Below are positions 1-53,159 of a stretch of 53,159 nt of DNA, piece by piece (the first letter of the stretch is position 1; every line of letters begins with the position of its first letter). Source of the stretch: an uncultured Bacteroidota bacterium (lineage in GTDB: Bacteria; Bacteroidota; Bacteroidia; Chitinophagales; LD1); NCBI GenBank assembly GCA_903861145.1, contig CAIOTH010000140.1, positions 1 through 53,159 of the forward strand. Direction: 5' to 3'. Made by a program: the position numbers and the translations under genes. Below the pieces are notes generated by a model. That model searched no databases, was not told the DNA's origin, and saw only the letters and a program-made list of their open reading frames with translations.

Positions 1-90
1 ATAAGGTGGTTATCTGTGCAAATATGTGCTGTCCGACAAAATTATTACTTTGGTTCATAGCTTTAAAAGTGTGGTAACTTCTAAGCTATA

Positions 91-125
91 AAAATGGGGC
101 GGCTTCGGCCTCCCCTATTTTTTTT
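91..125 (+). terminator. Rho-independent terminator of an upstream gene
   Basis: A G+C-rich hairpin (GGGGCGGC, TTCG loop, GCCTCCCC) is flanked by A on the left and a run of eight T on the right. It would end a plus-strand transcript entering from outside the window. Positions 1-326 hold no recognisable gene; besides this hairpin I see only the promoter at 266-297. Confidence 0.75.
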
Positions 126-265
126 CTCGGACAGTATAGAATAATTTAATAAGTTATCACCTGATAATTAAAGTGTTATAGATTACCGGGTGGAACATAA
201 AGCCCGGTTATTATACGTTATTAGTTCTTTTTCAACATCATTTGAATAGCTCCGGCGGCCGTTTA

Positions 266-297
266 TTTGGTTAATACCCTATTAGCATATACTTTTG
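266..297 (+). promoter_or_regulatory. Bacteroidota-type promoter of the 327-914 gene
   Basis: TTTG at 266-269 is followed after 20 bases by TACTTTTG at 290-297, a full match to the Bacteroidota consensus TTTG-N(19-21)-TAnnTTTG. Transcription would start about 7 bases downstream, leaving a leader of about 25 bases before the ATG at 327. Confidence 0.7.
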
Positions 298-326
298 CCG
301 AAAATTTAGTTAACTAAATATATCGT

Positions 327-914
327 ATGAAAAAGATTTTATCTGTGCTAGCCTTAACGGCAGTTTTTAGTTTAGCTTTTGTAACCAGCAGCTATGCCCA
401 GGACCAATGGTACCAAGGCAGAAGTATGGGTATTTATTCAATAGGTATTGGTGGTACTGATGCCATATCGGTAGGTAGTAATGCTTTTGGCAATTATAGC
501 GGTATATCATCACCGGGTATGTCAATTAACGCATCAGGAGAATACAAGGTGTATAAATTTATTGGTGTGGGCTGGCAAACTGGTGTTGATTTGATTTTCA
601 ACAGGTATTACAGCTATTTTGGCTATGGCGGAGGTACTAATGTAACCGTGGGAATTCCATTTATTGCCAAATGTAACATACACATTTTGGATGCTGTTGA
701 TGGTGTAAGTATTGCTGATAAACTTGACGTTTATGCAGGATTGAACTTTGGCGGCGGCCCTTCTTTCGCAACCGGAAATGGCGTTGGCGGTGTTAGCGGC
801 TTTATACAGGTTGGCCCAACGGTAGGTGTTCGTTACTGGGTAATACCTAAAGTAGCTGTATTTGGCGAGTTTGGCTTTGGAGCAACTTTTGCGAACGCAG
901 GCGTTACCTTCTAA
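327..914 (+). CDS. Small secreted, probable outer-membrane beta-barrel protein
   Basis: Product of 195 residues with a clear Sec signal peptide (MKK start, hydrophobic core, cleavage after SYAQ near residue 25). The mature part is rich in Gly, aromatic residues and alternating hydrophobic/polar strands, and ends in Phe (VTF), as small outer-membrane barrels often do. I recognise no named family; an OmpW/porin-type small barrel is the best structural guess. It has its own promoter (266-297) and ends at a strong bidirectional terminator (938-977), so it is a single-gene unit. Real gene: near certain; barrel: inferred. Confidence 0.75.
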   Translation: MKKILSVLALTAVFSLAFVTSSYAQDQWYQGRSMGIYSIGIGGTDAISVGSNAFGNYSGISSPGMSINASGEYKVYKFIGVGWQTGVDLIFNRYYSYFGYGGGTNVTVGIPFIAKCNIHILDAVDGVSIADKLDVYAGLNFGGGPSFATGNGVGGVSGFIQVGPTVGVRYWVIPKVAVFGEFGFGATFANAGVTF

Positions 915-937
915 TAGGAAAATTACAAGTTAAAAAT

Positions 938-977
938 AAAAAAGAGGCCACCGGTTGCAACCGGTGGCCTCTTTTTT
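938..977. terminator. Bidirectional terminator between convergent genes
   Basis: Perfect 17-bp arms (941-957 and 958-974; AAAGAGGCCACCGGTTG and its complement) flanked by A on the left and T on the right. It can stop both the plus gene at 327-914 and the minus gene whose stop codon is at 976-978. The same AAAGAGGCC/GGCCTCTTT core recurs in the terminator at 29061-29095. Confidence 0.9.
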
Positions 978-1674
978 ATTCAGGAAGGCCGAGTGCAAAA
1001 GCTACTGCATTTTTTGAATGAATATCGAGCGTATCGAAAACAGGAAAACTACATTCAGTAGGAGGAGTAAGCAGTGGTATTTCGGTACAGCCAAAAATAA
1101 TTCCTTCAGCACCCTGTTTTAATAAGTTGTCCATTATTTCCAGGTACCGAGACTTTGTTGAAGCGGAGAATACTCCTTTGCCGAGTTCATTAAAAATGGT
1201 GTCATGCACAAAGTCACGGTCAGCTGAGTCTGGGATAATAGTTTCAATTCCGGAATCTGTAAGCCGGCTTTTGAAAAAATCATGTTCCATTGTAAATTTT
1301 GTACCCAACAAACCCACTTTCTTTATTTTTCGCTTCAAAATCTCACGTGCGGTACCGTTAGCAATATGCAGGAGTGGAGCAGTGATGTTAGGTTGAATTA
1401 AATCGGCCATCATATGCATGGTATTGGCGCAAAGTAAAATGCAATCGGCACCGGCTTGTTGCAACTTTTGGGCGATGGCTGATAACTCTTCTCCCTGTTG
1501 TTGCCAGTTACCTGTGTCAGCCCGCAACCTGAATTCGTGATAATTTACGGAGTATAGCAAAATTTTTGCAGAGTTAATTCCTCCTAAGTGCAGGTTGGTT
1601 TGTTGGTTAATTATGCGATAGTAATCAACCGTTGAAACCCAACTTGTGCCACCAATAAGTCCTATGGTTTTCAT
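976..1674 (-). CDS. Aspartate/glutamate racemase family protein
   Basis: Product of 232 residues, usual length for the PLP-independent Asp/Glu racemase superfamily of the YgeA/RacX type. The N-terminus KTIGLIGGTSWVST-YYR matches the family's GxIGGMSWxST signature. The two catalytic cysteines sit in LLCANTMH (near residue 82) and FGCTEIPLL (near residue 195), the usual pair on the two half-domains. It would interconvert L- and D-amino acids in the cytoplasm, possibly for peptidoglycan; substrate cannot be read from sequence. It is the last gene of a minus-strand run (AlkD-like, Gre-like, racemase) with gaps of 35 and 26 bases, so cotranscription is likely. Confidence 0.88.
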   Translation of the reverse strand: MKTIGLIGGTSWVSTVDYYRIINQQTNLHLGGINSAKILLYSVNYHEFRLRADTGNWQQQGEELSAIAQKLQQAGADCILLCANTMHMMADLIQPNITAPLLHIANGTAREILKRKIKKVGLLGTKFTMEHDFFKSRLTDSGIETIIPDSADRDFVHDTIFNELGKGVFSASTKSRYLEIMDNLLKQGAEGIIFGCTEIPLLTPPTECSFPVFDTLDIHSKNAVAFALGLPE

Positions 1675-1700
1675 CTGTATAATTTGATATAAGGGTACAA

Positions 1701-2183
1701 CTAAAAAACATCCAGAATTTGAATTTGCTTCGAATTAAAATTAAAGCTTTCGCCGGCCTTTTTTTGAAACAACAAGCTTGCAATAGGCGCTTTAGGCGAT
1801 AAAAACATAACTTTTTGTTCCCCCACGTGCGTGTGCCCAAGGCCAAGCGAAATGTAAAAAATAAAATCGTGGCATATTACGACCGAACCGGTCGTGGCTT
1901 CATTACTGAGTTTATCACTACTTAACCTGTTAATTAATTCAAGTTCCTGCCGGGCATCCTCCAATTGCTTTGATTGCATTTCCTGCGCGAGATGGCCCAT
2001 GGCCCTGGAGGTTTCGTACTTATCGCCGGCCGAACTTTTTTCTTCGCTATTTGCGGATTCGCGGGCTTCGAGCATCGCTTGTTCTATGTTCGCTATTCGT
2101 TCAAAGATAATATGGAGGCATGCTTGCTTAAGGGCTTGTTTCCAAGCCAACTTTTCAATTTCGGATTTAGGGTATTCAGGCAC
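1701..2183 (-). CDS. GreA/GreB-like coiled-coil protein
   Basis: Product of 160 residues, starting at GTG. The first half is a long helical hairpin (residues about 8-95) whose turn carries SAGDKYETSRA, comparable to the acidic coiled-coil tip of Gre transcript-cleavage factors. The second half (about 98-160) reads like the Gre C-terminal domain: HDFIFYISLGLG, then KVMFLSPKAPIASLLFQKKAGESFNFN. Database entries for this Bacteroidota family are often mislabelled 3-oxoacyl-ACP synthase; nothing here supports that. A role at RNA polymerase is inference. It lies between the AlkD-like and racemase genes in the same orientation. Confidence 0.7.
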   Translation of the reverse strand: MPEYPKSEIEKLAWKQALKQACLHIIFERIANIEQAMLEARESANSEEKSSAGDKYETSRAMGHLAQEMQSKQLEDARQELELINRLSSDKLSNEATTGSVVICHDFIFYISLGLGHTHVGEQKVMFLSPKAPIASLLFQKKAGESFNFNSKQIQILDVF

Positions 2184-2218
2184 GCTTTCTGTTATCTACA
2201 ATTTTTAAATGGCTTGAG

Positions 2219-2926
2219 TTAACACTTAACCGTTTTTCGCTTTTTTCCAATGCCACCTTTGGTTTTAACTTTGTTAATGTATTCGGTTGCCAGTGGTATT
2301 TTGCAGGCAGTATCACCCACATCAACTTTAACTATTCCTATTTTGGCAGCTGCTTTTAGCGCAACGTCAGAAAGCGGCAAAACATAAGAGCCAACGCTAA
2401 TAATAAAATTATTCATGGCCTGCTTTACCCTATTGGGCGCCGTATTAATTTTCTTAACTACATCGTCAATCAATAATTTCAATTGTTGAATATCCAGTTC
2501 ATTATCTTCTTTGATTGTAACCAATGCAGATAAAGTAGCCCAGCCACTAACAGCTACAAATTCTTTATCGGACTGAATCCATTGCATTGCAAGTTCAAGT
2601 CCGTATTTACTTTCGGAGGCTACCCATGGAACCGTATAGCTACTTATGCTTGAGCCGTAATTAGTTTCGGCCCATGAAATGATTTCCTTTTGGGTCATGG
2701 TATTTCCATCCATCACCAAACCCGCCAGATACATGGCATCGAATACACCTGAGCTGAACAATTCCAAAGCAAGGTCATGATTCATTTTAACCTGCTTCTG
2801 AATTTTTTTAAGGTCTTCGACCTTTACCCCGTAACAAGGTTTTTTTGCACCATGTTTTATTAAAACATTTGCGGTGCCCTCATTACCTAACTGTTGCAGT
2901 TTTTTTAAAATTTCGGCTGATGTCAT
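2219..2926 (-). CDS. AlkD-like HEAT-repeat protein (DNA alkylation repair family)
   Basis: Product of 235 residues made of helical HEAT-like repeats, usual length for the AlkD/AlkC superfamily; the N-terminus (LGNEGTANVLIKHGAKKPCYGVKVEDLKK) matches the family well. In Bacillus AlkD, Trp109, Asp113 and Arg148 bind the alkylated base. By eye the matching points here are Trp101, Glu105 (WVASE) and Thr-Leu at 131-132 (WATLSAL) where catalytic members have WxRR, so the arginine appears lost. The basic C-terminal tail (KKRKTVK) could bind nucleic acid. Probably a noncanonical DNA-binding or repair protein. First gene of the run that continues into the Gre-like and racemase genes. Confidence 0.75.
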   Translation of the reverse strand: MTSAEILKKLQQLGNEGTANVLIKHGAKKPCYGVKVEDLKKIQKQVKMNHDLALELFSSGVFDAMYLAGLVMDGNTMTQKEIISWAETNYGSSISSYTVPWVASESKYGLELAMQWIQSDKEFVAVSGWATLSALVTIKEDNELDIQQLKLLIDDVVKKINTAPNRVKQAMNNFIISVGSYVLPLSDVALKAAAKIGIVKVDVGDTACKIPLATEYINKVKTKGGIGKKRKTVKC

Positions 2927-2988
2927 AAATCTTAGTGTGCTTAATGGATAGAAAACTAATTAAGATATTTCAAAGCAAAAAAACGTTC

Positions 2989-4758
2989 TTATTTAACTAC
3001 TTGTATCTCGCCTTTTCGTTCAAAATCCGGATTTGTTTTTGAGGTTATTGCAACCTCTATTTTGTCACCGGCGGCAATAAACTTATCGGGTTTTACTTCT
3101 ACAATTAAAGATTGATTGGCTGCCACAGTGGCAGTAATAAATTGCTTATAGAAAACGCCTGACATAGAATATACTTTTACCTGGTACGAATCGTTTTCGG
3201 AACCTTTATTAAATATTTTAAGGTTGAAGGTCGGAGTTTTTTCGGATACCTTATCCGCCCCGGTTTGAAAAACGAAATAACAAGGATATAAAGAAGAGAT
3301 ATAGTGCGCCCTATACAGGCGGTGAAAATATATATCGCCTACTTTTCCATTGGGCTTGATGGTATTTTCCCAAACTATCTTTTTACCGCGCGTCACTTCA
3401 AAAATATGATTCATGTTACCCGTGCATACCAGCAAATTGCCGTTTTTAAGTTCGTCCACATTACCACCGTTACGGTCGGCATGCCGGTCGAGAGATTCGA
3501 AATTGCAATCGTATGACCACAGCACTTTGCCATCATCAGCAGGTTGGGTTGAAAAAATAACCGCACGTGAAAAACTATCGCTGCCCGGATAATCATTGCT
3601 ATTAAAAACTGCCAGGCTTCCATCTTCCAAAATATTGGCATCGTGCTGCTGGTGAAGCAAAACCTCATTTTTAACCCCACCGGTTGGCAGCTTGAGACCC
3701 CAGCTATCTACTACCCTACCCGTTTTTTTTTCAACCTTTACAATGCGGCTTATGTTTCGAAACCCAACATAGGCATATTCGTTTTTTGAATCGATGCTAA
3801 CCGCGTTGATGTGCGCTTTTAATTCAAAATCGGGCTGAATGCTTCCCATGCGTTGGCTAAGCGCATCACTGTCAAAATAATTCTGGCTGTTCCAACTCCA
3901 TATCAGCTTTCCGTTTTTATCGTATTCTATAACGGTTCCGAATTCCACCTGCCCATATTCCCTGCTATCCATTAATTTACGATTTGGATATTTTTTTTGA
4001 ATCGCAAGAGTATCACGATAGTGGGGCAGCTTACGCCATAGTTCGTTACCCAACACCAGGTAATGGCCGTTAGGCAAACGTTTAAAATCGTGGTTGTATG
4101 ACTCGGCTGACGCACCCGAAACCTTACCATCGTTGGGGGCTTTCCATAATTTATTGCCGTTTAAATCTGTTTCCACAGGAATAGAATCGGCCAAATAAGT
4201 AATGGTACCGGATGGGGTTAACCTTAAATCAAAAATTTGCGGCTTGAGCTCCAAATTCCTTTTCTTGAAAAGAACATGCCATTGGATCTTGTCGAGATAC
4301 CAAACTATTTTGCCGGTCCGGTCAGTAATAGTTCGCGTACAGTCGTTTATAATCAACCCGCCGGCATTTGTAGCATCATTAGTGGTGATTAAGTTGCTTA
4401 CCAGGTTACTGTTTATCAAAGAATCAGCCATAATCTGGAATTGGTATGGCCCCATCCAGGCTATTGGCTGCCCATTTTTACTACCTGCATAACGCCACTT
4501 ATATCTTTTTCCGAATTGGAGGTTGGTGACTAATGTTGCAGTTGCAGAATCCCTCTGCTCTACCAGGTAGTGATCGAAAGCAACGCCGGTTGTATCGTCT
4601 GCCAACTGAAGTATATAACCGTCGGCATCTTTTACGGCTGGGTATTCAAACATAACCTGCGTATAGTTAAGTTTGGCTCCCTGCGCCGGTAGTATTTGCC
4701 CCAAACAACTGATAAAGCTTACAAAACACAAAAAAACAGAAATGATGCTCTTGAGCAT
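2989..4758 (-). CDS. Secreted arylsulfotransferase (ASST) family protein
   Basis: Product of 589 residues with a signal peptide (cleavage near SCLGQ). Residues about 25-110 look like a fibronectin-III-type domain. The central part carries repeated propeller-blade motifs typical of the ASST family: GLIINDCTRTITDRTGKIVWYLD, HDFKRLPNGHYLVLG, AYVGFRNISRIVKVEKKTGRV, HQQHDANILEDGSLAVFNS and GNVDELKNGNLLVCTGN. Conserved His residues in HDF and QQHDAN are candidates for the catalytic His that carries sulfate in ASST. The last ~90 residues form another beta domain. No sulfatase or sulfate transporter lies near, so the acceptor is unknown. It stands alone, divergent from the adhesin gene at 5199. Confidence 0.8.
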   Translation of the reverse strand: MLKSIISVFLCFVSFISCLGQILPAQGAKLNYTQVMFEYPAVKDADGYILQLADDTTGVAFDHYLVEQRDSATATLVTNLQFGKRYKWRYAGSKNGQPIAWMGPYQFQIMADSLINSNLVSNLITTNDATNAGGLIINDCTRTITDRTGKIVWYLDKIQWHVLFKKRNLELKPQIFDLRLTPSGTITYLADSIPVETDLNGNKLWKAPNDGKVSGASAESYNHDFKRLPNGHYLVLGNELWRKLPHYRDTLAIQKKYPNRKLMDSREYGQVEFGTVIEYDKNGKLIWSWNSQNYFDSDALSQRMGSIQPDFELKAHINAVSIDSKNEYAYVGFRNISRIVKVEKKTGRVVDSWGLKLPTGGVKNEVLLHQQHDANILEDGSLAVFNSNDYPGSDSFSRAVIFSTQPADDGKVLWSYDCNFESLDRHADRNGGNVDELKNGNLLVCTGNMNHIFEVTRGKKIVWENTIKPNGKVGDIYFHRLYRAHYISSLYPCYFVFQTGADKVSEKTPTFNLKIFNKGSENDSYQVKVYSMSGVFYKQFITATVAANQSLIVEVKPDKFIAAGDKIEVAITSKTNPDFERKGEIQVVK

Positions 4759-5198
4759 AAGATAAACGAATTTGTAAGTTTAAATATTACGAAGCCAAAA
4801 ACCCATCTCTTTTGAATAAAATCACGCTAAATTGATTGCTTACAACTGCAACATTGGCTTATATTTTCCGAATTTTAAAGAAAATGTGATGAACGAAACT
4901 GGTTTGCACCGAGAGGTAATTGACCTTCAACGGCCTGATTTATGGGGCACTTTGCCTTTTCAAAAACTAATAATTATGGCGTTAAAATAAGATGAGCAAA
5001 ATACTCAAAAACGGGCGTTAGCGTTGTGTAAATGCCGGATTAACCACTTATAACGCTAAATGATCTGAGTAAAATACCAAGCCAAAATAAGTGGGAGGAT
5101 GCAACAGTTACCTCTAATTAGCTGTCATTGTGTATATTGGCATTTATTTTTCGATTTGCTGTTTGTTTAATTTTAATTTTAGGAGCCCAAATCACCCC
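4759..5198. other. Divergent intergenic region (440 bp)
   Basis: This gap separates the ASST-family gene (minus) from the first SprB-repeat gene (plus), so it must hold both promoters, but I find no convincing full TTTG/TAnnTTTG pair on either strand. It contains a weak 8-bp inverted repeat (TTAGCGTT at 5018-5025, AACGCTAA at 5052-5059) and two near-identical GAG-AAAATAC words around 4995 and 5067. No coding sequence is apparent. Confidence 0.4.
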
Positions 5199-8100
5199 AT
5201 GAAACAGGTTTTATTAGTAGTATGTATTGTTGCCTTATGTGTGTTTAAGACCTTTGCCCAATGCCCGTTTGTTGTTAATGCAGGCCATGATACCATTATA
5301 TGTGCCAACCAATCGGCCTATTTAAACGGTACGGTTTTACCGGCAGGTAATTATACTTACCTGTGGACCCCTGCAGGTACACTAAGCAGTGCAACGATAC
5401 CTAACCCGGTAGCATCACCTTCGGATACCACCATGTATATATTGGCCGTAACAGGCGGAGGTTGCACTGCTTATGACACGGTAAACGTATTTGTTAATGG
5501 CACCGCTTTAGTGGTTAATGCTACAGCAACACCGGCTATTATCTGTCCTAAACAACAGGTACAGTTAAACGCTAGTATCGTACCAACTGTTTGTGGTTTA
5601 AGTCCGGCCTGCTCTGGCACCGTTACCTCGCCCACCGTTGGTAGCGGAACAACCGCACAACCGGGTAACGGCACTGTGGCGCCAACTTTATTTGGTAACT
5701 ATCTTCAAAGTGGCAGAAATCAAATGTTATATACCGCAGCAGAGTTAACGGCAGCCCTCGGTGGGTCTTGTACTCTTAACGGTATCGCTTTTAATATTTC
5801 GTCGTTTAACAGTAATGCGTATTTGCTGAATTTTACTATTAGCGTTACCTGTACTAACCTTACCAGTTTAAGTACCTTCAATAATAACCTGACGCAGGTA
5901 TTGGCGCCTTCTAGCATTCAACCCACCGCGGGGTGGAATAGTTTTGGGTTGACCAATCCTTATAACTGGGATGGGGTTTCGAACCTGATTGTGGATGTTT
6001 GCTGGTATGACCCATCTACCTTTGGCAATCAAAACAATAAAGCGCAATGTACCACTACTATATTCAACAGTATGTTGTATGCGTTTTCTACTACCGATTT
6101 ATGCGGCACAAACATTGCACCTACAGTTTCGCAATTAAGGCCCAATGTCAGGTTTGGTTTTTGTCAACCTAATATCAGCAATTACGCTATTGTATGGACC
6201 CCTTCGACTGGTACCAATGCTGTTACTTCACCCGGGATTCCGAATCCTACTGCCACCCCTTCTACTTCACAGAATTATACAATTGCCGTTGGTAGCGGAG
6301 CCTGCATAGGTTACAAAACGGTAAATGTGCAGGTAGATACGTCAAGGGTAAGTGCCGGTGCTGATATTAGTTCGTGCCCAGGTAGCCCAGTGGTACTTAA
6401 TGCTACTGTAGTTGGCAACGTGATACCAGGCGTGCCCGCTTTTACATGGACTACCACACCGGGAGGAACAGTTATAGGGAACACACAAAGTGTTACGGTA
6501 ACGCCCAACGTAAATACCACCTATGTTGTGGCTATGACAGGAGGAGCCTGCACCCACTATGATACTGTGAACGTAACACTTGGATCGCTAAACGTAGTTG
6601 CCACGCCAACTAATGTAAAATGTAACGGGCAAAATAATGGTAAGATTGTGGTTACCGCCTCAAACGGTACTCTTCCATACACCTATTCGTGGAGTGCTAA
6701 TGCTGCTACCGGAAATATTGATAGCGCATTAAACCTGGCACCGGGTAGTTACCAGGTAACAGTTACTGATATTAATGCCTGTTCCGGCACTGCAACGGCT
6801 AGTATTACACAGCCTGCAGCACTTCAAAATAGCTCGATTGTAACTACACCTATCAAATGTTTTGGTGGCAGTACCGGAGTTATAACCATAGGGCCAACCG
6901 GAGGAACAACTCCTTATACTTACTCATGGACTAATGCTTTACCTGCAGTACCCAATCAAACCGGTTTAGCGGCAAATAATTATTCGGTTACCACTACTGA
7001 TGCTCATGGATGCAGTGTATCATCGACCATACCAATGACCCAACCAACCCAAATCACTTTTAATACGGCAACCATTCAGAATGAAAAATGCGCAGGTAGT
7101 GTTTCCGGTAAAATAACAGTGTTTCCAACAGGAGGCACCGGAGCGTTTACCTATTCATGGAGCAGTGGGGGAAATGGCCAAACCATAAGTAATCTTGCCG
7201 TTAATACATATAAAGTTACCGTAACTGATGCCAACCAATGTACGGCTACTGTTTCGTATGCGATTACCCAACCAACAGCTATTACGTTTACCGCACCGGT
7301 TATTGACAGCACAAAATGTTTTGGATCGAGCGATGGAGATGCAACTGTAAACCCGGCAGGGGGAACAATTCCATATACCTATTCATGGTCTCCCGGAAAT
7401 CAAACCGGTCAACAAGCAACCGGGCTTTCGGCTCAGCAGTATAGCATTACGGTTACCGATGATAGCCTTTGTACTGCAACAACTACACTTACTATTCCGC
7501 AACCGGCGTTAATTCACATTACCGCTTTGGTATCAAATATTTCGTGCAATGGCAGTAACGATGGCGCTATAGCTATTAGTGGGGCAACAAATGCGTATAG
7601 CCCTATAACCTATAGTTGGAGTAATGCATTAACTACACCGGCTATTACGGGTTTATCAGTAAACACATACACAGTAACAATAACCGATGCCCACGCCTGC
7701 ACCAGCAGTGCCAGTTATAATGTAACTCAGCCGCCGGCACTTGTGCTAAATGCACCAACCATTACCAACATTTTGTGCTTTGGGTATTCAACCGGTGCTA
7801 TTAAGGCTAATGCCAGCGGAGGAACCGGTGCTTTTACTTATAGCTGGAGCAATAATGTCACTACGCAAACCATTACCGGAGTGATTGCAGGGGCTTACAA
7901 CGTAACTGTAACTGATGCGAGAAACTGTACGGTGTCGGCATTATACAACGTTACCCAGCCTGCCTCGGGACCTGTTTTTGGTAACCCAACCATTACAAAC
8001 CTGCTTTGCAACGGCAGTTCAACCGGTTCAATAACAGTAAGTGTTAGTGGCGGCACACCAAACTATACTTACGCATGGAGCCAGGACCAGCAATTAAACA

Positions 8101-9674
8101 GTCCTACTGCTACGGGCCTGGGAGCAGGAACTTACACGGTAACAGCTACCGATGCCGGAGGTTGCAGTGTATCAAGCAGCAATACGCTTAGCCAGCCTGG
8201 TGCTATAACTTTTGGAGTCCAAACAATAGTAAATGATAGCTGCCACGGGAGTAGTAATGGTAGTGCCCAGATAACACCATTAGGAGGGGCGGGAGGGCCG
8301 TATACTTATACATGGAATGGCATTGCAGGCGGTAATCCGCAAACAAGCCTTGTGGCAAATACCTACATCGTAATAGTAACCGATGCAAATTCGTGCACCG
8401 CTTCTACCACGGTGGTGGTTAATCAACCTGCGCCAATACAGGATAGCATAGTTATTGAAAATGTTAGGTGCAAGGGTGGTAATGATGGTAGCTTAGTTGT
8501 TTACCCTTATGGTGGTAACCTGCCCTTTACCTATTTATGGGCCAATGGTGCCACTACCCAAAGAGACTCCATGTTAACAGCCCAGGCTTATGCGGTTACC
8601 ATTACTGATAAAACGGGATGCAGTTCGAGCGATGCGGCTAATGTAACTGAGCCGGCTTTGGCATTATCTTTTACACATACTGTAACGCAGGTAAAATGTT
8701 TTGGCGACCGCAATGGAACGATTAGCGTTGTTGCAGCCGGAGGTACCGGGCCTTATGGTTTTTCAGTAACAAAAGATAATAGCAATTTTGATTATGGCAC
8801 CAATGGCGTGGCCGGTGGCCTCGATTCGGGTACGTATTACATACAAGTAAACGATTATAACGGCTGTACCCTTACCGATACTGCATTTGTACCCTCACCT
8901 GTGCGCGATACTTTTAGTATAAGTGTTGACTCCACGTCTTGCTATGGAGCTGCATATACCGATGGCTCTATTTACGTTACTCCGCTTATTGCCAACAACA
9001 TGCCTTACACCTATACCATTGATAACGGGCAGGTGCAGGATACAAACTACTTTGGAAACCTGGCAGCCGGAAGACATGTAATAATTGCAACTAACCAGTT
9101 TGGATGTAAAACAACTTTAGATACTACTGTATATCAGCCGGGCTTGGGTTATGCTACCGTTTTACCAAAAGATACTACGTTGATGTTAGGGCAATCAATA
9201 ACCTTAAAATCGGGCTTCGGGCCGTTCCCAATGTCGGCTATAACAGGTTATAACTGGGTAACCAGCGAGGCCTTAAATTGTGTTGATTGTCCTGATCCAT
9301 TGGTAACTCCTTATAGCCATATTTCGGAATATGTATTGACCATTACTTACAACGAGCATTGCACAGCAAGTGATAGCGCTCGGATTATTGTAATTAATAA
9401 TGCCAAGTTCTTTATTCCTAATTCGTTTACGCCTAATGGTGACGGCAATAACGATATATTCCTGATTTATGGAGAGGATATTAAAACTGTTAAGCTCAGG
9501 GTATTTAACCGTTGGGGTGAGAAGGTTTTTGAAAGTGATAGCCAGTTTAACGGCTGGGATGGAACTTATAAGGGCATGCCACAAAGCCCGGCTGTGTTTA
9601 CTTATGATGCCCAGATTATTTACCTGGACGATACCAAAACCGAGCAGCACGGAAGCATAACACTGATACGTTAA
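5199..9674 (+). CDS. Giant SprB-repeat surface protein with T9SS type B (CHU_C) domain
   Basis: Product of 1491 residues from the ATG at 5199, which gives a clean signal peptide (MKQVLLVV...FAQ); an upstream in-frame start would add 23 residues without a signal. Residues 22-105 are a PKD/Ig-like domain. A second such domain (about 105-380) is interrupted by a ~195-residue module (131-327). A third follows (384-462). Then come 11 SprB-type repeats of about 80 residues (xxCxGxxxGxxxVxxxGGTxPYTYSW ... LxAGxYxVTVTDxxxC ... QP), an Ig-like segment, and the last ~88 residues form the gliding-motility-associated C-terminal domain (FIPNSFTPNGDGNND; VFNRWGEKVF; WDGTYKG). Family knowledge: such proteins leave through T9SS and are surface adhesins, some moved during gliding. 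Followed after 132 bases by a paralogue. Confidence 0.9.
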   Translation: MKQVLLVVCIVALCVFKTFAQCPFVVNAGHDTIICANQSAYLNGTVLPAGNYTYLWTPAGTLSSATIPNPVASPSDTTMYILAVTGGGCTAYDTVNVFVNGTALVVNATATPAIICPKQQVQLNASIVPTVCGLSPACSGTVTSPTVGSGTTAQPGNGTVAPTLFGNYLQSGRNQMLYTAAELTAALGGSCTLNGIAFNISSFNSNAYLLNFTISVTCTNLTSLSTFNNNLTQVLAPSSIQPTAGWNSFGLTNPYNWDGVSNLIVDVCWYDPSTFGNQNNKAQCTTTIFNSMLYAFSTTDLCGTNIAPTVSQLRPNVRFGFCQPNISNYAIVWTPSTGTNAVTSPGIPNPTATPSTSQNYTIAVGSGACIGYKTVNVQVDTSRVSAGADISSCPGSPVVLNATVVGNVIPGVPAFTWTTTPGGTVIGNTQSVTVTPNVNTTYVVAMTGGACTHYDTVNVTLGSLNVVATPTNVKCNGQNNGKIVVTASNGTLPYTYSWSANAATGNIDSALNLAPGSYQVTVTDINACSGTATASITQPAALQNSSIVTTPIKCFGGSTGVITIGPTGGTTPYTYSWTNALPAVPNQTGLAANNYSVTTTDAHGCSVSSTIPMTQPTQITFNTATIQNEKCAGSVSGKITVFPTGGTGAFTYSWSSGGNGQTISNLAVNTYKVTVTDANQCTATVSYAITQPTAITFTAPVIDSTKCFGSSDGDATVNPAGGTIPYTYSWSPGNQTGQQATGLSAQQYSITVTDDSLCTATTTLTIPQPALIHITALVSNISCNGSNDGAIAISGATNAYSPITYSWSNALTTPAITGLSVNTYTVTITDAHACTSSASYNVTQPPALVLNAPTITNILCFGYSTGAIKANASGGTGAFTYSWSNNVTTQTITGVIAGAYNVTVTDARNCTVSALYNVTQPASGPVFGNPTITNLLCNGSSTGSITVSVSGGTPNYTYAWSQDQQLNSPTATGLGAGTYTVTATDAGGCSVSSSNTLSQPGAITFGVQTIVNDSCHGSSNGSAQITPLGGAGGPYTYTWNGIAGGNPQTSLVANTYIVIVTDANSCTASTTVVVNQPAPIQDSIVIENVRCKGGNDGSLVVYPYGGNLPFTYLWANGATTQRDSMLTAQAYAVTITDKTGCSSSDAANVTEPALALSFTHTVTQVKCFGDRNGTISVVAAGGTGPYGFSVTKDNSNFDYGTNGVAGGLDSGTYYIQVNDYNGCTLTDTAFVPSPVRDTFSISVDSTSCYGAAYTDGSIYVTPLIANNMPYTYTIDNGQVQDTNYFGNLAAGRHVIIATNQFGCKTTLDTTVYQPGLGYATVLPKDTTLMLGQSITLKSGFGPFPMSAITGYNWVTSEALNCVDCPDPLVTPYSHISEYVLTITYNEHCTASDSARIIVINNAKFFIPNSFTPNGDGNNDIFLIYGEDIKTVKLRVFNRWGEKVFESDSQFNGWDGTYKGMPQSPAVFTYDAQIIYLDDTKTEQHGSITLIR

Positions 9675-9806
9675 TTGCTGTATAAGATTGATTTTTAGCA
9701 CTAAGACGAGGTGCAGATGCAACTTTTAAGGATTGAACGGCCTCTTTAAATAAAGAATTGTGTTTTATAGAAATTGAAATTATATTCGACCCGCTATAAC
9801 GTTTAA

Positions 9807-12800
9807 ATGAGAAAACTTTACATCCCCATTACACTTTTTCTGGCTCTATTCTCATCTGCCGTATTTGCACAAATAAACCTGACCCCGAATGCCAGCGGCG
9901 CTCAACTTGCCCAAATCATGTCGGGCCCGGGAGTTATTATTTCGAATGTGGTACTTAACTGCCCCAACGGTGCTGCCGGAAGTTTTACCTGTAACAACTG
10001 TAGCTTAAACATGGACTCGGGGATTGTGCTTACCACCGGAAAAGTGGCCAATATTGCAGGGCCTAATAATCAAAACCAGGTTAGCTATGCATGGGGCTCG
10101 GCCGGCGACCAGGACCTTGCTAACCTAATTGGCGCACCCGTAACACAGTTGCATGACGCCTGCGTACTTGAGTTTGATTTAACGGCGCAAAGCGATAGCG
10201 TGCAGTTTAAATACATTTTTGGCTCGGATGAATATCCTGAATTTGTGTGCAGCACATTTAATGACGTGTTTGCGTTTTTTATTAGTGGCCCTGGAATTGT
10301 GGGTTTACAAAACCTTGCACTTATTCCCGGAACTGCCATACCGGTATCAATAAACTCGGTTAATCCCGGAACACCAGGGGGATTCAGCGGAGGGGGCTCC
10401 TGCAACGGAGCAAATCAATCTCTTACCTATTCGCAATATTATGTAAATAATGGTGACGGCACTATTGCATCGCAACCCTATTACAGCAATCCTTACTATA
10501 TACAATATGATGGATTTACCAAAACATTGGTAGCAGCAGTTGGGGGGTTGATTGCCTGCCAGACTTATCATTTAAAGCTCGCAGTTTCGGATGTATCGGA
10601 TGGTGCAATCGATTCAGGTGTATTTATTGAGGCCAATAGCCTTAGTTCGAACCTTGTAACTTTTGATACCACCGGTACTGCTATACCGGGTTTAGATAGC
10701 GCTATAAGGGGCTGTGTAGATGGTATTTTTACTTTGCAATTTCAAAAACCGGTATCGGTTGCTACTACCGTAAATTATACAACAGGAGGAACGGCTGTTA
10801 ACGGAACTGATTATACTAATATATCAGGCACTGTGCAGTTTGCTGCGGGTGATAGCATGGGACATGTTGTAATTCATCCTATTGGTGCGGCAACACAAAC
10901 CCAAACGGTTAAGTTATACTTAACCAGCGGTTGTGGAACTGTTTATGATAGCACCACCCTATATATAATAGCTCCGCCGCAATTAGTGGTTGGGCCCGAT
11001 ACAACTGTTTGCCCCGGCGATTCAGTAAGGTTGCATGCTACGCCGGGTGCTACTCTTTATGCATGGAGCCCGGGAACGGCTATATCGTCTACCAGCATAA
11101 GTAATCCTTATGTATTCCCTACAACTACCACTGTTTATACCTGTACGGCCACTGCCATTGGCTGTGCCTCGTCGGCTTCGGTTACAATCACTGTTTATAG
11201 CACCCCGCCCTTTAGCGTAAGCGCGGGGCCTGATATTGTGGCCTGCGGTGGAGGAACGGCGCAATTAAATGCAACAGTTACGGGGACGCCTCTTAGTGGG
11301 CATCCGTTTACATATAACTGGACGCCTTCAACAAACCTTTCAAACGCCAGTATAGCTAACCCGGTTGATTTATCGGCTAGTACTAATACCTATATCGTTT
11401 TTGTTACCAGCGGACATTGCAGCGCAAGTGATACTATTAATGTGACCGTTGATAGCGTGAGCGAAACTATGAGTTCGACCATGACGAAGTGCTCGTATTC
11501 GACAGATGGAACTGCTACGGCAACACCTGTAACCGGCGTTGCCCCGTTTGGCTATAGCTGGACTAGTGGAGCCAATACCATAACGGCCACAGCCCTCTCG
11601 CCAGGCTTATACTATGTAACTATTACCGATAATAAAAACTGTAAAGAAATTGATACTATTTCTGTATACGCACCAGCGCCTATAGTTTTTGGTGCACCAA
11701 CTATAGTAAGTGTATCATGCCCGGGAGGAAGCAATGGTAGTGCTACAATAACTGCAACCGGTGGCACCGGGGTAATAACTTACAGCTGGAGTTCAGGTAG
11801 TGTTACATCAACAGCTTCGAACCTTACTGCCGGCCCTTATACGGTAACCGCCACTGATGCTAATTTATGCACGGCGACGACAACGGTAACGGTATCAACT
11901 CTTCCATCGGTAACTACCACTATAACCATAACAAATGTCTCGTGCTTTGGTGGGTCGGATGGAACAGCCACAGCGAATGCGAACGGCGGAACTGCTCCGT
12001 ATTTATACTCATGGAGTAATACCTTAACCACAAATCCTATAACAGCCCTCGGCATTGGACCATACTCGGTTACAGTAACTGATAACGGCGGTTGTACAGT
12101 TAGTGCAACTTCGAATATTACGCAACCTGTTACCTTATCGGTAAGCGAGGTTTCGACCAATGTTTCGTGCTTTAACGGTGCTGACGGAACTATTACATTA
12201 ACTATTACTGGCGGTACTACTCCTTACAGCTTTTTATGGACCGATGCGAGCCAACAACAAGATCGCAACAGCCTGGCAGTTGGATATTATAAAGTTACCG
12301 TAACCGATGCGCATAGCTGCACAGATACTACATCGGCAACACTTACCCAGCCTACGGTATTAGTGCTTACCACAACGGTTGTAAACGCTACATGTTACGG
12401 CGCAAGTAACGGTTCGATTGACCTGAGTGTTACGGGTGGAACTCCGCCTTATTCATACAACTGGGGTATTGGTATTTTCAGCCAAAACGCAACTAACATA
12501 CCTGCTGATTATTATTACCCTTCGGTTACCGATAATGCGGGCTGTGTGGTTGATACTTCAATCCATCTTACTTCACCCGGGAAGATTGTGTTTAACGGTT
12601 CAACCACCACTGATGTTAGTTGTTTCGGTGGTTCAGATGGAACCATACAGGTAAACCCAACAAATGGAGTTGGCAACTTTACATTTACCTGGAACGGTGT
12701 ACCTGGTAATAATCCTGATAGTAACCTGATAGCCAGTACTTATAATGTAATTGCAACTGATGGCAATACATGTACTGCATCAACTGCGGTAACGGTTAAC

Positions 12801-14051
12801 CAACCCCCGCAATTGGGTGTTACTATTAACGGTCAAAACGCGCTGTGCTTTGGTGGGGCAGATGGAAATGCAACGGATGTTGTTACCGGTGGAACCCAAC
12901 CTTACAGTTATTTGTGGAATGACGGACAAAATAAGGTTACAGCTGTATCACTTGTCCCGGGCATATATCAAAGCACTGTTACAGATAATAACCACTGCAC
13001 AGCCAGTGCTATGGTTACTATTACTGCACCAAACAAAATAATTTTTACTATTGATTCAACACCGGTAAAATGTATTGGCAGTAAAGACGGCACGTTAACC
13101 CTTAACGTATTATCAGGGGGTGTTCCACCATATACTTATGCTGCAACGCAGAACCCTTCTACTTTTATAACAACCACCGACTCGATGATATTAGGACTTG
13201 GTACAGGTTATTACTTAGTACAGGTTTCGGATAATAACGGATGTATTATGGAGGATTCCGCTTTTGTGCCTAATGCCATACCTGATGCATTTAATATTAC
13301 TACAGATTCAACATCATGCTTTGGGCCGCAATACACTGATGGGGCAATACATGTTACCGGCCTTGTTCCTCAAAATTCGCCTTTCCAATATTCGGTTGAT
13401 GCAAGTGCGCTACAGTTTTCGAGCGATTTCTTTAACCTGGCAGCGGGTTCGCATAATATAAGCATTACTAATGTTAATGGCTGCGTAACCGATACATCGG
13501 CGGTGATAGGCGCACCTATACAAGGGATTGCTGAAGTTTACCCCGTTGATACCACGATACAATTAGGTGAAACGATACAGTTATTTTCGGCTTTAATCAA
13601 CTATCAATCATCGGCAATTACTTCGTATAACTGGGTGCCATCAACCGGTTTAAGTTGTGTTGATTGCCCTGCACCTGTTGTAAGCATTTACAACCATATC
13701 AATACTTATACGCTTACTATTACTTATAATAACGGATGCATAGCAAGTGCGCAGAGCAGGGTTATTGTAATAGGCACTCCACCGGTATATATACCGAATA
13801 CATTTACTCCGAATGGCGATGGTAACAATGACGTGTTCTTAATATATGGTGAGAACATAAAGACTGTTGGCCTGAAGGTATTTAACCGCTGGGGCGAAAA
13901 AGTATTTGACTCGGAAAACCAGTTTTTAGGTTGGGATGGAAATTACAAAGGCATGCCACAAATGCCGGGTGTATATGTTTATGAAGCGCAAATAACCTTC
14001 CTGGATAATACGCAAACATTGCGGACCGGTAGTATTACTTTGCTTAAGTAG
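9807..14051 (+). CDS. Giant SprB-repeat surface protein with choice-of-anchor, Calx-beta-like and CHU_C domains
   Basis: Product of 1414 residues with a signal peptide (MRKLYIPIT...FAQ). Residues about 20-285 match the choice-of-anchor L type domain (NMDSGIVLTTG, FDLTAQSDSVQFKYIFGSDEYPEFV, FNDVFAFFISGPG). About 300-390 is Calx-beta-like (NYTTGGTAVNGTDYT-ISGTVQFAAGDS). Two PKD/Ig-like domains follow (395-555), then nine SprB-type repeats, an Ig-like segment and a CHU_C sorting domain (IPNTFTPNGDGNND, VFNRWGEKVFDSENQF). The final ~370 residues are collinear and very similar to those of the neighbouring 5199-9674 protein, while the N-termini are unrelated, so the pair shares an export/stalk end with different heads. 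Likely an adhesin; ligand unknown. Its stop is 16 bases from the stop of the convergent gene at 14068. Confidence 0.9.
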   Translation: MRKLYIPITLFLALFSSAVFAQINLTPNASGAQLAQIMSGPGVIISNVVLNCPNGAAGSFTCNNCSLNMDSGIVLTTGKVANIAGPNNQNQVSYAWGSAGDQDLANLIGAPVTQLHDACVLEFDLTAQSDSVQFKYIFGSDEYPEFVCSTFNDVFAFFISGPGIVGLQNLALIPGTAIPVSINSVNPGTPGGFSGGGSCNGANQSLTYSQYYVNNGDGTIASQPYYSNPYYIQYDGFTKTLVAAVGGLIACQTYHLKLAVSDVSDGAIDSGVFIEANSLSSNLVTFDTTGTAIPGLDSAIRGCVDGIFTLQFQKPVSVATTVNYTTGGTAVNGTDYTNISGTVQFAAGDSMGHVVIHPIGAATQTQTVKLYLTSGCGTVYDSTTLYIIAPPQLVVGPDTTVCPGDSVRLHATPGATLYAWSPGTAISSTSISNPYVFPTTTTVYTCTATAIGCASSASVTITVYSTPPFSVSAGPDIVACGGGTAQLNATVTGTPLSGHPFTYNWTPSTNLSNASIANPVDLSASTNTYIVFVTSGHCSASDTINVTVDSVSETMSSTMTKCSYSTDGTATATPVTGVAPFGYSWTSGANTITATALSPGLYYVTITDNKNCKEIDTISVYAPAPIVFGAPTIVSVSCPGGSNGSATITATGGTGVITYSWSSGSVTSTASNLTAGPYTVTATDANLCTATTTVTVSTLPSVTTTITITNVSCFGGSDGTATANANGGTAPYLYSWSNTLTTNPITALGIGPYSVTVTDNGGCTVSATSNITQPVTLSVSEVSTNVSCFNGADGTITLTITGGTTPYSFLWTDASQQQDRNSLAVGYYKVTVTDAHSCTDTTSATLTQPTVLVLTTTVVNATCYGASNGSIDLSVTGGTPPYSYNWGIGIFSQNATNIPADYYYPSVTDNAGCVVDTSIHLTSPGKIVFNGSTTTDVSCFGGSDGTIQVNPTNGVGNFTFTWNGVPGNNPDSNLIASTYNVIATDGNTCTASTAVTVNQPPQLGVTINGQNALCFGGADGNATDVVTGGTQPYSYLWNDGQNKVTAVSLVPGIYQSTVTDNNHCTASAMVTITAPNKIIFTIDSTPVKCIGSKDGTLTLNVLSGGVPPYTYAATQNPSTFITTTDSMILGLGTGYYLVQVSDNNGCIMEDSAFVPNAIPDAFNITTDSTSCFGPQYTDGAIHVTGLVPQNSPFQYSVDASALQFSSDFFNLAAGSHNISITNVNGCVTDTSAVIGAPIQGIAEVYPVDTTIQLGETIQLFSALINYQSSAITSYNWVPSTGLSCVDCPAPVVSIYNHINTYTLTITYNNGCIASAQSRVIVIGTPPVYIPNTFTPNGDGNNDVFLIYGENIKTVGLKVFNRWGEKVFDSENQFLGWDGNYKGMPQMPGVYVYEAQITFLDNTQTLRTGSITLLK

Positions 14052-14067
14052 ATTTGGTTTTCCTCTT

Positions 14068-14559
14068 TTACTCAAACGATAGTCCGGCGAGTTCTGATTT
14101 ATTGGCATCAACATTAAGCAAAATCCAGCGCTCGAGAGATTGAATGCTTTTGATGTAATCGGGCATGTTTTGGGCGTAGTTAACGTAGACCAGAAAGTCG
14201 TAATAGTTGGCATCGGGATGTTTAGCTTTCCAGGGAATATAAAAAGCCTTCTGCCATTTTTTCATATACGCAAGGCAATCAGAATAACTGGCGAAACCGA
14301 TATAGCCGCTATCCAACCTAAAACCAAAAAGGTTGTTCATTGTGAGGCTACAATCTTTACACTCCAACCAACCGGTTTCTACAATAGCGGTAGCTAATAC
14401 TGTTTCGGGATTTGTAATTTGATAGGATTTGAGTGAATCATACAGCTGCTGCACTTTTACCATTCGGTTTTGCTGACCAGCGGCACTAATTCCAATTATC
14501 AACAACGGCAAAAAACATAGCATATGTTTTATAAATACCTTGGGGAATATATTTTTCAT
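14068..14559 (-). CDS. Secreted glucosaminidase-fold (lysozyme-like) protein
   Basis: Product of 163 residues: a signal peptide (residues 1-28, ending ISAAGQQ) and one lysozyme-like domain of the PF01832 glucosaminidase type. The family signature is visible in LATAIVETGWLECKDCSLTMNNLFGFR, where the Glu of VETGW is the expected catalytic acid and NNLFG is the conserved follow-up. The tail YVNYAQNMPDYIKSIQSLE fits the domain's final helix. No cell-wall-binding domain (LysM, SPOR) is present, so it is a minimal periplasmic or exported peptidoglycan hydrolase. Two Cys (ECKDC) may form a disulfide. Single gene. Confidence 0.75.
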   Translation of the reverse strand: MKNIFPKVFIKHMLCFLPLLIIGISAAGQQNRMVKVQQLYDSLKSYQITNPETVLATAIVETGWLECKDCSLTMNNLFGFRLDSGYIGFASYSDCLAYMKKWQKAFYIPWKAKHPDANYYDFLVYVNYAQNMPDYIKSIQSLERWILLNVDANKSELAGLSFE

Positions 14560-14777
14560 AATGGCTCGTTTAATCTATTATCCCTTAATAATCAAACGAT
14601 ATGCCACCTAATATCTTAATGTAGGCTATAATATAAGAGTGATTTATATGTCAAAAAGCAGTGAAAACGTTCATAATCGAAGTAACCCGATTACCAAAGT
14701 CTTTGCAGAGGTAACAGACGGGGAACCGATAAGTTTAGCTTTGAATTGCGATTGGGGATTTAATACCCCTATTTAGC

Positions 14778-16697
14778 CTAAGGAGTTTTCTTAATTAAGC
14801 CGGTGGCGTTCCAAACAAATACAAGCACCACGATAACTGCAGCCTGGGCAAGGCAGGTTTCGATGGTAGGGAAAAGGCCAATGAGTTCAAGCCGCATTAC
14901 ATGCAGGCCATGGATTGGGGCATAGCCGGTTTCCTGCAATGAATGAATGCCCTTTCCGGCTAATACTACCGCCAAAAGGCTCATTACAGCTGAAGAAACT
15001 TTAAAAAGCTGAGGAATAGGCAGTTTTGCCGAAAACCTAAGTAGAATAATGGCTAATACTATCACTATTACGAAGGCAATTACAACCCCCAGCACAATGG
15101 CGTTGCTTTGCTTACCTGCCGCCTCGATGTTGAGTGCGGAAAGAAACAGTACAGATTCAAAAACTTCGCGGAACACAACGAAGAAGGAAAGGCCGGCCAG
15201 GCCAATCATGCTTTCGCTTTTAACGGCACCTTTCATTTTAGTGGTTACGTAGTCTTTCCACTTGCCAATTTCGCTTTTACCATGTAGCCAAAAGCCCACA
15301 TATAACAACATAAACACGGCGAAGATGGAGATAACGCCCTCCATCAATTCCATGTGCTCAACCTGATTGCTGATAATATGGCCGCTTACCATCCAAATAA
15401 CAGAGCCTGCTAATATGGCCAGTACCCACCCGGCATGAACCCAGGCTGCTGCGTTTTTAAGTTCGGCGGCTTTGAGGACGGAAAGAATAACCATGATAAC
15501 CAGAAATGCCTCTAAGCCCTCGCGCAACAGAATGGACATAGCCATGAGTAAAGCAAGAATGAACGAGTACTCCTTTTTATCAATCAACTTACTTGCAATA
15601 ACGATTGATTTTTTAGCCGATATTAATGAGTCGTGCACTTCGATAGCTGGCTGATGTTGCTCCATCATATGGCTTAAGTGGTGCATTTGCTCTTCCAACG
15701 AACTCATCAGTTGAGGGTCGTTTGATTTTAACTGCATCTCCAGCGGTTCAATGCCTTCGAGATAAGCAAGTGTTGAAAGTTGGGCGGCCTCGGTAAACTT
15801 GCCCTGGTTATATAGGTCCATGGCACCATCGAGATATTTGATGGCCGTTGTTATAAAGTCGCTACTGTGGTGTATTGGTTGGTTTAAACGAATGGCCGCA
15901 AGCAACAAACGGGCCTTCGCACTATCAGTAACATTATACTGCTTTAAGAACTCGACATCAGAAGTAGTAGACACTTTCTCCACTGAAAGCGAATCAAGCA
16001 AATTTCTCGTTCCTTCCTCTTTAAAACGAGGGTCGTTTTTGTATTCCTGATAACGTAGCGACAGCACGTAAAAAGCCACATCCCATACCTGGTTATCATC
16101 TAAAGTGGGGTGGGCTTTCATGCCGGTACCTTCAACCCCTAACCTTACGGTATTAAAGACAAAAAATGCCGAAAGCGGCCTTATCTTTTCGTCATCCTGC
16201 AAATTGCGGGGAGGAGGGTTTAATCCTTTGCCTTCGGGGCCATTGCCAATGCCGTTTGCGCCATGGCATTTTACACATTCGGTTTTATATACAATTTTAC
16301 CATTGGCCAAACTGGGATATACCGAAGGTGTAATTTTGAGGCCGGAAGCGGTTATTACCTTATCTCTTATTTGAATAGCCAGAGGTGACACTACTTCAAA
16401 AGGTGCATTTTGTTGGATAAGGCTATCTAAGTGATAAACCATGGCACTTATAGTGATAGAATCCACTTGACTCCATGTGGGGGCAATTTCTTTAAGGTCG
16501 CGGATAGTGGACTGGCCAAAATCCTTCATTTCTTTAAACTCGCTTTGGCTGATAACTTTGCCGTCTTTAACAGCGCCGGCGTAATCCTGGCTTAAATAGT
16601 TGAGGGTGTGGACTAAAACCCGGGACGATTCGCCGCTATCGGCGGTACATAATTGGCTTGCTATAAGCAGAATAAGAGCTGAGAAAAAGCGTTTCAC
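14778..16697 (-). CDS. Cytochrome c-FTR1 iron permease fusion
   Basis: Product of 639 residues starting at GTG (no other start precedes the signal peptide MKRFFSALILL). Residues about 22-125 are a helical extracytoplasmic domain; 125-220 a mono-heme cytochrome c domain with CVKCH at 141-145 and a probable axial Met at 193 (GTGMKAHP); 240-370 another helical region with LEGIEPLE; 380-639 the FTR1/EfeU-type permease with about seven membrane helices and both iron-binding motifs REGLE (392-396) and REVFE (510-514). FTR1 permeases import iron coupled to oxidation of Fe(II); here the heme domain may replace the separate oxidase as electron acceptor (inference). A promoter with an operator-like palindrome lies directly upstream (16724-16754). 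Confidence 0.9.
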   Translation of the reverse strand: MKRFFSALILLIASQLCTADSGESSRVLVHTLNYLSQDYAGAVKDGKVISQSEFKEMKDFGQSTIRDLKEIAPTWSQVDSITISAMVYHLDSLIQQNAPFEVVSPLAIQIRDKVITASGLKITPSVYPSLANGKIVYKTECVKCHGANGIGNGPEGKGLNPPPRNLQDDEKIRPLSAFFVFNTVRLGVEGTGMKAHPTLDDNQVWDVAFYVLSLRYQEYKNDPRFKEEGTRNLLDSLSVEKVSTTSDVEFLKQYNVTDSAKARLLLAAIRLNQPIHHSSDFITTAIKYLDGAMDLYNQGKFTEAAQLSTLAYLEGIEPLEMQLKSNDPQLMSSLEEQMHHLSHMMEQHQPAIEVHDSLISAKKSIVIASKLIDKKEYSFILALLMAMSILLREGLEAFLVIMVILSVLKAAELKNAAAWVHAGWVLAILAGSVIWMVSGHIISNQVEHMELMEGVISIFAVFMLLYVGFWLHGKSEIGKWKDYVTTKMKGAVKSESMIGLAGLSFFVVFREVFESVLFLSALNIEAAGKQSNAIVLGVVIAFVIVIVLAIILLRFSAKLPIPQLFKVSSAVMSLLAVVLAGKGIHSLQETGYAPIHGLHVMRLELIGLFPTIETCLAQAAVIVVLVFVWNATGLIKKTP

Positions 16698-16723
16698 GTG
16701 TTGGTTTTAGCCAGAAATCTGTA

Positions 16724-16740
16724 TTTAGAACAATTCTAAA
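16724..16740. promoter_or_regulatory. Operator-like palindrome at the FTR1 start site
   Basis: TTTAGAA-CAA-TTCTAAA, perfect 7-bp arms around a 3-base centre, 27 bases upstream of the GTG of the iron permease and overlapping the predicted transcription start (the -7 box is at 16747-16754 on the minus strand). Position and shape fit a repressor operator; since the gene is an iron importer, a metal-responsive Fur- or DtxR-type regulator is the natural candidate (inference). Confidence 0.55.
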
Positions 16741-16746
16741 CAAGGG

Positions 16747-16754
16747 CGAAAGTA
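16747..16754 (-). promoter_or_regulatory. -7 box of the FTR1 gene
   Basis: On the minus strand this reads TACTTTCG followed by CCC, a one-base variant of TAnnTTTG; the same TTTCGC form recurs upstream of the TonB receptor (32789-32797) and dihydroorotase (19365-19372). I see no clear -33 TTTG. Confidence 0.5.
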
Positions 16755-16811
16755 ACAGGTTCGGTGGTTTTTTCCACTGATTTTTGTCAGAAAAAATAAA
16801 TGATTTGTCAT

Positions 16812-17942
16812 TTATTTCGGCCCAAAGTTGTTTTTAGAGAATACCATCCTCTCTATTTCGCTATCGTAAATTGGCCCGAGAGCAAGCCAATCATACCTTT
16901 CAGCGTATTGCCGGGTATTCATTACCCTGAGGTATTTTACATCCATAATGCGGTGCTGAATTTTATTCACAAGGTCATTTTCCTCATAAAAAAACGTGCT
17001 GTGAAACTGGTTGGGTATGTGTTCGGGATAGGCAAGCCTTTGGGGCAGTAGCGGAACGACATTGCAATACAAGGCTTCTATAACACTTGAGCCAAAAAAA
17101 TCCTGGTTAGATGTTACTGGCAGCAAATCGGCCATCCAAAGCCATTTCGCGTAATCTTCAAAGCTTTGGGCATAACCAAAGTGGATGATGTTTTCTGCAA
17201 GCCGCACTTTAGCCTCGTCAAAAATGGGCGGGCGATTGTCGTAATTCTCGCCTAAAACAATCAGTTTAAAATCAATGCCCCTATCAGCAATTTCGAAAAG
17301 CGCCTGAAAGAAACGCTCGGGGTTTTTATCGTATTCCCACCGGTGGTTCCATAAAATAACAGCGCGTTTGTGTTCGCCCCATTTTGCCGGCTTGTGGGCA
17401 TCGAATTTTTGAAGGTTTAAACCCAAAGGCAACACACTGCTTTTATGCGTGATTGTTTGCACTGTTCCCAAATTCTGATGGTCGGGAAAGGCTTTGAGGA
17501 ATTTAGGTAGTTCGCTTAGGAATGCCCGTTGGTGATACGCCGAGTTGAAGAAAACATGGTCAGCCGCCAATGCAGATGTATAATTGATAAAGGCATAGTG
17601 GTTATCGCGCTTTAACCTCACATCAGCATCAGTACTCGACCAGGGATAATTGAGTTGATTTTCGTGAAAGTAAATGGCTGTTGGAATATTATGCGACCAT
17701 GACCTTGCGAGCGATAAGAACAGATTTAAATCAATCATATCGGTGGCTAAAATCAAATCGGGCTTTTGTAACTCGGGGATTACAAGTTGAGCAAGGCTGA
17801 TAGCACCACCATGCATACGCCATTTCCAATGGCTACCACTAAGACTTAAAATTTCTATTTCGTGCTTACTGAACTGTTTATATTCCTCCGCCCATTTTTT
17901 ATGAGAGCCGCTATAGAATGGTTCGAGGAGAAGGATTTTCAT
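16812..17942 (-). CDS. tRNA-queuosine mannosyltransferase (GTDC1/QTMAN)-like glycosyltransferase
   Basis: Product of 376 residues from the ATG at 17942; an ATG at 17951 would add MYF, but the family begins right at MxILxxExFYxGSH. The N-terminal half matches the DUF3524/QTMAN domain of human GTDC1 segment by segment: EPFYSGSHKKW (7-17), HWKWR (38-42), LNLFLSLA (72-79), IYFHENQLNYP (90-100), ALAADHVFFNSAYH (124-137), KFLKAFPDH (147-155). The C-terminal half is a GT4-type GT-B domain (WNHRWEYDKNPERFF; SSVIEALYCNVVPLLP). Eukaryotic QTMAN mannosylates queuosine in tRNA-Asp; whether bacterial homologues do so is not settled to my knowledge. It follows dihydroorotase by 62 bases on the same strand; no queuosine genes are nearby. 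Confidence 0.8.
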   Translation of the reverse strand: MKILLLEPFYSGSHKKWAEEYKQFSKHEIEILSLSGSHWKWRMHGGAISLAQLVIPELQKPDLILATDMIDLNLFLSLARSWSHNIPTAIYFHENQLNYPWSSTDADVRLKRDNHYAFINYTSALAADHVFFNSAYHQRAFLSELPKFLKAFPDHQNLGTVQTITHKSSVLPLGLNLQKFDAHKPAKWGEHKRAVILWNHRWEYDKNPERFFQALFEIADRGIDFKLIVLGENYDNRPPIFDEAKVRLAENIIHFGYAQSFEDYAKWLWMADLLPVTSNQDFFGSSVIEALYCNVVPLLPQRLAYPEHIPNQFHSTFFYEENDLVNKIQHRIMDVKYLRVMNTRQYAERYDWLALGPIYDSEIERMVFSKNNFGPK

Positions 17943-17951
17943 AAAATACAT

Positions 17952-17981
17952 TTAGCCACAAAGACACTAAGGCACAAAGAA
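17952..17981. repeat. CACAAAG-type dispersed intergenic repeat, copy 1
   Basis: The sequence TAGCCACAAAGACACTAAGG, continuing with CACAAAGAA, lies between the QTMAN-like gene and dihydroorotase. A second copy with one base inserted lies at 40731-40759. Such words recur between genes in many Bacteroidota genomes; function unknown. Confidence 0.6.
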
Positions 17982-18004
17982 TACATATTAACGGAGCTGT
18001 AAGT

Positions 18005-19348
18005 TTAGTTTCTGTCAAACATCAACCTCTCTCCCATTTTTTCTTCGTTGAACTGGCCGTTATCATAAACCAGGTTTCCGTTTACAAAAGTTTGCATTAC
18101 CTGGCCTTTAAATTCGTGGCCTTCCAAAGGGCTCCATCCGCATTTGTAAAGTATGTTCTCTTTATTAACTGCCCAGTGCCTATCGGTATTCAACAAAACC
18201 AGGTCGGCCATATACCCTTCGCGGAGGTAACCGCGTTCTTTAATATCAAAACACTCAGCCGGTTTATGGCACATCTTTTCAATAATCTTCTCTAAAGATA
18301 TTTTGCCCTGGTGATGAAACTCAAGCATCATATTTAAAGAGTGTTGCAACAGGGGCAAGCCTGATGGGGCTTTGTTATACAGGTTATCTTTCTCGGCTAA
18401 AGTATGTGGGGCATGGTCAGTAGCAATAATGTCCAGCCGGTCATCAAGTAAGGCTTCGAACAAAGCTTTCTTATGGTGAGCCTCTTTAATTGCAGGGTTG
18501 CATTTTATTTTGCTGCCTAGTTTTTCGTAATCGTTTTTATCAAACCACAGGTGGTGAACGCAAACTTCGGCGGTGATTCGTTTATCTTTTAAAGGAATAT
18601 CATTTCTAAAAAGCTTCAATTCATCAGCGGTTGAAATATGCAGAATGTGTAGGCGGGTGTTATACTTTTTTGCCAGCTCAACCGCAAGGCTTGAAGAGTT
18701 GAGGCAAACTTCTTCATTTCGTATTTCGGGATGACATTCGAAAGGGATTTTTTCGCCATAGCGCTCCATATACATTTGCAGGCGCTCTTTTACCAGTCTG
18801 TCATCTTCGCAATGGGTTGCAATTAGAATGTCGTTGCGACGGCTAAACACTTTTTCTAAAACCTCGCGGCTATCTACCAACATATCACCAGTTGAGGAGC
18901 CCATAAAAATTTTAATGCCACATACTTTGGTTTTATCAACCTTCAGCAATTCGTCGAAATTGGTGAGGTTGGTGCCCATAAAAAATGAGTAGTTAGCCAA
19001 AGATGTTTTTGAAGCAATAGTGTATTTGTCTTCCAGCAGTTGAATAGTGGTAGCCGGTGGCTGGGTATTGGGCATTTCCATAAATGAGGTAACCCCACCT
19101 GATATGCCCGCTTTAGCCTCTGTATAAATAGTTGCCTTCTGGGTAAGCCCCGGTTCGCGAAAGTGTACCTGGTCATCTATAATTCCAGGCATCAGGTAAT
19201 CACCCTCAGCATCAAGCTCAGTGACTTTAAATTTTACATCAAACTGCGGGTCAATGCGCTCAATCCGATTTCCTTTAACCAATAAATCGGACGTCCGAAT
19301 TTGACCCTCGTTAATAATTTTGGCGTTGCGTATTACGTAATTACCCAT
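18005..19348 (-). CDS. pyrC: Dihydroorotase (class I type)
   Basis: Product of 447 residues, normal for class I dihydroorotase, the zinc amidohydrolase that cyclises carbamoyl-aspartate to dihydroorotate in pyrimidine synthesis. Landmarks: MPGIIDDQVHFREPG (53-67), the probable carboxylated Lys in CGIKIFMGSSTG (near 146-157), metal His in ATHCEDD and LHILHIST, and the catalytic Asp in IATDHAPHT. The first His of the usual HxH metal motif is Gln (DQVHFRE); I recall the same in other Bacteroidota dihydroorotases, so it is probably lineage-typical and not a sign of inactivity. No other pyr genes adjoin. Its -7 box appears to be at 19365-19372. Confidence 0.88.
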   Translation of the reverse strand: MGNYVIRNAKIINEGQIRTSDLLVKGNRIERIDPQFDVKFKVTELDAEGDYLMPGIIDDQVHFREPGLTQKATIYTEAKAGISGGVTSFMEMPNTQPPATTIQLLEDKYTIASKTSLANYSFFMGTNLTNFDELLKVDKTKVCGIKIFMGSSTGDMLVDSREVLEKVFSRRNDILIATHCEDDRLVKERLQMYMERYGEKIPFECHPEIRNEEVCLNSSSLAVELAKKYNTRLHILHISTADELKLFRNDIPLKDKRITAEVCVHHLWFDKNDYEKLGSKIKCNPAIKEAHHKKALFEALLDDRLDIIATDHAPHTLAEKDNLYNKAPSGLPLLQHSLNMMLEFHHQGKISLEKIIEKMCHKPAECFDIKERGYLREGYMADLVLLNTDRHWAVNKENILYKCGWSPLEGHEFKGQVMQTFVNGNLVYDNGQFNEEKMGERLMFDRN

Positions 19349-19364
19349 GTATAACTTTGAGCTG

Positions 19365-19372
19365 CGAAATTA
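19365..19372 (-). promoter_or_regulatory. -7 box of dihydroorotase
   Basis: Reads TAATTTCG then CAG on the minus strand, a one-base variant of TAnnTTTG, 16 bases upstream of the ATG, which implies a very short leader. Confidence 0.4.
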
Positions 19373-19437
19373 GTTGAAAGCTTATAAACTTTTGAAGGAG
19401 TTATAAAAAGGCCAGCGATACTCCTTTTCGATTAAAT

Positions 19438-19473
19438 AAAAACGGCCCCTTGGTTTAAGGAGCCGCTTTTTAT
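19438..19473. terminator. Bidirectional terminator
   Basis: Stem CGGC-C-CCTT / AAGG-A-GCCG with loop GGTTT (19443-19465, one internal mismatch), A run on the left and T run on the right. It lies just past the stop of the minus gene at 19489 and separates it from dihydroorotase. Confidence 0.75.
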
Positions 19474-19488
19474 CGAGTGCTAGCAAGT

Positions 19489-19887
19489 TTATTCGCCTTT
19501 GTGGCCCTGGCCTTCGCGCTGAGCTCTTGCTGCCTTTACCTTTTCCAATTGCTCAGGAGTTAGTATGCCTTTTAACTGCACTTCCTCCTGATCCTTTATG
19601 GCTTTGAATTTTGCCTTCACATCATCGCCTTCTCCACCGCTTTTCCTAAGTGCATCGCGTTGAGCAACTGAGTTTTTAGTTACTTCCAGTACTTTGTTAT
19701 ATTGGTCAGGAGATAATTGAGCTACGGCGTTGATTTTATCAGCCTGAGCTTTTGCACGCTCTTCGGCGGTAGCGCGAGGAGCCATTTTAGAGTTAGGAGT
19801 TGCAGCACCCGGAGTTGCTGATTGTTGAGCAAAAGCCCCGAAAGTTGCGAAAGCCATTGCTGCGCTTAAAATGATTGTTTTTTTCAT
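19489..19887 (-). CDS. Small periplasmic protein with Spy/CpxP-like LTPEQ motif
   Basis: Product of 132 residues from the ATG at 19887, which starts a clean signal peptide (MKKTIILSAAMAFATFGAFAQ); an upstream ATG at 19923 would put 12 charged residues before it and overlaps the -7 box. The mature protein is highly charged and helical, with QLSPDQYNKVLEV and ILTPEQLEKVKAAR, two copies of an L(S/T)P(D/E)Q helix motif similar to those of Spy/CpxP/LTXXQ periplasmic chaperone-like proteins. Pro/Ala-rich linker after the signal. A stress or chaperone role is inference. Single gene with its own terminator. Confidence 0.7.
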   Translation of the reverse strand: MKKTIILSAAMAFATFGAFAQQSATPGAATPNSKMAPRATAEERAKAQADKINAVAQLSPDQYNKVLEVTKNSVAQRDALRKSGGEGDDVKAKFKAIKDQEEVQLKGILTPEQLEKVKAARAQREGQGHKGE

Positions 19888-19922
19888 TGGTTTTGTTTTT
19901 ATTTTCAATTTTAAAGGTAGCA

Positions 19923-19950
19923 TAAAGGTAAAATTTAAATGCGCATTTAA
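19923..19950 (-). promoter_or_regulatory. Promoter with internal palindrome for the LTPEQ-motif gene
   Basis: Minus-strand -7 box TACCTTTA (19923-19930) with the perfect 16-bp palindrome TTAAATGCGCATTTAA (19935-19950) four bases upstream, in the spacer where a dimeric regulator could bind. No regulator gene is nearby. Confidence 0.4.
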
Positions 19951-20067
19951 CTTATGTTAGAAAAACAACCTCCGCTTTTTCGGTAAAGCCCTCTAATTCA
20001 TCGGCAGGCAAGTCTGCATAAGGAGTTATACCTTGTACCTGTGGGTATTAACAATCAGTTTATTATC

Positions 20068-20075
20068 TATTTTTG
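20068..20075 (+). promoter_or_regulatory. -7 box of the PNGase F-like gene
   Basis: TATTTTTG then CGCC, a perfect TAnnTTTG, 34 bases before the ATG at 20110. It shows that the in-frame GTG at 20041 lies upstream of the transcript and cannot be the start. Confidence 0.6.
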
Positions 20076-20109
20076 CGCCACATCCGTCTTTAGAAAAAAT
20101 CAACTTAAA

Positions 20110-22320
20110 ATGAAGAAATACATTTACCTCATAGCCGTTTTGTGCGTTTTTAGTTTTGCCCACGTTAATGGTGCTGTTGGCGATACCACCTGGGTGCAAT
20201 CATTTCATGGCGATTTTACTAATTATGGCGCATTTGACACTGCTGTTGTTTTTCCGGATAGTTCGACCTCTTACCGTAAAATTTACATGATTATCACTAT
20301 TGGCGAATATACCTGTACTGCGGGCTCGCAATATTGCCATCAATGGGATTATGATATTGAAAATTATGTAATGACCCCGCGTGGAGATACTTTGGAAATT
20401 GGCCGCTTTATTACCCCGTATGCCACTTCGGGTACACCTGGCTTTACCTCAACCTGGCAGCAGCATTATATTTACGACGTAACCGATTATTATAAGATAC
20501 TGAGAGATTCGGCCTTAATGCGTATTTTCTATTCAGGCTATTCGTGGGGTTTTACCGGTGATGTGAAATTTGCGTTTATTGAGGGAACACCCGAGCGCAA
20601 TGTTATAGGTTACGATAAGCTTTGGAATAATACCTATACATATGGTAACACTGCCAGTGTTATTGATAGCAGTGTTAAACCATATACCCTTACAGCACCA
20701 AGCGGCACTCAATCGGCCGAAATGAAATTTTTGATAACCGGGCACGGTTCAGATAACACTTCGGGATGTTGCGAGTTTGACAATACCGGGGTTGGCCATA
20801 CTTACACGGTTTTGGCTAATAACAATACGGTAGCCAGCTATAATATGAATGTGAACTGCGGCATGAGCGAATTATATCCACAAGGAGGTACGTGGTTATA
20901 TGGCAGGGCAGGTAACTGGTGCCCGGGTGGTTCGGTGCAATTGGGGCAATATCCTTTAACGGGTGTAACCGGTGGTAGCCAATATACTACCGACGTTAAT
21001 TTTGATGATAGTTACGATGGTGGTGGTGCTTACGGTATTTATAAAATAGCGAGCGCTGTATTTTATTATGGTGGTTTAAATAAAACACTAGATGCATCGC
21101 TTGATGATATTATTGCGCCTACCAATTTTGAATGGTACCGCCGGGAAAACCCACGTGTAAGCGTACCGGTAATAAAAGTGCGCAATACCGGTGCTACTAC
21201 TATTACCTCAATGCTTATATCTTATGGGGTAAAAGACTCGGTTGCAACTGAGTACATCTGGACCGGTTCACTTGCTCCATTAACAGATACTACAATTACT
21301 TTACCGGCTATACCGGCGCTTACAAATTTATCGTTAAACGCAGTTACCGGTACACATACTTTTAAGGCTGAAATACAGCAGGTAAACGGTTTGGCTGACG
21401 ATGACCACAGTAACGATACGCTGACATCGCAGTTTTTAGTTGCACCTAAATGGCCTTATTCATTCCTTATTAAACTGAAGACAAGTTCGATAGGCGCTGA
21501 CGGTAGTTTTGGAACCAGCCCTGCCGATGCAAGCTGGCAAATTACCGATGCCAATAATAATGTTGTGGCTTCGCGCAGCAATGCTAATGTTACTACCACT
21601 TATTTTGATACAGTGACACTACACTCGGGCAGCTTTTATACGTTATCGGTTAGTACCTCACAGTGCTATGGTTTAAACTGGTGGGCACTTGCCGGGCAAA
21701 CGGGATATACATCGGGCTCTATTGGTGTAGTAAATTATATGGGTGGCGGCGCGCTTTTGAATCTTAACGGCACTTCAAATTCTGGGCAGTTTTTAGATGA
21801 TTTTGGTTGCGGTTTTGTGCAGTATTTTACTACACTTGGCCAGTGCCACCAACCTACACCTGTAATAACAAGAACCGGTGACACTTTAACCGCATCAGCG
21901 GGTGTAACCTATCAATGGTATAAAGATGGCAATCCTATTAACGGAGCTACTAACCGAATTTATACCGCTGGAGTTGTTGACGGTAACTATACCGTTGAAG
22001 TTACCGGTGCAGGCGGCTGTAGCGCTACATCGGCTTCATTACCATTTATGAGCACAGGCACTAATGATTTATCAGTATTAGCGGCAACAGTATCGGTATT
22101 TCCGAACCCTGCCCGCGAATCTTTTAACCTGGTTGTAGGTGCTGAATTAACCGGCACCAACTATGAATTATATGAAATGACCGGCAGGAAGGTTCTGTCA
22201 GGAACAATAGGGGATGAGGTTACTACAATACCTGTGCGTGATATTTCTTCAGGTATATACATTGTTAACATTAGCAATGGCATGGGCAGTATTACGAAGC
22301 GTTTGATAATACAGAAATAG
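20110..22320 (+). CDS. Secreted PNGase F-like peptide-N-glycosidase with T9SS type A tail
   Basis: Product of 736 residues with a signal peptide (MKKYIYLIAVLCVFSFAHVNG). Residues about 24-345 match both beta domains of PNGase F from Elizabethkingia: CHQWDYDIENYV-EIGRFITPY (76-104) against CDEWDRYANVYV-EIGRFITPY, and CCEFDNTGVGHTY (220-232) and RAGNWCPG (266-273) against CAEWCFRTHTI and RAGWCPG. Thus the catalytic Asp60 (Asp80 here) and Glu206 (Glu222) are kept; Arg61 is Tyr and the Glu118 site seems to be in YSGYSWG, without Glu. The enzyme family cuts N-glycans from Asn. Two further beta domains (345-560), an Ig-like domain (about 590-655) and a Por secretion tail (VSVFPNPARESFNL to the end) follow. 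Confidence 0.8.
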   Translation: MKKYIYLIAVLCVFSFAHVNGAVGDTTWVQSFHGDFTNYGAFDTAVVFPDSSTSYRKIYMIITIGEYTCTAGSQYCHQWDYDIENYVMTPRGDTLEIGRFITPYATSGTPGFTSTWQQHYIYDVTDYYKILRDSALMRIFYSGYSWGFTGDVKFAFIEGTPERNVIGYDKLWNNTYTYGNTASVIDSSVKPYTLTAPSGTQSAEMKFLITGHGSDNTSGCCEFDNTGVGHTYTVLANNNTVASYNMNVNCGMSELYPQGGTWLYGRAGNWCPGGSVQLGQYPLTGVTGGSQYTTDVNFDDSYDGGGAYGIYKIASAVFYYGGLNKTLDASLDDIIAPTNFEWYRRENPRVSVPVIKVRNTGATTITSMLISYGVKDSVATEYIWTGSLAPLTDTTITLPAIPALTNLSLNAVTGTHTFKAEIQQVNGLADDDHSNDTLTSQFLVAPKWPYSFLIKLKTSSIGADGSFGTSPADASWQITDANNNVVASRSNANVTTTYFDTVTLHSGSFYTLSVSTSQCYGLNWWALAGQTGYTSGSIGVVNYMGGGALLNLNGTSNSGQFLDDFGCGFVQYFTTLGQCHQPTPVITRTGDTLTASAGVTYQWYKDGNPINGATNRIYTAGVVDGNYTVEVTGAGGCSATSASLPFMSTGTNDLSVLAATVSVFPNPARESFNLVVGAELTGTNYELYEMTGRKVLSGTIGDEVTTIPVRDISSGIYIVNISNGMGSITKRLIIQK

Positions 22321-22490
22321 GCGCATCGCATAAAGCTGAATGACAGGTAATAGCTTGCCGTTCAGGAAATAAATATTTGTCTTTTTACAAGTAACCTAAA
22401 GGTGTTTATTAGGATTCAATCCTTATATTCGGGCGGCTTTAGAAATTTTACTTCTGAAGTGGGCTGAGTGTCCATCAATGTTTAATATAC

Positions 22491-23864
22491 ATGAAGCACT
22501 TTAAACAAGTCGAAATTTACATTGCTGAAAAGGAAACGGCGAAGCTGACGGCCTTTTTGGAGGCTATTAAGTACGATGAGATATTAACCATCCTCGAAAG
22601 GCTTGATGACGAGAGAAAGGCCATAGTTTTTGAGTGCCTGGACGAATACATAGCCATAAAATGCTTTAAAGTATTACCCGAAAAAACCCGGCAAACGCTG
22701 ATTAGGGAGATGCATCATGAGCGGGCGGCTAAGTTGCTAAACAGCCTGCCGGATGACGACTTAACTTCGCTTGTTGAAGGCTTACCCAGCCGGGTGGTAA
22801 ATGAACTACTGAAATTATTAAGTGACGAAAACCGGCGAACCCTGCTTTCACTTTTGGGGTATCCGGAAAACTCGGTAGGCCGTTTGATGACGCCGCACTA
22901 CGTAGCGGTAAAAGAGAACTGGTCCATTCAGGATGCGTTTACTTATATCCGGTATCATGGCCAAAACTCGGAAACCGTGAACATTATTTACGTGTTGGAT
23001 GATAACGGCGTTTTGATAGATGATATACGCATGCAGGAGTTTTTGTTTGTGGAGCCCACCACCAAAGTAAACCAGATAATGGATCACCGGTTTTTAGCAC
23101 TATCAGTAAATGATGACCAGGTTGAGGCTATTAAGTTGTTTAGAAAAAATAATCGCTTTGCGCTGCCGGTAATTGATGCTAATGGCATTATGCTGGGTAT
23201 TGTAACCATTGATGATGTGCTGCGTTTGGCTGAGGCTGAAGACACCGAGGATATACAAAAGATAGGTGGTTCGGAAGCACTGGATGAACCGTACAATACT
23301 ATCTCGTTTTTTAGTTTGATTAAGAAACGTGCCGGTTGGCTTATCATACTTTTTTTGGGCGAAATGCTAACGGCAACTGCCATGGGATTTTTTCAGGATG
23401 AAATAAGCAAGGCTGTTGTCTTGGCCTTATTCATTCCGCTTATTATTTCAAGCGGGGGTAATTCGGGTTCACAGGCATCTTCTATCATCATTCGTGCTAT
23501 GGCCTTAGGCGAAGTAACATTTGCGGACTGGTGGCGCGTAATGCGGCGCGAAATATTTTCGGGCCTGATATTAGGAGCTATCCTCGGTTCGGTTGGTTTT
23601 TTGCGTATTTTTTTATGGCAGCAATTGCACCTTTTTAATTACGGCATACACTGGTTACTGGTAAGCTTTACTATTTTCTTTGCACTGGTTGGGGTTGTTA
23701 CCTGGGGTACCATTGCTGGCTCCATGTTACCTATTGTTTTGAAAAAAGCAGGCGCCGACCCTGCTGCCTCCTCCGCTCCTTTTGTTGCTACGCTTGTAGA
23801 TGTTACCGGCTTGATAATTTACTTCTCAGTAGCCTACGTTATTTTGAAAGGGACGTTGTTGTAA
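22491..23864 (+). CDS. mgtE: Magnesium transporter MgtE
   Basis: Product of 457 residues, normal length. Order: helical MgtE N domain (about 5-130, with repeated LPDDDLTSLVEGLP type helices), two CBS domains (about 135-255: SVGRLMTPHYVAV, FALPVIDANGIMLGIVTIDDVL), the plug helix, then five membrane helices (about 280-457). Hallmarks: SSGGNSGSQASSIIIRAMALGE and GADPAASSAPFVATLVDVTGLIIYF, which line the Mg2+ pore. It is a Mg2+-gated Mg2+ channel of the inner membrane. Single gene; no Mg2+ riboswitch is evident upstream. Its stop lies 11 bases from the stop of the convergent hexosaminidase. Confidence 0.95.
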   Translation: MKHFKQVEIYIAEKETAKLTAFLEAIKYDEILTILERLDDERKAIVFECLDEYIAIKCFKVLPEKTRQTLIREMHHERAAKLLNSLPDDDLTSLVEGLPSRVVNELLKLLSDENRRTLLSLLGYPENSVGRLMTPHYVAVKENWSIQDAFTYIRYHGQNSETVNIIYVLDDNGVLIDDIRMQEFLFVEPTTKVNQIMDHRFLALSVNDDQVEAIKLFRKNNRFALPVIDANGIMLGIVTIDDVLRLAEAEDTEDIQKIGGSEALDEPYNTISFFSLIKKRAGWLIILFLGEMLTATAMGFFQDEISKAVVLALFIPLIISSGGNSGSQASSIIIRAMALGEVTFADWWRVMRREIFSGLILGAILGSVGFLRIFLWQQLHLFNYGIHWLLVSFTIFFALVGVVTWGTIAGSMLPIVLKKAGADPAASSAPFVATLVDVTGLIIYFSVAYVILKGTLL

Positions 23865-23875
23865 CACACAGTTTT

Positions 23876-25381
23876 CTATTTCAATGTAGCGGAATTATCA
23901 AGCCTCTTTTTAAAGTCCTTATAATTTCTATTTTTTGACCACAGTGCTTCCGCCATTGCTGTAAGACGCGGCATTATTTGATGGTGTAATTGTTTTTCAT
24001 CAGCAATGTATTCAGTCCAAACACTGGCTTGCCCGCCCAAAATAAGTTTGCGGCTTTCGGGAGTTATGGATTTGGTATAGAGGTTGAATTTATAAACCCT
24101 GCTTAGTTCAAGATATAGCATCCACCACACAGCTTTTTTCTCGCGTCTGTATTGAGGGTAATCGAAATAGCAATACCAACGAGGAGTCATAATTACTTCG
24201 TTGCCATGTGCCAATGCCTTTACCCCGGCACTTTTATCGAGCCAACTCATTACGATTACGCTGTTACTTAAGCCTCCCTTTACAATTTCGCCCCAGCCTA
24301 TACAGCGTTTGCCTTTAAGGGCCAAATAGTCTTCAATCTTTTTCAGAAAAAAATGCTGCAACTCTTCTTCATTTTTTAGGCCTTCTTTTTTTATTAAGGC
24401 CTGCACCTGCTCGCTATGCATCCATGCATATTTAGGCGCCTCATCGCCACCCATGTGAATGAGGTTAGATGGGAACAACACACATACTTCATCTAAAACA
24501 TTTTTCAAAAACTGAAAGGTGCTATCGCTTGGACAATAAATATCTGTTTTAATGCCCCAGGCAGTTGGAACATTTTTAGGAAGGTTAGGATTGCACGAAA
24601 GAAATGGATATGCCGCAATTGCCGCCGATGAATGGCCTGGCAATTCAATTTCGGGAATAATGGTAATGAACCGCTCAGCGGCATAGGCCACAATTTCCTT
24701 TATATCATCCTGTGTGTAAAAGCCACCATATTTTGAACCATATTTTTCGGTACGCCACGCTCCTACCTCGGTTAGGCGCGGGTATTTCTTTATCTCAATT
24801 CTCCACCCCTGGTCATCGGTAAGGTGCCAATGAAAAACGTTCATTTTTAATTGGGCCATGATGTCTATATATTGCTTCACAACTTCTTTGCTGAAAAAAT
24901 GCCGAGATACATCTAACAGCATCCCCCGGTAACCAAACTGCGGGGTATCGGTTATTTCCATACAAGGGATTTCGTACGACAATACCGAATTGACGAATAA
25001 TTGAGTAGCTGTTTGGCAGCCATAAAACAAGCCCTTTGCAGTGTGGCTTTGTATTATTATCGAATCGACAAATACGCGAAGCGAATAACTTTCGTCGGTC
25101 AACGAATCGCTTTGAGAGGGTAAAATCCTTAGAATAATATTTTTTGCAACCGGTGTTGTACCGGGTACCTTCCATTGCTTAGAGCCAAATAAGCAGTTGG
25201 CAAAGTAGCGCGCAATCGGCGTAAGCCTATTATCATTGCCATAGGTTTTTATAGAAAGTCCGTTTTTAAAGTTCAGAAAACCTGATTTCAATTCAACCTT
25301 GTTGGGCTTCGGAATTACAGGAATATCTTGCGAGAAAACGAACAGCGGAAATATTACAGCGAAGAAAAAAATGTATTTCAT
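23876..25381 (-). CDS. Beta-N-acetylhexosaminidase, GH20
   Basis: Product of 501 residues with a signal peptide (MKYIFFFAVIFPLFVFSQ). Residues about 20-145 are the GH20 N-terminal (GH20b) domain; 150-480 the catalytic barrel, with YRGMLLDVSRHF (151-162), FHWHLTDDQGWRIEIKKYPRLTEVGAWR (183-210) and the Asp-Glu pair in HMGGDEAPKYAW (D313, E314). It removes terminal GlcNAc/GalNAc from glycans or chitooligosaccharides in the periplasm or at the surface. Its ATG overlaps the stop of the glycerophosphodiesterase gene (ATGA), so the two are translationally coupled, which is an unexpected pairing of substrates. Confidence 0.92.
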   Translation of the reverse strand: MKYIFFFAVIFPLFVFSQDIPVIPKPNKVELKSGFLNFKNGLSIKTYGNDNRLTPIARYFANCLFGSKQWKVPGTTPVAKNIILRILPSQSDSLTDESYSLRVFVDSIIIQSHTAKGLFYGCQTATQLFVNSVLSYEIPCMEITDTPQFGYRGMLLDVSRHFFSKEVVKQYIDIMAQLKMNVFHWHLTDDQGWRIEIKKYPRLTEVGAWRTEKYGSKYGGFYTQDDIKEIVAYAAERFITIIPEIELPGHSSAAIAAYPFLSCNPNLPKNVPTAWGIKTDIYCPSDSTFQFLKNVLDEVCVLFPSNLIHMGGDEAPKYAWMHSEQVQALIKKEGLKNEEELQHFFLKKIEDYLALKGKRCIGWGEIVKGGLSNSVIVMSWLDKSAGVKALAHGNEVIMTPRWYCYFDYPQYRREKKAVWWMLYLELSRVYKFNLYTKSITPESRKLILGGQASVWTEYIADEKQLHHQIMPRLTAMAEALWSKNRNYKDFKKRLDNSATLK

Positions 25382-26256
25382 CTTAATACTTTAATCTCTC
25401 TATCGGGATAATCTGAAATCAAGCCATCAACGCCCATTTCTTTCAATTCAACCATTTTCTTTTCGTCGTTTACCGTCCACGGCAGCACTTTAATGTGCAA
25501 ACGATGACAGGCGCGAATCAGCTTTTTGTTCACCAACATATAATTGGGACTATAAATAGTAGGATTAAATCCCAGCTCTTTAAGGTTGCCCTTCAGGCCT
25601 TTTAGATTTTCGACTAACAAGGCAGTTGTAATGGTTGGGTCAATTTTATGCATCTCCTGCAAAGTACGCGGGTCGAATGACTGAATGATGCATTTATTAA
25701 TTACACCTTTTTGTTTAATGAGGTCGTAAACCATTTTGGCGAATACTGCGGGTTTAGGGTGATTGATATCATCGCCGGCAACAGTAGATTTGGTTTCGAT
25801 ATTATACATTACCGGTGGCAGGTTATGCGTCTTTATATATTTTTCAACGGTGTCGATTACCTCGCTCAACAGGGGTTTTACCGTAGCTACCTTTTGCTGT
25901 TCCGGAAATTTAGCATTGCCTCTTATACCGCAATCAAATTTCTTTATTTCATCGTACGTAAGTGTGTAAATTTTGTATTTGCTTTCGTCGGCAGCCTCAA
26001 CCGGTTTACCATCGGGGGAGGTACAAATGTTGGCACCCATAAAAGCATCGTGCGAAACAACTATTTTACCATCCTTACTTATCTGCATGTCCATTTCAAG
26101 GGTATTCACCCCCAATTTTACCGCATGGATAAAAGCAACGATGGTATTTTCGGGATAAAGACCCCTGCAGCCCCTATGGCCTTCAATATCGAAAGTGGAT
26201 TGGCTGAATAAAGAAGATGAAACGACAGCCATTAATAGTAATAACTTAATTTTCAT
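25378..26256 (-). CDS. Glycerophosphodiester phosphodiesterase
   Basis: Product of 292 residues with a signal peptide (MKIKLLLLMAVVSSSLFS). The GDPD TIM-barrel signature is complete: GHRGCRGLYPENTIVAFIHA (first His, Arg and Glu-Asn), LEMDMQISKDGKIVVSHD (Glu and Asp metal ligands, second His), YNIETKS (Glu), and DGLISDYPD near the end. It hydrolyses glycerophosphodiesters to glycerol-3-phosphate plus alcohol, in the periplasm. First gene of a two-gene operon with the GH20 hexosaminidase. Confidence 0.92.
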   Translation of the reverse strand: MKIKLLLLMAVVSSSLFSQSTFDIEGHRGCRGLYPENTIVAFIHAVKLGVNTLEMDMQISKDGKIVVSHDAFMGANICTSPDGKPVEAADESKYKIYTLTYDEIKKFDCGIRGNAKFPEQQKVATVKPLLSEVIDTVEKYIKTHNLPPVMYNIETKSTVAGDDINHPKPAVFAKMVYDLIKQKGVINKCIIQSFDPRTLQEMHKIDPTITTALLVENLKGLKGNLKELGFNPTIYSPNYMLVNKKLIRACHRLHIKVLPWTVNDEKKMVELKEMGVDGLISDYPDREIKVLR

Positions 26257-26337
26257 TGAAGCGCATTAATTTAAGATGAACCTGCAAACTGCCACCGAGT
26301 GTACGACAATTTTGACAAATATCTGAAAAAAGTATTT

Positions 26338-26357
26338 TGCACAGAGGCACGGAGTTT
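26338..26357. repeat. Possible CACAGAGGCACGGAG-type intergenic repeat word
   Basis: The word GCACAGAGGCACGGAG between two minus-strand genes resembles the CACAAAG/CACAGAG families of dispersed intergenic words common in this phylum. Single copy in the window, so weak. Confidence 0.3.
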
Positions 26358-26384
26358 AACAGCCGAGAAATACATTGATTAATG

Positions 26385-27401
26385 CTAAGCAGCTTTTCTT
26401 TGGCGACGTGGAGTGTGAGGCGCATGCAGTATGGCTTCAACTATTTTTTCCAAATCATCTTCAAATTTTATTTGCACCGTATTAGGATTATCGAGCCAAA
26501 CTTTTATTTCTACGGCATCTAACTCGGTAGATGTTTTAACGCCCATGCCTGCTAATATTTTAGCATTGCAAATTTGCTCGCTTTGCTTTTTTAGAGGGAT
26601 AACAAAAAGCTTTTTACCCAAATACAATGCTTCGGATATAGTTTGGAAGCCACCGGCAGTTATTACACCCGAACAGTTTGCCATATCCAGGATAAACGAG
26701 TTGTTATTTAACGGCTTTATTTCGCAATTATTTAAGGCATAACTCTTTTCGGATGTTTTTGAGTAAATAATGAACTTATGATTAGCGAATTGCGGTTTTG
26801 AGAAACACTGCATCAATTCCTCATCGGTAAATGAGTTGAGGTATACAAGCGTGAAATTTTTATCGCCCGGTATAGCGTTTCGTATTTCGTTACGTATAAC
26901 GGGGTAATAAACAAAGTCATCGTATTTTTTAAAGTGCATGGCAATTTTATTGCGTGCCGGGCACATAACGTTTGCGAAAAATTTATTGGCAAAGTTGCCC
27001 TTGGTTTTAGGGAAATTATGTGACGTAACAGCATACATGTTTCCAATACCCACGCGTTTAACCCCGGCCAACATAGCACCCCATAAAGTAATAGGCTCAA
27101 AGTCGGAAATAATTAAGTCGTATTTTTTAAAAGGTACTTTCATCAATGCAATCATTACCGATAAAAAACTGGCTTTGCCAATGGATTTAAGCACGGAAAT
27201 TTTGCCCTTTTTGCCGTAATAAAAGCTAAACCCCTTGTACTCGTAATTTACTTCGAACGGAAGGCCTATTTGCGCCTTGCCGCCGCTTATAAGCACATCC
27301 AGTTGCTCTACATCCGGATGTTGCTTTAACAGCTTGTAAATCTCGGTTGAGCGGCTAATGTGCCCGTTACCTGTTGCCTGAATTCCAAATAGAATTTTCA
27401 T
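26385..27401 (-). CDS. GT-B glycosyltransferase, MurG-like family
   Basis: Product of 338 residues. The N-terminus MKILFGIQATGNGHISRS is the glycine-rich entry of GT-B enzymes of the MurG/GT28-like kind (Glyco_trans_1_3 type). The acceptor half has DLIISDFEPITLWGAMLAGVKRVGIGN; the donor half has CSGVITAGGFQTISEALYLGKKLFVIPLKKQSEQICNAKILAGMG, the GT28 nucleotide-sugar site in which GGFQTISEAL replaces the usual GGxxSxxE. No membrane helix. The tail (RRQRKAA) is basic, suiting peripheral membrane attachment. Donor and acceptor cannot be read. It follows the LpxH-like gene by 130 bases on the same strand, so a lipid or envelope glycan is the likely target (inference). Confidence 0.8.
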   Translation of the reverse strand: MKILFGIQATGNGHISRSTEIYKLLKQHPDVEQLDVLISGGKAQIGLPFEVNYEYKGFSFYYGKKGKISVLKSIGKASFLSVMIALMKVPFKKYDLIISDFEPITLWGAMLAGVKRVGIGNMYAVTSHNFPKTKGNFANKFFANVMCPARNKIAMHFKKYDDFVYYPVIRNEIRNAIPGDKNFTLVYLNSFTDEELMQCFSKPQFANHKFIIYSKTSEKSYALNNCEIKPLNNNSFILDMANCSGVITAGGFQTISEALYLGKKLFVIPLKKQSEQICNAKILAGMGVKTSTELDAVEIKVWLDNPNTVQIKFEDDLEKIVEAILHAPHTPRRQRKAA

Positions 27402-27531
27402 GCTTATGGTTTTAGATTAAACGAATAAATGATGTATACATATCTGTTTTGAATAAACAGATGGAATGAAGGGTCGGTAATGAGGGCCTTTCCGTAGAAA
27501 AACCGTGTTGAAGTGCTATGTGGCTTTTGCT

Positions 27532-28407
27532 TCAAGCTGAGATTTTTCCGGTTGGTGATGGAAAAGGAGGTGCCACTTTTCGGTGCTTTTCAAAGGCATC
27601 CTGCATAGCAATAAGGTCGGGCGAAAGTTTACGGACAATAGTTTCCTCATCTTTCTCCCCATCTAAACCAAGATCTTTATAATAAACCAGGTTCCATTGG
27701 TCGGTATATTCCAACGATGTGAGGTTCTCTATCCAATCGCCCGAATTGAGATATTGCACCGTACCATGCTCATTGTTATAATCTTTTTGCTTGGGTTCGT
27801 GTATATGCCCGCATATCACATAATCGTACCGGTTTTCGATGGCAATATCTGCAGCCGTCTGTTCAAAATTGCTGATGTGTTTAACGGCAGCTTTAACACT
27901 GTCTTTAACTCTTTTAGAGAGGGATATTTTTTCGCGGCCTATTTTATTGAGCAATACGTTTACTGCGCGGTTAATCAGTATCAACATATCGTAGCCGGCG
28001 CCACCAATTTTTGCCAACCACTTTGAATGGCGCATGGTAATATCAAAAACATCGCCGTGAAAAAACCAATGTTTTTCGCCATCAATACTTAACACCAATT
28101 TATCTTCAAGGTGAAGATTATCTAATCTAAAACCAGTGAATTTTCGTAGCATTTCATCGTGATTACCGGTTAGGTAATAAACCTGAGTGCCATGCATCAT
28201 CATTTTAATAACACGTTGTAAAACGCGCCAGTGTGCATCGGGAAAATAAAATTTGCTGAGTTGCCAGATGTCGATAAAGTCGCCGTTGATGACCAGTATT
28301 TCGGGGTCGATACTTTTAAGGTACCGGTTCAATTCTTCGGCGTGGCAGCCGTAAGTACCAAGATGAACGTCTGAAATTACTGCTACTTTAACTTTTCGCT
28401 TTTCCAT
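27532..28407 (-). CDS. LpxH-like UDP-2,3-diacylglucosamine diphosphatase family metallophosphoesterase
   Basis: Product of 291 residues. All metallophosphoesterase blocks are present: AVISDVHLGTYG (DxH), VINGDFIDIW (GDxxD), YYLTGNHDEMLRK (GNHD), FFHGDVFD (HGD) and VICGHIHEPKQ (GHxH). The DIWQLSKFYFPDAHWRVLQRVIKMM insert is that of the LpxH-type family of Bacteroidota (COG2908). LpxH releases UMP from UDP-2,3-diacylglucosamine in lipid A synthesis; at 291 residues this protein is longer than the ~240-residue enterobacterial enzyme and may be a paralogue with another phospho-substrate. A good promoter box lies at 28423-28430. Followed by a glycosyltransferase gene. Confidence 0.8.
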   Translation of the reverse strand: MEKRKVKVAVISDVHLGTYGCHAEELNRYLKSIDPEILVINGDFIDIWQLSKFYFPDAHWRVLQRVIKMMMHGTQVYYLTGNHDEMLRKFTGFRLDNLHLEDKLVLSIDGEKHWFFHGDVFDITMRHSKWLAKIGGAGYDMLILINRAVNVLLNKIGREKISLSKRVKDSVKAAVKHISNFEQTAADIAIENRYDYVICGHIHEPKQKDYNNEHGTVQYLNSGDWIENLTSLEYTDQWNLVYYKDLGLDGEKDEETIVRKLSPDLIAMQDAFEKHRKVAPPFPSPTGKISA

Positions 28408-28422
28408 CTTAAAGTGGTTTCA

Positions 28423-28430
28423 CAAAAGTA
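28423..28430 (-). promoter_or_regulatory. -7 box of the LpxH-like gene
   Basis: Reads TACTTTTG on the minus strand, a perfect TAnnTTTG, 15 bases upstream of the ATG. No exact TTTG at -33. Confidence 0.55.
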
Positions 28431-28639
28431 TTACCGACATGTCATGCCAAGATGTTCAGGCAATTAACGTTTAGTGAATGCTGTGTTTTGAAATTGTAAA
28501 GAATCGATTTTTAGTGTAGTGCTTAATGGATTACTAACAATTTAGCCTGAAACCAGCATACGTTAATTTACCGAAGCTTAACACAGGTTTTATAATACAA
28601 TAAGAATGAGGGTATTGCTTTGTATGACTAACGAGAAAA

Positions 28640-29041
28640 ATGAGAAATAAGACCTATATCCTGTTTGTGTGCCATGATAACGCTATGTACAGCCAAATGG
28701 CAGAAGCGATGGTTAAGTTATACCGCGATGATGAAATATGCGCCTTTAGTGCAGGGCTTGAACCTGCCAGGAAATTAGATGCCAAAGCGATTGCATTTAT
28801 GGACCGGTTGGGTTATCACGACATGGGGATGCATACTACCAAATCGGTTAATGATGTGCCCGACTTTAACTACGATTTTGTGATTACGATTGGCGTGCCT
28901 GCTTATGTGCCCGTATCGGCAGATAAAAGGCTTGAATGGCGTTTTGGAGATATTGAAGATCCCGATGATGTGCAGTTATTGAGATTGAGAGATAAACTAC
29001 TGAACAAGGTATTAAACCTGGTTATATCGGTAGCTGTATAA
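28640..29041 (+). CDS. Low-molecular-weight phosphatase/ArsC-fold protein with altered P-loop
   Basis: Product of 133 residues, usual length for the LMW tyrosine phosphatase/thioredoxin-dependent arsenate reductase fold. ILFVCHDNAMYSQMAEAMVK aligns with FVCxGNxxRSQMAEA, and AFSAGLEPARKLDAKAIAFMDRLGYHD with FSAGxxPxxxxxPxAIxxMxExGID; DVPDFNYDFVITIG and DIEDPDD (general-acid Asp region) also fit. The P-loop should be CX5R; here Cys11 is kept but the Arg position is Tyr17 (CHDNAMYS). Without that Arg, phosphate or arsenate binding is unlikely to be normal, so it may be a binding protein or have shifted chemistry. Single plus gene ending at a bidirectional terminator. Confidence 0.78.
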   Translation: MRNKTYILFVCHDNAMYSQMAEAMVKLYRDDEICAFSAGLEPARKLDAKAIAFMDRLGYHDMGMHTTKSVNDVPDFNYDFVITIGVPAYVPVSADKRLEWRFGDIEDPDDVQLLRLRDKLLNKVLNLVISVAV

Positions 29042-29060
29042 AGCCAATGTTGAAGAAAAC

Positions 29061-29095
29061 AAAAGAGGCCAACCTAATACCGGTTGGCCTCTTTT
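29061..29095. terminator. Bidirectional terminator between convergent genes
   Basis: 14-bp perfect arms, AAAAGAGGCCAACC (29061-29074) and its complement (29082-29095), then TGTTTTT. It serves the phosphatase-like gene on the plus strand and the glutathione peroxidase on the minus strand. Confidence 0.9.
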
Positions 29096-29118
29096 GTTTT
29101 TATAGAATGACAATTTCC

Positions 29119-29667
29119 TTATTTCTGTGCCAGTGCTTTTTCAACGGCAGCTACAACATCAGCTTCGCTAACTTTTTTCTTTGGAGAAATTGAGGTGATG
29201 ACGTTACCATCTTTGCCTATCAGGAACTTTTGAAAATTCCATTTTACCTCCGCATCTATTACACCGTTTTGTGTTTTTTGAGTCAGATATGTATACAGAG
29301 GTGCTATTTCATCTCCCTTAACATGTATTTTTGAAAACATAGGAAATTTAACGGCATATTTTGAGGTGCAAAATTGCTTTATCTCACTATTACTGTTTGG
29401 TTCCTGGCCCATAAAATCATTAGCGGGAAAACCCAACACTACCAAGCCTTTGTCTTTGTACTTTTCATACATGGCTTCAATATCACTGTATTGAGGGGTG
29501 TTGCCACAAAGGCTTGCAACATTTACAATTAACAACACTTTGCCTTTGTATTGGCTAAGAGATACATCTTTATCGTCGATATCCTTAACGGTAAAATCGT
29601 AAACCGTTTTAAAAGGGGCAACTGCAACCGAAATTATAGTAAGCAACGTGACCAATAATGCCTTCAT
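29119..29667 (-). CDS. Glutathione peroxidase-family (thiol) peroxidase, exported
   Basis: Product of 182 residues: a signal peptide or N-terminal anchor (1-20) and a full GPx domain. The peroxidatic Cys54 is in NVASLCGNTPQY; the second motif reads FPANDF (80-85), so the usual catalytic Gln is Asp84; WNFQKFL (143-149) supplies the Trp and Asn of the tetrad. Cys100 in IKQFCTSKYAVKFPMFSK sits where thioredoxin-dependent GPx enzymes have their resolving Cys, so thioredoxin-like reduction in the periplasm is more likely than glutathione. It detoxifies hydrogen or lipid peroxides. Single gene with a terminator at 29061-29095. Confidence 0.88.
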   Translation of the reverse strand: MKALLVTLLTIISVAVAPFKTVYDFTVKDIDDKDVSLSQYKGKVLLIVNVASLCGNTPQYSDIEAMYEKYKDKGLVVLGFPANDFMGQEPNSNSEIKQFCTSKYAVKFPMFSKIHVKGDEIAPLYTYLTQKTQNGVIDAEVKWNFQKFLIGKDGNVITSISPKKKVSEADVVAAVEKALAQK

Positions 29668-29739
29668 AGTTTTATTGTTTTTTGTTTAAACAAATGTGGG
29701 CATTTAAAGTTTATTACCCACTAACATTAACATTCGTTT

Positions 29740-32700
29740 TTAGAAAGTAATTTGTGCTTTAAAGTAAACCTGGGTACCCATAACCGGTGCGCCCGGGAAT
29801 GAACTCCATTGGTAGTTGGTAAGGTTATTAACGTTAACCGACACCATCATCTTTTTGTACCATTTTAAACGGTAGCTTAACTTAGCATCTAAAATATAAC
29901 ATGGGCTTACATGGCCTACATATACCGATGACGCAGCATCATATGCCATTTGCGAGCGGAAAGACAGGCCGTATCCCAAGCCTATTTTCTTTAGGTTATG
30001 GTCGAAGGTTACGGAGCCTTTAACTTTAGGGGCATTAAGCGAAACACTTTGACCGGTTGAAAGGGTAAACTGGTCTTTATCAACCCAGCTTAAACTACCG
30101 CCAACCATAATACTGTGCCTGGTATCTTCATACGCATTATACTGTGCTCCGAAATCAATTCCGAATACATCAAGCCTGCCAAGGTTTTCGTAAGTAAGAA
30201 TGTAATCGGAATTTACATATTTAGAGTTAGGTGTAATTGCGCCGATAGGAAGCTGTGATAAAAGGACGGTTAACTCATCCCAAACGCTGCCGTGTATAGA
30301 AGGCGTGATGGACGGATTTTGCAGGCTAGGCTGTCCATCTAATGCCGATAGCAACAGGTTATTTAGTGCCCCGCCATTTTTGTACAAATTACGGTATAGC
30401 TGGCCCGACCAGTTATCGGGGCCAAGGTATGATGCCGCGTTAAGAGCCACTGCCTCCGAACCCGGAGTAAGTGCGCTAACGTAGTTGTTGATACGGGTCC
30501 AATATCCATCAACCTGGATTGAGAGTTTGCGGAAAAGGAAACCTTTGTAACCTAACTCGACAGTTTGTGTGTATTGGTTATTGATCCTCTTTAGGTTCGA
30601 AACTTTAGTTGGGTCAGGAATTAAGCTGGCCTGGTAGTTATTGGTAGCACCAAACGTATTTAAATTAAGGCCAACCAGCGAGGCATGAGATACTGTACCT
30701 GTGGTTCCCCTGATGCTATCCAATATCCCGTCGCGTACGATGCTGGTTGCCAGTGTAACGTTATTGCCCAGAGCACCGGCAAAGTTTTTAATCATGAAAT
30801 TCATGATAGAATCCATTTGGCTAACATTGCCGCCGGTGCTATTATAATTTACCCAGCTACCGGTGCCACCCCATGGGGCAGTTTTGTATTGAATGTTTCC
30901 ATTGGGATCGTACGAATAATTGTATCCGTAAGGATTACCAATACCACGGGCATACATACCGTTTGGTAATTGAGTTTGTGCAAGGTCAAGAAACTGATCG
31001 AGCGTGTTAGGTGCATCGAAAGCACGGTTGTAAGTAAGGCGTATATCCTGGTTATCGGCTACCTTAAATACGATTGCTGCGCGTGGACTGGCTGCTACGT
31101 TTTGAATAATGCTGTTGTAATCGGCACGGAAGGCCGCAACCAGTTTAAGCCACTTTAACGGCTCATAATCGCCTTGTATATAAATACCGGCCATGTTAAC
31201 GTAGTCAACCGGTTCGAAAAGACCGTTGATGGTACCTTCGGTATTAGGCCTTACAAATTGGGCATCGGCGCCGTACACAAAGTTAAGTTTGCTGATAGGG
31301 CTCCACGAATGTTGCAATTGCAATACGTGCAGCTTTGATTTGTCGACCAGCAACTGAACGGCATATGGATATGCACCTCTTGAAGAAGCAGAAAGTTGAG
31401 GTATAAGATATGTATTACCTGCATCGCTTGAGTTAATGAAATACTGAATAAACAATCTCTTCCACTTAAACTTAGCTTGGAGATACCAATACATCCATCC
31501 ATTATTATCTCCACCGGCAACACCGGCACCTAAACCTGTTAACTCGATATTGTGAGAGCTGGATATACCGCCATTAATAGTAATGGTAATATCTTTTGTA
31601 GGATGGATATCGAAACGGGCATCGGCATTCCATTTACGGATGAAAAAGTCTTTTTTAAATACACGGGTATCTAACTTTGCAGAGTCGAGAACAGTTTGGC
31701 CCTGGTTGTTAACGTGAGAGTATTTTTGCAATGTATCCGGCGTAAAAGTATTTCCGTTGTGCACACTACCAAAAACCATGGTATCGCCGGTATAAGGTTC
31801 GCGCGAGTCGTAGTTTGGATAATCCTGGCCTTGAAAATATCCGCCCGAAATTTTGTAGCCGAATTTGCCATTCTTAGTCCTGCCTGAATGCCTGAATTCA
31901 GGATTGATAATATTTCCGCCAAGCAACTTACCGCCATTATCTTGTCGCTGGGTTGACATACCACCGATTGCGTTAGGCAGCAAGGTATTGCCCATAACGA
32001 TAAAACCTGAAGTCATAGCAACGGTGGTTTCGAATTGGTCTTTCTGCTCAAGTGGGTCGCGGGTGGTTATTGCTACAACGCCACTTGAGGCGTTAGGGCC
32101 GTAAAGCGCTGAGGCCGGACCACGGATTACTTCAATTTTTTCATAATCGAGTGAACTGGTTGGAACCAACTGGTAAGCATTAACGCGCAATGATGGCACA
32201 GAGCCAATTCTATCATCAACTACGTTTAATACCGAGCCCGAAAAGATATCGTTAAACCCACGCACTACTACGTTGCTTGAAATTAAACCTGTGCGCATAA
32301 TATCTACGCCAGCAGTTCCTTTTAATTCATCAACGGGTGTGGTTACTACGTTGGTTTCGAGCTTATCTCGGCCAATAACGGTTATAGAAGCGGGCGCATC
32401 TAACAATTTTTCTTTGCGTTTTGAAACCGAAACAACTACCTGGTTAAGCGAAATATCGCTGGAGGCCATGTTTACGCTTAATGAGATATTGCCGCTGGCA
32501 GTATTAATGGGATACTCTTTACTGTCGTAACCGACATAACTAACCACAACAGCTTTTGCATCTTTAGGTACCCGTAACGAAAAGCTACCATCGGCATCGG
32601 TAGAGGTGCCGAGGGTGGTTCCTTTAACAACAACAGTAGCACCGGGAAGCGGTTGTTTTTGGTCGTCGCGGATGATACCGGAAACGGTTACGCTATCCTG

Positions 32701-32760
32701 CGCAAAAATAAAGGCGCTAACGAAAATGAAAATGGCTGTGAGTAGAGTTTTTTGCTTCAT
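29740..32760 (-). CDS. TonB-dependent receptor with carboxypeptidase-regulatory N-terminal domain
   Basis: Product of 1006 residues. Signal peptide (MKQKTLLTAIFIFVSAFIFAQ); CarboxypepD_reg-like domain at about 23-110 (VSGIIRDDQKQPLPGATVVVKGTTLGTSTDADGSFSL); plug at about 125-245 (APASITVIGRDKLE; NVVVRGFNDIFSG; DYEKIEVIRGPASALYGPNASSGVVAITTRDP); 22-strand barrel to the end, closing with an aromatic C-terminus (YFKAQITF). It takes up a ligand across the outer membrane using TonB energy. There is no SusD partner, so it is not a polysaccharide SusCD pair; substrate (siderophore, cobalamin or other) is unknown. Single gene with a -7 box at 32789-32797. Confidence 0.93.
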   Translation of the reverse strand: MKQKTLLTAIFIFVSAFIFAQDSVTVSGIIRDDQKQPLPGATVVVKGTTLGTSTDADGSFSLRVPKDAKAVVVSYVGYDSKEYPINTASGNISLSVNMASSDISLNQVVVSVSKRKEKLLDAPASITVIGRDKLETNVVTTPVDELKGTAGVDIMRTGLISSNVVVRGFNDIFSGSVLNVVDDRIGSVPSLRVNAYQLVPTSSLDYEKIEVIRGPASALYGPNASSGVVAITTRDPLEQKDQFETTVAMTSGFIVMGNTLLPNAIGGMSTQRQDNGGKLLGGNIINPEFRHSGRTKNGKFGYKISGGYFQGQDYPNYDSREPYTGDTMVFGSVHNGNTFTPDTLQKYSHVNNQGQTVLDSAKLDTRVFKKDFFIRKWNADARFDIHPTKDITITINGGISSSHNIELTGLGAGVAGGDNNGWMYWYLQAKFKWKRLFIQYFINSSDAGNTYLIPQLSASSRGAYPYAVQLLVDKSKLHVLQLQHSWSPISKLNFVYGADAQFVRPNTEGTINGLFEPVDYVNMAGIYIQGDYEPLKWLKLVAAFRADYNSIIQNVAASPRAAIVFKVADNQDIRLTYNRAFDAPNTLDQFLDLAQTQLPNGMYARGIGNPYGYNYSYDPNGNIQYKTAPWGGTGSWVNYNSTGGNVSQMDSIMNFMIKNFAGALGNNVTLATSIVRDGILDSIRGTTGTVSHASLVGLNLNTFGATNNYQASLIPDPTKVSNLKRINNQYTQTVELGYKGFLFRKLSIQVDGYWTRINNYVSALTPGSEAVALNAASYLGPDNWSGQLYRNLYKNGGALNNLLLSALDGQPSLQNPSITPSIHGSVWDELTVLLSQLPIGAITPNSKYVNSDYILTYENLGRLDVFGIDFGAQYNAYEDTRHSIMVGGSLSWVDKDQFTLSTGQSVSLNAPKVKGSVTFDHNLKKIGLGYGLSFRSQMAYDAASSVYVGHVSPCYILDAKLSYRLKWYKKMMVSVNVNNLTNYQWSSFPGAPVMGTQVYFKAQITF

Positions 32761-32788
32761 ACACGATTGTTTTGGGTTTGGCTGCGGG

Positions 32789-32797
32789 CGAAAGATA
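32789..32797 (-). promoter_or_regulatory. -7 box of the TonB receptor gene
   Basis: Minus strand reads TATCTTTCG followed by CCCG, the TTTCGC variant shared with the FTR1 and dihydroorotase promoters. It lies 29 bases before the ATG. Confidence 0.45.
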
Positions 32798-32848
32798 GGA
32801 AAATTTATAAACCTGTGAATTTTACGCTAAATGCAACACAAGTTTATG

Positions 32849-33535
32849 CTATACAATTAGCTCGCCATTGGCGTTGGTGGTAAGCACTTCGCTCATATAA
32901 TCGAAAAAAGGCCTGACGGCTTTGTAGGTTTTGTTTACTTCTTTTAAAAAGCCGGGTGAGGTAACTTCGGTATCGGTAAAATTGCGGCGTAAAATAAATT
33001 GTTTGTAGCGCAATAGGTCAATAGCCGGGTGTTTTATATCGAAGCCGCGGGGTGCGGTGCTTACCTTATCGCCGGTTAATGTTCCAAAATTGGATTGAAT
33101 GCCTTTTGATTTAAGCAGCTTATTCCAGCGGTCGTAGTTGTAATCTATATCTACCCTTATACGATTTAAATCAGCCGGATTAGGTGAAAAAAAGCCACAG
33201 CCAAGAAAACTACCACCAGGATTAATGTTCATGTAATAACCTCCACGCCTCAGCACCGTAGACCTTTGCAGGCTAAAAGCAAAACGCGATTTGTAAGGAG
33301 ATTTATCTTTACTAAACCTAACATCGTTATAAATGCGATACAAGCTTCGTTTACCTGAAAGGTTTTCGATATCGTCGTGTTTGTTCATTTCAACAATAAG
33401 CTCATCAACAAATGAGCTCATGTTGCTTTGAGCGTTGAGATAGGTTTGCTTGTGTGCATTAAACCAATCGCGGTTATTGTTTTTTGCGAGGTCTTTTAAA
33501 AATTTAAGGGTAGATGGGTGGATGGTTGTTGGCAT
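32849..33535 (-). CDS. DUF2461 family protein
   Basis: Product of 228 residues, normal for DUF2461 (TIGR02453). Family landmarks: FLKDLAKNNNRDWFNAHKQTY at the N-terminus, SLYRIYNDVRFSKDKSPYK (conserved Arg, Tyr, Asp, Lys), GGYYMNINPGGSFLGCGFF and PRGFDIKHPAIDLLRYKQFI. Function of the family is unknown; an enzyme is likely because of the invariant charged residues. Cytoplasmic, no signal. It lies 76 bases downstream of the alpha/beta hydrolase on the same strand, with a possible own -7 box (TATTTTTA, 33548-33555). Confidence 0.88.
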   Translation of the reverse strand: MPTTIHPSTLKFLKDLAKNNNRDWFNAHKQTYLNAQSNMSSFVDELIVEMNKHDDIENLSGKRSLYRIYNDVRFSKDKSPYKSRFAFSLQRSTVLRRGGYYMNINPGGSFLGCGFFSPNPADLNRIRVDIDYNYDRWNKLLKSKGIQSNFGTLTGDKVSTAPRGFDIKHPAIDLLRYKQFILRRNFTDTEVTSPGFLKEVNKTYKAVRPFFDYMSEVLTTNANGELIV

Positions 33536-33611
33536 AGGTGCTAGTTATAAAAATAGCCGTAAATAAAATTTAGTAGGGCTTATCGCGCCTTAGCAATCAA
33601 TCACTAACAAA

Positions 33612-34409
33612 TCATTTGGCTAGAAATTCATCTATTGCGTTATTAACCAGTTTGGGTTCTTCGACACTTGAGGAGTGACCGGCACCGGGAATGATGACAA
33701 GTTTGGATTGAGGGATTTTACCGTGAATAAATTTTGCTTTATCGGGCACAGTGGCAACATCCTGGTCGCCGACAATAACCAGGGTGGGGCATTTTATGTT
33801 GGGTAGCTCCTCTTCTACTCCTTTGCGGGTGGTTACACCTACAACCGCGCGGGTAATGCTGCGTTTATTTTTCAGTAGCTCGTTAACCCAGTAGTTACGA
33901 AGAGTTTCTCGAGAGGCGTCGCCTAAAAATTTTTGCCCGAACATGATTTTCATTACGGCGCCTTTAACCGGCCACGTGCCTAACAGTTTAACAATGTTAT
34001 TGAGCAGGTTGTACTTCGGAATATTTTCCTGCGGTTCGGGTTGTGCAGATGTTTCCATTAGTATCAAAGACTTCACCAATTCGGGATGCCTTGCAGCGAG
34101 GCGCATGGCTACAAAGCCACCCATTGAAAGGCCTGCAAAGTGACAAGGAGCTACACCGAGCGCATTTATTAACGCTACTGCATCGCCGGTAAGTGTATCC
34201 ATATCATAACCGGTGTAGGTTACTTCGCTTTGCCCTTGTCCACGGTGGTCGTATGTAACAACGCGATAGCAGGATTTTAAATGCTCTACCTGCGCGGCAA
34301 ACATTTTACCGCTCCATAACAAACCATGCGAAAACACAATTGTTTCTTTACCGGTGCCACCGGTATCTTCATAATATAAGTCGAAGCCATTAATATTAAT
34401 GTGGGGCAT
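33612..34409 (-). CDS. Alpha/beta hydrolase
   Basis: Product of 265 residues from the ATG at 34409 (MPHININGFDLYYED), which is where the family begins; an in-frame start farther upstream would add 45 residues with no similarity. Oxyanion-side motif VFSHGLLWSG, nucleophile elbow GLSMGGFVA (Ser), catalytic Asp in VIVGDQDVATVP and His in GAGHSSSVEEP, so the triad is complete. It resembles 3-oxoadipate enol-lactonase/haloperoxidase-type hydrolases, but none of their pathway genes are here; substrate unknown. Cytoplasmic. Possibly cotranscribed with DUF2461. Confidence 0.85.
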   Translation of the reverse strand: MPHININGFDLYYEDTGGTGKETIVFSHGLLWSGKMFAAQVEHLKSCYRVVTYDHRGQGQSEVTYTGYDMDTLTGDAVALINALGVAPCHFAGLSMGGFVAMRLAARHPELVKSLILMETSAQPEPQENIPKYNLLNNIVKLLGTWPVKGAVMKIMFGQKFLGDASRETLRNYWVNELLKNKRSITRAVVGVTTRKGVEEELPNIKCPTLVIVGDQDVATVPDKAKFIHGKIPQSKLVIIPGAGHSSSVEEPKLVNNAIDEFLAK

Positions 34410-34589
34410 AGTTATAATGTTTGACAATGAATTTAGTATAATTCGGGATACAACAAATGGGTGTTTATTTTTGTTGAACACCCTGTGCAGTATATGGCAT
34501 CGTCTTATTTTAGATGGTGGATGCTTACATGCATCGTGATGCAATATTCATTTACTTCATCGTTAAAACAGTAAGTAAAACATGAAACT

Positions 34590-35057
34590 ATGAGAAAGCC
34601 GGGCTTGATATTTATCCTTTTGGCATTTGTGACGATAATGATGTTTCAATCGTGCGGGAAAGAAGGTGGTAACCGAACTAACATAAGCCAAACGGGCGGT
34701 ACCAGCAGCCACAAAATGGGCCAAAATTGTATGAACTGCCATAACCCCAATGGCGAGGGGGCTGGTTGGTTTAATGCAGCGGGTACGGTTTATACTGCCG
34801 ATAGCTCATCTACCTATGCCAACGTAGTGGTTCATTTATATACCGCGCCCGATAGCGTAGGTAACCAGGTATTGGTGGCCACCATTAACGGTGATGCCAA
34901 GGGCAATTTTTACACCACCGAATCTATCAACTTTGGTAGCGGGCTTTACCCTGTTGTAGTTGGCGCGCATGGCACAAGATACATGGCCGCTACTATAACC
35001 CAGGGAGCTTGTAACAGTTGCCATGGAGTAACTACCGGTAAGTTATATACCCTCTAA
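34590..35057 (+). CDS. Diheme c-type cytochrome lipoprotein
   Basis: Product of 155 residues. Residues 1-21 are a lipoprotein signal with lipobox FQSC, lipidated Cys22, so it is anchored in a membrane facing the periplasm or outside. Two heme c motifs are present: CMNCH (47-51) and CNSCH (141-145). The ~90 residues between them (AGTVYTADSSSTYANVVVHLY, GDAKGNFYTT) look like a small beta-sandwich of the CarboxypepD-regulatory type inserted between the heme sites. Candidate electron carrier; partner unknown. It is followed after 123 bases by an M19-type dipeptidase gene on the same strand, with no obvious functional link. Confidence 0.8.
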   Translation: MRKPGLIFILLAFVTIMMFQSCGKEGGNRTNISQTGGTSSHKMGQNCMNCHNPNGEGAGWFNAAGTVYTADSSSTYANVVVHLYTAPDSVGNQVLVATINGDAKGNFYTTESINFGSGLYPVVVGAHGTRYMAATITQGACNSCHGVTTGKLYTL

Positions 35058-35180
35058 TATCATTTCCATTTGGGGAATAAGGCTAGTCCGGCTATTGGCA
35101 ATTGGTTTAAGATAGTATGCGGAAATCAGATTTCCCTTCAAATTCCGTATTATTATCAAACAAAACAACCTCCCCGGGCC

Positions 35181-36752
35181 ATGAACAAATATGTCATCAT
35201 CCTATTTCTATTAATTGCCTGCCAGGCGATGGTAGGGCAAGCGCTAACCGGTTACGTTGATATGCATTGCCATCCGCGTGGTGATTTGGCTTATGGCACA
35301 CAGTTGTTTTATGGAGCGCCTTATGGAGATATCTCAGTGGCCATGGGTAGTTGTAAAAACGACCACCGTAAAAACATTTTGCGCGCCCAACTGGCCAAGC
35401 AAACCGAAACGCTGAACGATAAAAACTGCAAAGACAATAAAGAGGGTTACCCCAATTTTGTAACATGGCCAAGTTGGTGCAGCACCTTACACCAACAAAT
35501 GTGGGTTGATTGGATTGAGCGCGCGCATAAAGAAGGCGGCCTTAATATTATGGTAGCGCTTGCAGTGAGCAACCATTGCATAGGCTCGGCGGCTAAATGC
35601 ACGGGGCCTCTGGATGACGAGCAGGTAATGCTAAACCTGATACAGGGGATTAAAGACCTGGTGGCAAGTTCTACTTTTATGGAGATAGCTTTAACGCCAA
35701 AGGATGTAAGGCGCATTGTATTGAGCGGAAAGCTGGCGGTGATATTGGGTAGTGAAATGGATAACATCGGTAACTTCTACTCTCCTGCCGATCATTACAA
35801 AGCTGATTTTGACCCAACACCAAGCAATGAAAAAATACAGGCAGAGATTGACAAACTGTGGGACCTTGGGTTAAGGTATATTTTCCCGGTGCATTTAATG
35901 AATAATGCTTTTGGCGGAACATCATTTATTATGAGTACGCTGAACGTTGCGAATAAATTTACCACCGGTGTTGAGTTTGTACCCGAGCAAGTAAATACGA
36001 AGGAAAGTGGTATTGGTTTCCATTTAGAAAACCCCGGTATGGGTTTAAATGCAGTGGCTAAATTGTTTATGCCGCTTTTGTTGCCTAAAACTATTAACCC
36101 CGGCAAAAAAGGTAATTATACTTATTGGGACACCCTGCCCGGTTTTGGCCACCGCAACAGTTTAGGTATAAGCGGGCGGGGAAGGTTTGCCGTTAAATAC
36201 ATGATGAAAAAAGGCTTTATTATTGACATTGACCACATGAGCGATAAGATGGCCAACGAGGTTTTAGATATGGCCGTTGCCAACGATTACCCGGTTACCA
36301 GTGGCCATGATGGCCCACGTGGCGATGCGGGTACCGAAGGTGGCCGCACACTAAAACAATATGCGCAGCTGAAACAAATTGGCGGCATGGTGGGCACCGG
36401 CCACGGTGCTAACGCCAGCGACTTTGTAAAGACATACCACCAGGTGGCGCAGATTATGGGTTATAGCCATGTTGCCATGGGTACTGATGTGGGTGGTTTT
36501 TCTGCGCTACCGCAACACGACACCAGCATACACTTAGTGTACGATAATACTTTTACCCGCTGCAAAACAGGCAACCGAAGCTGGGATATTAATACCGATG
36601 GCGTTGCCCATTACGGCTTATGGCCCGATTACATACGCAGCTGGACCCTGGCCCGTATGACCGCACAGGAGATGAAAACCTTTATGAGCTCGGCTGAGCA
36701 ATTTACTGAGATGTGGGAGAAGTGTGAGGGGAGAAAGAGTGCGGTTAAGTGA
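35181..36752 (+). CDS. Secreted membrane-dipeptidase (M19)-like metallohydrolase
   Basis: Product of 523 residues from the ATG at 35181, which opens a signal peptide (MNKYVIILFLLIACQAMVGQ); upstream in-frame starts lack one. Metal-site motifs follow the M19 order: YVDMHCHP (25-32), ILGSEMDNIG (bridging Glu), LRYIFPVHLMNNAFGG (His), IIDIDHMSDKMANEVLDMA (His), TSGHDGPRGD and AMGTDVGGF (Asp). It is longer than classical renal dipeptidases (~370-400) because of extra segments, including a Cys-rich N-terminal part (CKNDH, NCKDN, PSWCSTL) and a long C-terminal part. Likely hydrolyses dipeptides or a related small substrate outside the cytoplasm. Confidence 0.8.
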   Translation: MNKYVIILFLLIACQAMVGQALTGYVDMHCHPRGDLAYGTQLFYGAPYGDISVAMGSCKNDHRKNILRAQLAKQTETLNDKNCKDNKEGYPNFVTWPSWCSTLHQQMWVDWIERAHKEGGLNIMVALAVSNHCIGSAAKCTGPLDDEQVMLNLIQGIKDLVASSTFMEIALTPKDVRRIVLSGKLAVILGSEMDNIGNFYSPADHYKADFDPTPSNEKIQAEIDKLWDLGLRYIFPVHLMNNAFGGTSFIMSTLNVANKFTTGVEFVPEQVNTKESGIGFHLENPGMGLNAVAKLFMPLLLPKTINPGKKGNYTYWDTLPGFGHRNSLGISGRGRFAVKYMMKKGFIIDIDHMSDKMANEVLDMAVANDYPVTSGHDGPRGDAGTEGGRTLKQYAQLKQIGGMVGTGHGANASDFVKTYHQVAQIMGYSHVAMGTDVGGFSALPQHDTSIHLVYDNTFTRCKTGNRSWDINTDGVAHYGLWPDYIRSWTLARMTAQEMKTFMSSAEQFTEMWEKCEGRKSAVK

Positions 36753-36778
36753 GCGCTTCATTAATTGCTTCATAAATT

Positions 36779-37324
36779 TCAAAACTTAAGCGCTAACTCT
36801 AACTCGTTGTTCATGGCGATTGAAATCAAATAGGTGCTGGCGCCGTTTTTGTTGTAGCGAATGCTTCTTGTTTTGCAATTGATGGCCGGCCCTAGCACGA
36901 TACCCGCTATGCACAAAGCTGAAAGGGATGATACCAGGGCTATCTCTCTTTTACGAAATACATTATTGGGAATAGAATTTGGAAACCTGTCGGTACCGGT
37001 AAATGTGATGTGTGGCAGGTTGCCAATACCGGTTACCACCAAATGCCCCAAGTTTAAAACCCGGCCCATGTTATAATTAAGTAAAACCAAATCGGAGCTT
37101 TGGCTTGGTTTGTTTGGCAAATAGAGCGCCGAATGGTTGTAGCCCACATTATCGCTATGTTGGTTATTCAAGTTGACATGGCTGATGGGTTTCTGCATTA
37201 CAAATTTTTGATCCGCCATTTTTGGCCCCTTTAATTCAACAGGGCGAACGGGATCACCGGCATTTGCGTTTAGCCAGAGACTACCGAGAAAAAAAATAAG
37301 AATGAGTAGCTTAAGCGCATTCAC
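36779..37324 (-). CDS. Secreted protein of unknown function
   Basis: Product of 181 residues from GTG 37324 (MNALKLLILIFFLGSLWLNANA as signal peptide). A GTG at 37360 would add 12 residues, but a probable -7 box (CATCTTTG, minus strand, 37361-37368) abuts it, so transcription would start inside that extension. The mature part has GHLVVTGIGNLPHITFTGTDRFPN and a hydrophobic segment (IALVSSLSALCIAGIVLG, near residues 135-152) that could be a membrane helix. I recognise no family. Convergent with the dipeptidase gene, 26 bases between stops. Confidence 0.6.
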   Translation of the reverse strand: MNALKLLILIFFLGSLWLNANAGDPVRPVELKGPKMADQKFVMQKPISHVNLNNQHSDNVGYNHSALYLPNKPSQSSDLVLLNYNMGRVLNLGHLVVTGIGNLPHITFTGTDRFPNSIPNNVFRKREIALVSSLSALCIAGIVLGPAINCKTRSIRYNKNGASTYLISIAMNNELELALKF

Positions 37325-37479
37325 CTGGTGGATTTGATACTTGTTACTGAATATTTGCACTGCAAAGATGAGCAGGGCAGCGCCGAGATGCGTTACATAA
37401 CTTTAGGAAAGAGTTGCAGGATTTACGGGTGGAGATAAGCCTAAGAGAATACAAAACAGCAAATCACAAAAAATCGCTT

Positions 37480-37524
37480 CATTGCGAGGAGGTCCTACGA
37501 CGAAGCAATCCCGGAATCTGATAG
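37480..37524. repeat. REP-like element, single copy
   Basis: CATTGCGAGGAGG ... CGAAGCAATCCCGGAAT-TGATAG, 45 bp, nearly the same as the left half of the inverted pair at 38178-38301. It lies in the gap between the secreted protein and the HTH gene. The same words recur as dispersed elements in many bacterial genomes. Confidence 0.7.
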
Positions 37525-37563
37525 TCGACCTTTTCACCAACAAATTTCTTAGTTCTTGACCGC

Positions 37564-37944
37564 TTAGCGCTTCTCCAAGCCCCTGGCTCCTCCGCCTCTT
37601 CTAAGCAACCCCATCAATTCAAATGACATTCTCATCGCCTTTGCATCGCCACCCATCGCAAGCTCACACAACTTCGCCATTATTTTCGACGACATACATT
37701 TCAGTTGCGCCAACTCTTCCAACAGCAACTCCTCCTGTCCAAATTCCTCCAAATGTTTGTAAACCGTGGTTTTGCCCAACCCGGTTTCTTCCATTATTTC
37801 GGCCTTGGTGGGCCATCTTTCCCATTTGTAAACAAGCTTGGCCATAGCTTTGGTAATTAATACATGGTTTGCCTCCCAGGTTTGGTTTCTTTTAACCGGC
37901 CCATCGTTACCGTTTTCCGATTGGTTTGTCTCTGTTTCCATCAT
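37564..37944 (-). CDS. Small HTH DNA-binding protein
   Basis: Product of 126 residues, starting at tandem ATG codons. An acidic/polar N-terminus is followed by a helix-turn-helix (about 35-68): RWPTKAEIMEETGLGKTTVYKHLEEF, which resembles TetR-like or phage terminase small-subunit HTHs. The rest is helical (ELLLEELAQLKCMSSKIMAKLCELAMGGDAKAMRMSFELMGL) and could mediate oligomerisation. The gene stands alone, between REP-like repeats, with two AAAAGTACAC direct repeats just upstream (37965-37984) that may be its own operator. It could be a remnant of a mobile element; that is inference. Confidence 0.7.
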   Translation of the reverse strand: MMETETNQSENGNDGPVKRNQTWEANHVLITKAMAKLVYKWERWPTKAEIMEETGLGKTTVYKHLEEFGQEELLLEELAQLKCMSSKIMAKLCELAMGGDAKAMRMSFELMGLLRRGGGARGLEKR

Positions 37945-37964
37945 AAAATTGGTTTTTAATTCGG

Positions 37965-37984
37965 TGTACTTTTGTGTACTTTTT
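37965..37984 (-). promoter_or_regulatory. Tandem 10-bp repeats upstream of the HTH gene
   Basis: Minus strand carries AAAAGTACAC twice head to tail, 20 bases before the ATG of the HTH protein. A 10-bp period places both copies on the same face of the helix, as for a cooperative regulator. On the plus strand the same bases read TACTTTTG, a -7 box look-alike pointing into the repeat region, so another reading is possible. Confidence 0.35.
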
Positions 37985-38177
37985 TACAAGTAATAATTCA
38001 CAAATCATTAATAATCAACCCTGTCTCTAAGGGTAAAACGCATAGCGCTTATTTATTAATTATTTAGGTTGTAAACTCTCCTCGTCACTTAATGCTTTTA
38101 CACAGCAAATGTAAAACGTAATATAATACTAATTAGTAGTTTTTATCCGCACCCTGCGGATAAAATACAAAAACGAG

Positions 38178-38301
38178 CGTCATTGCGAGAGAGGTTTCCG
38201 AGCGAAGCAATCCCGGAATATGATAGAGTTGTTGTTGCCGTACGACCTGTGACAAGCGATTCCGGGATTGCTTCATGCCCAAAGCGGCATTCGCAATGAC
38301 G
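38178..38301. repeat. Inverted pair of REP-like elements
   Basis: Left unit: CGTCATTGCGAG (38178-38189) ... GAAGCAATCCCGGAAT (38204-38219). Right unit is its inverted copy: ATTCCGGGATTGCTTC (38259-38274) ... TCGCAATGACG (38291-38301). The arms can form a long imperfect hairpin, in the manner of REP doublets. It lies downstream of the E2 gene (stop at 38358), where it may also act on transcript 3' ends. Confidence 0.8.
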
Positions 38302-38357
38302 AACTATCAATCATTGCACCGGTTCCGGTGATATCGGCCCTAAAAATGTATTGCATT

Positions 38358-39668
38358 TTAAATATCCCTGTTCACATCAAAATTCTCCAAATAATCGGCC
38401 ACGCGGCGAACGAAGGAGCCGCCGAGGGCGCCGTCGACGATGCGGTGGTCGTAGGAGTGTGAAAGGAACATCATGTGGCGGATGCCTATGGTATCGCCCT
38501 GGGGCGTTTCAATAACAACCGGTTTCTTTTTAATAACACCGGTTGCCAGTATAGCCACTTGCGGTTGAAGAATAACCGGTGTGCCCATCACGTTGCCAAA
38601 GGTACCTACGTTAGATACGGTGTATGTTCCACCTTCAATTTCATCGGGCTTTAATTTGTTTTCGCGGGCGCGGGTGGCCAGTTCGTTTACCTTTTTGGCA
38701 AGGCCAACCAGGTTAAGCATATCGGCGTTTTTAATAACCGGTACTATTAAGTTACCACTTGGCAGGGCAGCGGCCATACCTATGTTAATGTCCTTCTTTA
38801 AAATGATGTTGGTGCCGTCGATAGATGAATTCACCAAAGGGAAATCACGCAGGGCGCGGCTAACGGCTTCGATAAAGATGGGGGTAAAGGTGATGTTCTC
38901 TTTATACAGGTCGTTGAACTTCTTTTTAATCTTGTTGCGCCATAAAACGATGTTGGTTACATCGGCCTCAACAAACGAAGTAACGTGAGCCGAAGTGTGC
39001 TTGCTCTTTACCATGTTATCGGCAATTAAGCGGCGCATGCGGTCCATTTCAATTATCTCAACATTGCCCGAATATGATTTTGCGGCAACCACGTTGGTGG
39101 TTTCAACTTTAGGCTGCTCAACCACCTGCACTTGCTGCACGGCAGGCTCTTGCTGCGGTTGTTGTGCACCCCGGTTTTGCACGTGGGCCAGTATATCTTT
39201 TTTGGTTACGCGGCCATCGGCACCGGTTCCGGTTAGCGTTTCAAGTTCGGCCATCGAAATGCCTTCCTGCCGTGCAATGTTTAACACCAGCGGCGAATAG
39301 AACCTATCGGCATTGTTATTTGAAGGGGTTACAACAGCAGTTTTTACTTCGGCCTTGGGTGGAGTGGGTATGCTTTCGGTTTTGGTTATAACCGGCGTTT
39401 TAGGGGTTGATGCTGCGGCTGTGCTAACTGAGGTTTCGAGCACGGCTACCGCTTTACCTACGGCAATTACATCGCCTTCTTTATAAAGCAGCTTTTGAAT
39501 AACCCCGGCAACAGGTGAAGGCACTTCCGAATCAACCTTATCTGTCGCTATTTCAAGCACGGCTTCGTCCAGTTTAACATGGTCGCCTTCTTTTTTTAAC
39601 CACTTTAAAATTGTTGCTTCGGTAATACTTTCGCCCATTTTGGGCATTATCAATTCAAATTGAGCCAT
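38358..39668 (-). CDS. 2-oxoacid dehydrogenase complex E2 (dihydrolipoamide acyltransferase)
   Basis: Product of 436 residues with the full E2 order: lipoyl domain (1-80) with the lipoylated Lys44 in EIATDKVDSEV; Ala/Pro/Thr linker; peripheral subunit-binding domain (about 115-155: FYSPLVLNIARQEGISMAELETLTGTGADGRVTKKDIL); second Gln/Val-rich linker; catalytic domain (200-436) ending with the active site HRIVDG (His408, Asp412). It transfers the acyl group to CoA. Sequence style (MPKMGESITEATI) is that of Bacteroidota branched-chain or broad-specificity E2 rather than pyruvate-specific E2; substrate is not certain. E1 and E3 genes are not adjacent. Confidence 0.92.
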   Translation of the reverse strand: MAQFELIMPKMGESITEATILKWLKKEGDHVKLDEAVLEIATDKVDSEVPSPVAGVIQKLLYKEGDVIAVGKAVAVLETSVSTAAASTPKTPVITKTESIPTPPKAEVKTAVVTPSNNNADRFYSPLVLNIARQEGISMAELETLTGTGADGRVTKKDILAHVQNRGAQQPQQEPAVQQVQVVEQPKVETTNVVAAKSYSGNVEIIEMDRMRRLIADNMVKSKHTSAHVTSFVEADVTNIVLWRNKIKKKFNDLYKENITFTPIFIEAVSRALRDFPLVNSSIDGTNIILKKDINIGMAAALPSGNLIVPVIKNADMLNLVGLAKKVNELATRARENKLKPDEIEGGTYTVSNVGTFGNVMGTPVILQPQVAILATGVIKKKPVVIETPQGDTIGIRHMMFLSHSYDHRIVDGALGGSFVRRVADYLENFDVNRDI

Positions 39669-39784
39669 TTGCTATCCTGTTTATCGGGGGTAAATTTAAA
39701 GGGATTGGGGAGAATTTAGAATTATGGCGCCTAAATGAATGTTAGCAACCAAAATGATAGTTTTTGGTTGTTGATTTGTGATAC

Positions 39785-39792
39785 TACTTTTA
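39785..39792 (+). promoter_or_regulatory. -7 box of the UbiA-like gene
   Basis: TACTTTTA, one base off TAnnTTTG, 21 bases before the ATG at 39814, with TTTG about 18 bases upstream inside a T-rich stretch. Confidence 0.45.
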
Positions 39793-39813
39793 CGTTGCCC
39801 CTTAAGCACTTAA

Positions 39814-40725
39814 ATGATTGATAAACTTGTAAGGTTCATCTTTTTCGGTAACTATTTTATAGGGGTGCTTGCTATTGCTTTATCGGTAGAAACGGCCATT
39901 CAGTTGCGTATTCCGTTCAATTCGATAGTTTATTACGCCCTGCTTTTTTGCGGCACCATTATGTATTATACCTACGCTTATACCGGGCCTTTGCTGGCTA
40001 CCTCAACGCTTAACCCGCGTGGGGCATGGTATCAGCAGCACCATACGTTAGAAAAGGTAAGCCAGTGGGTTTTGCTTGTAATATGTGTAGTGCTGGGCTC
40101 AATACTGGCTTTCAAAACGCTGCCCCAATTACTGCATTTGCCGTTTGTTTACTGGCTGGTTGTGGCGGCAATTGGGGCCTCGGGGGTTTTGTATTATGGA
40201 TTACTGCCAAGGTCGCTCATAAATCTGAATTTAAGGAACACGGGATGGTTGAAGGCTTTTGTTATTGGGTTTGAGTGGGCGGCCTGCGTAAGCCTTTTGC
40301 CCTTAGTAGTTTTGCGGCTTGAGCAAGGCACATTTTTAGCCGACCCGGTAGTGGTTATTTGGCTGTTTATTAAAAACTGGATGTTTTGCACCGTTAACGC
40401 CATTATGTTTGATATGAAGGATTACGAGGATGACTCGAACCAACAGCTAAAAACCTTTGTGGTAAGGTTTGGATTACGTAAGACTATATTGTTTGTGTTA
40501 ACGCCGCTGTGTTTGGTGGGTATATTTTTCACCGTTGTTTTTGGGCTTTACAGGCATTTTACCGCTTTGCCACTTGCGTTTAATGTGCTGCCGTTTTTGT
40601 TGCTGTTGATTGTAACTTACTCTATGCAACAGCGAAAGAACATCTTGTTTTACCTGGTTGTGATTGACGGGCTTGTTTTTATTAAAGCCCTGTGTGGTAT
40701 TGCAGGTATGATATTTGTATCATGA
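39814..40725 (+). CDS. UbiA-like integral membrane prenyltransferase family protein
   Basis: Product of 303 residues with about eight or nine membrane helices. The loop NAIMFDMKDYEDDSNQQLKTFVVRFGLRKT matches the second Asp-rich motif of UbiA prenyltransferases (DxxDxxxD then KT near the next helix). The first motif (NDxxDxxxD) should follow helix 2; there the protein has TLNPRGAWYQQHHTLEKVSQW, without the acidic residues. So it belongs to the fold but may have lost or changed prenyl-diphosphate handling. Followed by a methyltransferase gene on the same strand (123 bases apart, gap filled with repeats); together they could modify a lipid or quinone, which is inference. Confidence 0.72.
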   Translation: MIDKLVRFIFFGNYFIGVLAIALSVETAIQLRIPFNSIVYYALLFCGTIMYYTYAYTGPLLATSTLNPRGAWYQQHHTLEKVSQWVLLVICVVLGSILAFKTLPQLLHLPFVYWLVVAAIGASGVLYYGLLPRSLINLNLRNTGWLKAFVIGFEWAACVSLLPLVVLRLEQGTFLADPVVVIWLFIKNWMFCTVNAIMFDMKDYEDDSNQQLKTFVVRFGLRKTILFVLTPLCLVGIFFTVVFGLYRHFTALPLAFNVLPFLLLLIVTYSMQQRKNILFYLVVIDGLVFIKALCGIAGMIFVS

Positions 40726-40730
40726 GTTAT

Positions 40731-40848
40731 TTGCCACAAAGGCACTAAGAGCACAAAGAAGTAATTTCGAATATTGAATATCGAATAACGAATGTTGAAT
40801 TTTTTAATTCATAACTCATAATTCACAAATCATAAATCATAACTCAAA
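40731..40848. repeat. CACAAAG repeat copy 2 plus A+T-rich short repeats
   Basis: GCCACAAAGGCACTAAGAGC, continuing with ACAAAGAA (40731-40759), is the second copy of the element at 17952. It is followed by near-repeats of GAATATTGAATATCGAAT and then several copies of AT(A)ACTCATAAT/CACAAATCATAA-type words up to the next gene. Confidence 0.6.
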
Positions 40849-41478
40849 GTGCCTGCCAACTACGATACCATAGCACCGGTTTACGACTTTATAAGCCGAA
40901 TGGTTTTTGGCAACGCCATAGTAAATGCGCAGGTAAGTTTATTGAAATGCTTACCGGTTGGAGATTACCGGTTATTGATTGTAGGTGGGGGAACCGGTTG
41001 GATATTAGAAGATCTGGCCAAACAAAGGCCGAATGGCGTAACGGTAGATTTTGTTGAGGCCTCGAATGAAATGATACAACTTGCGAGGAAGAGAAACTGC
41101 GGAGGGAACAGCGTTAATTTTATTCACTGCCCGATCGAAAATTTTAAGACGCCGTTTTCATACCAGGCTATACTAACTCCTTTTGTGCTTGATAATTTCG
41201 AAGAAGAAAAAGCGAAGCAGGTTTTTAATCAATTAGATAAATTACTGGCAAAGGACGGAGTATGGCTGTACGCCGATTTTGTGTATGATAAAACCAATAG
41301 CCCGATGTGGCAAAAGGGGCTGCTTAAATTGATGTATTTCTTTTTTAGGCTTACTACCAAAATTGAGGCCAATAGATTAGTAAATATTGATACTTATTTT
41401 GAAAAAGGATATAGCAAGAAAATGGAGGCGAGATTCTATTTCGATTTCATTAAAGCTATTGCTTACCGGAAACTATAG
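40849..41478 (+). CDS. Class I SAM-dependent methyltransferase
   Basis: Product of 209 residues, starting at GTG. ANYDTIAPVYDFISRMVFG is the typical entry helix of small-molecule/lipid methyltransferases (UbiE-like); motif I is RLLIVGGGTGWIL, motif II VTVDFVEASNEMIQLARK, and FETPFSYQ-like IENFKTPFSYQAILTPFVLDNF gives motif IV. The late part (GVWLYADFVYDK, LMYFFFRLTTKIEA) also fits this group. Substrate unknown; the UbiA-like neighbour hints at a prenylated or lipid acceptor. Its stop is 3 bases from the stop of the convergent OmpA-domain gene. Confidence 0.85.
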   Translation: MPANYDTIAPVYDFISRMVFGNAIVNAQVSLLKCLPVGDYRLLIVGGGTGWILEDLAKQRPNGVTVDFVEASNEMIQLARKRNCGGNSVNFIHCPIENFKTPFSYQAILTPFVLDNFEEEKAKQVFNQLDKLLAKDGVWLYADFVYDKTNSPMWQKGLLKLMYFFFRLTTKIEANRLVNIDTYFEKGYSKKMEARFYFDFIKAIAYRKL

Positions 41479-41481
41479 TTT

Positions 41482-42384
41482 CTATTTGCTCAATATCTTT
41501 ATTTCAACCCGGCGGTTTTGGGTTTTGTCCGATTCGGTAATCTCCCGCACCTTGGGGTATTTACCACCTAAACCAACAAAGGTCATTCGCTCGGGTTCAA
41601 CGCCGTTATCAACCAGGTAGAGGTATATTTCTTTGGCGCGCTGTAATGATAAATCTTCGGTGTAGGTGTCCTGGTCCATGGCATCAGCCTGGTAATCGGG
41701 CAGGCAACAAACATGGCCACGTATTTGAATCCTTAGCGTTTTATTAGCCAGCATGGTATTAAGCAAAACAGCCAGGTTGGGCTTCGATTCGTGCATGATG
41801 ATGTGCCGGTTGGGATAGAAGTTGATGTTCTTCAACTCCAGCAAATCATTTACCTGTAATTTGCTTATGTCGAGGGTTGGGCCTTTAACCGAGTCTAAAA
41901 GGGGTGCCGGTGCTTTGGCAGATAGCTCAATGGGTTTAGTATTCCTTTCAGGCGAAATTGCCAGTGTGAAGATGATTTCGACCCGGCGGTTATTGTAACG
42001 TTTTAATGAATCAAGATTATTGTTCAACGGCTTGCGTTTACCAAAGCTAATAACGCTGGTAACAAGGCTATCGTTAATACCATGCGCAGTAAAATATGAC
42101 TTTATGACCTGACCTCTTTTTTGCGATAGTGCATCGTTATATTCATTACTTCCTATCGAATCGCAATGCCCGACAATGCTTATTTGCCCAACCCTTAAAG
42201 TTTCATGTTTCATCAAATACAAAAGGCTATCGAGGTGCCTTTTTGCTTCGGCGTTTATTTGGTACGAGTTATAATCGAAATGCACCACAAACACAGGGCT
42301 CAAAACCTGTTGCACCAACTGATTACCCTGCCCCGAAGCGCGGCAGAACATCAATAGCAATATGGCAACTACTAACTTATGCAT
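41482..42384 (-). CDS. Protein with two tandem OmpA-like peptidoglycan-binding domains
   Basis: Product of 300 residues with a signal peptide (MHKLVVAILLLMFCRASGQ). Domain 1 (about 28-140): VVHFDYNSYQINAEAKRHLDSLLYLM, ISIVGHCDSIGSNEYNDALSQKRGQVIKSYF, SFGKRKPL, NNRRVEIIF. Domain 2 (about 178-300): LKNINFYPNRHIIMHESKPNLAVLLNTM, IQIRGHVCCLPDYQ, LSLQRAKEIYLYLVDNGV, FVGLGGKYP, NRRVEIKIL. Both keep the Arg of NRRVEI and the Gly-His pair; only the first keeps the Asp of GHxD, while the second has GHVCC. No barrel is present. Likely a periplasmic peptidoglycan-binding protein. Confidence 0.85.
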   Translation of the reverse strand: MHKLVVAILLLMFCRASGQGNQLVQQVLSPVFVVHFDYNSYQINAEAKRHLDSLLYLMKHETLRVGQISIVGHCDSIGSNEYNDALSQKRGQVIKSYFTAHGINDSLVTSVISFGKRKPLNNNLDSLKRYNNRRVEIIFTLAISPERNTKPIELSAKAPAPLLDSVKGPTLDISKLQVNDLLELKNINFYPNRHIIMHESKPNLAVLLNTMLANKTLRIQIRGHVCCLPDYQADAMDQDTYTEDLSLQRAKEIYLYLVDNGVEPERMTFVGLGGKYPKVREITESDKTQNRRVEIKILSK

Positions 42385-42439
42385 TGTAAGATTAACGATA
42401 CAAGGTAAGGCTTATTGTTAACTACAACGAAGCGCCCGG

Positions 42440-42808
42440 CTATTCGAAGAAAATCATCTTTAAAGCAGTAATTACCATAACGCCGGCAAATACCTTCTTA
42501 ACCACAGCATCCGGCAAACCAATAGCCAATTTTGAACCTAACCAACCGCCTAATATAAAAGCAACTGCTATTATAAGTGCATACTTCATGTTTACATAAC
42601 CGGCTTTATAATAATTCATGGCAGCCAATATGCCTATGGGTGGTAACATAACGGCAACGCTGGTGCCCTGGGCTTCTTTGGCGCTTAAACTCAATACCAT
42701 CATCAGCGCAGGTATAATAATTAATCCACCACCAAGGCCAACCATGCCGCCTAAAACGCCGGCTGCAAGGCCAATAAGAATTAGAACCATGAGTGTGTAT
42801 GTATCCAT
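42440..42808 (-). CDS. Half-size TauE/SafE (TSUP) family membrane protein
   Basis: Product of 122 residues with four predicted membrane helices. The N-terminal GLAAGVLGGMVGLGGGLIIIPALMM is the glycine-rich TauE/SafE motif, and QGTSVAVMLPPIGILAAMNYYKAGYVNMKYALIIAVAFILGGWLGSKLA completes one TauE repeat. Typical family members are ~250 residues with two inverted repeats; this is a single repeat and would have to dimerise. It is complete (proper start and stop, no sign of a second half nearby), so it is probably a natural half-size form. Substrate unknown (sulfite, organosulfonate or other anion in relatives). Confidence 0.82.
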   Translation of the reverse strand: MDTYTLMVLILIGLAAGVLGGMVGLGGGLIIIPALMMVLSLSAKEAQGTSVAVMLPPIGILAAMNYYKAGYVNMKYALIIAVAFILGGWLGSKLAIGLPDAVVKKVFAGVMVITALKMIFFE

Positions 42809-42886
42809 GAGTATTATTTTAGAGCTAAGTTGACCAAAATTAGCATACCACTCACCCGATTTATTAGCGTAGCTAAAATTAAGTTT

Positions 42887-44287
42887 CTATTGGATTACGA
42901 AAGAACCAGAGGCAATGTATTCCCCATTGCCACCGTATATACGGTACAAGTAAGTTCCGTTGGCTTCACCAATTAAATCAATTTCGTTTTTGCCGTTATT
43001 AAGATTTGATTGATGTATCCGTTGCCCAAGCAAATTATAGATTTGAATCGTCTGCATACCCTGCAAATTCTCTATGGAAAAATTAACCCGCCCATTAGTG
43101 GGGTTAGGGAAAACATGAATTTTGTTGTTTAACGAATTATCCTCGACACTGCTTGTATTACATGAATACTGAGCAATATTAAGCGCTCCGATTCCACCGG
43201 CCTGTCCGAAGGCGCCTGCCACATAAAGGTTTGCATTAAATGTATCTATTGAAGTAATCCCACCAGAAGTTCCACCAGAAAAACTTGACCATGTTACCCC
43301 ATTCCAGGCTGCAATATTTGTTACTGTTTGAGTGCCGGCGGTTGTAAAGCTTCCTGCAACAATAATTTCCCCATTTAAAGCAAGTAAGGTGTTAACAGAG
43401 AGATATGCGCCACCACTTATGCCACCATCTACATCTTCCCAAAGTGTTCCAGTCCATTTCGAAATGTTACTTATTGTTGTGCCACTTGCAGTTGATAAAT
43501 TGGAGCCGGCAACATATAAATCCCCTTGGTAGGCTGCAATGGCGTAAACGACCGATGCACTATCTGCAGAAGTTCCAATCCCATTCTGTAGCGCCGACCA
43601 AGCTGTGCCATTCCATGACGCTATATTTGTTGCTGTAATAGAACCAGCGCTATCGAACTGCCCACCGGCAAAAAGTTTACCACTAAACGGGGTTAAGCAT
43701 TCAACATAACTATATAGTGAATGAAGCCCCCCGCCTACATCTGACCACAAAGTATCATTCCACATAGCAATATTATGAACCGGTATTCCGCCTGCGGTGT
43801 CAAAATATCCAGCAACATAAAGTAAGCCATTATAAGTTGCCATCGAAATGACTGAAGAATAATTACCTCCAACCCCAGCAGCAACGGCTGACCATGATGT
43901 TCCATTCCATTTGGCAATATTCTTTGCCGCTATTCCCCCGACTGTATCAAAAACACCTCCAATATATAGTTCGTTATGATATACCGCCAATGAATTTACG
44001 CTATTGGGTGGATATGCTCCCTTAATACCAGCGCCCAGCGGTGCCCATGAGTTTCCATTCCACATAGCTATATCAGATGCTGTTTGTCCATTTGCAATAT
44101 CAAAAACCCCGGCAACAATCAGGTTGTCATTATACGTGGACATGGCCAATACAGCATCAAAATTGGGGTTGGCACCTATCCCCGCATCTAACGCAGACCA
44201 ACAACCTTGAGCATTAAGGCTACGGGTGAGTAACGTTTGCAAAAAAATGAGCCCGTAAATGACAGCAATAATGTAAACCCGCTTCAT
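42887..44287 (-). CDS. Secreted seven-repeat beta-propeller-like protein with T9SS type A tail
   Basis: Product of 466 residues. Signal peptide (MKRVYIIAVIYGLIFLQ...LNAQ); residues about 29-385 hold seven repeats of ~50 residues, each with the pattern W-xxLxxGI ... VxxLxxYNxxLYVAGxFDTAGG ... xxNIAxWNGTxW; the last ~75 residues are a Por secretion tail (KIHVFPNPTNGRVNFSIENLQGMQTIQIYNLLGQ). Seven blade-sized repeats suggest a closed seven-bladed propeller. No catalytic motif is seen; such exported propellers may bind glycans or proteins at the surface (inference). Single gene. Confidence 0.82.
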   Translation of the reverse strand: MKRVYIIAVIYGLIFLQTLLTRSLNAQGCWSALDAGIGANPNFDAVLAMSTYNDNLIVAGVFDIANGQTASDIAMWNGNSWAPLGAGIKGAYPPNSVNSLAVYHNELYIGGVFDTVGGIAAKNIAKWNGTSWSAVAAGVGGNYSSVISMATYNGLLYVAGYFDTAGGIPVHNIAMWNDTLWSDVGGGLHSLYSYVECLTPFSGKLFAGGQFDSAGSITATNIASWNGTAWSALQNGIGTSADSASVVYAIAAYQGDLYVAGSNLSTASGTTISNISKWTGTLWEDVDGGISGGAYLSVNTLLALNGEIIVAGSFTTAGTQTVTNIAAWNGVTWSSFSGGTSGGITSIDTFNANLYVAGAFGQAGGIGALNIAQYSCNTSSVEDNSLNNKIHVFPNPTNGRVNFSIENLQGMQTIQIYNLLGQRIHQSNLNNGKNEIDLIGEANGTYLYRIYGGNGEYIASGSFVIQ

Positions 44288-44384
44288 AACACTACTCAGT
44301 TTTACACTAAAATATAGATCTTATTTTATATTGTCGGCACTTTATTTATACGGAGCTTGAATTGTTAATAGCTTAAGGATAAAG

Positions 44385-45980
44385 CTACTCAATCGTAGCT
44401 TTAAACATCTCTTCCTTGCTCTTCGGTTTACGGTCAACCTGCCACTTAAAATCTTTAAGTTGAAACTGGTCCTTAGCCATCATTTTTATAGGCGTAAAAA
44501 CCGCCTCCGGCTTTTTAAGAAATACTATCTTAACAATCTTCTTGTCCTTAAAATAGATAGCAATATTGGTTGATACCGCCTTGTTGCTGCCTATGTATTT
44601 GTTCTTATCATCCTTACCAAAATAAAGACTTTCACCATTGCCTTTTACGTCCAGCTTATTCAGTTCATTATTCACAAAATACCCAAAGATATTGGTGCCT
44701 TTTATCTGATCGTAATACTTAGCACCTGATGGAGAAATAATGAAGCCCGATTTGTAGATAGAGAAGTTATCGGCCTTTTGGTTTTTGGTATGCAGGTAAA
44801 CTGTATCGCCGCTCATTTGCACATCGTTGGTCCATATAACAGGCTTGTAATACATTCTAAAAGTCGAGTCTTCGAAAGTATAAAACAACGAATCGCAAAC
44901 GCCCTGCATATCCTTCATAAACATGCGCACCTTATGGTAGGCAAAGAAATTCCGTACCGTATCCTTTTCCGATTTAGTCATGCTCTTCAAAGTGTCCGCC
45001 GCAAGCAAAAGCGAGTCCTTATCCATTTTGTAAATGAGCAGTGGCCGCTCCGTAGCCATTATATACTGGCGCTGGTCAATGTATTCTCCATAGTGTCCGT
45101 GTATTTCAACCGCCATACTTGAGTCTACCCATTTAAAACGCCCTATTGCCTTGCCAAAGCCCCGAAAGCGCTCATAATAAAGGCTATCTGCCCAAATACG
45201 TTGCGGCGGATTAACAACTACCGTGTTTTTACCGAACGAAGAGACATCCTTCTTACTATCGTACCAGCCGTTGTTACAGTATATCGTACTGTTTTTGTTG
45301 AATATTACCGTATTGCCGAAAAAGGTTGAAAGCTTGGTATCAACGTTATATTTCAGGGTATCTGAATTAAGCCTGTAATTGGGATCGTTAATCTTCACAT
45401 CCCCCTGAAAATAGGCATCGTGTAAAGTGTTATAATAATGCGCCCGCTGGCTGGTAATAACCGTTGAGTCTTTAAGTATTCTTCCCCCACTCAAATAGTA
45501 CGATACTTTGCCTTTAGTATCATAAAACAACTCGTCCGTATACAGCACCATTTTCGAGTCGGTAAGTTTGGCGTTGCCTTTCAACAAGGCAAGTTTCTTT
45601 TCACTATCGTAATTAAGAAAGTTAGAGTAAGCGTTAACCGTATCCTGGTGTATATGCACCCGGCCCCACGCATCCACCGAATTGTTGGCTTTGTCAATAT
45701 TGGCACTATCGCACCACATTAAAACCTGGTCCTGTTTTAATTCAACGTTACCAATTAGCTTGGTAAATTTTTTACCGTTTATCTCATCAAACTTAAGCTC
45801 GTCCGAATGTAATATCTGTACTTCCTTTTTACCGCTGTTACCTGTCGTATCGGTAGGCGGTGGTGTTTGGGCAAAACCAATATATCCCAATAGCAGAAAT
45901 ATCACAGACAGGCCCCAATGGGCTATGGTTTCCTCTTTAGGGCACGGAAGGAGTCGGCGATTTAAGTTTGCCTTTATCAC
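44385..45980 (-). CDS. OstA/LptA-like periplasmic protein
   Basis: Product of 531 residues, apparently starting at GTG, with a late signal peptide (hydrophobic stretch VIFLLLGYIGFAQ near 26-38). The body is a long series of OstA/LptA beta-jellyroll repeats: VQILHSDELKFDEINGKKFTKLIGNVELKQDQVLMWCDSANI, VDAWGRVHIHQDTVNAYSNFLNYDSEKKLALLKGNAKLTD, AYFQGDVKINDPNYRLNSDTLKYN and so on. LptA-type proteins bridge LPS from inner to outer membrane; at 531 residues this is two to three times LptA and fits the Bacteroidota OstA-like family. It sits in the run amidase-MlaD-OstA, divergent from LptD, so a role in LPS export is well supported by context. Confidence 0.85.
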   Translation of the reverse strand: MIKANLNRRLLPCPKEETIAHWGLSVIFLLLGYIGFAQTPPPTDTTGNSGKKEVQILHSDELKFDEINGKKFTKLIGNVELKQDQVLMWCDSANIDKANNSVDAWGRVHIHQDTVNAYSNFLNYDSEKKLALLKGNAKLTDSKMVLYTDELFYDTKGKVSYYLSGGRILKDSTVITSQRAHYYNTLHDAYFQGDVKINDPNYRLNSDTLKYNVDTKLSTFFGNTVIFNKNSTIYCNNGWYDSKKDVSSFGKNTVVVNPPQRIWADSLYYERFRGFGKAIGRFKWVDSSMAVEIHGHYGEYIDQRQYIMATERPLLIYKMDKDSLLLAADTLKSMTKSEKDTVRNFFAYHKVRMFMKDMQGVCDSLFYTFEDSTFRMYYKPVIWTNDVQMSGDTVYLHTKNQKADNFSIYKSGFIISPSGAKYYDQIKGTNIFGYFVNNELNKLDVKGNGESLYFGKDDKNKYIGSNKAVSTNIAIYFKDKKIVKIVFLKKPEAVFTPIKMMAKDQFQLKDFKWQVDRKPKSKEEMFKATIE

Positions 45981-46068
45981 AATAACAAAAATGCTAAAAG
46001 CAATCAGTAAACAAAGATTAAAGTAGAGGATATTGTAAACGTTTGATGTTTAACGGCAAAAAGCGGTT

Positions 46069-47025
46069 TTATTTTCCCGATTCGTTATCACGCACAATTC
46101 TGCGTTGCTCAGCTTTTTTGCTGCCCAGTACATTGATGTCTATATAGCGGTATGGACGTGCTTTAACGTCTTTCAGCAAAACGTTCAGGTTAGCAACCGC
46201 TGAGTCAACTTTGCCATAAAGCTCATCGCCTTTCAGCAATTTACCCATGGTGCCTTTGCCTTCATTCAAGTCGGTAACTACGGCGTTAAGTTGGGTTATA
46301 GTGTTATTCAGGTTTTGAACAGTTTGCTTGATGTTGGCCTGCTGCAACGAATCGGTAAAGTTGTTGGCGTTTGCCAGTATTTTGGTGATAGAGGCATTGT
46401 AACCTTCAAAATTGGCAGTTATAGTCTTAATATTCTCAATGGTTAATTGCAGGTTTTGCTGGTTTTGGTCGAGAATGCCATTAACCTTATTAAAGGTGGT
46501 GAAAATGCTGCGCTTATCATTAGCATCGAACATAATTTTGATGCCCCCGATTGCTGAGTCAAGTTTAGGCAACATCGTTTTAACATCCAACATAATGGGG
46601 TCAATCTGCGAGCCTAGTTGCTCGGTAATGTCCTTTTTGAAAAGGGTACTGATAGTATCTCCATCATTCATATACTCTGCCGAATGGCCAAAAACCAACC
46701 TTACTTTTTTGCTACCCAAAAAATCGGTTGAAACCAAAAGCGCGCAGGTGCTATCGCTTTTAGGCACTTTTACGTTCTTGTCTAAATCAAGTTCAACAAC
46801 AATTTTACCATTATCGGGGTTGCGCTCCATAGTACCAACCCGCCCAATGGGAAATCCGTTAATTTCAACGATGTTAGACTTGTATAGCCCATCCACTCTG
46901 TCGTAAACAGCAAAGTAAACGTTCTTCCTAACGAAAAGATTAGTGCCCTTCAGAAAGTAAAATCCTAAAATGAAAATGGCAATTGTGATGGTAGTAAAAA
47001 TTCCAACCTTGGCCTGGTTCGTCAC
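46069..47025 (-). CDS. MlaD-family (MCE domain) lipid transport protein
   Basis: Product of 318 residues starting at GTG (VTNQAKVGIFTTITIAIFILGFYFLKG). One N-terminal membrane helix (about 9-25), one MCE domain (about 38-115: YFAVYDRVDGLYKSNIVEINGFPIGRVGTME...VELDLDKNVKVPKS...FLGSKKVRLVFG), then a long helical part (150-300) that forms a coiled coil in MCE hexamers. It is the substrate-binding part of a phospholipid ABC system (Mla-type) in the periplasm. The ATPase/permease genes are not in the window. It has its own promoter (47042-47071) inside the amidase-OstA run. Confidence 0.88.
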   Translation of the reverse strand: MTNQAKVGIFTTITIAIFILGFYFLKGTNLFVRKNVYFAVYDRVDGLYKSNIVEINGFPIGRVGTMERNPDNGKIVVELDLDKNVKVPKSDSTCALLVSTDFLGSKKVRLVFGHSAEYMNDGDTISTLFKKDITEQLGSQIDPIMLDVKTMLPKLDSAIGGIKIMFDANDKRSIFTTFNKVNGILDQNQQNLQLTIENIKTITANFEGYNASITKILANANNFTDSLQQANIKQTVQNLNNTITQLNAVVTDLNEGKGTMGKLLKGDELYGKVDSAVANLNVLLKDVKARPYRYIDINVLGSKKAEQRRIVRDNESGK

Positions 47026-47041
47026 TCAATTAAAGTTTTGC

Positions 47042-47071
47042 CAAAAATATACTTTTGAACTATAAATCAAA
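47042..47071 (-). promoter_or_regulatory. Promoter of the MlaD gene
   Basis: Minus strand: TTTG (plus 47068-47071), 18 bases, then TATTTTTG (plus 47042-47049). Transcription would start about 10 bases before the GTG of MlaD, giving a very short leader. A second box (TACTTTTG) on the plus strand at 47050-47057 points the other way with no gene to serve. Confidence 0.55.
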
Positions 47072-47085
47072 ATAAAAGCACAAGC

Positions 47086-48957
47086 TTATTGATTTTCCAT
47101 GGCCTTAAGCTTCTCTGGCCCAAACCGCACACCATTCTTAAAGCCTACAATAAAAGCGTCTTTATAGCCCACAGAATTAGCAATGGCCAACTTGCTTTTT
47201 GCTTCAGCAAGCGTTTTAGAATTGCCCGAATAATAGCGAATCAAACCATTGGTAGCTATCGTTTCGTCAGTAATTTCTCCCAAAGCCTTAGTTACCTTAG
47301 TTACTTCAGTAGGTTTCATAGGCCCTTTCAAAGCAATCAACTGAATTTTATAAGTCATTACATTCGACTCCGCGTTGCTGCTGGCGGTTTTAACCGCAGG
47401 ATGAGTAGTTTCCTCATTAGCCGCCGGTTTCTTCTCGGGCTTCCTTGAGGCAACAGGTTTTTCCTCCGTTTTTACCGGGGCCGGGGTCTTTTCAGGTTTC
47501 GGTTCGGTTTTAACCGGCTTGGTTTCGGTAACTACAGGTTTACTTTCCGGTTTAGCCGGTTTGGTTTCTGTAACTAACGGCTTGTTCTCGGTAACAACCG
47601 GTTTGCTTACCGGCTTTTCGGTTTCAATAGTGGCGCCGCCCGAGTTACCAGCCGTTATCTTCTTGGCCTCAACCACTGGTTGTTTCGTCTCTACCGGCTT
47701 AGATTCAGCAACGTGCTTTTGGGTCGGCGTATCAATTACTGCCGGTTTAGGTGCCGGGTTTACTTCTGCCTTCGGTGCCAGGTTTTCCACAACCGCCTCA
47801 TGCTTCTCGGGTTTAACTTCGGTAGTAGTTGTTTTTACCGGTGGATTGGTTACAACAGTTTCAGGCGCTGGTTTATTCTCCTTCTTCACAGGTGCAGGCT
47901 CAACAGGCTTCTCCGCCTCCGGCGAGATGCCGCCGCCGCTTGCATTATCAAGCGGTTTCCTGATTTTTCGCCCGCTTAATAATGTGGCGGTAATATTATC
48001 CGGTTCCGGCTCGCTTACCACCGGTGTTGGCGCAACCGCTGGTTTTTCATTGCCGATTGGCTTAACTTCCTTAACTACAGGTTTAACGGGATTTGTTGTT
48101 ACAACCGAGGCTTCCTTATGGGTAACAACAGCAGTATCGGCACTTTGCGCTTTACGCTTGGCTTCCTCGTAAGCAAATTGCTCGCCTTCGCTATTCTCCA
48201 TTTCAAACTTATAGTCCTTAAAGGCCTTAAAAAGTGAACTGGCAATTTGGTCCTGGCCTTTATCCGAAGCTAAAAACTTCTCTTCAGTTGGATTAGAGAT
48301 GAATCCGATTTCTGAAAGCAAACTTGGCATGGCTGTTTTGTAAATAACATAAAAGCCAGCCTGCTTTACACCTAAACTTTTCCGCTTTGCGGTGCCTTCA
48401 TACTGGCCTTCAATTTTCGAAGCAATGTCGATGCTTTGGTCTAAAAAGGCATTTTGCTTCATACTCATGATGATGTGCCCTTCAGGGGTATTAGGGTCAA
48501 ACTCGTAGTTCTTATCACGGTCGTCTTCCAATAAAATAACCGAGTTTTCGCGTTTGGCTACCTCAAGGTTGGCTTCTGTGCGGTGCAATCCTAAAACATA
48601 AGTGCTGGTGCCATAAACAGTAGGGCTATTGTTCGAGTTACAATGTATGGCAATAAAAAGGTCGGCCTTGCTTTTGTTGGCTAGCTCAGCGCGCTCATGC
48701 AATTCAATAAAAACATCGGTTTTGCGGGTGTAAATAACCGTAACGTCAGGAAAATTCTTCTGTATATAATCGCCCAGTTTAAGCGCAACGGCCAATGAAA
48801 CATCCTTCTCATTGGTTTTACCGGGGCCCGTAGCACCCGGGTCTTTACCACCGTGGCCGGCATCAATAACTACTGTTTTAATGGCAAAATTCCCTCCGGC
48901 GTATGCCGAAACGGACACAATGATGAACAGAAGGAACAATAAGCGTTTAAAACTCAC
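47086..48957 (-). CDS. N-acetylmuramoyl-L-alanine amidase with long disordered linker and SPOR-like end
   Basis: Product of 623 residues starting at GTG, signal peptide MSFKRLLFLLFIIVSVSAYA. Residues about 26-245 are an Amidase_3 zinc domain: VVIDAGHGGKDPGA (His35), NEKDVSLAVALKLG (Glu50), ADLFIAIHCNSN (His), MPSLLSEIGFISNPTEE (catalytic Glu). Residues about 270-520 are a Pro/Lys/Val/Thr/Glu-rich low-complexity linker with many KPVVTE/ETKP words. The last ~85 residues (YKIQLIALKGPMKPTEVTK ... GVRFGPEKLKAM) resemble a SPOR peptidoglycan-binding domain. It cuts peptidoglycan cross-bridge stems during cell separation. Divergent from LptD. Confidence 0.9.
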   Translation of the reverse strand: MSFKRLLFLLFIIVSVSAYAGGNFAIKTVVIDAGHGGKDPGATGPGKTNEKDVSLAVALKLGDYIQKNFPDVTVIYTRKTDVFIELHERAELANKSKADLFIAIHCNSNNSPTVYGTSTYVLGLHRTEANLEVAKRENSVILLEDDRDKNYEFDPNTPEGHIIMSMKQNAFLDQSIDIASKIEGQYEGTAKRKSLGVKQAGFYVIYKTAMPSLLSEIGFISNPTEEKFLASDKGQDQIASSLFKAFKDYKFEMENSEGEQFAYEEAKRKAQSADTAVVTHKEASVVTTNPVKPVVKEVKPIGNEKPAVAPTPVVSEPEPDNITATLLSGRKIRKPLDNASGGGISPEAEKPVEPAPVKKENKPAPETVVTNPPVKTTTTEVKPEKHEAVVENLAPKAEVNPAPKPAVIDTPTQKHVAESKPVETKQPVVEAKKITAGNSGGATIETEKPVSKPVVTENKPLVTETKPAKPESKPVVTETKPVKTEPKPEKTPAPVKTEEKPVASRKPEKKPAANEETTHPAVKTASSNAESNVMTYKIQLIALKGPMKPTEVTKVTKALGEITDETIATNGLIRYYSGNSKTLAEAKSKLAIANSVGYKDAFIVGFKNGVRFGPEKLKAMENQ

Positions 48958-48970
48958 GTTCTGGATTTTT

Positions 48971-48978
48971 TATTTTTG
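48971..48978 (+). promoter_or_regulatory. -7 box of the LptD gene
   Basis: TATTTTTG, a perfect TAnnTTTG, on the plus strand between the divergent amidase and LptD genes. Because the first in-frame TTG (48976) lies inside this box, translation must begin farther downstream. Confidence 0.5.
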
Positions 48979-49004
48979 ACGCAGATTAACTCAGATTTCA
49001 CAAC
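48979..49004. repeat. CGCAGATTAACTCAGATT-type intergenic word
   Basis: ACGCAGATTAACTCAGATTT is a form of the CGCAGATT-containing intergenic words common in this phylum. Only one copy is in the window, and it lies in the predicted LptD leader. Confidence 0.35.
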
Positions 49005-49065
49005 TAAAAGCATTGTCTTATTTAGTTTTAACTTCTTTTGCTTGAATTTTCCGAACCTGACATAC

Positions 49066-51819
49066 TTGCAAACTTTATTTCGAAAACCTCCGCTTACGCT
49101 GTATTTAACACTGTTATGCGTAACTATGGTTAGCTTTTCAAAATCGGGCCCCCGGTTCGGCATCAATCCTTATGAAAGCAATAATAAAGTTTTTTCAGAT
49201 AGCCTGAAAGAAAAGGCCGCCCTTACCGGTCCCGACTCAATAATAGTTTTACACAAGGATTCGGCCTTGAAGACTAATGTAGATTCCATCCGGACAAAAG
49301 ATTCCACCCGGGTGTTTATTACCGATACTATTCACAAAAAAGATACGGTGGCATTAGCCGAAGAAGGTGAAATCAAAGATATTATCAATTACAAGGCTAC
49401 CGATTCTATAGTGTACGATATGGAGACCAAACGCATGCTGCTTTACAATACAGCCGACGTTAAATACCAGAAAATAAAGCTTAATGCCAATCTTGTTGAT
49501 TTCGATTGGACAACTTTTACCCTTGGCGCACGAGGCAGTGGTGATAGTGTCGGCCGGCCGGCTGGTAATCCCGTTTTTTCGGAAGATGGTAAGGAATTTA
49601 AGGCCGATTCGATGAAGTATAACTTCAAAACCAAGAAAGGCCTGGTTTACCATGTGGTTACCAAAGAAGGCGAAGCCTATATACACAGCGAGGCCGTAAA
49701 GAAAAACGATGATGAAAGCTGGTATGGAAAATACTCCGCCTATACTACCTGCGACCTCGACCATCCTCACTTTTACTTTAAGGCCAAAAAGGTGAAAATT
49801 ATACCTGAAAAGGTCATGGTAAGTGGACCCGCCAATCTGTGGATTGGCGATATACCCACACCCCTTTATGTGCCATTCGGAATCTTCCCGGTAAAACAGG
49901 GCCAGCGTTCAGGCATTGTTTTACCCGAATATGGCCAGGATGCTATACTGGGCTTCTTTCTGCGCAACGGGGGCTATTATTGGTCTATAAACGACTATCT
50001 AAATGCCAAGGTTACCGGACAGGTTTCAACCAACGGAACTTTCGGTTTCACAGCAGCATCGCAATATGCGCTGCGTTACAAGTTTACCGGCTCATTTAGT
50101 TTTTCGTTTTTGCGCACCAGACCTTACGACCCCGATTTGCCTGGCCAGAAACCAACTAACTCATACAGCTTTTCTTGGAGTCACGCTCAAGACCCCCGCT
50201 CATTACCCAACTCCACCTTTGGTGCCAGTGTGCAAATGCAATCGGCCGATTACTACCAACAAAGCCGGGTTACTGATGCCCGTTTGCTAAACACCTCTTT
50301 TAACTCATCAATCAGTTTCTCCCACAGTTTCGTGGGCTCACCTTTTAGCTTAAGCATTACCGCCCGCCACGACCAAAACTTACTCAACCGCACAATCGAT
50401 TTTACAGTTCCAACCATGCGCTTATCTATGTCGCACATTACTCCTTTTAAGAGTAAAATACAGAGCGAAAAACCAAAGTGGTACGAAAACATTGGTATTG
50501 CTTATTCATTCGAAATTCAAAACCGTTTAAGTACCTACGACTCTATTCTTTTCCAGCAGCAATCGCTTAAAAAAATAACCTTCGGCGTTGACCAGAATTT
50601 CAGTATCGACGCACCGTTCAAGATATTCAAATACTTTACCTTAACCCCGCAGTTTCAATACCAGGAGCGCACCTATTTTAAAGGGACAAATCAAAGCTGG
50701 GACCCCGATACGGTATACTCTATTGACCCTTACAGCCGCCGGATGGACACAGTTAACGGCCGCATAAAATCAGATACTGTATGGCGCATCAATTCGGCCC
50801 ACGACTTTAGCGCATCGCTTACTTTAGGCACTAAGGTTACCGGTATATTTAAGTTTAAGGGCAAATATCTTAAAGCCATTAAGCACGTATTTACACCTAG
50901 CATTTCCGCCAACTATCACCCCGATTTCGGAACCGACTTTTGGGGTTATTACCACAACATTCAAAGCAGTGCCACCGGTACCATTTCAAGGTACTCGGTT
51001 TTTGACCCGGGCGCCATTTACGGCATCCCAACGCCCGGTAAACAAGGGGCCATACTATGGAATTTAGGGAACAACTTTGAAATGAAAACGTATTCGAAAA
51101 CCGACTCCGTTAATCATGAAAAGAAGCTGGGCTTACTCGACCAGGTAAACCTATCGGGTGGATACAACTTTGCAGCCGACTCGTTGCGCCTGTTACCCTT
51201 CAATTTATCAGTAGTATCAGCAAGAATGTTTAACCTGATGAGCGTCAATTTTAATGCCGTGTTCGACCCCTACTCAACCGATTCATTTAACCAGGATATC
51301 AATACTTACTACTGGAAAACACACCACAAACTGGTACGCTTTGCAACTGCTAATGCCGGCCTTACTTTTTCTGTGCACTCCAAACCTAAACCAAGTTTGC
51401 CGCCATCCGAAGCTCCTCCCAAATACATTGGCGATTACGTTTCGTACTCACCCGACCAAATCTATAATTTCGATATACCCTGGAATTTTAGTGCCGGCTA
51501 TAACTTTAACGTTACCCATGGCACTTACTTAAAGCCCGATACTATAATCACAGTTCAGTCGCTCAACGTTAAACTTGATTTTAACCTAACGCCACATTGG
51601 AAAGTGGCCGTTAGCACCGGTTTCGATATTATACACCGCCAGGTAACGCTTACCAATGTTACCGTTATACGCGACCTGCATTGCTGGGAACTTACCTTTA
51701 ACTGGACACCGGCGTTGCCAACATTTAACGGGCAACAGTTCAGCATTATACTTCAACCTAAATCAACCACGCTTAAAGATTTGAAAGTGCAGAAGAAGAA
51801 CTCACTTCAACCACTGTGA
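49066..51819 (+). CDS. lptD: LPS-assembly protein LptD (Bacteroidota type)
   Basis: Product of about 917 residues. I take the TTG at 49066, since it opens a signal peptide (LQTLFRKPPLTLYLTLLCVTMVSFS) and lies downstream of the probable -7 box at 48971-48978; the ATG at 49126 would remove the signal. Early part: an OstA-like N-terminal domain (IINYKATDSIVYDMETKRMLLYNTADVKYQKIKLNANLVDFDW...FSEDGKEFKADSMKYNFKTKKGLVYHVVTKEGEAYIHSE). The rest is a large beta-barrel with the LptD signature PLYVPFGIFPVKQGQRSGIVLPEYG and a FNWTP-rich C-terminus. It inserts LPS into the outer leaflet with LptE. Head-to-head with the amidase-MlaD-OstA run. Confidence 0.85.
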   Translation: MQTLFRKPPLTLYLTLLCVTMVSFSKSGPRFGINPYESNNKVFSDSLKEKAALTGPDSIIVLHKDSALKTNVDSIRTKDSTRVFITDTIHKKDTVALAEEGEIKDIINYKATDSIVYDMETKRMLLYNTADVKYQKIKLNANLVDFDWTTFTLGARGSGDSVGRPAGNPVFSEDGKEFKADSMKYNFKTKKGLVYHVVTKEGEAYIHSEAVKKNDDESWYGKYSAYTTCDLDHPHFYFKAKKVKIIPEKVMVSGPANLWIGDIPTPLYVPFGIFPVKQGQRSGIVLPEYGQDAILGFFLRNGGYYWSINDYLNAKVTGQVSTNGTFGFTAASQYALRYKFTGSFSFSFLRTRPYDPDLPGQKPTNSYSFSWSHAQDPRSLPNSTFGASVQMQSADYYQQSRVTDARLLNTSFNSSISFSHSFVGSPFSLSITARHDQNLLNRTIDFTVPTMRLSMSHITPFKSKIQSEKPKWYENIGIAYSFEIQNRLSTYDSILFQQQSLKKITFGVDQNFSIDAPFKIFKYFTLTPQFQYQERTYFKGTNQSWDPDTVYSIDPYSRRMDTVNGRIKSDTVWRINSAHDFSASLTLGTKVTGIFKFKGKYLKAIKHVFTPSISANYHPDFGTDFWGYYHNIQSSATGTISRYSVFDPGAIYGIPTPGKQGAILWNLGNNFEMKTYSKTDSVNHEKKLGLLDQVNLSGGYNFAADSLRLLPFNLSVVSARMFNLMSVNFNAVFDPYSTDSFNQDINTYYWKTHHKLVRFATANAGLTFSVHSKPKPSLPPSEAPPKYIGDYVSYSPDQIYNFDIPWNFSAGYNFNVTHGTYLKPDTIITVQSLNVKLDFNLTPHWKVAVSTGFDIIHRQVTLTNVTVIRDLHCWELTFNWTPALPTFNGQQFSIILQPKSTTLKDLKVQKKNSLQPL

Positions 51820-51820
51820 T

Positions 51821-51912
51821 GTGTTAACGTTCGAAAGTGTTAATGTGTTCACGTAAAAACATCTTATCACCATCCACATTCGCTAAACTTTAACACCTTC
51901 GCACCTTAACAC
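51821..51912. repeat. GTGTTAA imperfect inverted repeat
   Basis: Arm 1 (51821-51853, starting GTGTTAACGTTCGAAAGTGT) and arm 2 (51881-51912, whose complement starts GTGTTAAGGTGCGAAGGTGT) pair over about 32 bases with several mismatches and a 27-base loop. It fills the gap between LptD and CinA and could act as a 3'-end hairpin or be a dispersed element. Confidence 0.6.
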
Positions 51913-51923
51913 ATTAACACATT

Positions 51924-53159
51924 ATGAAAGCCACCGTAATTACCATTGGAGATGAAATATTAATAGGTCAGATAATTGATACCAATAGCGCATGGATTGG
52001 CCAACAATTCAGCACGCTGGGCGTTAAAATACACGAAATCATTTCGTGCGGAGATGATGCAGTCCAAATAGTTGATGCTATTGACCGGGCTAAAGCAAGT
52101 TCTCAAATTGTTTTAATGACCGGTGGTTTGGGCCCTACCAAAGATGACATTACCAAGAAAATTCTGGTTGATTATTTTAATACCGAACTGGTATTAAACG
52201 AAGAAGTTTGGGAGAAGATGAAGGCGATATTTGAGAAACGTGGCTTACAAGTGCTTGAGATAAACCGCTCGCAGGCCATGATACCTAAGGACTGCATTAT
52301 GTTGCCAAACATGCGCGGTACCGCCCAAGGTATGTGGTTCGAACGCGATGGCGTAGTGTTTATTTCAATGCCCGGTGTGCCACACGAGATGAAGCACCTG
52401 ATGGAAACCCAGGTTATACCAAAATTGCAGCAAAAGTTCACGTTCCCTAAAATAGTACACGCAACTATCATGACAGCCGGTGCAGGCGAGTCGGCCATTG
52501 CAAACATGCTCTCCACTTTCGAAAATGAACTACCCCCTAATATAAAACTTGCCTACCTGCCCAATTTAGGTACCGTAAAACTACGGCTTACCGCCTTTGG
52601 TGAAGGCGATAAATTAGTAGGTGAAGTGGAAGCACAAAAACAGAAGATGAAAGCCCTTTTAGGCTACCATGTATACTGCGACGGAGAGGAACCATTAGAG
52701 GCCATAGTTGGCAAAATGTTATTAGCTCAACAAGCCACTGTATCATGTGCTGAAAGCTGCACCGGTGGTTATATTTCGCATTTGTTCACTTCTATTTCAG
52801 GCAGTTCAAGATATTTTGAAGGTGGTGTTGTTTCTTATTCTTACGATGTTAAAGAAAAGATGCTGGGCGTAAAGCACGAAACCCTCCTTAAATACGGCGC
52901 TGTAAGCGAGGAGTGCGTTCGCGAAATGCTTCATGGGCTTTTAAGGGTAAGCGGCACAAACTATGGCATAGCCGTAAGCGGCATAGCCGGCCCCGATGGG
53001 GGCACACCCGAAAAGCCCGTGGGAACAGTTTGGATATCGGTTGGAAATAATGAGAAAATTATATCTAAAAGGTTCAACTTTTTCCCCTCGCGGATGGAAA
53101 ACATCCGCATATTTTCCAATGCTGCATTAAATATGTTGCGGCTTTTTATGGATGGGCAT
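51924..53159 (+). CDS. cinA: CinA-family nicotinamide-nucleotide amidohydrolase (3' end beyond window)
   Basis: 412 codons are present from ATG 51924 to the last base of the window with no stop; full CinA is about 415-425 residues, so only a few are missing. N-terminal MoCF-like domain (1-170): VITIGDEILIGQIIDTNSAWI, LMTGGLGPTKDD, ISMPGVPHEM. C-terminal PncC amidase domain (about 255-412): TVSCAESCTGGYISHLFTSISGSSRYFEGGVVSYS, AVSGIAGPDGGTPEKPVGTVWIS. The family deamidates NMN for NAD recycling, and the N-terminal part hydrolyses ADP-ribose; competence links are species-dependent. Confidence 0.93.
   Translation, partial: MKATVITIGDEILIGQIIDTNSAWIGQQFSTLGVKIHEIISCGDDAVQIVDAIDRAKASSQIVLMTGGLGPTKDDITKKILVDYFNTELVLNEEVWEKMKAIFEKRGLQVLEINRSQAMIPKDCIMLPNMRGTAQGMWFERDGVVFISMPGVPHEMKHLMETQVIPKLQQKFTFPKIVHATIMTAGAGESAIANMLSTFENELPPNIKLAYLPNLGTVKLRLTAFGEGDKLVGEVEAQKQKMKALLGYHVYCDGEEPLEAIVGKMLLAQQATVSCAESCTGGYISHLFTSISGSSRYFEGGVVSYSYDVKEKMLGVKHETLLKYGAVSEECVREMLHGLLRVSGTNYGIAVSGIAGPDGGTPEKPVGTVWISVGNNEKIISKRFNFFPSRMENIRIFSNAALNMLRLFMDGH

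Follow-up and report, generated by a model that had tools for sequence, protein, structure and literature searches.

A QTMAN-family glycosyltransferase gene in a Bacteroidota bacterium and the plausible glycosylation of queuosine in bacteria

In this study, we examine a gene for a putative tRNA-modifying glycosyltransferase on a 53,159-nucleotide stretch of DNA (the window) from an uncultured Bacteroidota bacterium, beginning with the locus and the protein family, and then considering the distribution of its relatives, their association with queuosine (Q) genes and the functions that could explain them. The open reading frame occupies positions 16812..17951 of the minus strand and encodes 379 amino acids; residue numbers follow this frame throughout. 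An in-frame ATG at 17942 (MKILLLEP...) lies three codons downstream of the upper end of the frame and is probably the true start, because most aligned relatives begin close to it, which would give a protein of 376 amino acids. The N-terminal half is a QTMAN_N domain (PF12038; residues 5-178, 17418..17939, minus strand), presumably the acceptor side, followed by a GT4 catalytic domain (PF00534, Glycos_transf_1; residues 189-333, 16953..17387, minus strand), presumably the nucleotide-sugar side. The dihydroorotase gene pyrC (18005..19348, minus strand; NF006688, 695 bits against a cut-off of 535) lies 53 bases upstream on the same strand, just where the preliminary description of this DNA had placed it, and is not part of the function proposed below. 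Further features of the window include an Ftr1/EfeU-type iron permease gene (14781-16697; 116.9 bits, cut-off 303.8), whose N-terminal region has a weak cytochrome-like match, and a gene (20041-22317) whose product carries a PNGase F C-terminal domain and is predicted to be secreted by the type IX system; no tRNA genes were found in the window.

The homology to the animal enzyme GTDC1/QTMAN proposed in the preliminary description is borne out by profile searches, which confirm the gene product as a full-length QTMAN-family protein. QTMAN_N is the top profile, matching over its entire length (profile positions 1-168 of 168) with 199.9 bits and an E-value of 3.3e-59 (Pfam cut-off 25), and the C-terminal GT4 domain scores 40.7 bits against a cut-off of 26.4; a chance motif match was rejected on the strength of the QTMAN_N score across the whole profile. 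In a profile search of the whole source genome (4.7 Mb, 98.65% complete), the window gene scored 202.1 bits and was the only QTMAN_N copy, one of four first-look candidates having passed. None of 14 control genomes, E. coli among them, matched the profile, and the second glycosyltransferase of the window (26388-27401, PF13528) gave no QTMAN_N match at E 1e-8, a small specificity control. No other GT4 family emerged as the better assignment, since NCBIfam GT4 equivalogs reached 13-24 bits against cut-offs of 274-550. Membership of HpsP (24.2 bits, cut-off 550), EpsE (22.3 bits, cut-off 400) and BshA (20.9 bits, cut-off 273.7) was rejected on these grounds, and the GlcN-PG synthase equivalog scored 13 bits against a cut-off of 480. 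The further claim that every N-terminal block of the human protein is present proved slightly too strong. Of the five blocks that it attributes to human GTDC1, four are exact (LEPFYSGSHK for xExFYxGSHK, YFHENQLNYP for YFHENQLxYP, FNSAYHQRAF for FNSxxxxxxF and KFLKAFPDH for KFxKxxPDH), whereas HWRxR is only half matched by KWRMH, in which W44 and R45 agree.

An AlphaFold2 model built from an alignment of 114 bacterial members has a mean pLDDT of 95.1 and a pTM of 0.93, and the GT-B/GT4 fold of the window protein can be regarded as a confident prediction. The structural neighbours of the model across the whole chain (Foldseek, VIA-align) are retaining GT4 enzymes with the GT-B fold, namely sucrose-phosphate synthase (6kih, Z 31.3), MshA (3c4q, Z 30.0), the methylmannose polysaccharide mannosyltransferase (7qsg, Z 29.5), PimB' with GDP-Man (3oka, Z 26.4) and PimA (2gej, Z 24.6), at sequence identities of 14-15%. 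Likeness to PimA, PimB', MshA, BshA and sucrose-phosphate synthase extends over the entire GT-B fold (Z 24.6-31.3), at a sequence identity of 14-16%. These enzymes act on lipid or small-molecule acceptors. Both UDP-sugar and GDP-sugar enzymes match the model, so that the donor cannot be read from the predicted fold, which by itself does not reveal the acceptor either. A sequence search of the PDB returned three weak GT4 matches only (E 0.12 or worse), and no entry named QTMAN appears among the structural matches listed.

Sixteen columns are invariant in all 114 rows of the alignment: S16, W44, R45, P103, L152, W201, R204, W205, D208, P211, F214, G234, Y267, P303, L306 and W355. Several of these fall in recognizable motifs of the minus-strand frame, including a GSHK loop (residues 15-18, 17898..17909; S16 114/114, H17 110/114), a WKWRM motif (residues 42-46, 17814..17828; W44 and R45 114/114) and the HENQLNYP motif (residues 96-103, 17643..17666; H96 and N98 113/114, P103 114/114). 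In the C-terminal half, the RWEYDK segment (residues 204-209, 17325..17342; R204, W205 and D208 114/114, K209 111/114) contributes R204 and K209, which by analogy with GT4 enzymology may be the basic pair that binds the diphosphate of the donor. The GT4 EX7E motif is present in its D form as D284-x7-E292 (17076..17102, minus strand, by alignment column counts).

Relatives of the window protein are widespread in bacteria and span many phyla. In an even draw of 296 genomes from the window's own phylum, Bacteroidota, QTMAN_N occurs in 78, with a single copy in 63 carriers and two copies in 15, all of the latter belonging to one Balneola-like family (f24). A pattern scan of named genomes yielded at least 568 confirmed relatives, of which 80 were kept; those with a taxon label are assigned to Bacteroidota, Balneola, Desulfuromonadales, Myxococcota, Fidelibacterota (Marinimicrobia), KSB1, Calditrichota, Chloroflexota, Verrucomicrobiota, Planctomycetota and Krumholzibacteriota. 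Viral contigs gave 22 pattern matches and no relatives. A tree of 117 rows divides into two separate sets with support of 100, which we term type I (83 rows) and type II (34 rows). The window protein belongs to type I, within a four-row clade (support 100) whose nearest member, L052, is 73% identical; no characterized type I protein was encountered among the literature matches listed. Type I otherwise includes Chitinophagales, Saprospirales, Balneola-like bacteria, Desulfuromonadales, Fidelibacterota and others, with Geomonas and Phaeodactylibacter as examples that can be cultivated.

Type II proteins have the same domains on a separate branch. They are 34-43% identical to the window protein, lack a five-residue insertion after HENQxxYP, and come without exception from genomes outside the window's own class, namely from the order of genome G147 and from Balneola-like relatives. 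The f24 genomes (L042-L047) carry one copy of each type where both were placed, the second scoring about 40-55 bits lower. The types also differ within the EX7E motif. Type II has E at both positions 284 and 292 in 31/31 rows. Among the 83 type I rows, position 284 carries D in 71 and E in 12, and position 292 carries E in 66, Q in 16 and G in one.

The name QTMAN, as applied to these bacterial proteins, rests on the animal enzyme. QTMAN and QTGAL were reportedly named in a 2023 paper. They are the animal enzymes of manQ and galQ, QTMAN attaching mannose in alpha linkage to the allylic 3-hydroxyl of tRNA-Asp Q (PMC12518689). The structure of manQ has been determined (PMC8654956), manQ in insects and mammals is treated in two papers (PMC11705514, PMC10639084), and a rat-liver enzyme is reported to use GDP-mannose. 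The animal tRNA-Asp queuosine alpha-mannosyltransferase shares with the window protein a whole-length QTMAN_N domain followed by a GT4 domain; the window's host, in contrast, is a bacterium with genes for making Q, and the activity of its protein is putative. In bacteria, the enzyme described as modifying the cyclopentene of tRNA-Asp Q34 is glutamyl-Q tRNA-Asp synthetase, GluQRS (PMC4425180, a review). GluQRS, a paralogue of glutamyl-tRNA synthetase, adds glutamate instead, and the two enzymes would compete for the same base. The same review states that sugar-modified queuosine is not made by bacteria, and a second excludes ManQ and GalQ from its bacterial domain assignment (PMC7694415). Among the literature matches listed, in a search that most subscription papers lay outside, there was no report of a bacterial QTMAN or of manQ in bacteria, and none of the papers using the word QTMAN concerned bacteria, judged by title and abstract.

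If QTMAN acts on queuosine, its genomes should contain Q, and the gene content of the source genome leads us to expect Q in the cell, as in the setting of the animal enzyme. The genes for Q synthesis or salvage named in the preliminary description are present, with tgt at 489.2 bits and queG at 340.5 bits, as is queA at 398.6 bits (canonical copy at L169:6944-7990); QueH had no match in this genome. Across 51 genomes with a type I QTMAN (the source genome and 50 of those of the 80 listed relatives), tgt exceeds its cut-off in 48, the type being assigned by the tree or, for seven outside the tree, by identity to the window protein (L054, L058, L063, L114, L123, L126 and L131, at 49-71%, against 34-43% for type II). 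The three type I genomes without tgt still match QueH (G309, 246.8 bits; G312, 206.7 bits) or a fragment of QueG (G317, 65.6 bits, below the cut-off), so that none of the type I genomes tested lacks Q genes altogether. When the source genome and 79 others with QTMAN are taken together, many of them metagenome-assembled genomes whose completeness is not given, QueG or QueH is over the cut-off in 70 of 80, with QueG in 52, QueH in 18 and never both; neither is over the cut-off in ten (G303, G304, G313, G316, G317, G318, G345, G353, G355 and G358), among which G304 misses narrowly (183.3 bits, cut-off 200). Outside Bacteroidota, all such counts refer to QTMAN-bearing genomes only. Within the Bacteroidota sample, tgt is over its cut-off in 290/296 genomes and has some match in 291/296, whether QTMAN is present or absent; because tgt is near universal there, co-occurrence in this phylum has no power to test a link between QTMAN and Q.

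Gene neighbourhoods differ between lineages. Among the four nearest loci, pyrC is again upstream and co-oriented in L052 and L055 and was not found in L053, while L054 stops at a contig end, and the adjacency to pyrC carries no functional weight. An FTR1-type gene is found downstream of QTMAN in the window, L053 and L054, and an alpha/beta hydrolase gene directly downstream in 14 loci, mostly of Saprospirales. Within the Fidelibacterota clade, seven of ten rows (L062, L071, L099, L105, L118, L125 and L129) have smpB-tyrS nearby on the opposite strand, with tyrS confirmed by profile in two loci; since tRNA-Tyr is a Q-tRNA this is suggestive, and only that. Searches at E 1e-15 of the open reading frames of L032-L131 and of window positions 3001-32000 (flanks of up to 10 kb, shorter at contig ends) found no tgt, queA, queG or queH near QTMAN, and no glycan-biosynthesis genes appear among the ten conserved neighbours that were annotated.

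The relationship between QTMAN and Q can be followed further where tgt has been lost. Three of the five Bacteroidota genomes without a tgt match carry QTMAN; all three (G147, G195 and G199) belong to one genus, g97, possibly Salinibacter-like, and carry type II. They retain a canonical QueA and have no match to QueG. In the order containing g97, TGT is found in 53/60 genomes and QTMAN in 58/60, including all seven without TGT. Among 13 genomes of the genus itself, a true TGT is present in two (G393 and G411) and missing in 11, the two weak TGT matches of G407 being DpdA, one of them beside DpdB. To gauge the integrity of the protein we used 19 near-invariant columns, each at least 99% conserved across 140 reference QTMANs; 134 references show no change at these columns, six show one and none shows two. 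Both TGT-positive g97 genomes have a QTMAN with no change. Of the 11 TGT-negative genomes, six have a QTMAN that is missing, broken or stripped of near-invariant residues: it was not found in G408 (83% complete) and G413 (93% complete), G195 has one stop and one frameshift, G199 has N202T and D208N, and G397 and its close relative G407 have S16T, P103L and D208A. In the remaining five (G147, G406, G409, G412 and the 62% complete G410), the protein looks intact, with no change at the 19 columns. At 46 columns conserved to 97%, these five show two changes each and the two TGT-positive proteins none, the references being distributed as 83 with none, 34 with one, 19 with two and four with more. 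QTMAN lesions therefore cluster where tgt is missing, in genomes that share ancestry. An advance prediction for the genus was borne out in G407, G408, G413 and G411; in G410, in whose incomplete genome no tgt was found, it either failed or stays undecided.

Substitution rates do not simply mirror this decay. Six TGT-negative pairs give QTMAN dN/dS values of 0.074-0.136. These fall among the values of the flanking open reading frames in the same pairs, some of which frames may not be genes, and therefore argue against a general relaxation of QTMAN after tgt loss; if tgt was lost once in g97, QTMAN has been under selection since. The very close pair G397-G407 gives 0.206, the two pieces of the G195 gene give 0.133 and 0.230 against G147, and the TGT-positive pair gives 0.046. 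A reading of the lesions in G195, G199 and G397 as a clean natural experiment is not supported by dN/dS, and they stand as mixed evidence. QueA of G147, G195 and G199 is under strong purifying selection (dN/dS 0.014-0.083), with two segments rewritten: APTAGLHFT-type to APKSTLHFT, and GLGTF to GRGKS or GRNKS. Leftover QueA and QTMAN in tgt-less g97 genomes may have taken on a new substrate, a suggestion that concerns type II and not the window's type I. Because QTMAN has decayed in some tgt-less g97 genomes and is kept in others, its dependence on Q is likely but unproven.

The window protein would, on the reading we favor, be a cytosolic retaining glycosyltransferase of the GT-B (GT4) type. 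Its C-terminal half would bind a nucleotide sugar, most likely GDP-mannose, and its N-terminal QTMAN domain would recognize the anticodon-loop nucleoside Q34 of a queuosine tRNA, with tRNA-Asp the likeliest. The sugar would then be transferred to a hydroxyl of the cyclopentenediol (in animals it is the allylic one) to yield mannosyl-queuosine or a close hexosyl-Q. The analysis establishes membership of the family, a predicted fold, the conservation of active-site residues and the occurrence of tgt, queA and queG in the genome; cellular location, donor, acceptor, choice of tRNA and regiochemistry are inferred from these. That the protein acts on queuosine in some way is probable, and we lean slightly towards its being specifically a retaining mannosyltransferase of Q34, with the GDP-mannose enzymes PimB' and PimA among the GT4 structural matches counted in its favor. 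Counted against it are the QTMAN genes that look intact and under purifying selection in tgt-less g97 genomes, the ten QTMAN genomes with neither QueG nor QueH over the cut-off, and the lack of Q genes in the neighbourhoods examined. Family membership, combined with Q genes in the same genome, suggests that bacteria may make sugar-modified queuosine, and glycosylated queuosine in bacteria is a plausible inference, although genome evidence by itself neither proves nor excludes bacterial mannosyl-queuosine.

Other readings draw on parts of the same evidence. The product might be a hexosyl-Q distinct from manQ, if queuosine is glycosylated with another sugar (glucose, galactose or GlcNAc) or on a different Q-tRNA (Tyr, His or Asn); the ambiguity of the GT4 fold as to donor is compatible with this, as are the D-for-E difference between types at position 284, the replacement of E292 by Q in 16 type I rows, the two-copy f24 genomes, which are what two products would predict, and the position of the gene beside tyrS, the ligase of a Q-tRNA, in Fidelibacterota. 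The full-length QTMAN_N similarity stands against this, and we consider it unlikely for the window protein. About as unlikely is a GT4 enzyme that shares no more than ancestry with animal QTMAN and acts on something other than queuosine, be it a surface glycan, a metabolite or a different RNA base. Purifying selection on type II in g97 genomes without tgt, including three that also lack a QueG match, speaks for such an acceptor, as do the absence of adjoining Q genes and the variable neighbours; it is opposed by the lack of glycan-biosynthesis genes among the annotated neighbours, by the single copy in most carriers, by Q genes in every type I genome tested and by the decay of QTMAN in several TGT-negative g97 genomes. 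It is very improbable that the window gene is a functionless relic or a mis-assembly, for which no supporting point was found and which is contradicted by its open frame, where each of the 16 family-invariant residues is kept, by its confident model and by its close relatives at 68-73% identity.

Should the favored mannosyltransferase reading be correct, the denial of bacterial sugar-modified queuosine in the two reviews (PMC4425180, PMC7694415) would be wrong for many lineages, and the modification would be common to bacteria and animals. The sugar would tune how Asp codons, or those of other Q-tRNAs, are decoded at the wobble position in organisms possibly open to genetics, offering simple systems for learning what manQ is for, and the question would arise whether bacteria choose between glutamyl-Q and mannosyl-Q. 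More tentatively, and with rather less confidence than we attach to the mechanism itself, many bacterial phyla could make hexosyl-Q through QTMAN enzymes, some of them (the Balneola-like bacteria) with two types and perhaps two products, while in tgt-less g97 genomes QTMAN and a QueA with its APTAGLHFT-type segment rewritten could have turned to a non-queuosine substrate.

Several observations on Q-related genes stand apart from these arguments. The source genome holds a second QueA-like gene (L168:5869-7224, G000:C46), which encodes 452 amino acids and scores 304.2 bits for TIGR00113. Intact g97 QueA genes in genomes without a tgt or QueG match lie at L164:6805-7851, L196:7573-8640 and L197:7710-8756. 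G407, which lacks a tRNA TGT, carries two DpdA genes and one DpdB gene of a 7-deazaguanine DNA-modification system (L187:62-2403, L188:964-2472). Finally, 12 genomes, mostly of Desulfuromonadales, have two tgt genes each, both above 500 bits (G303, G304, G308, G311, G314, G316, G318, G319, G324, G325, G343 and G344).
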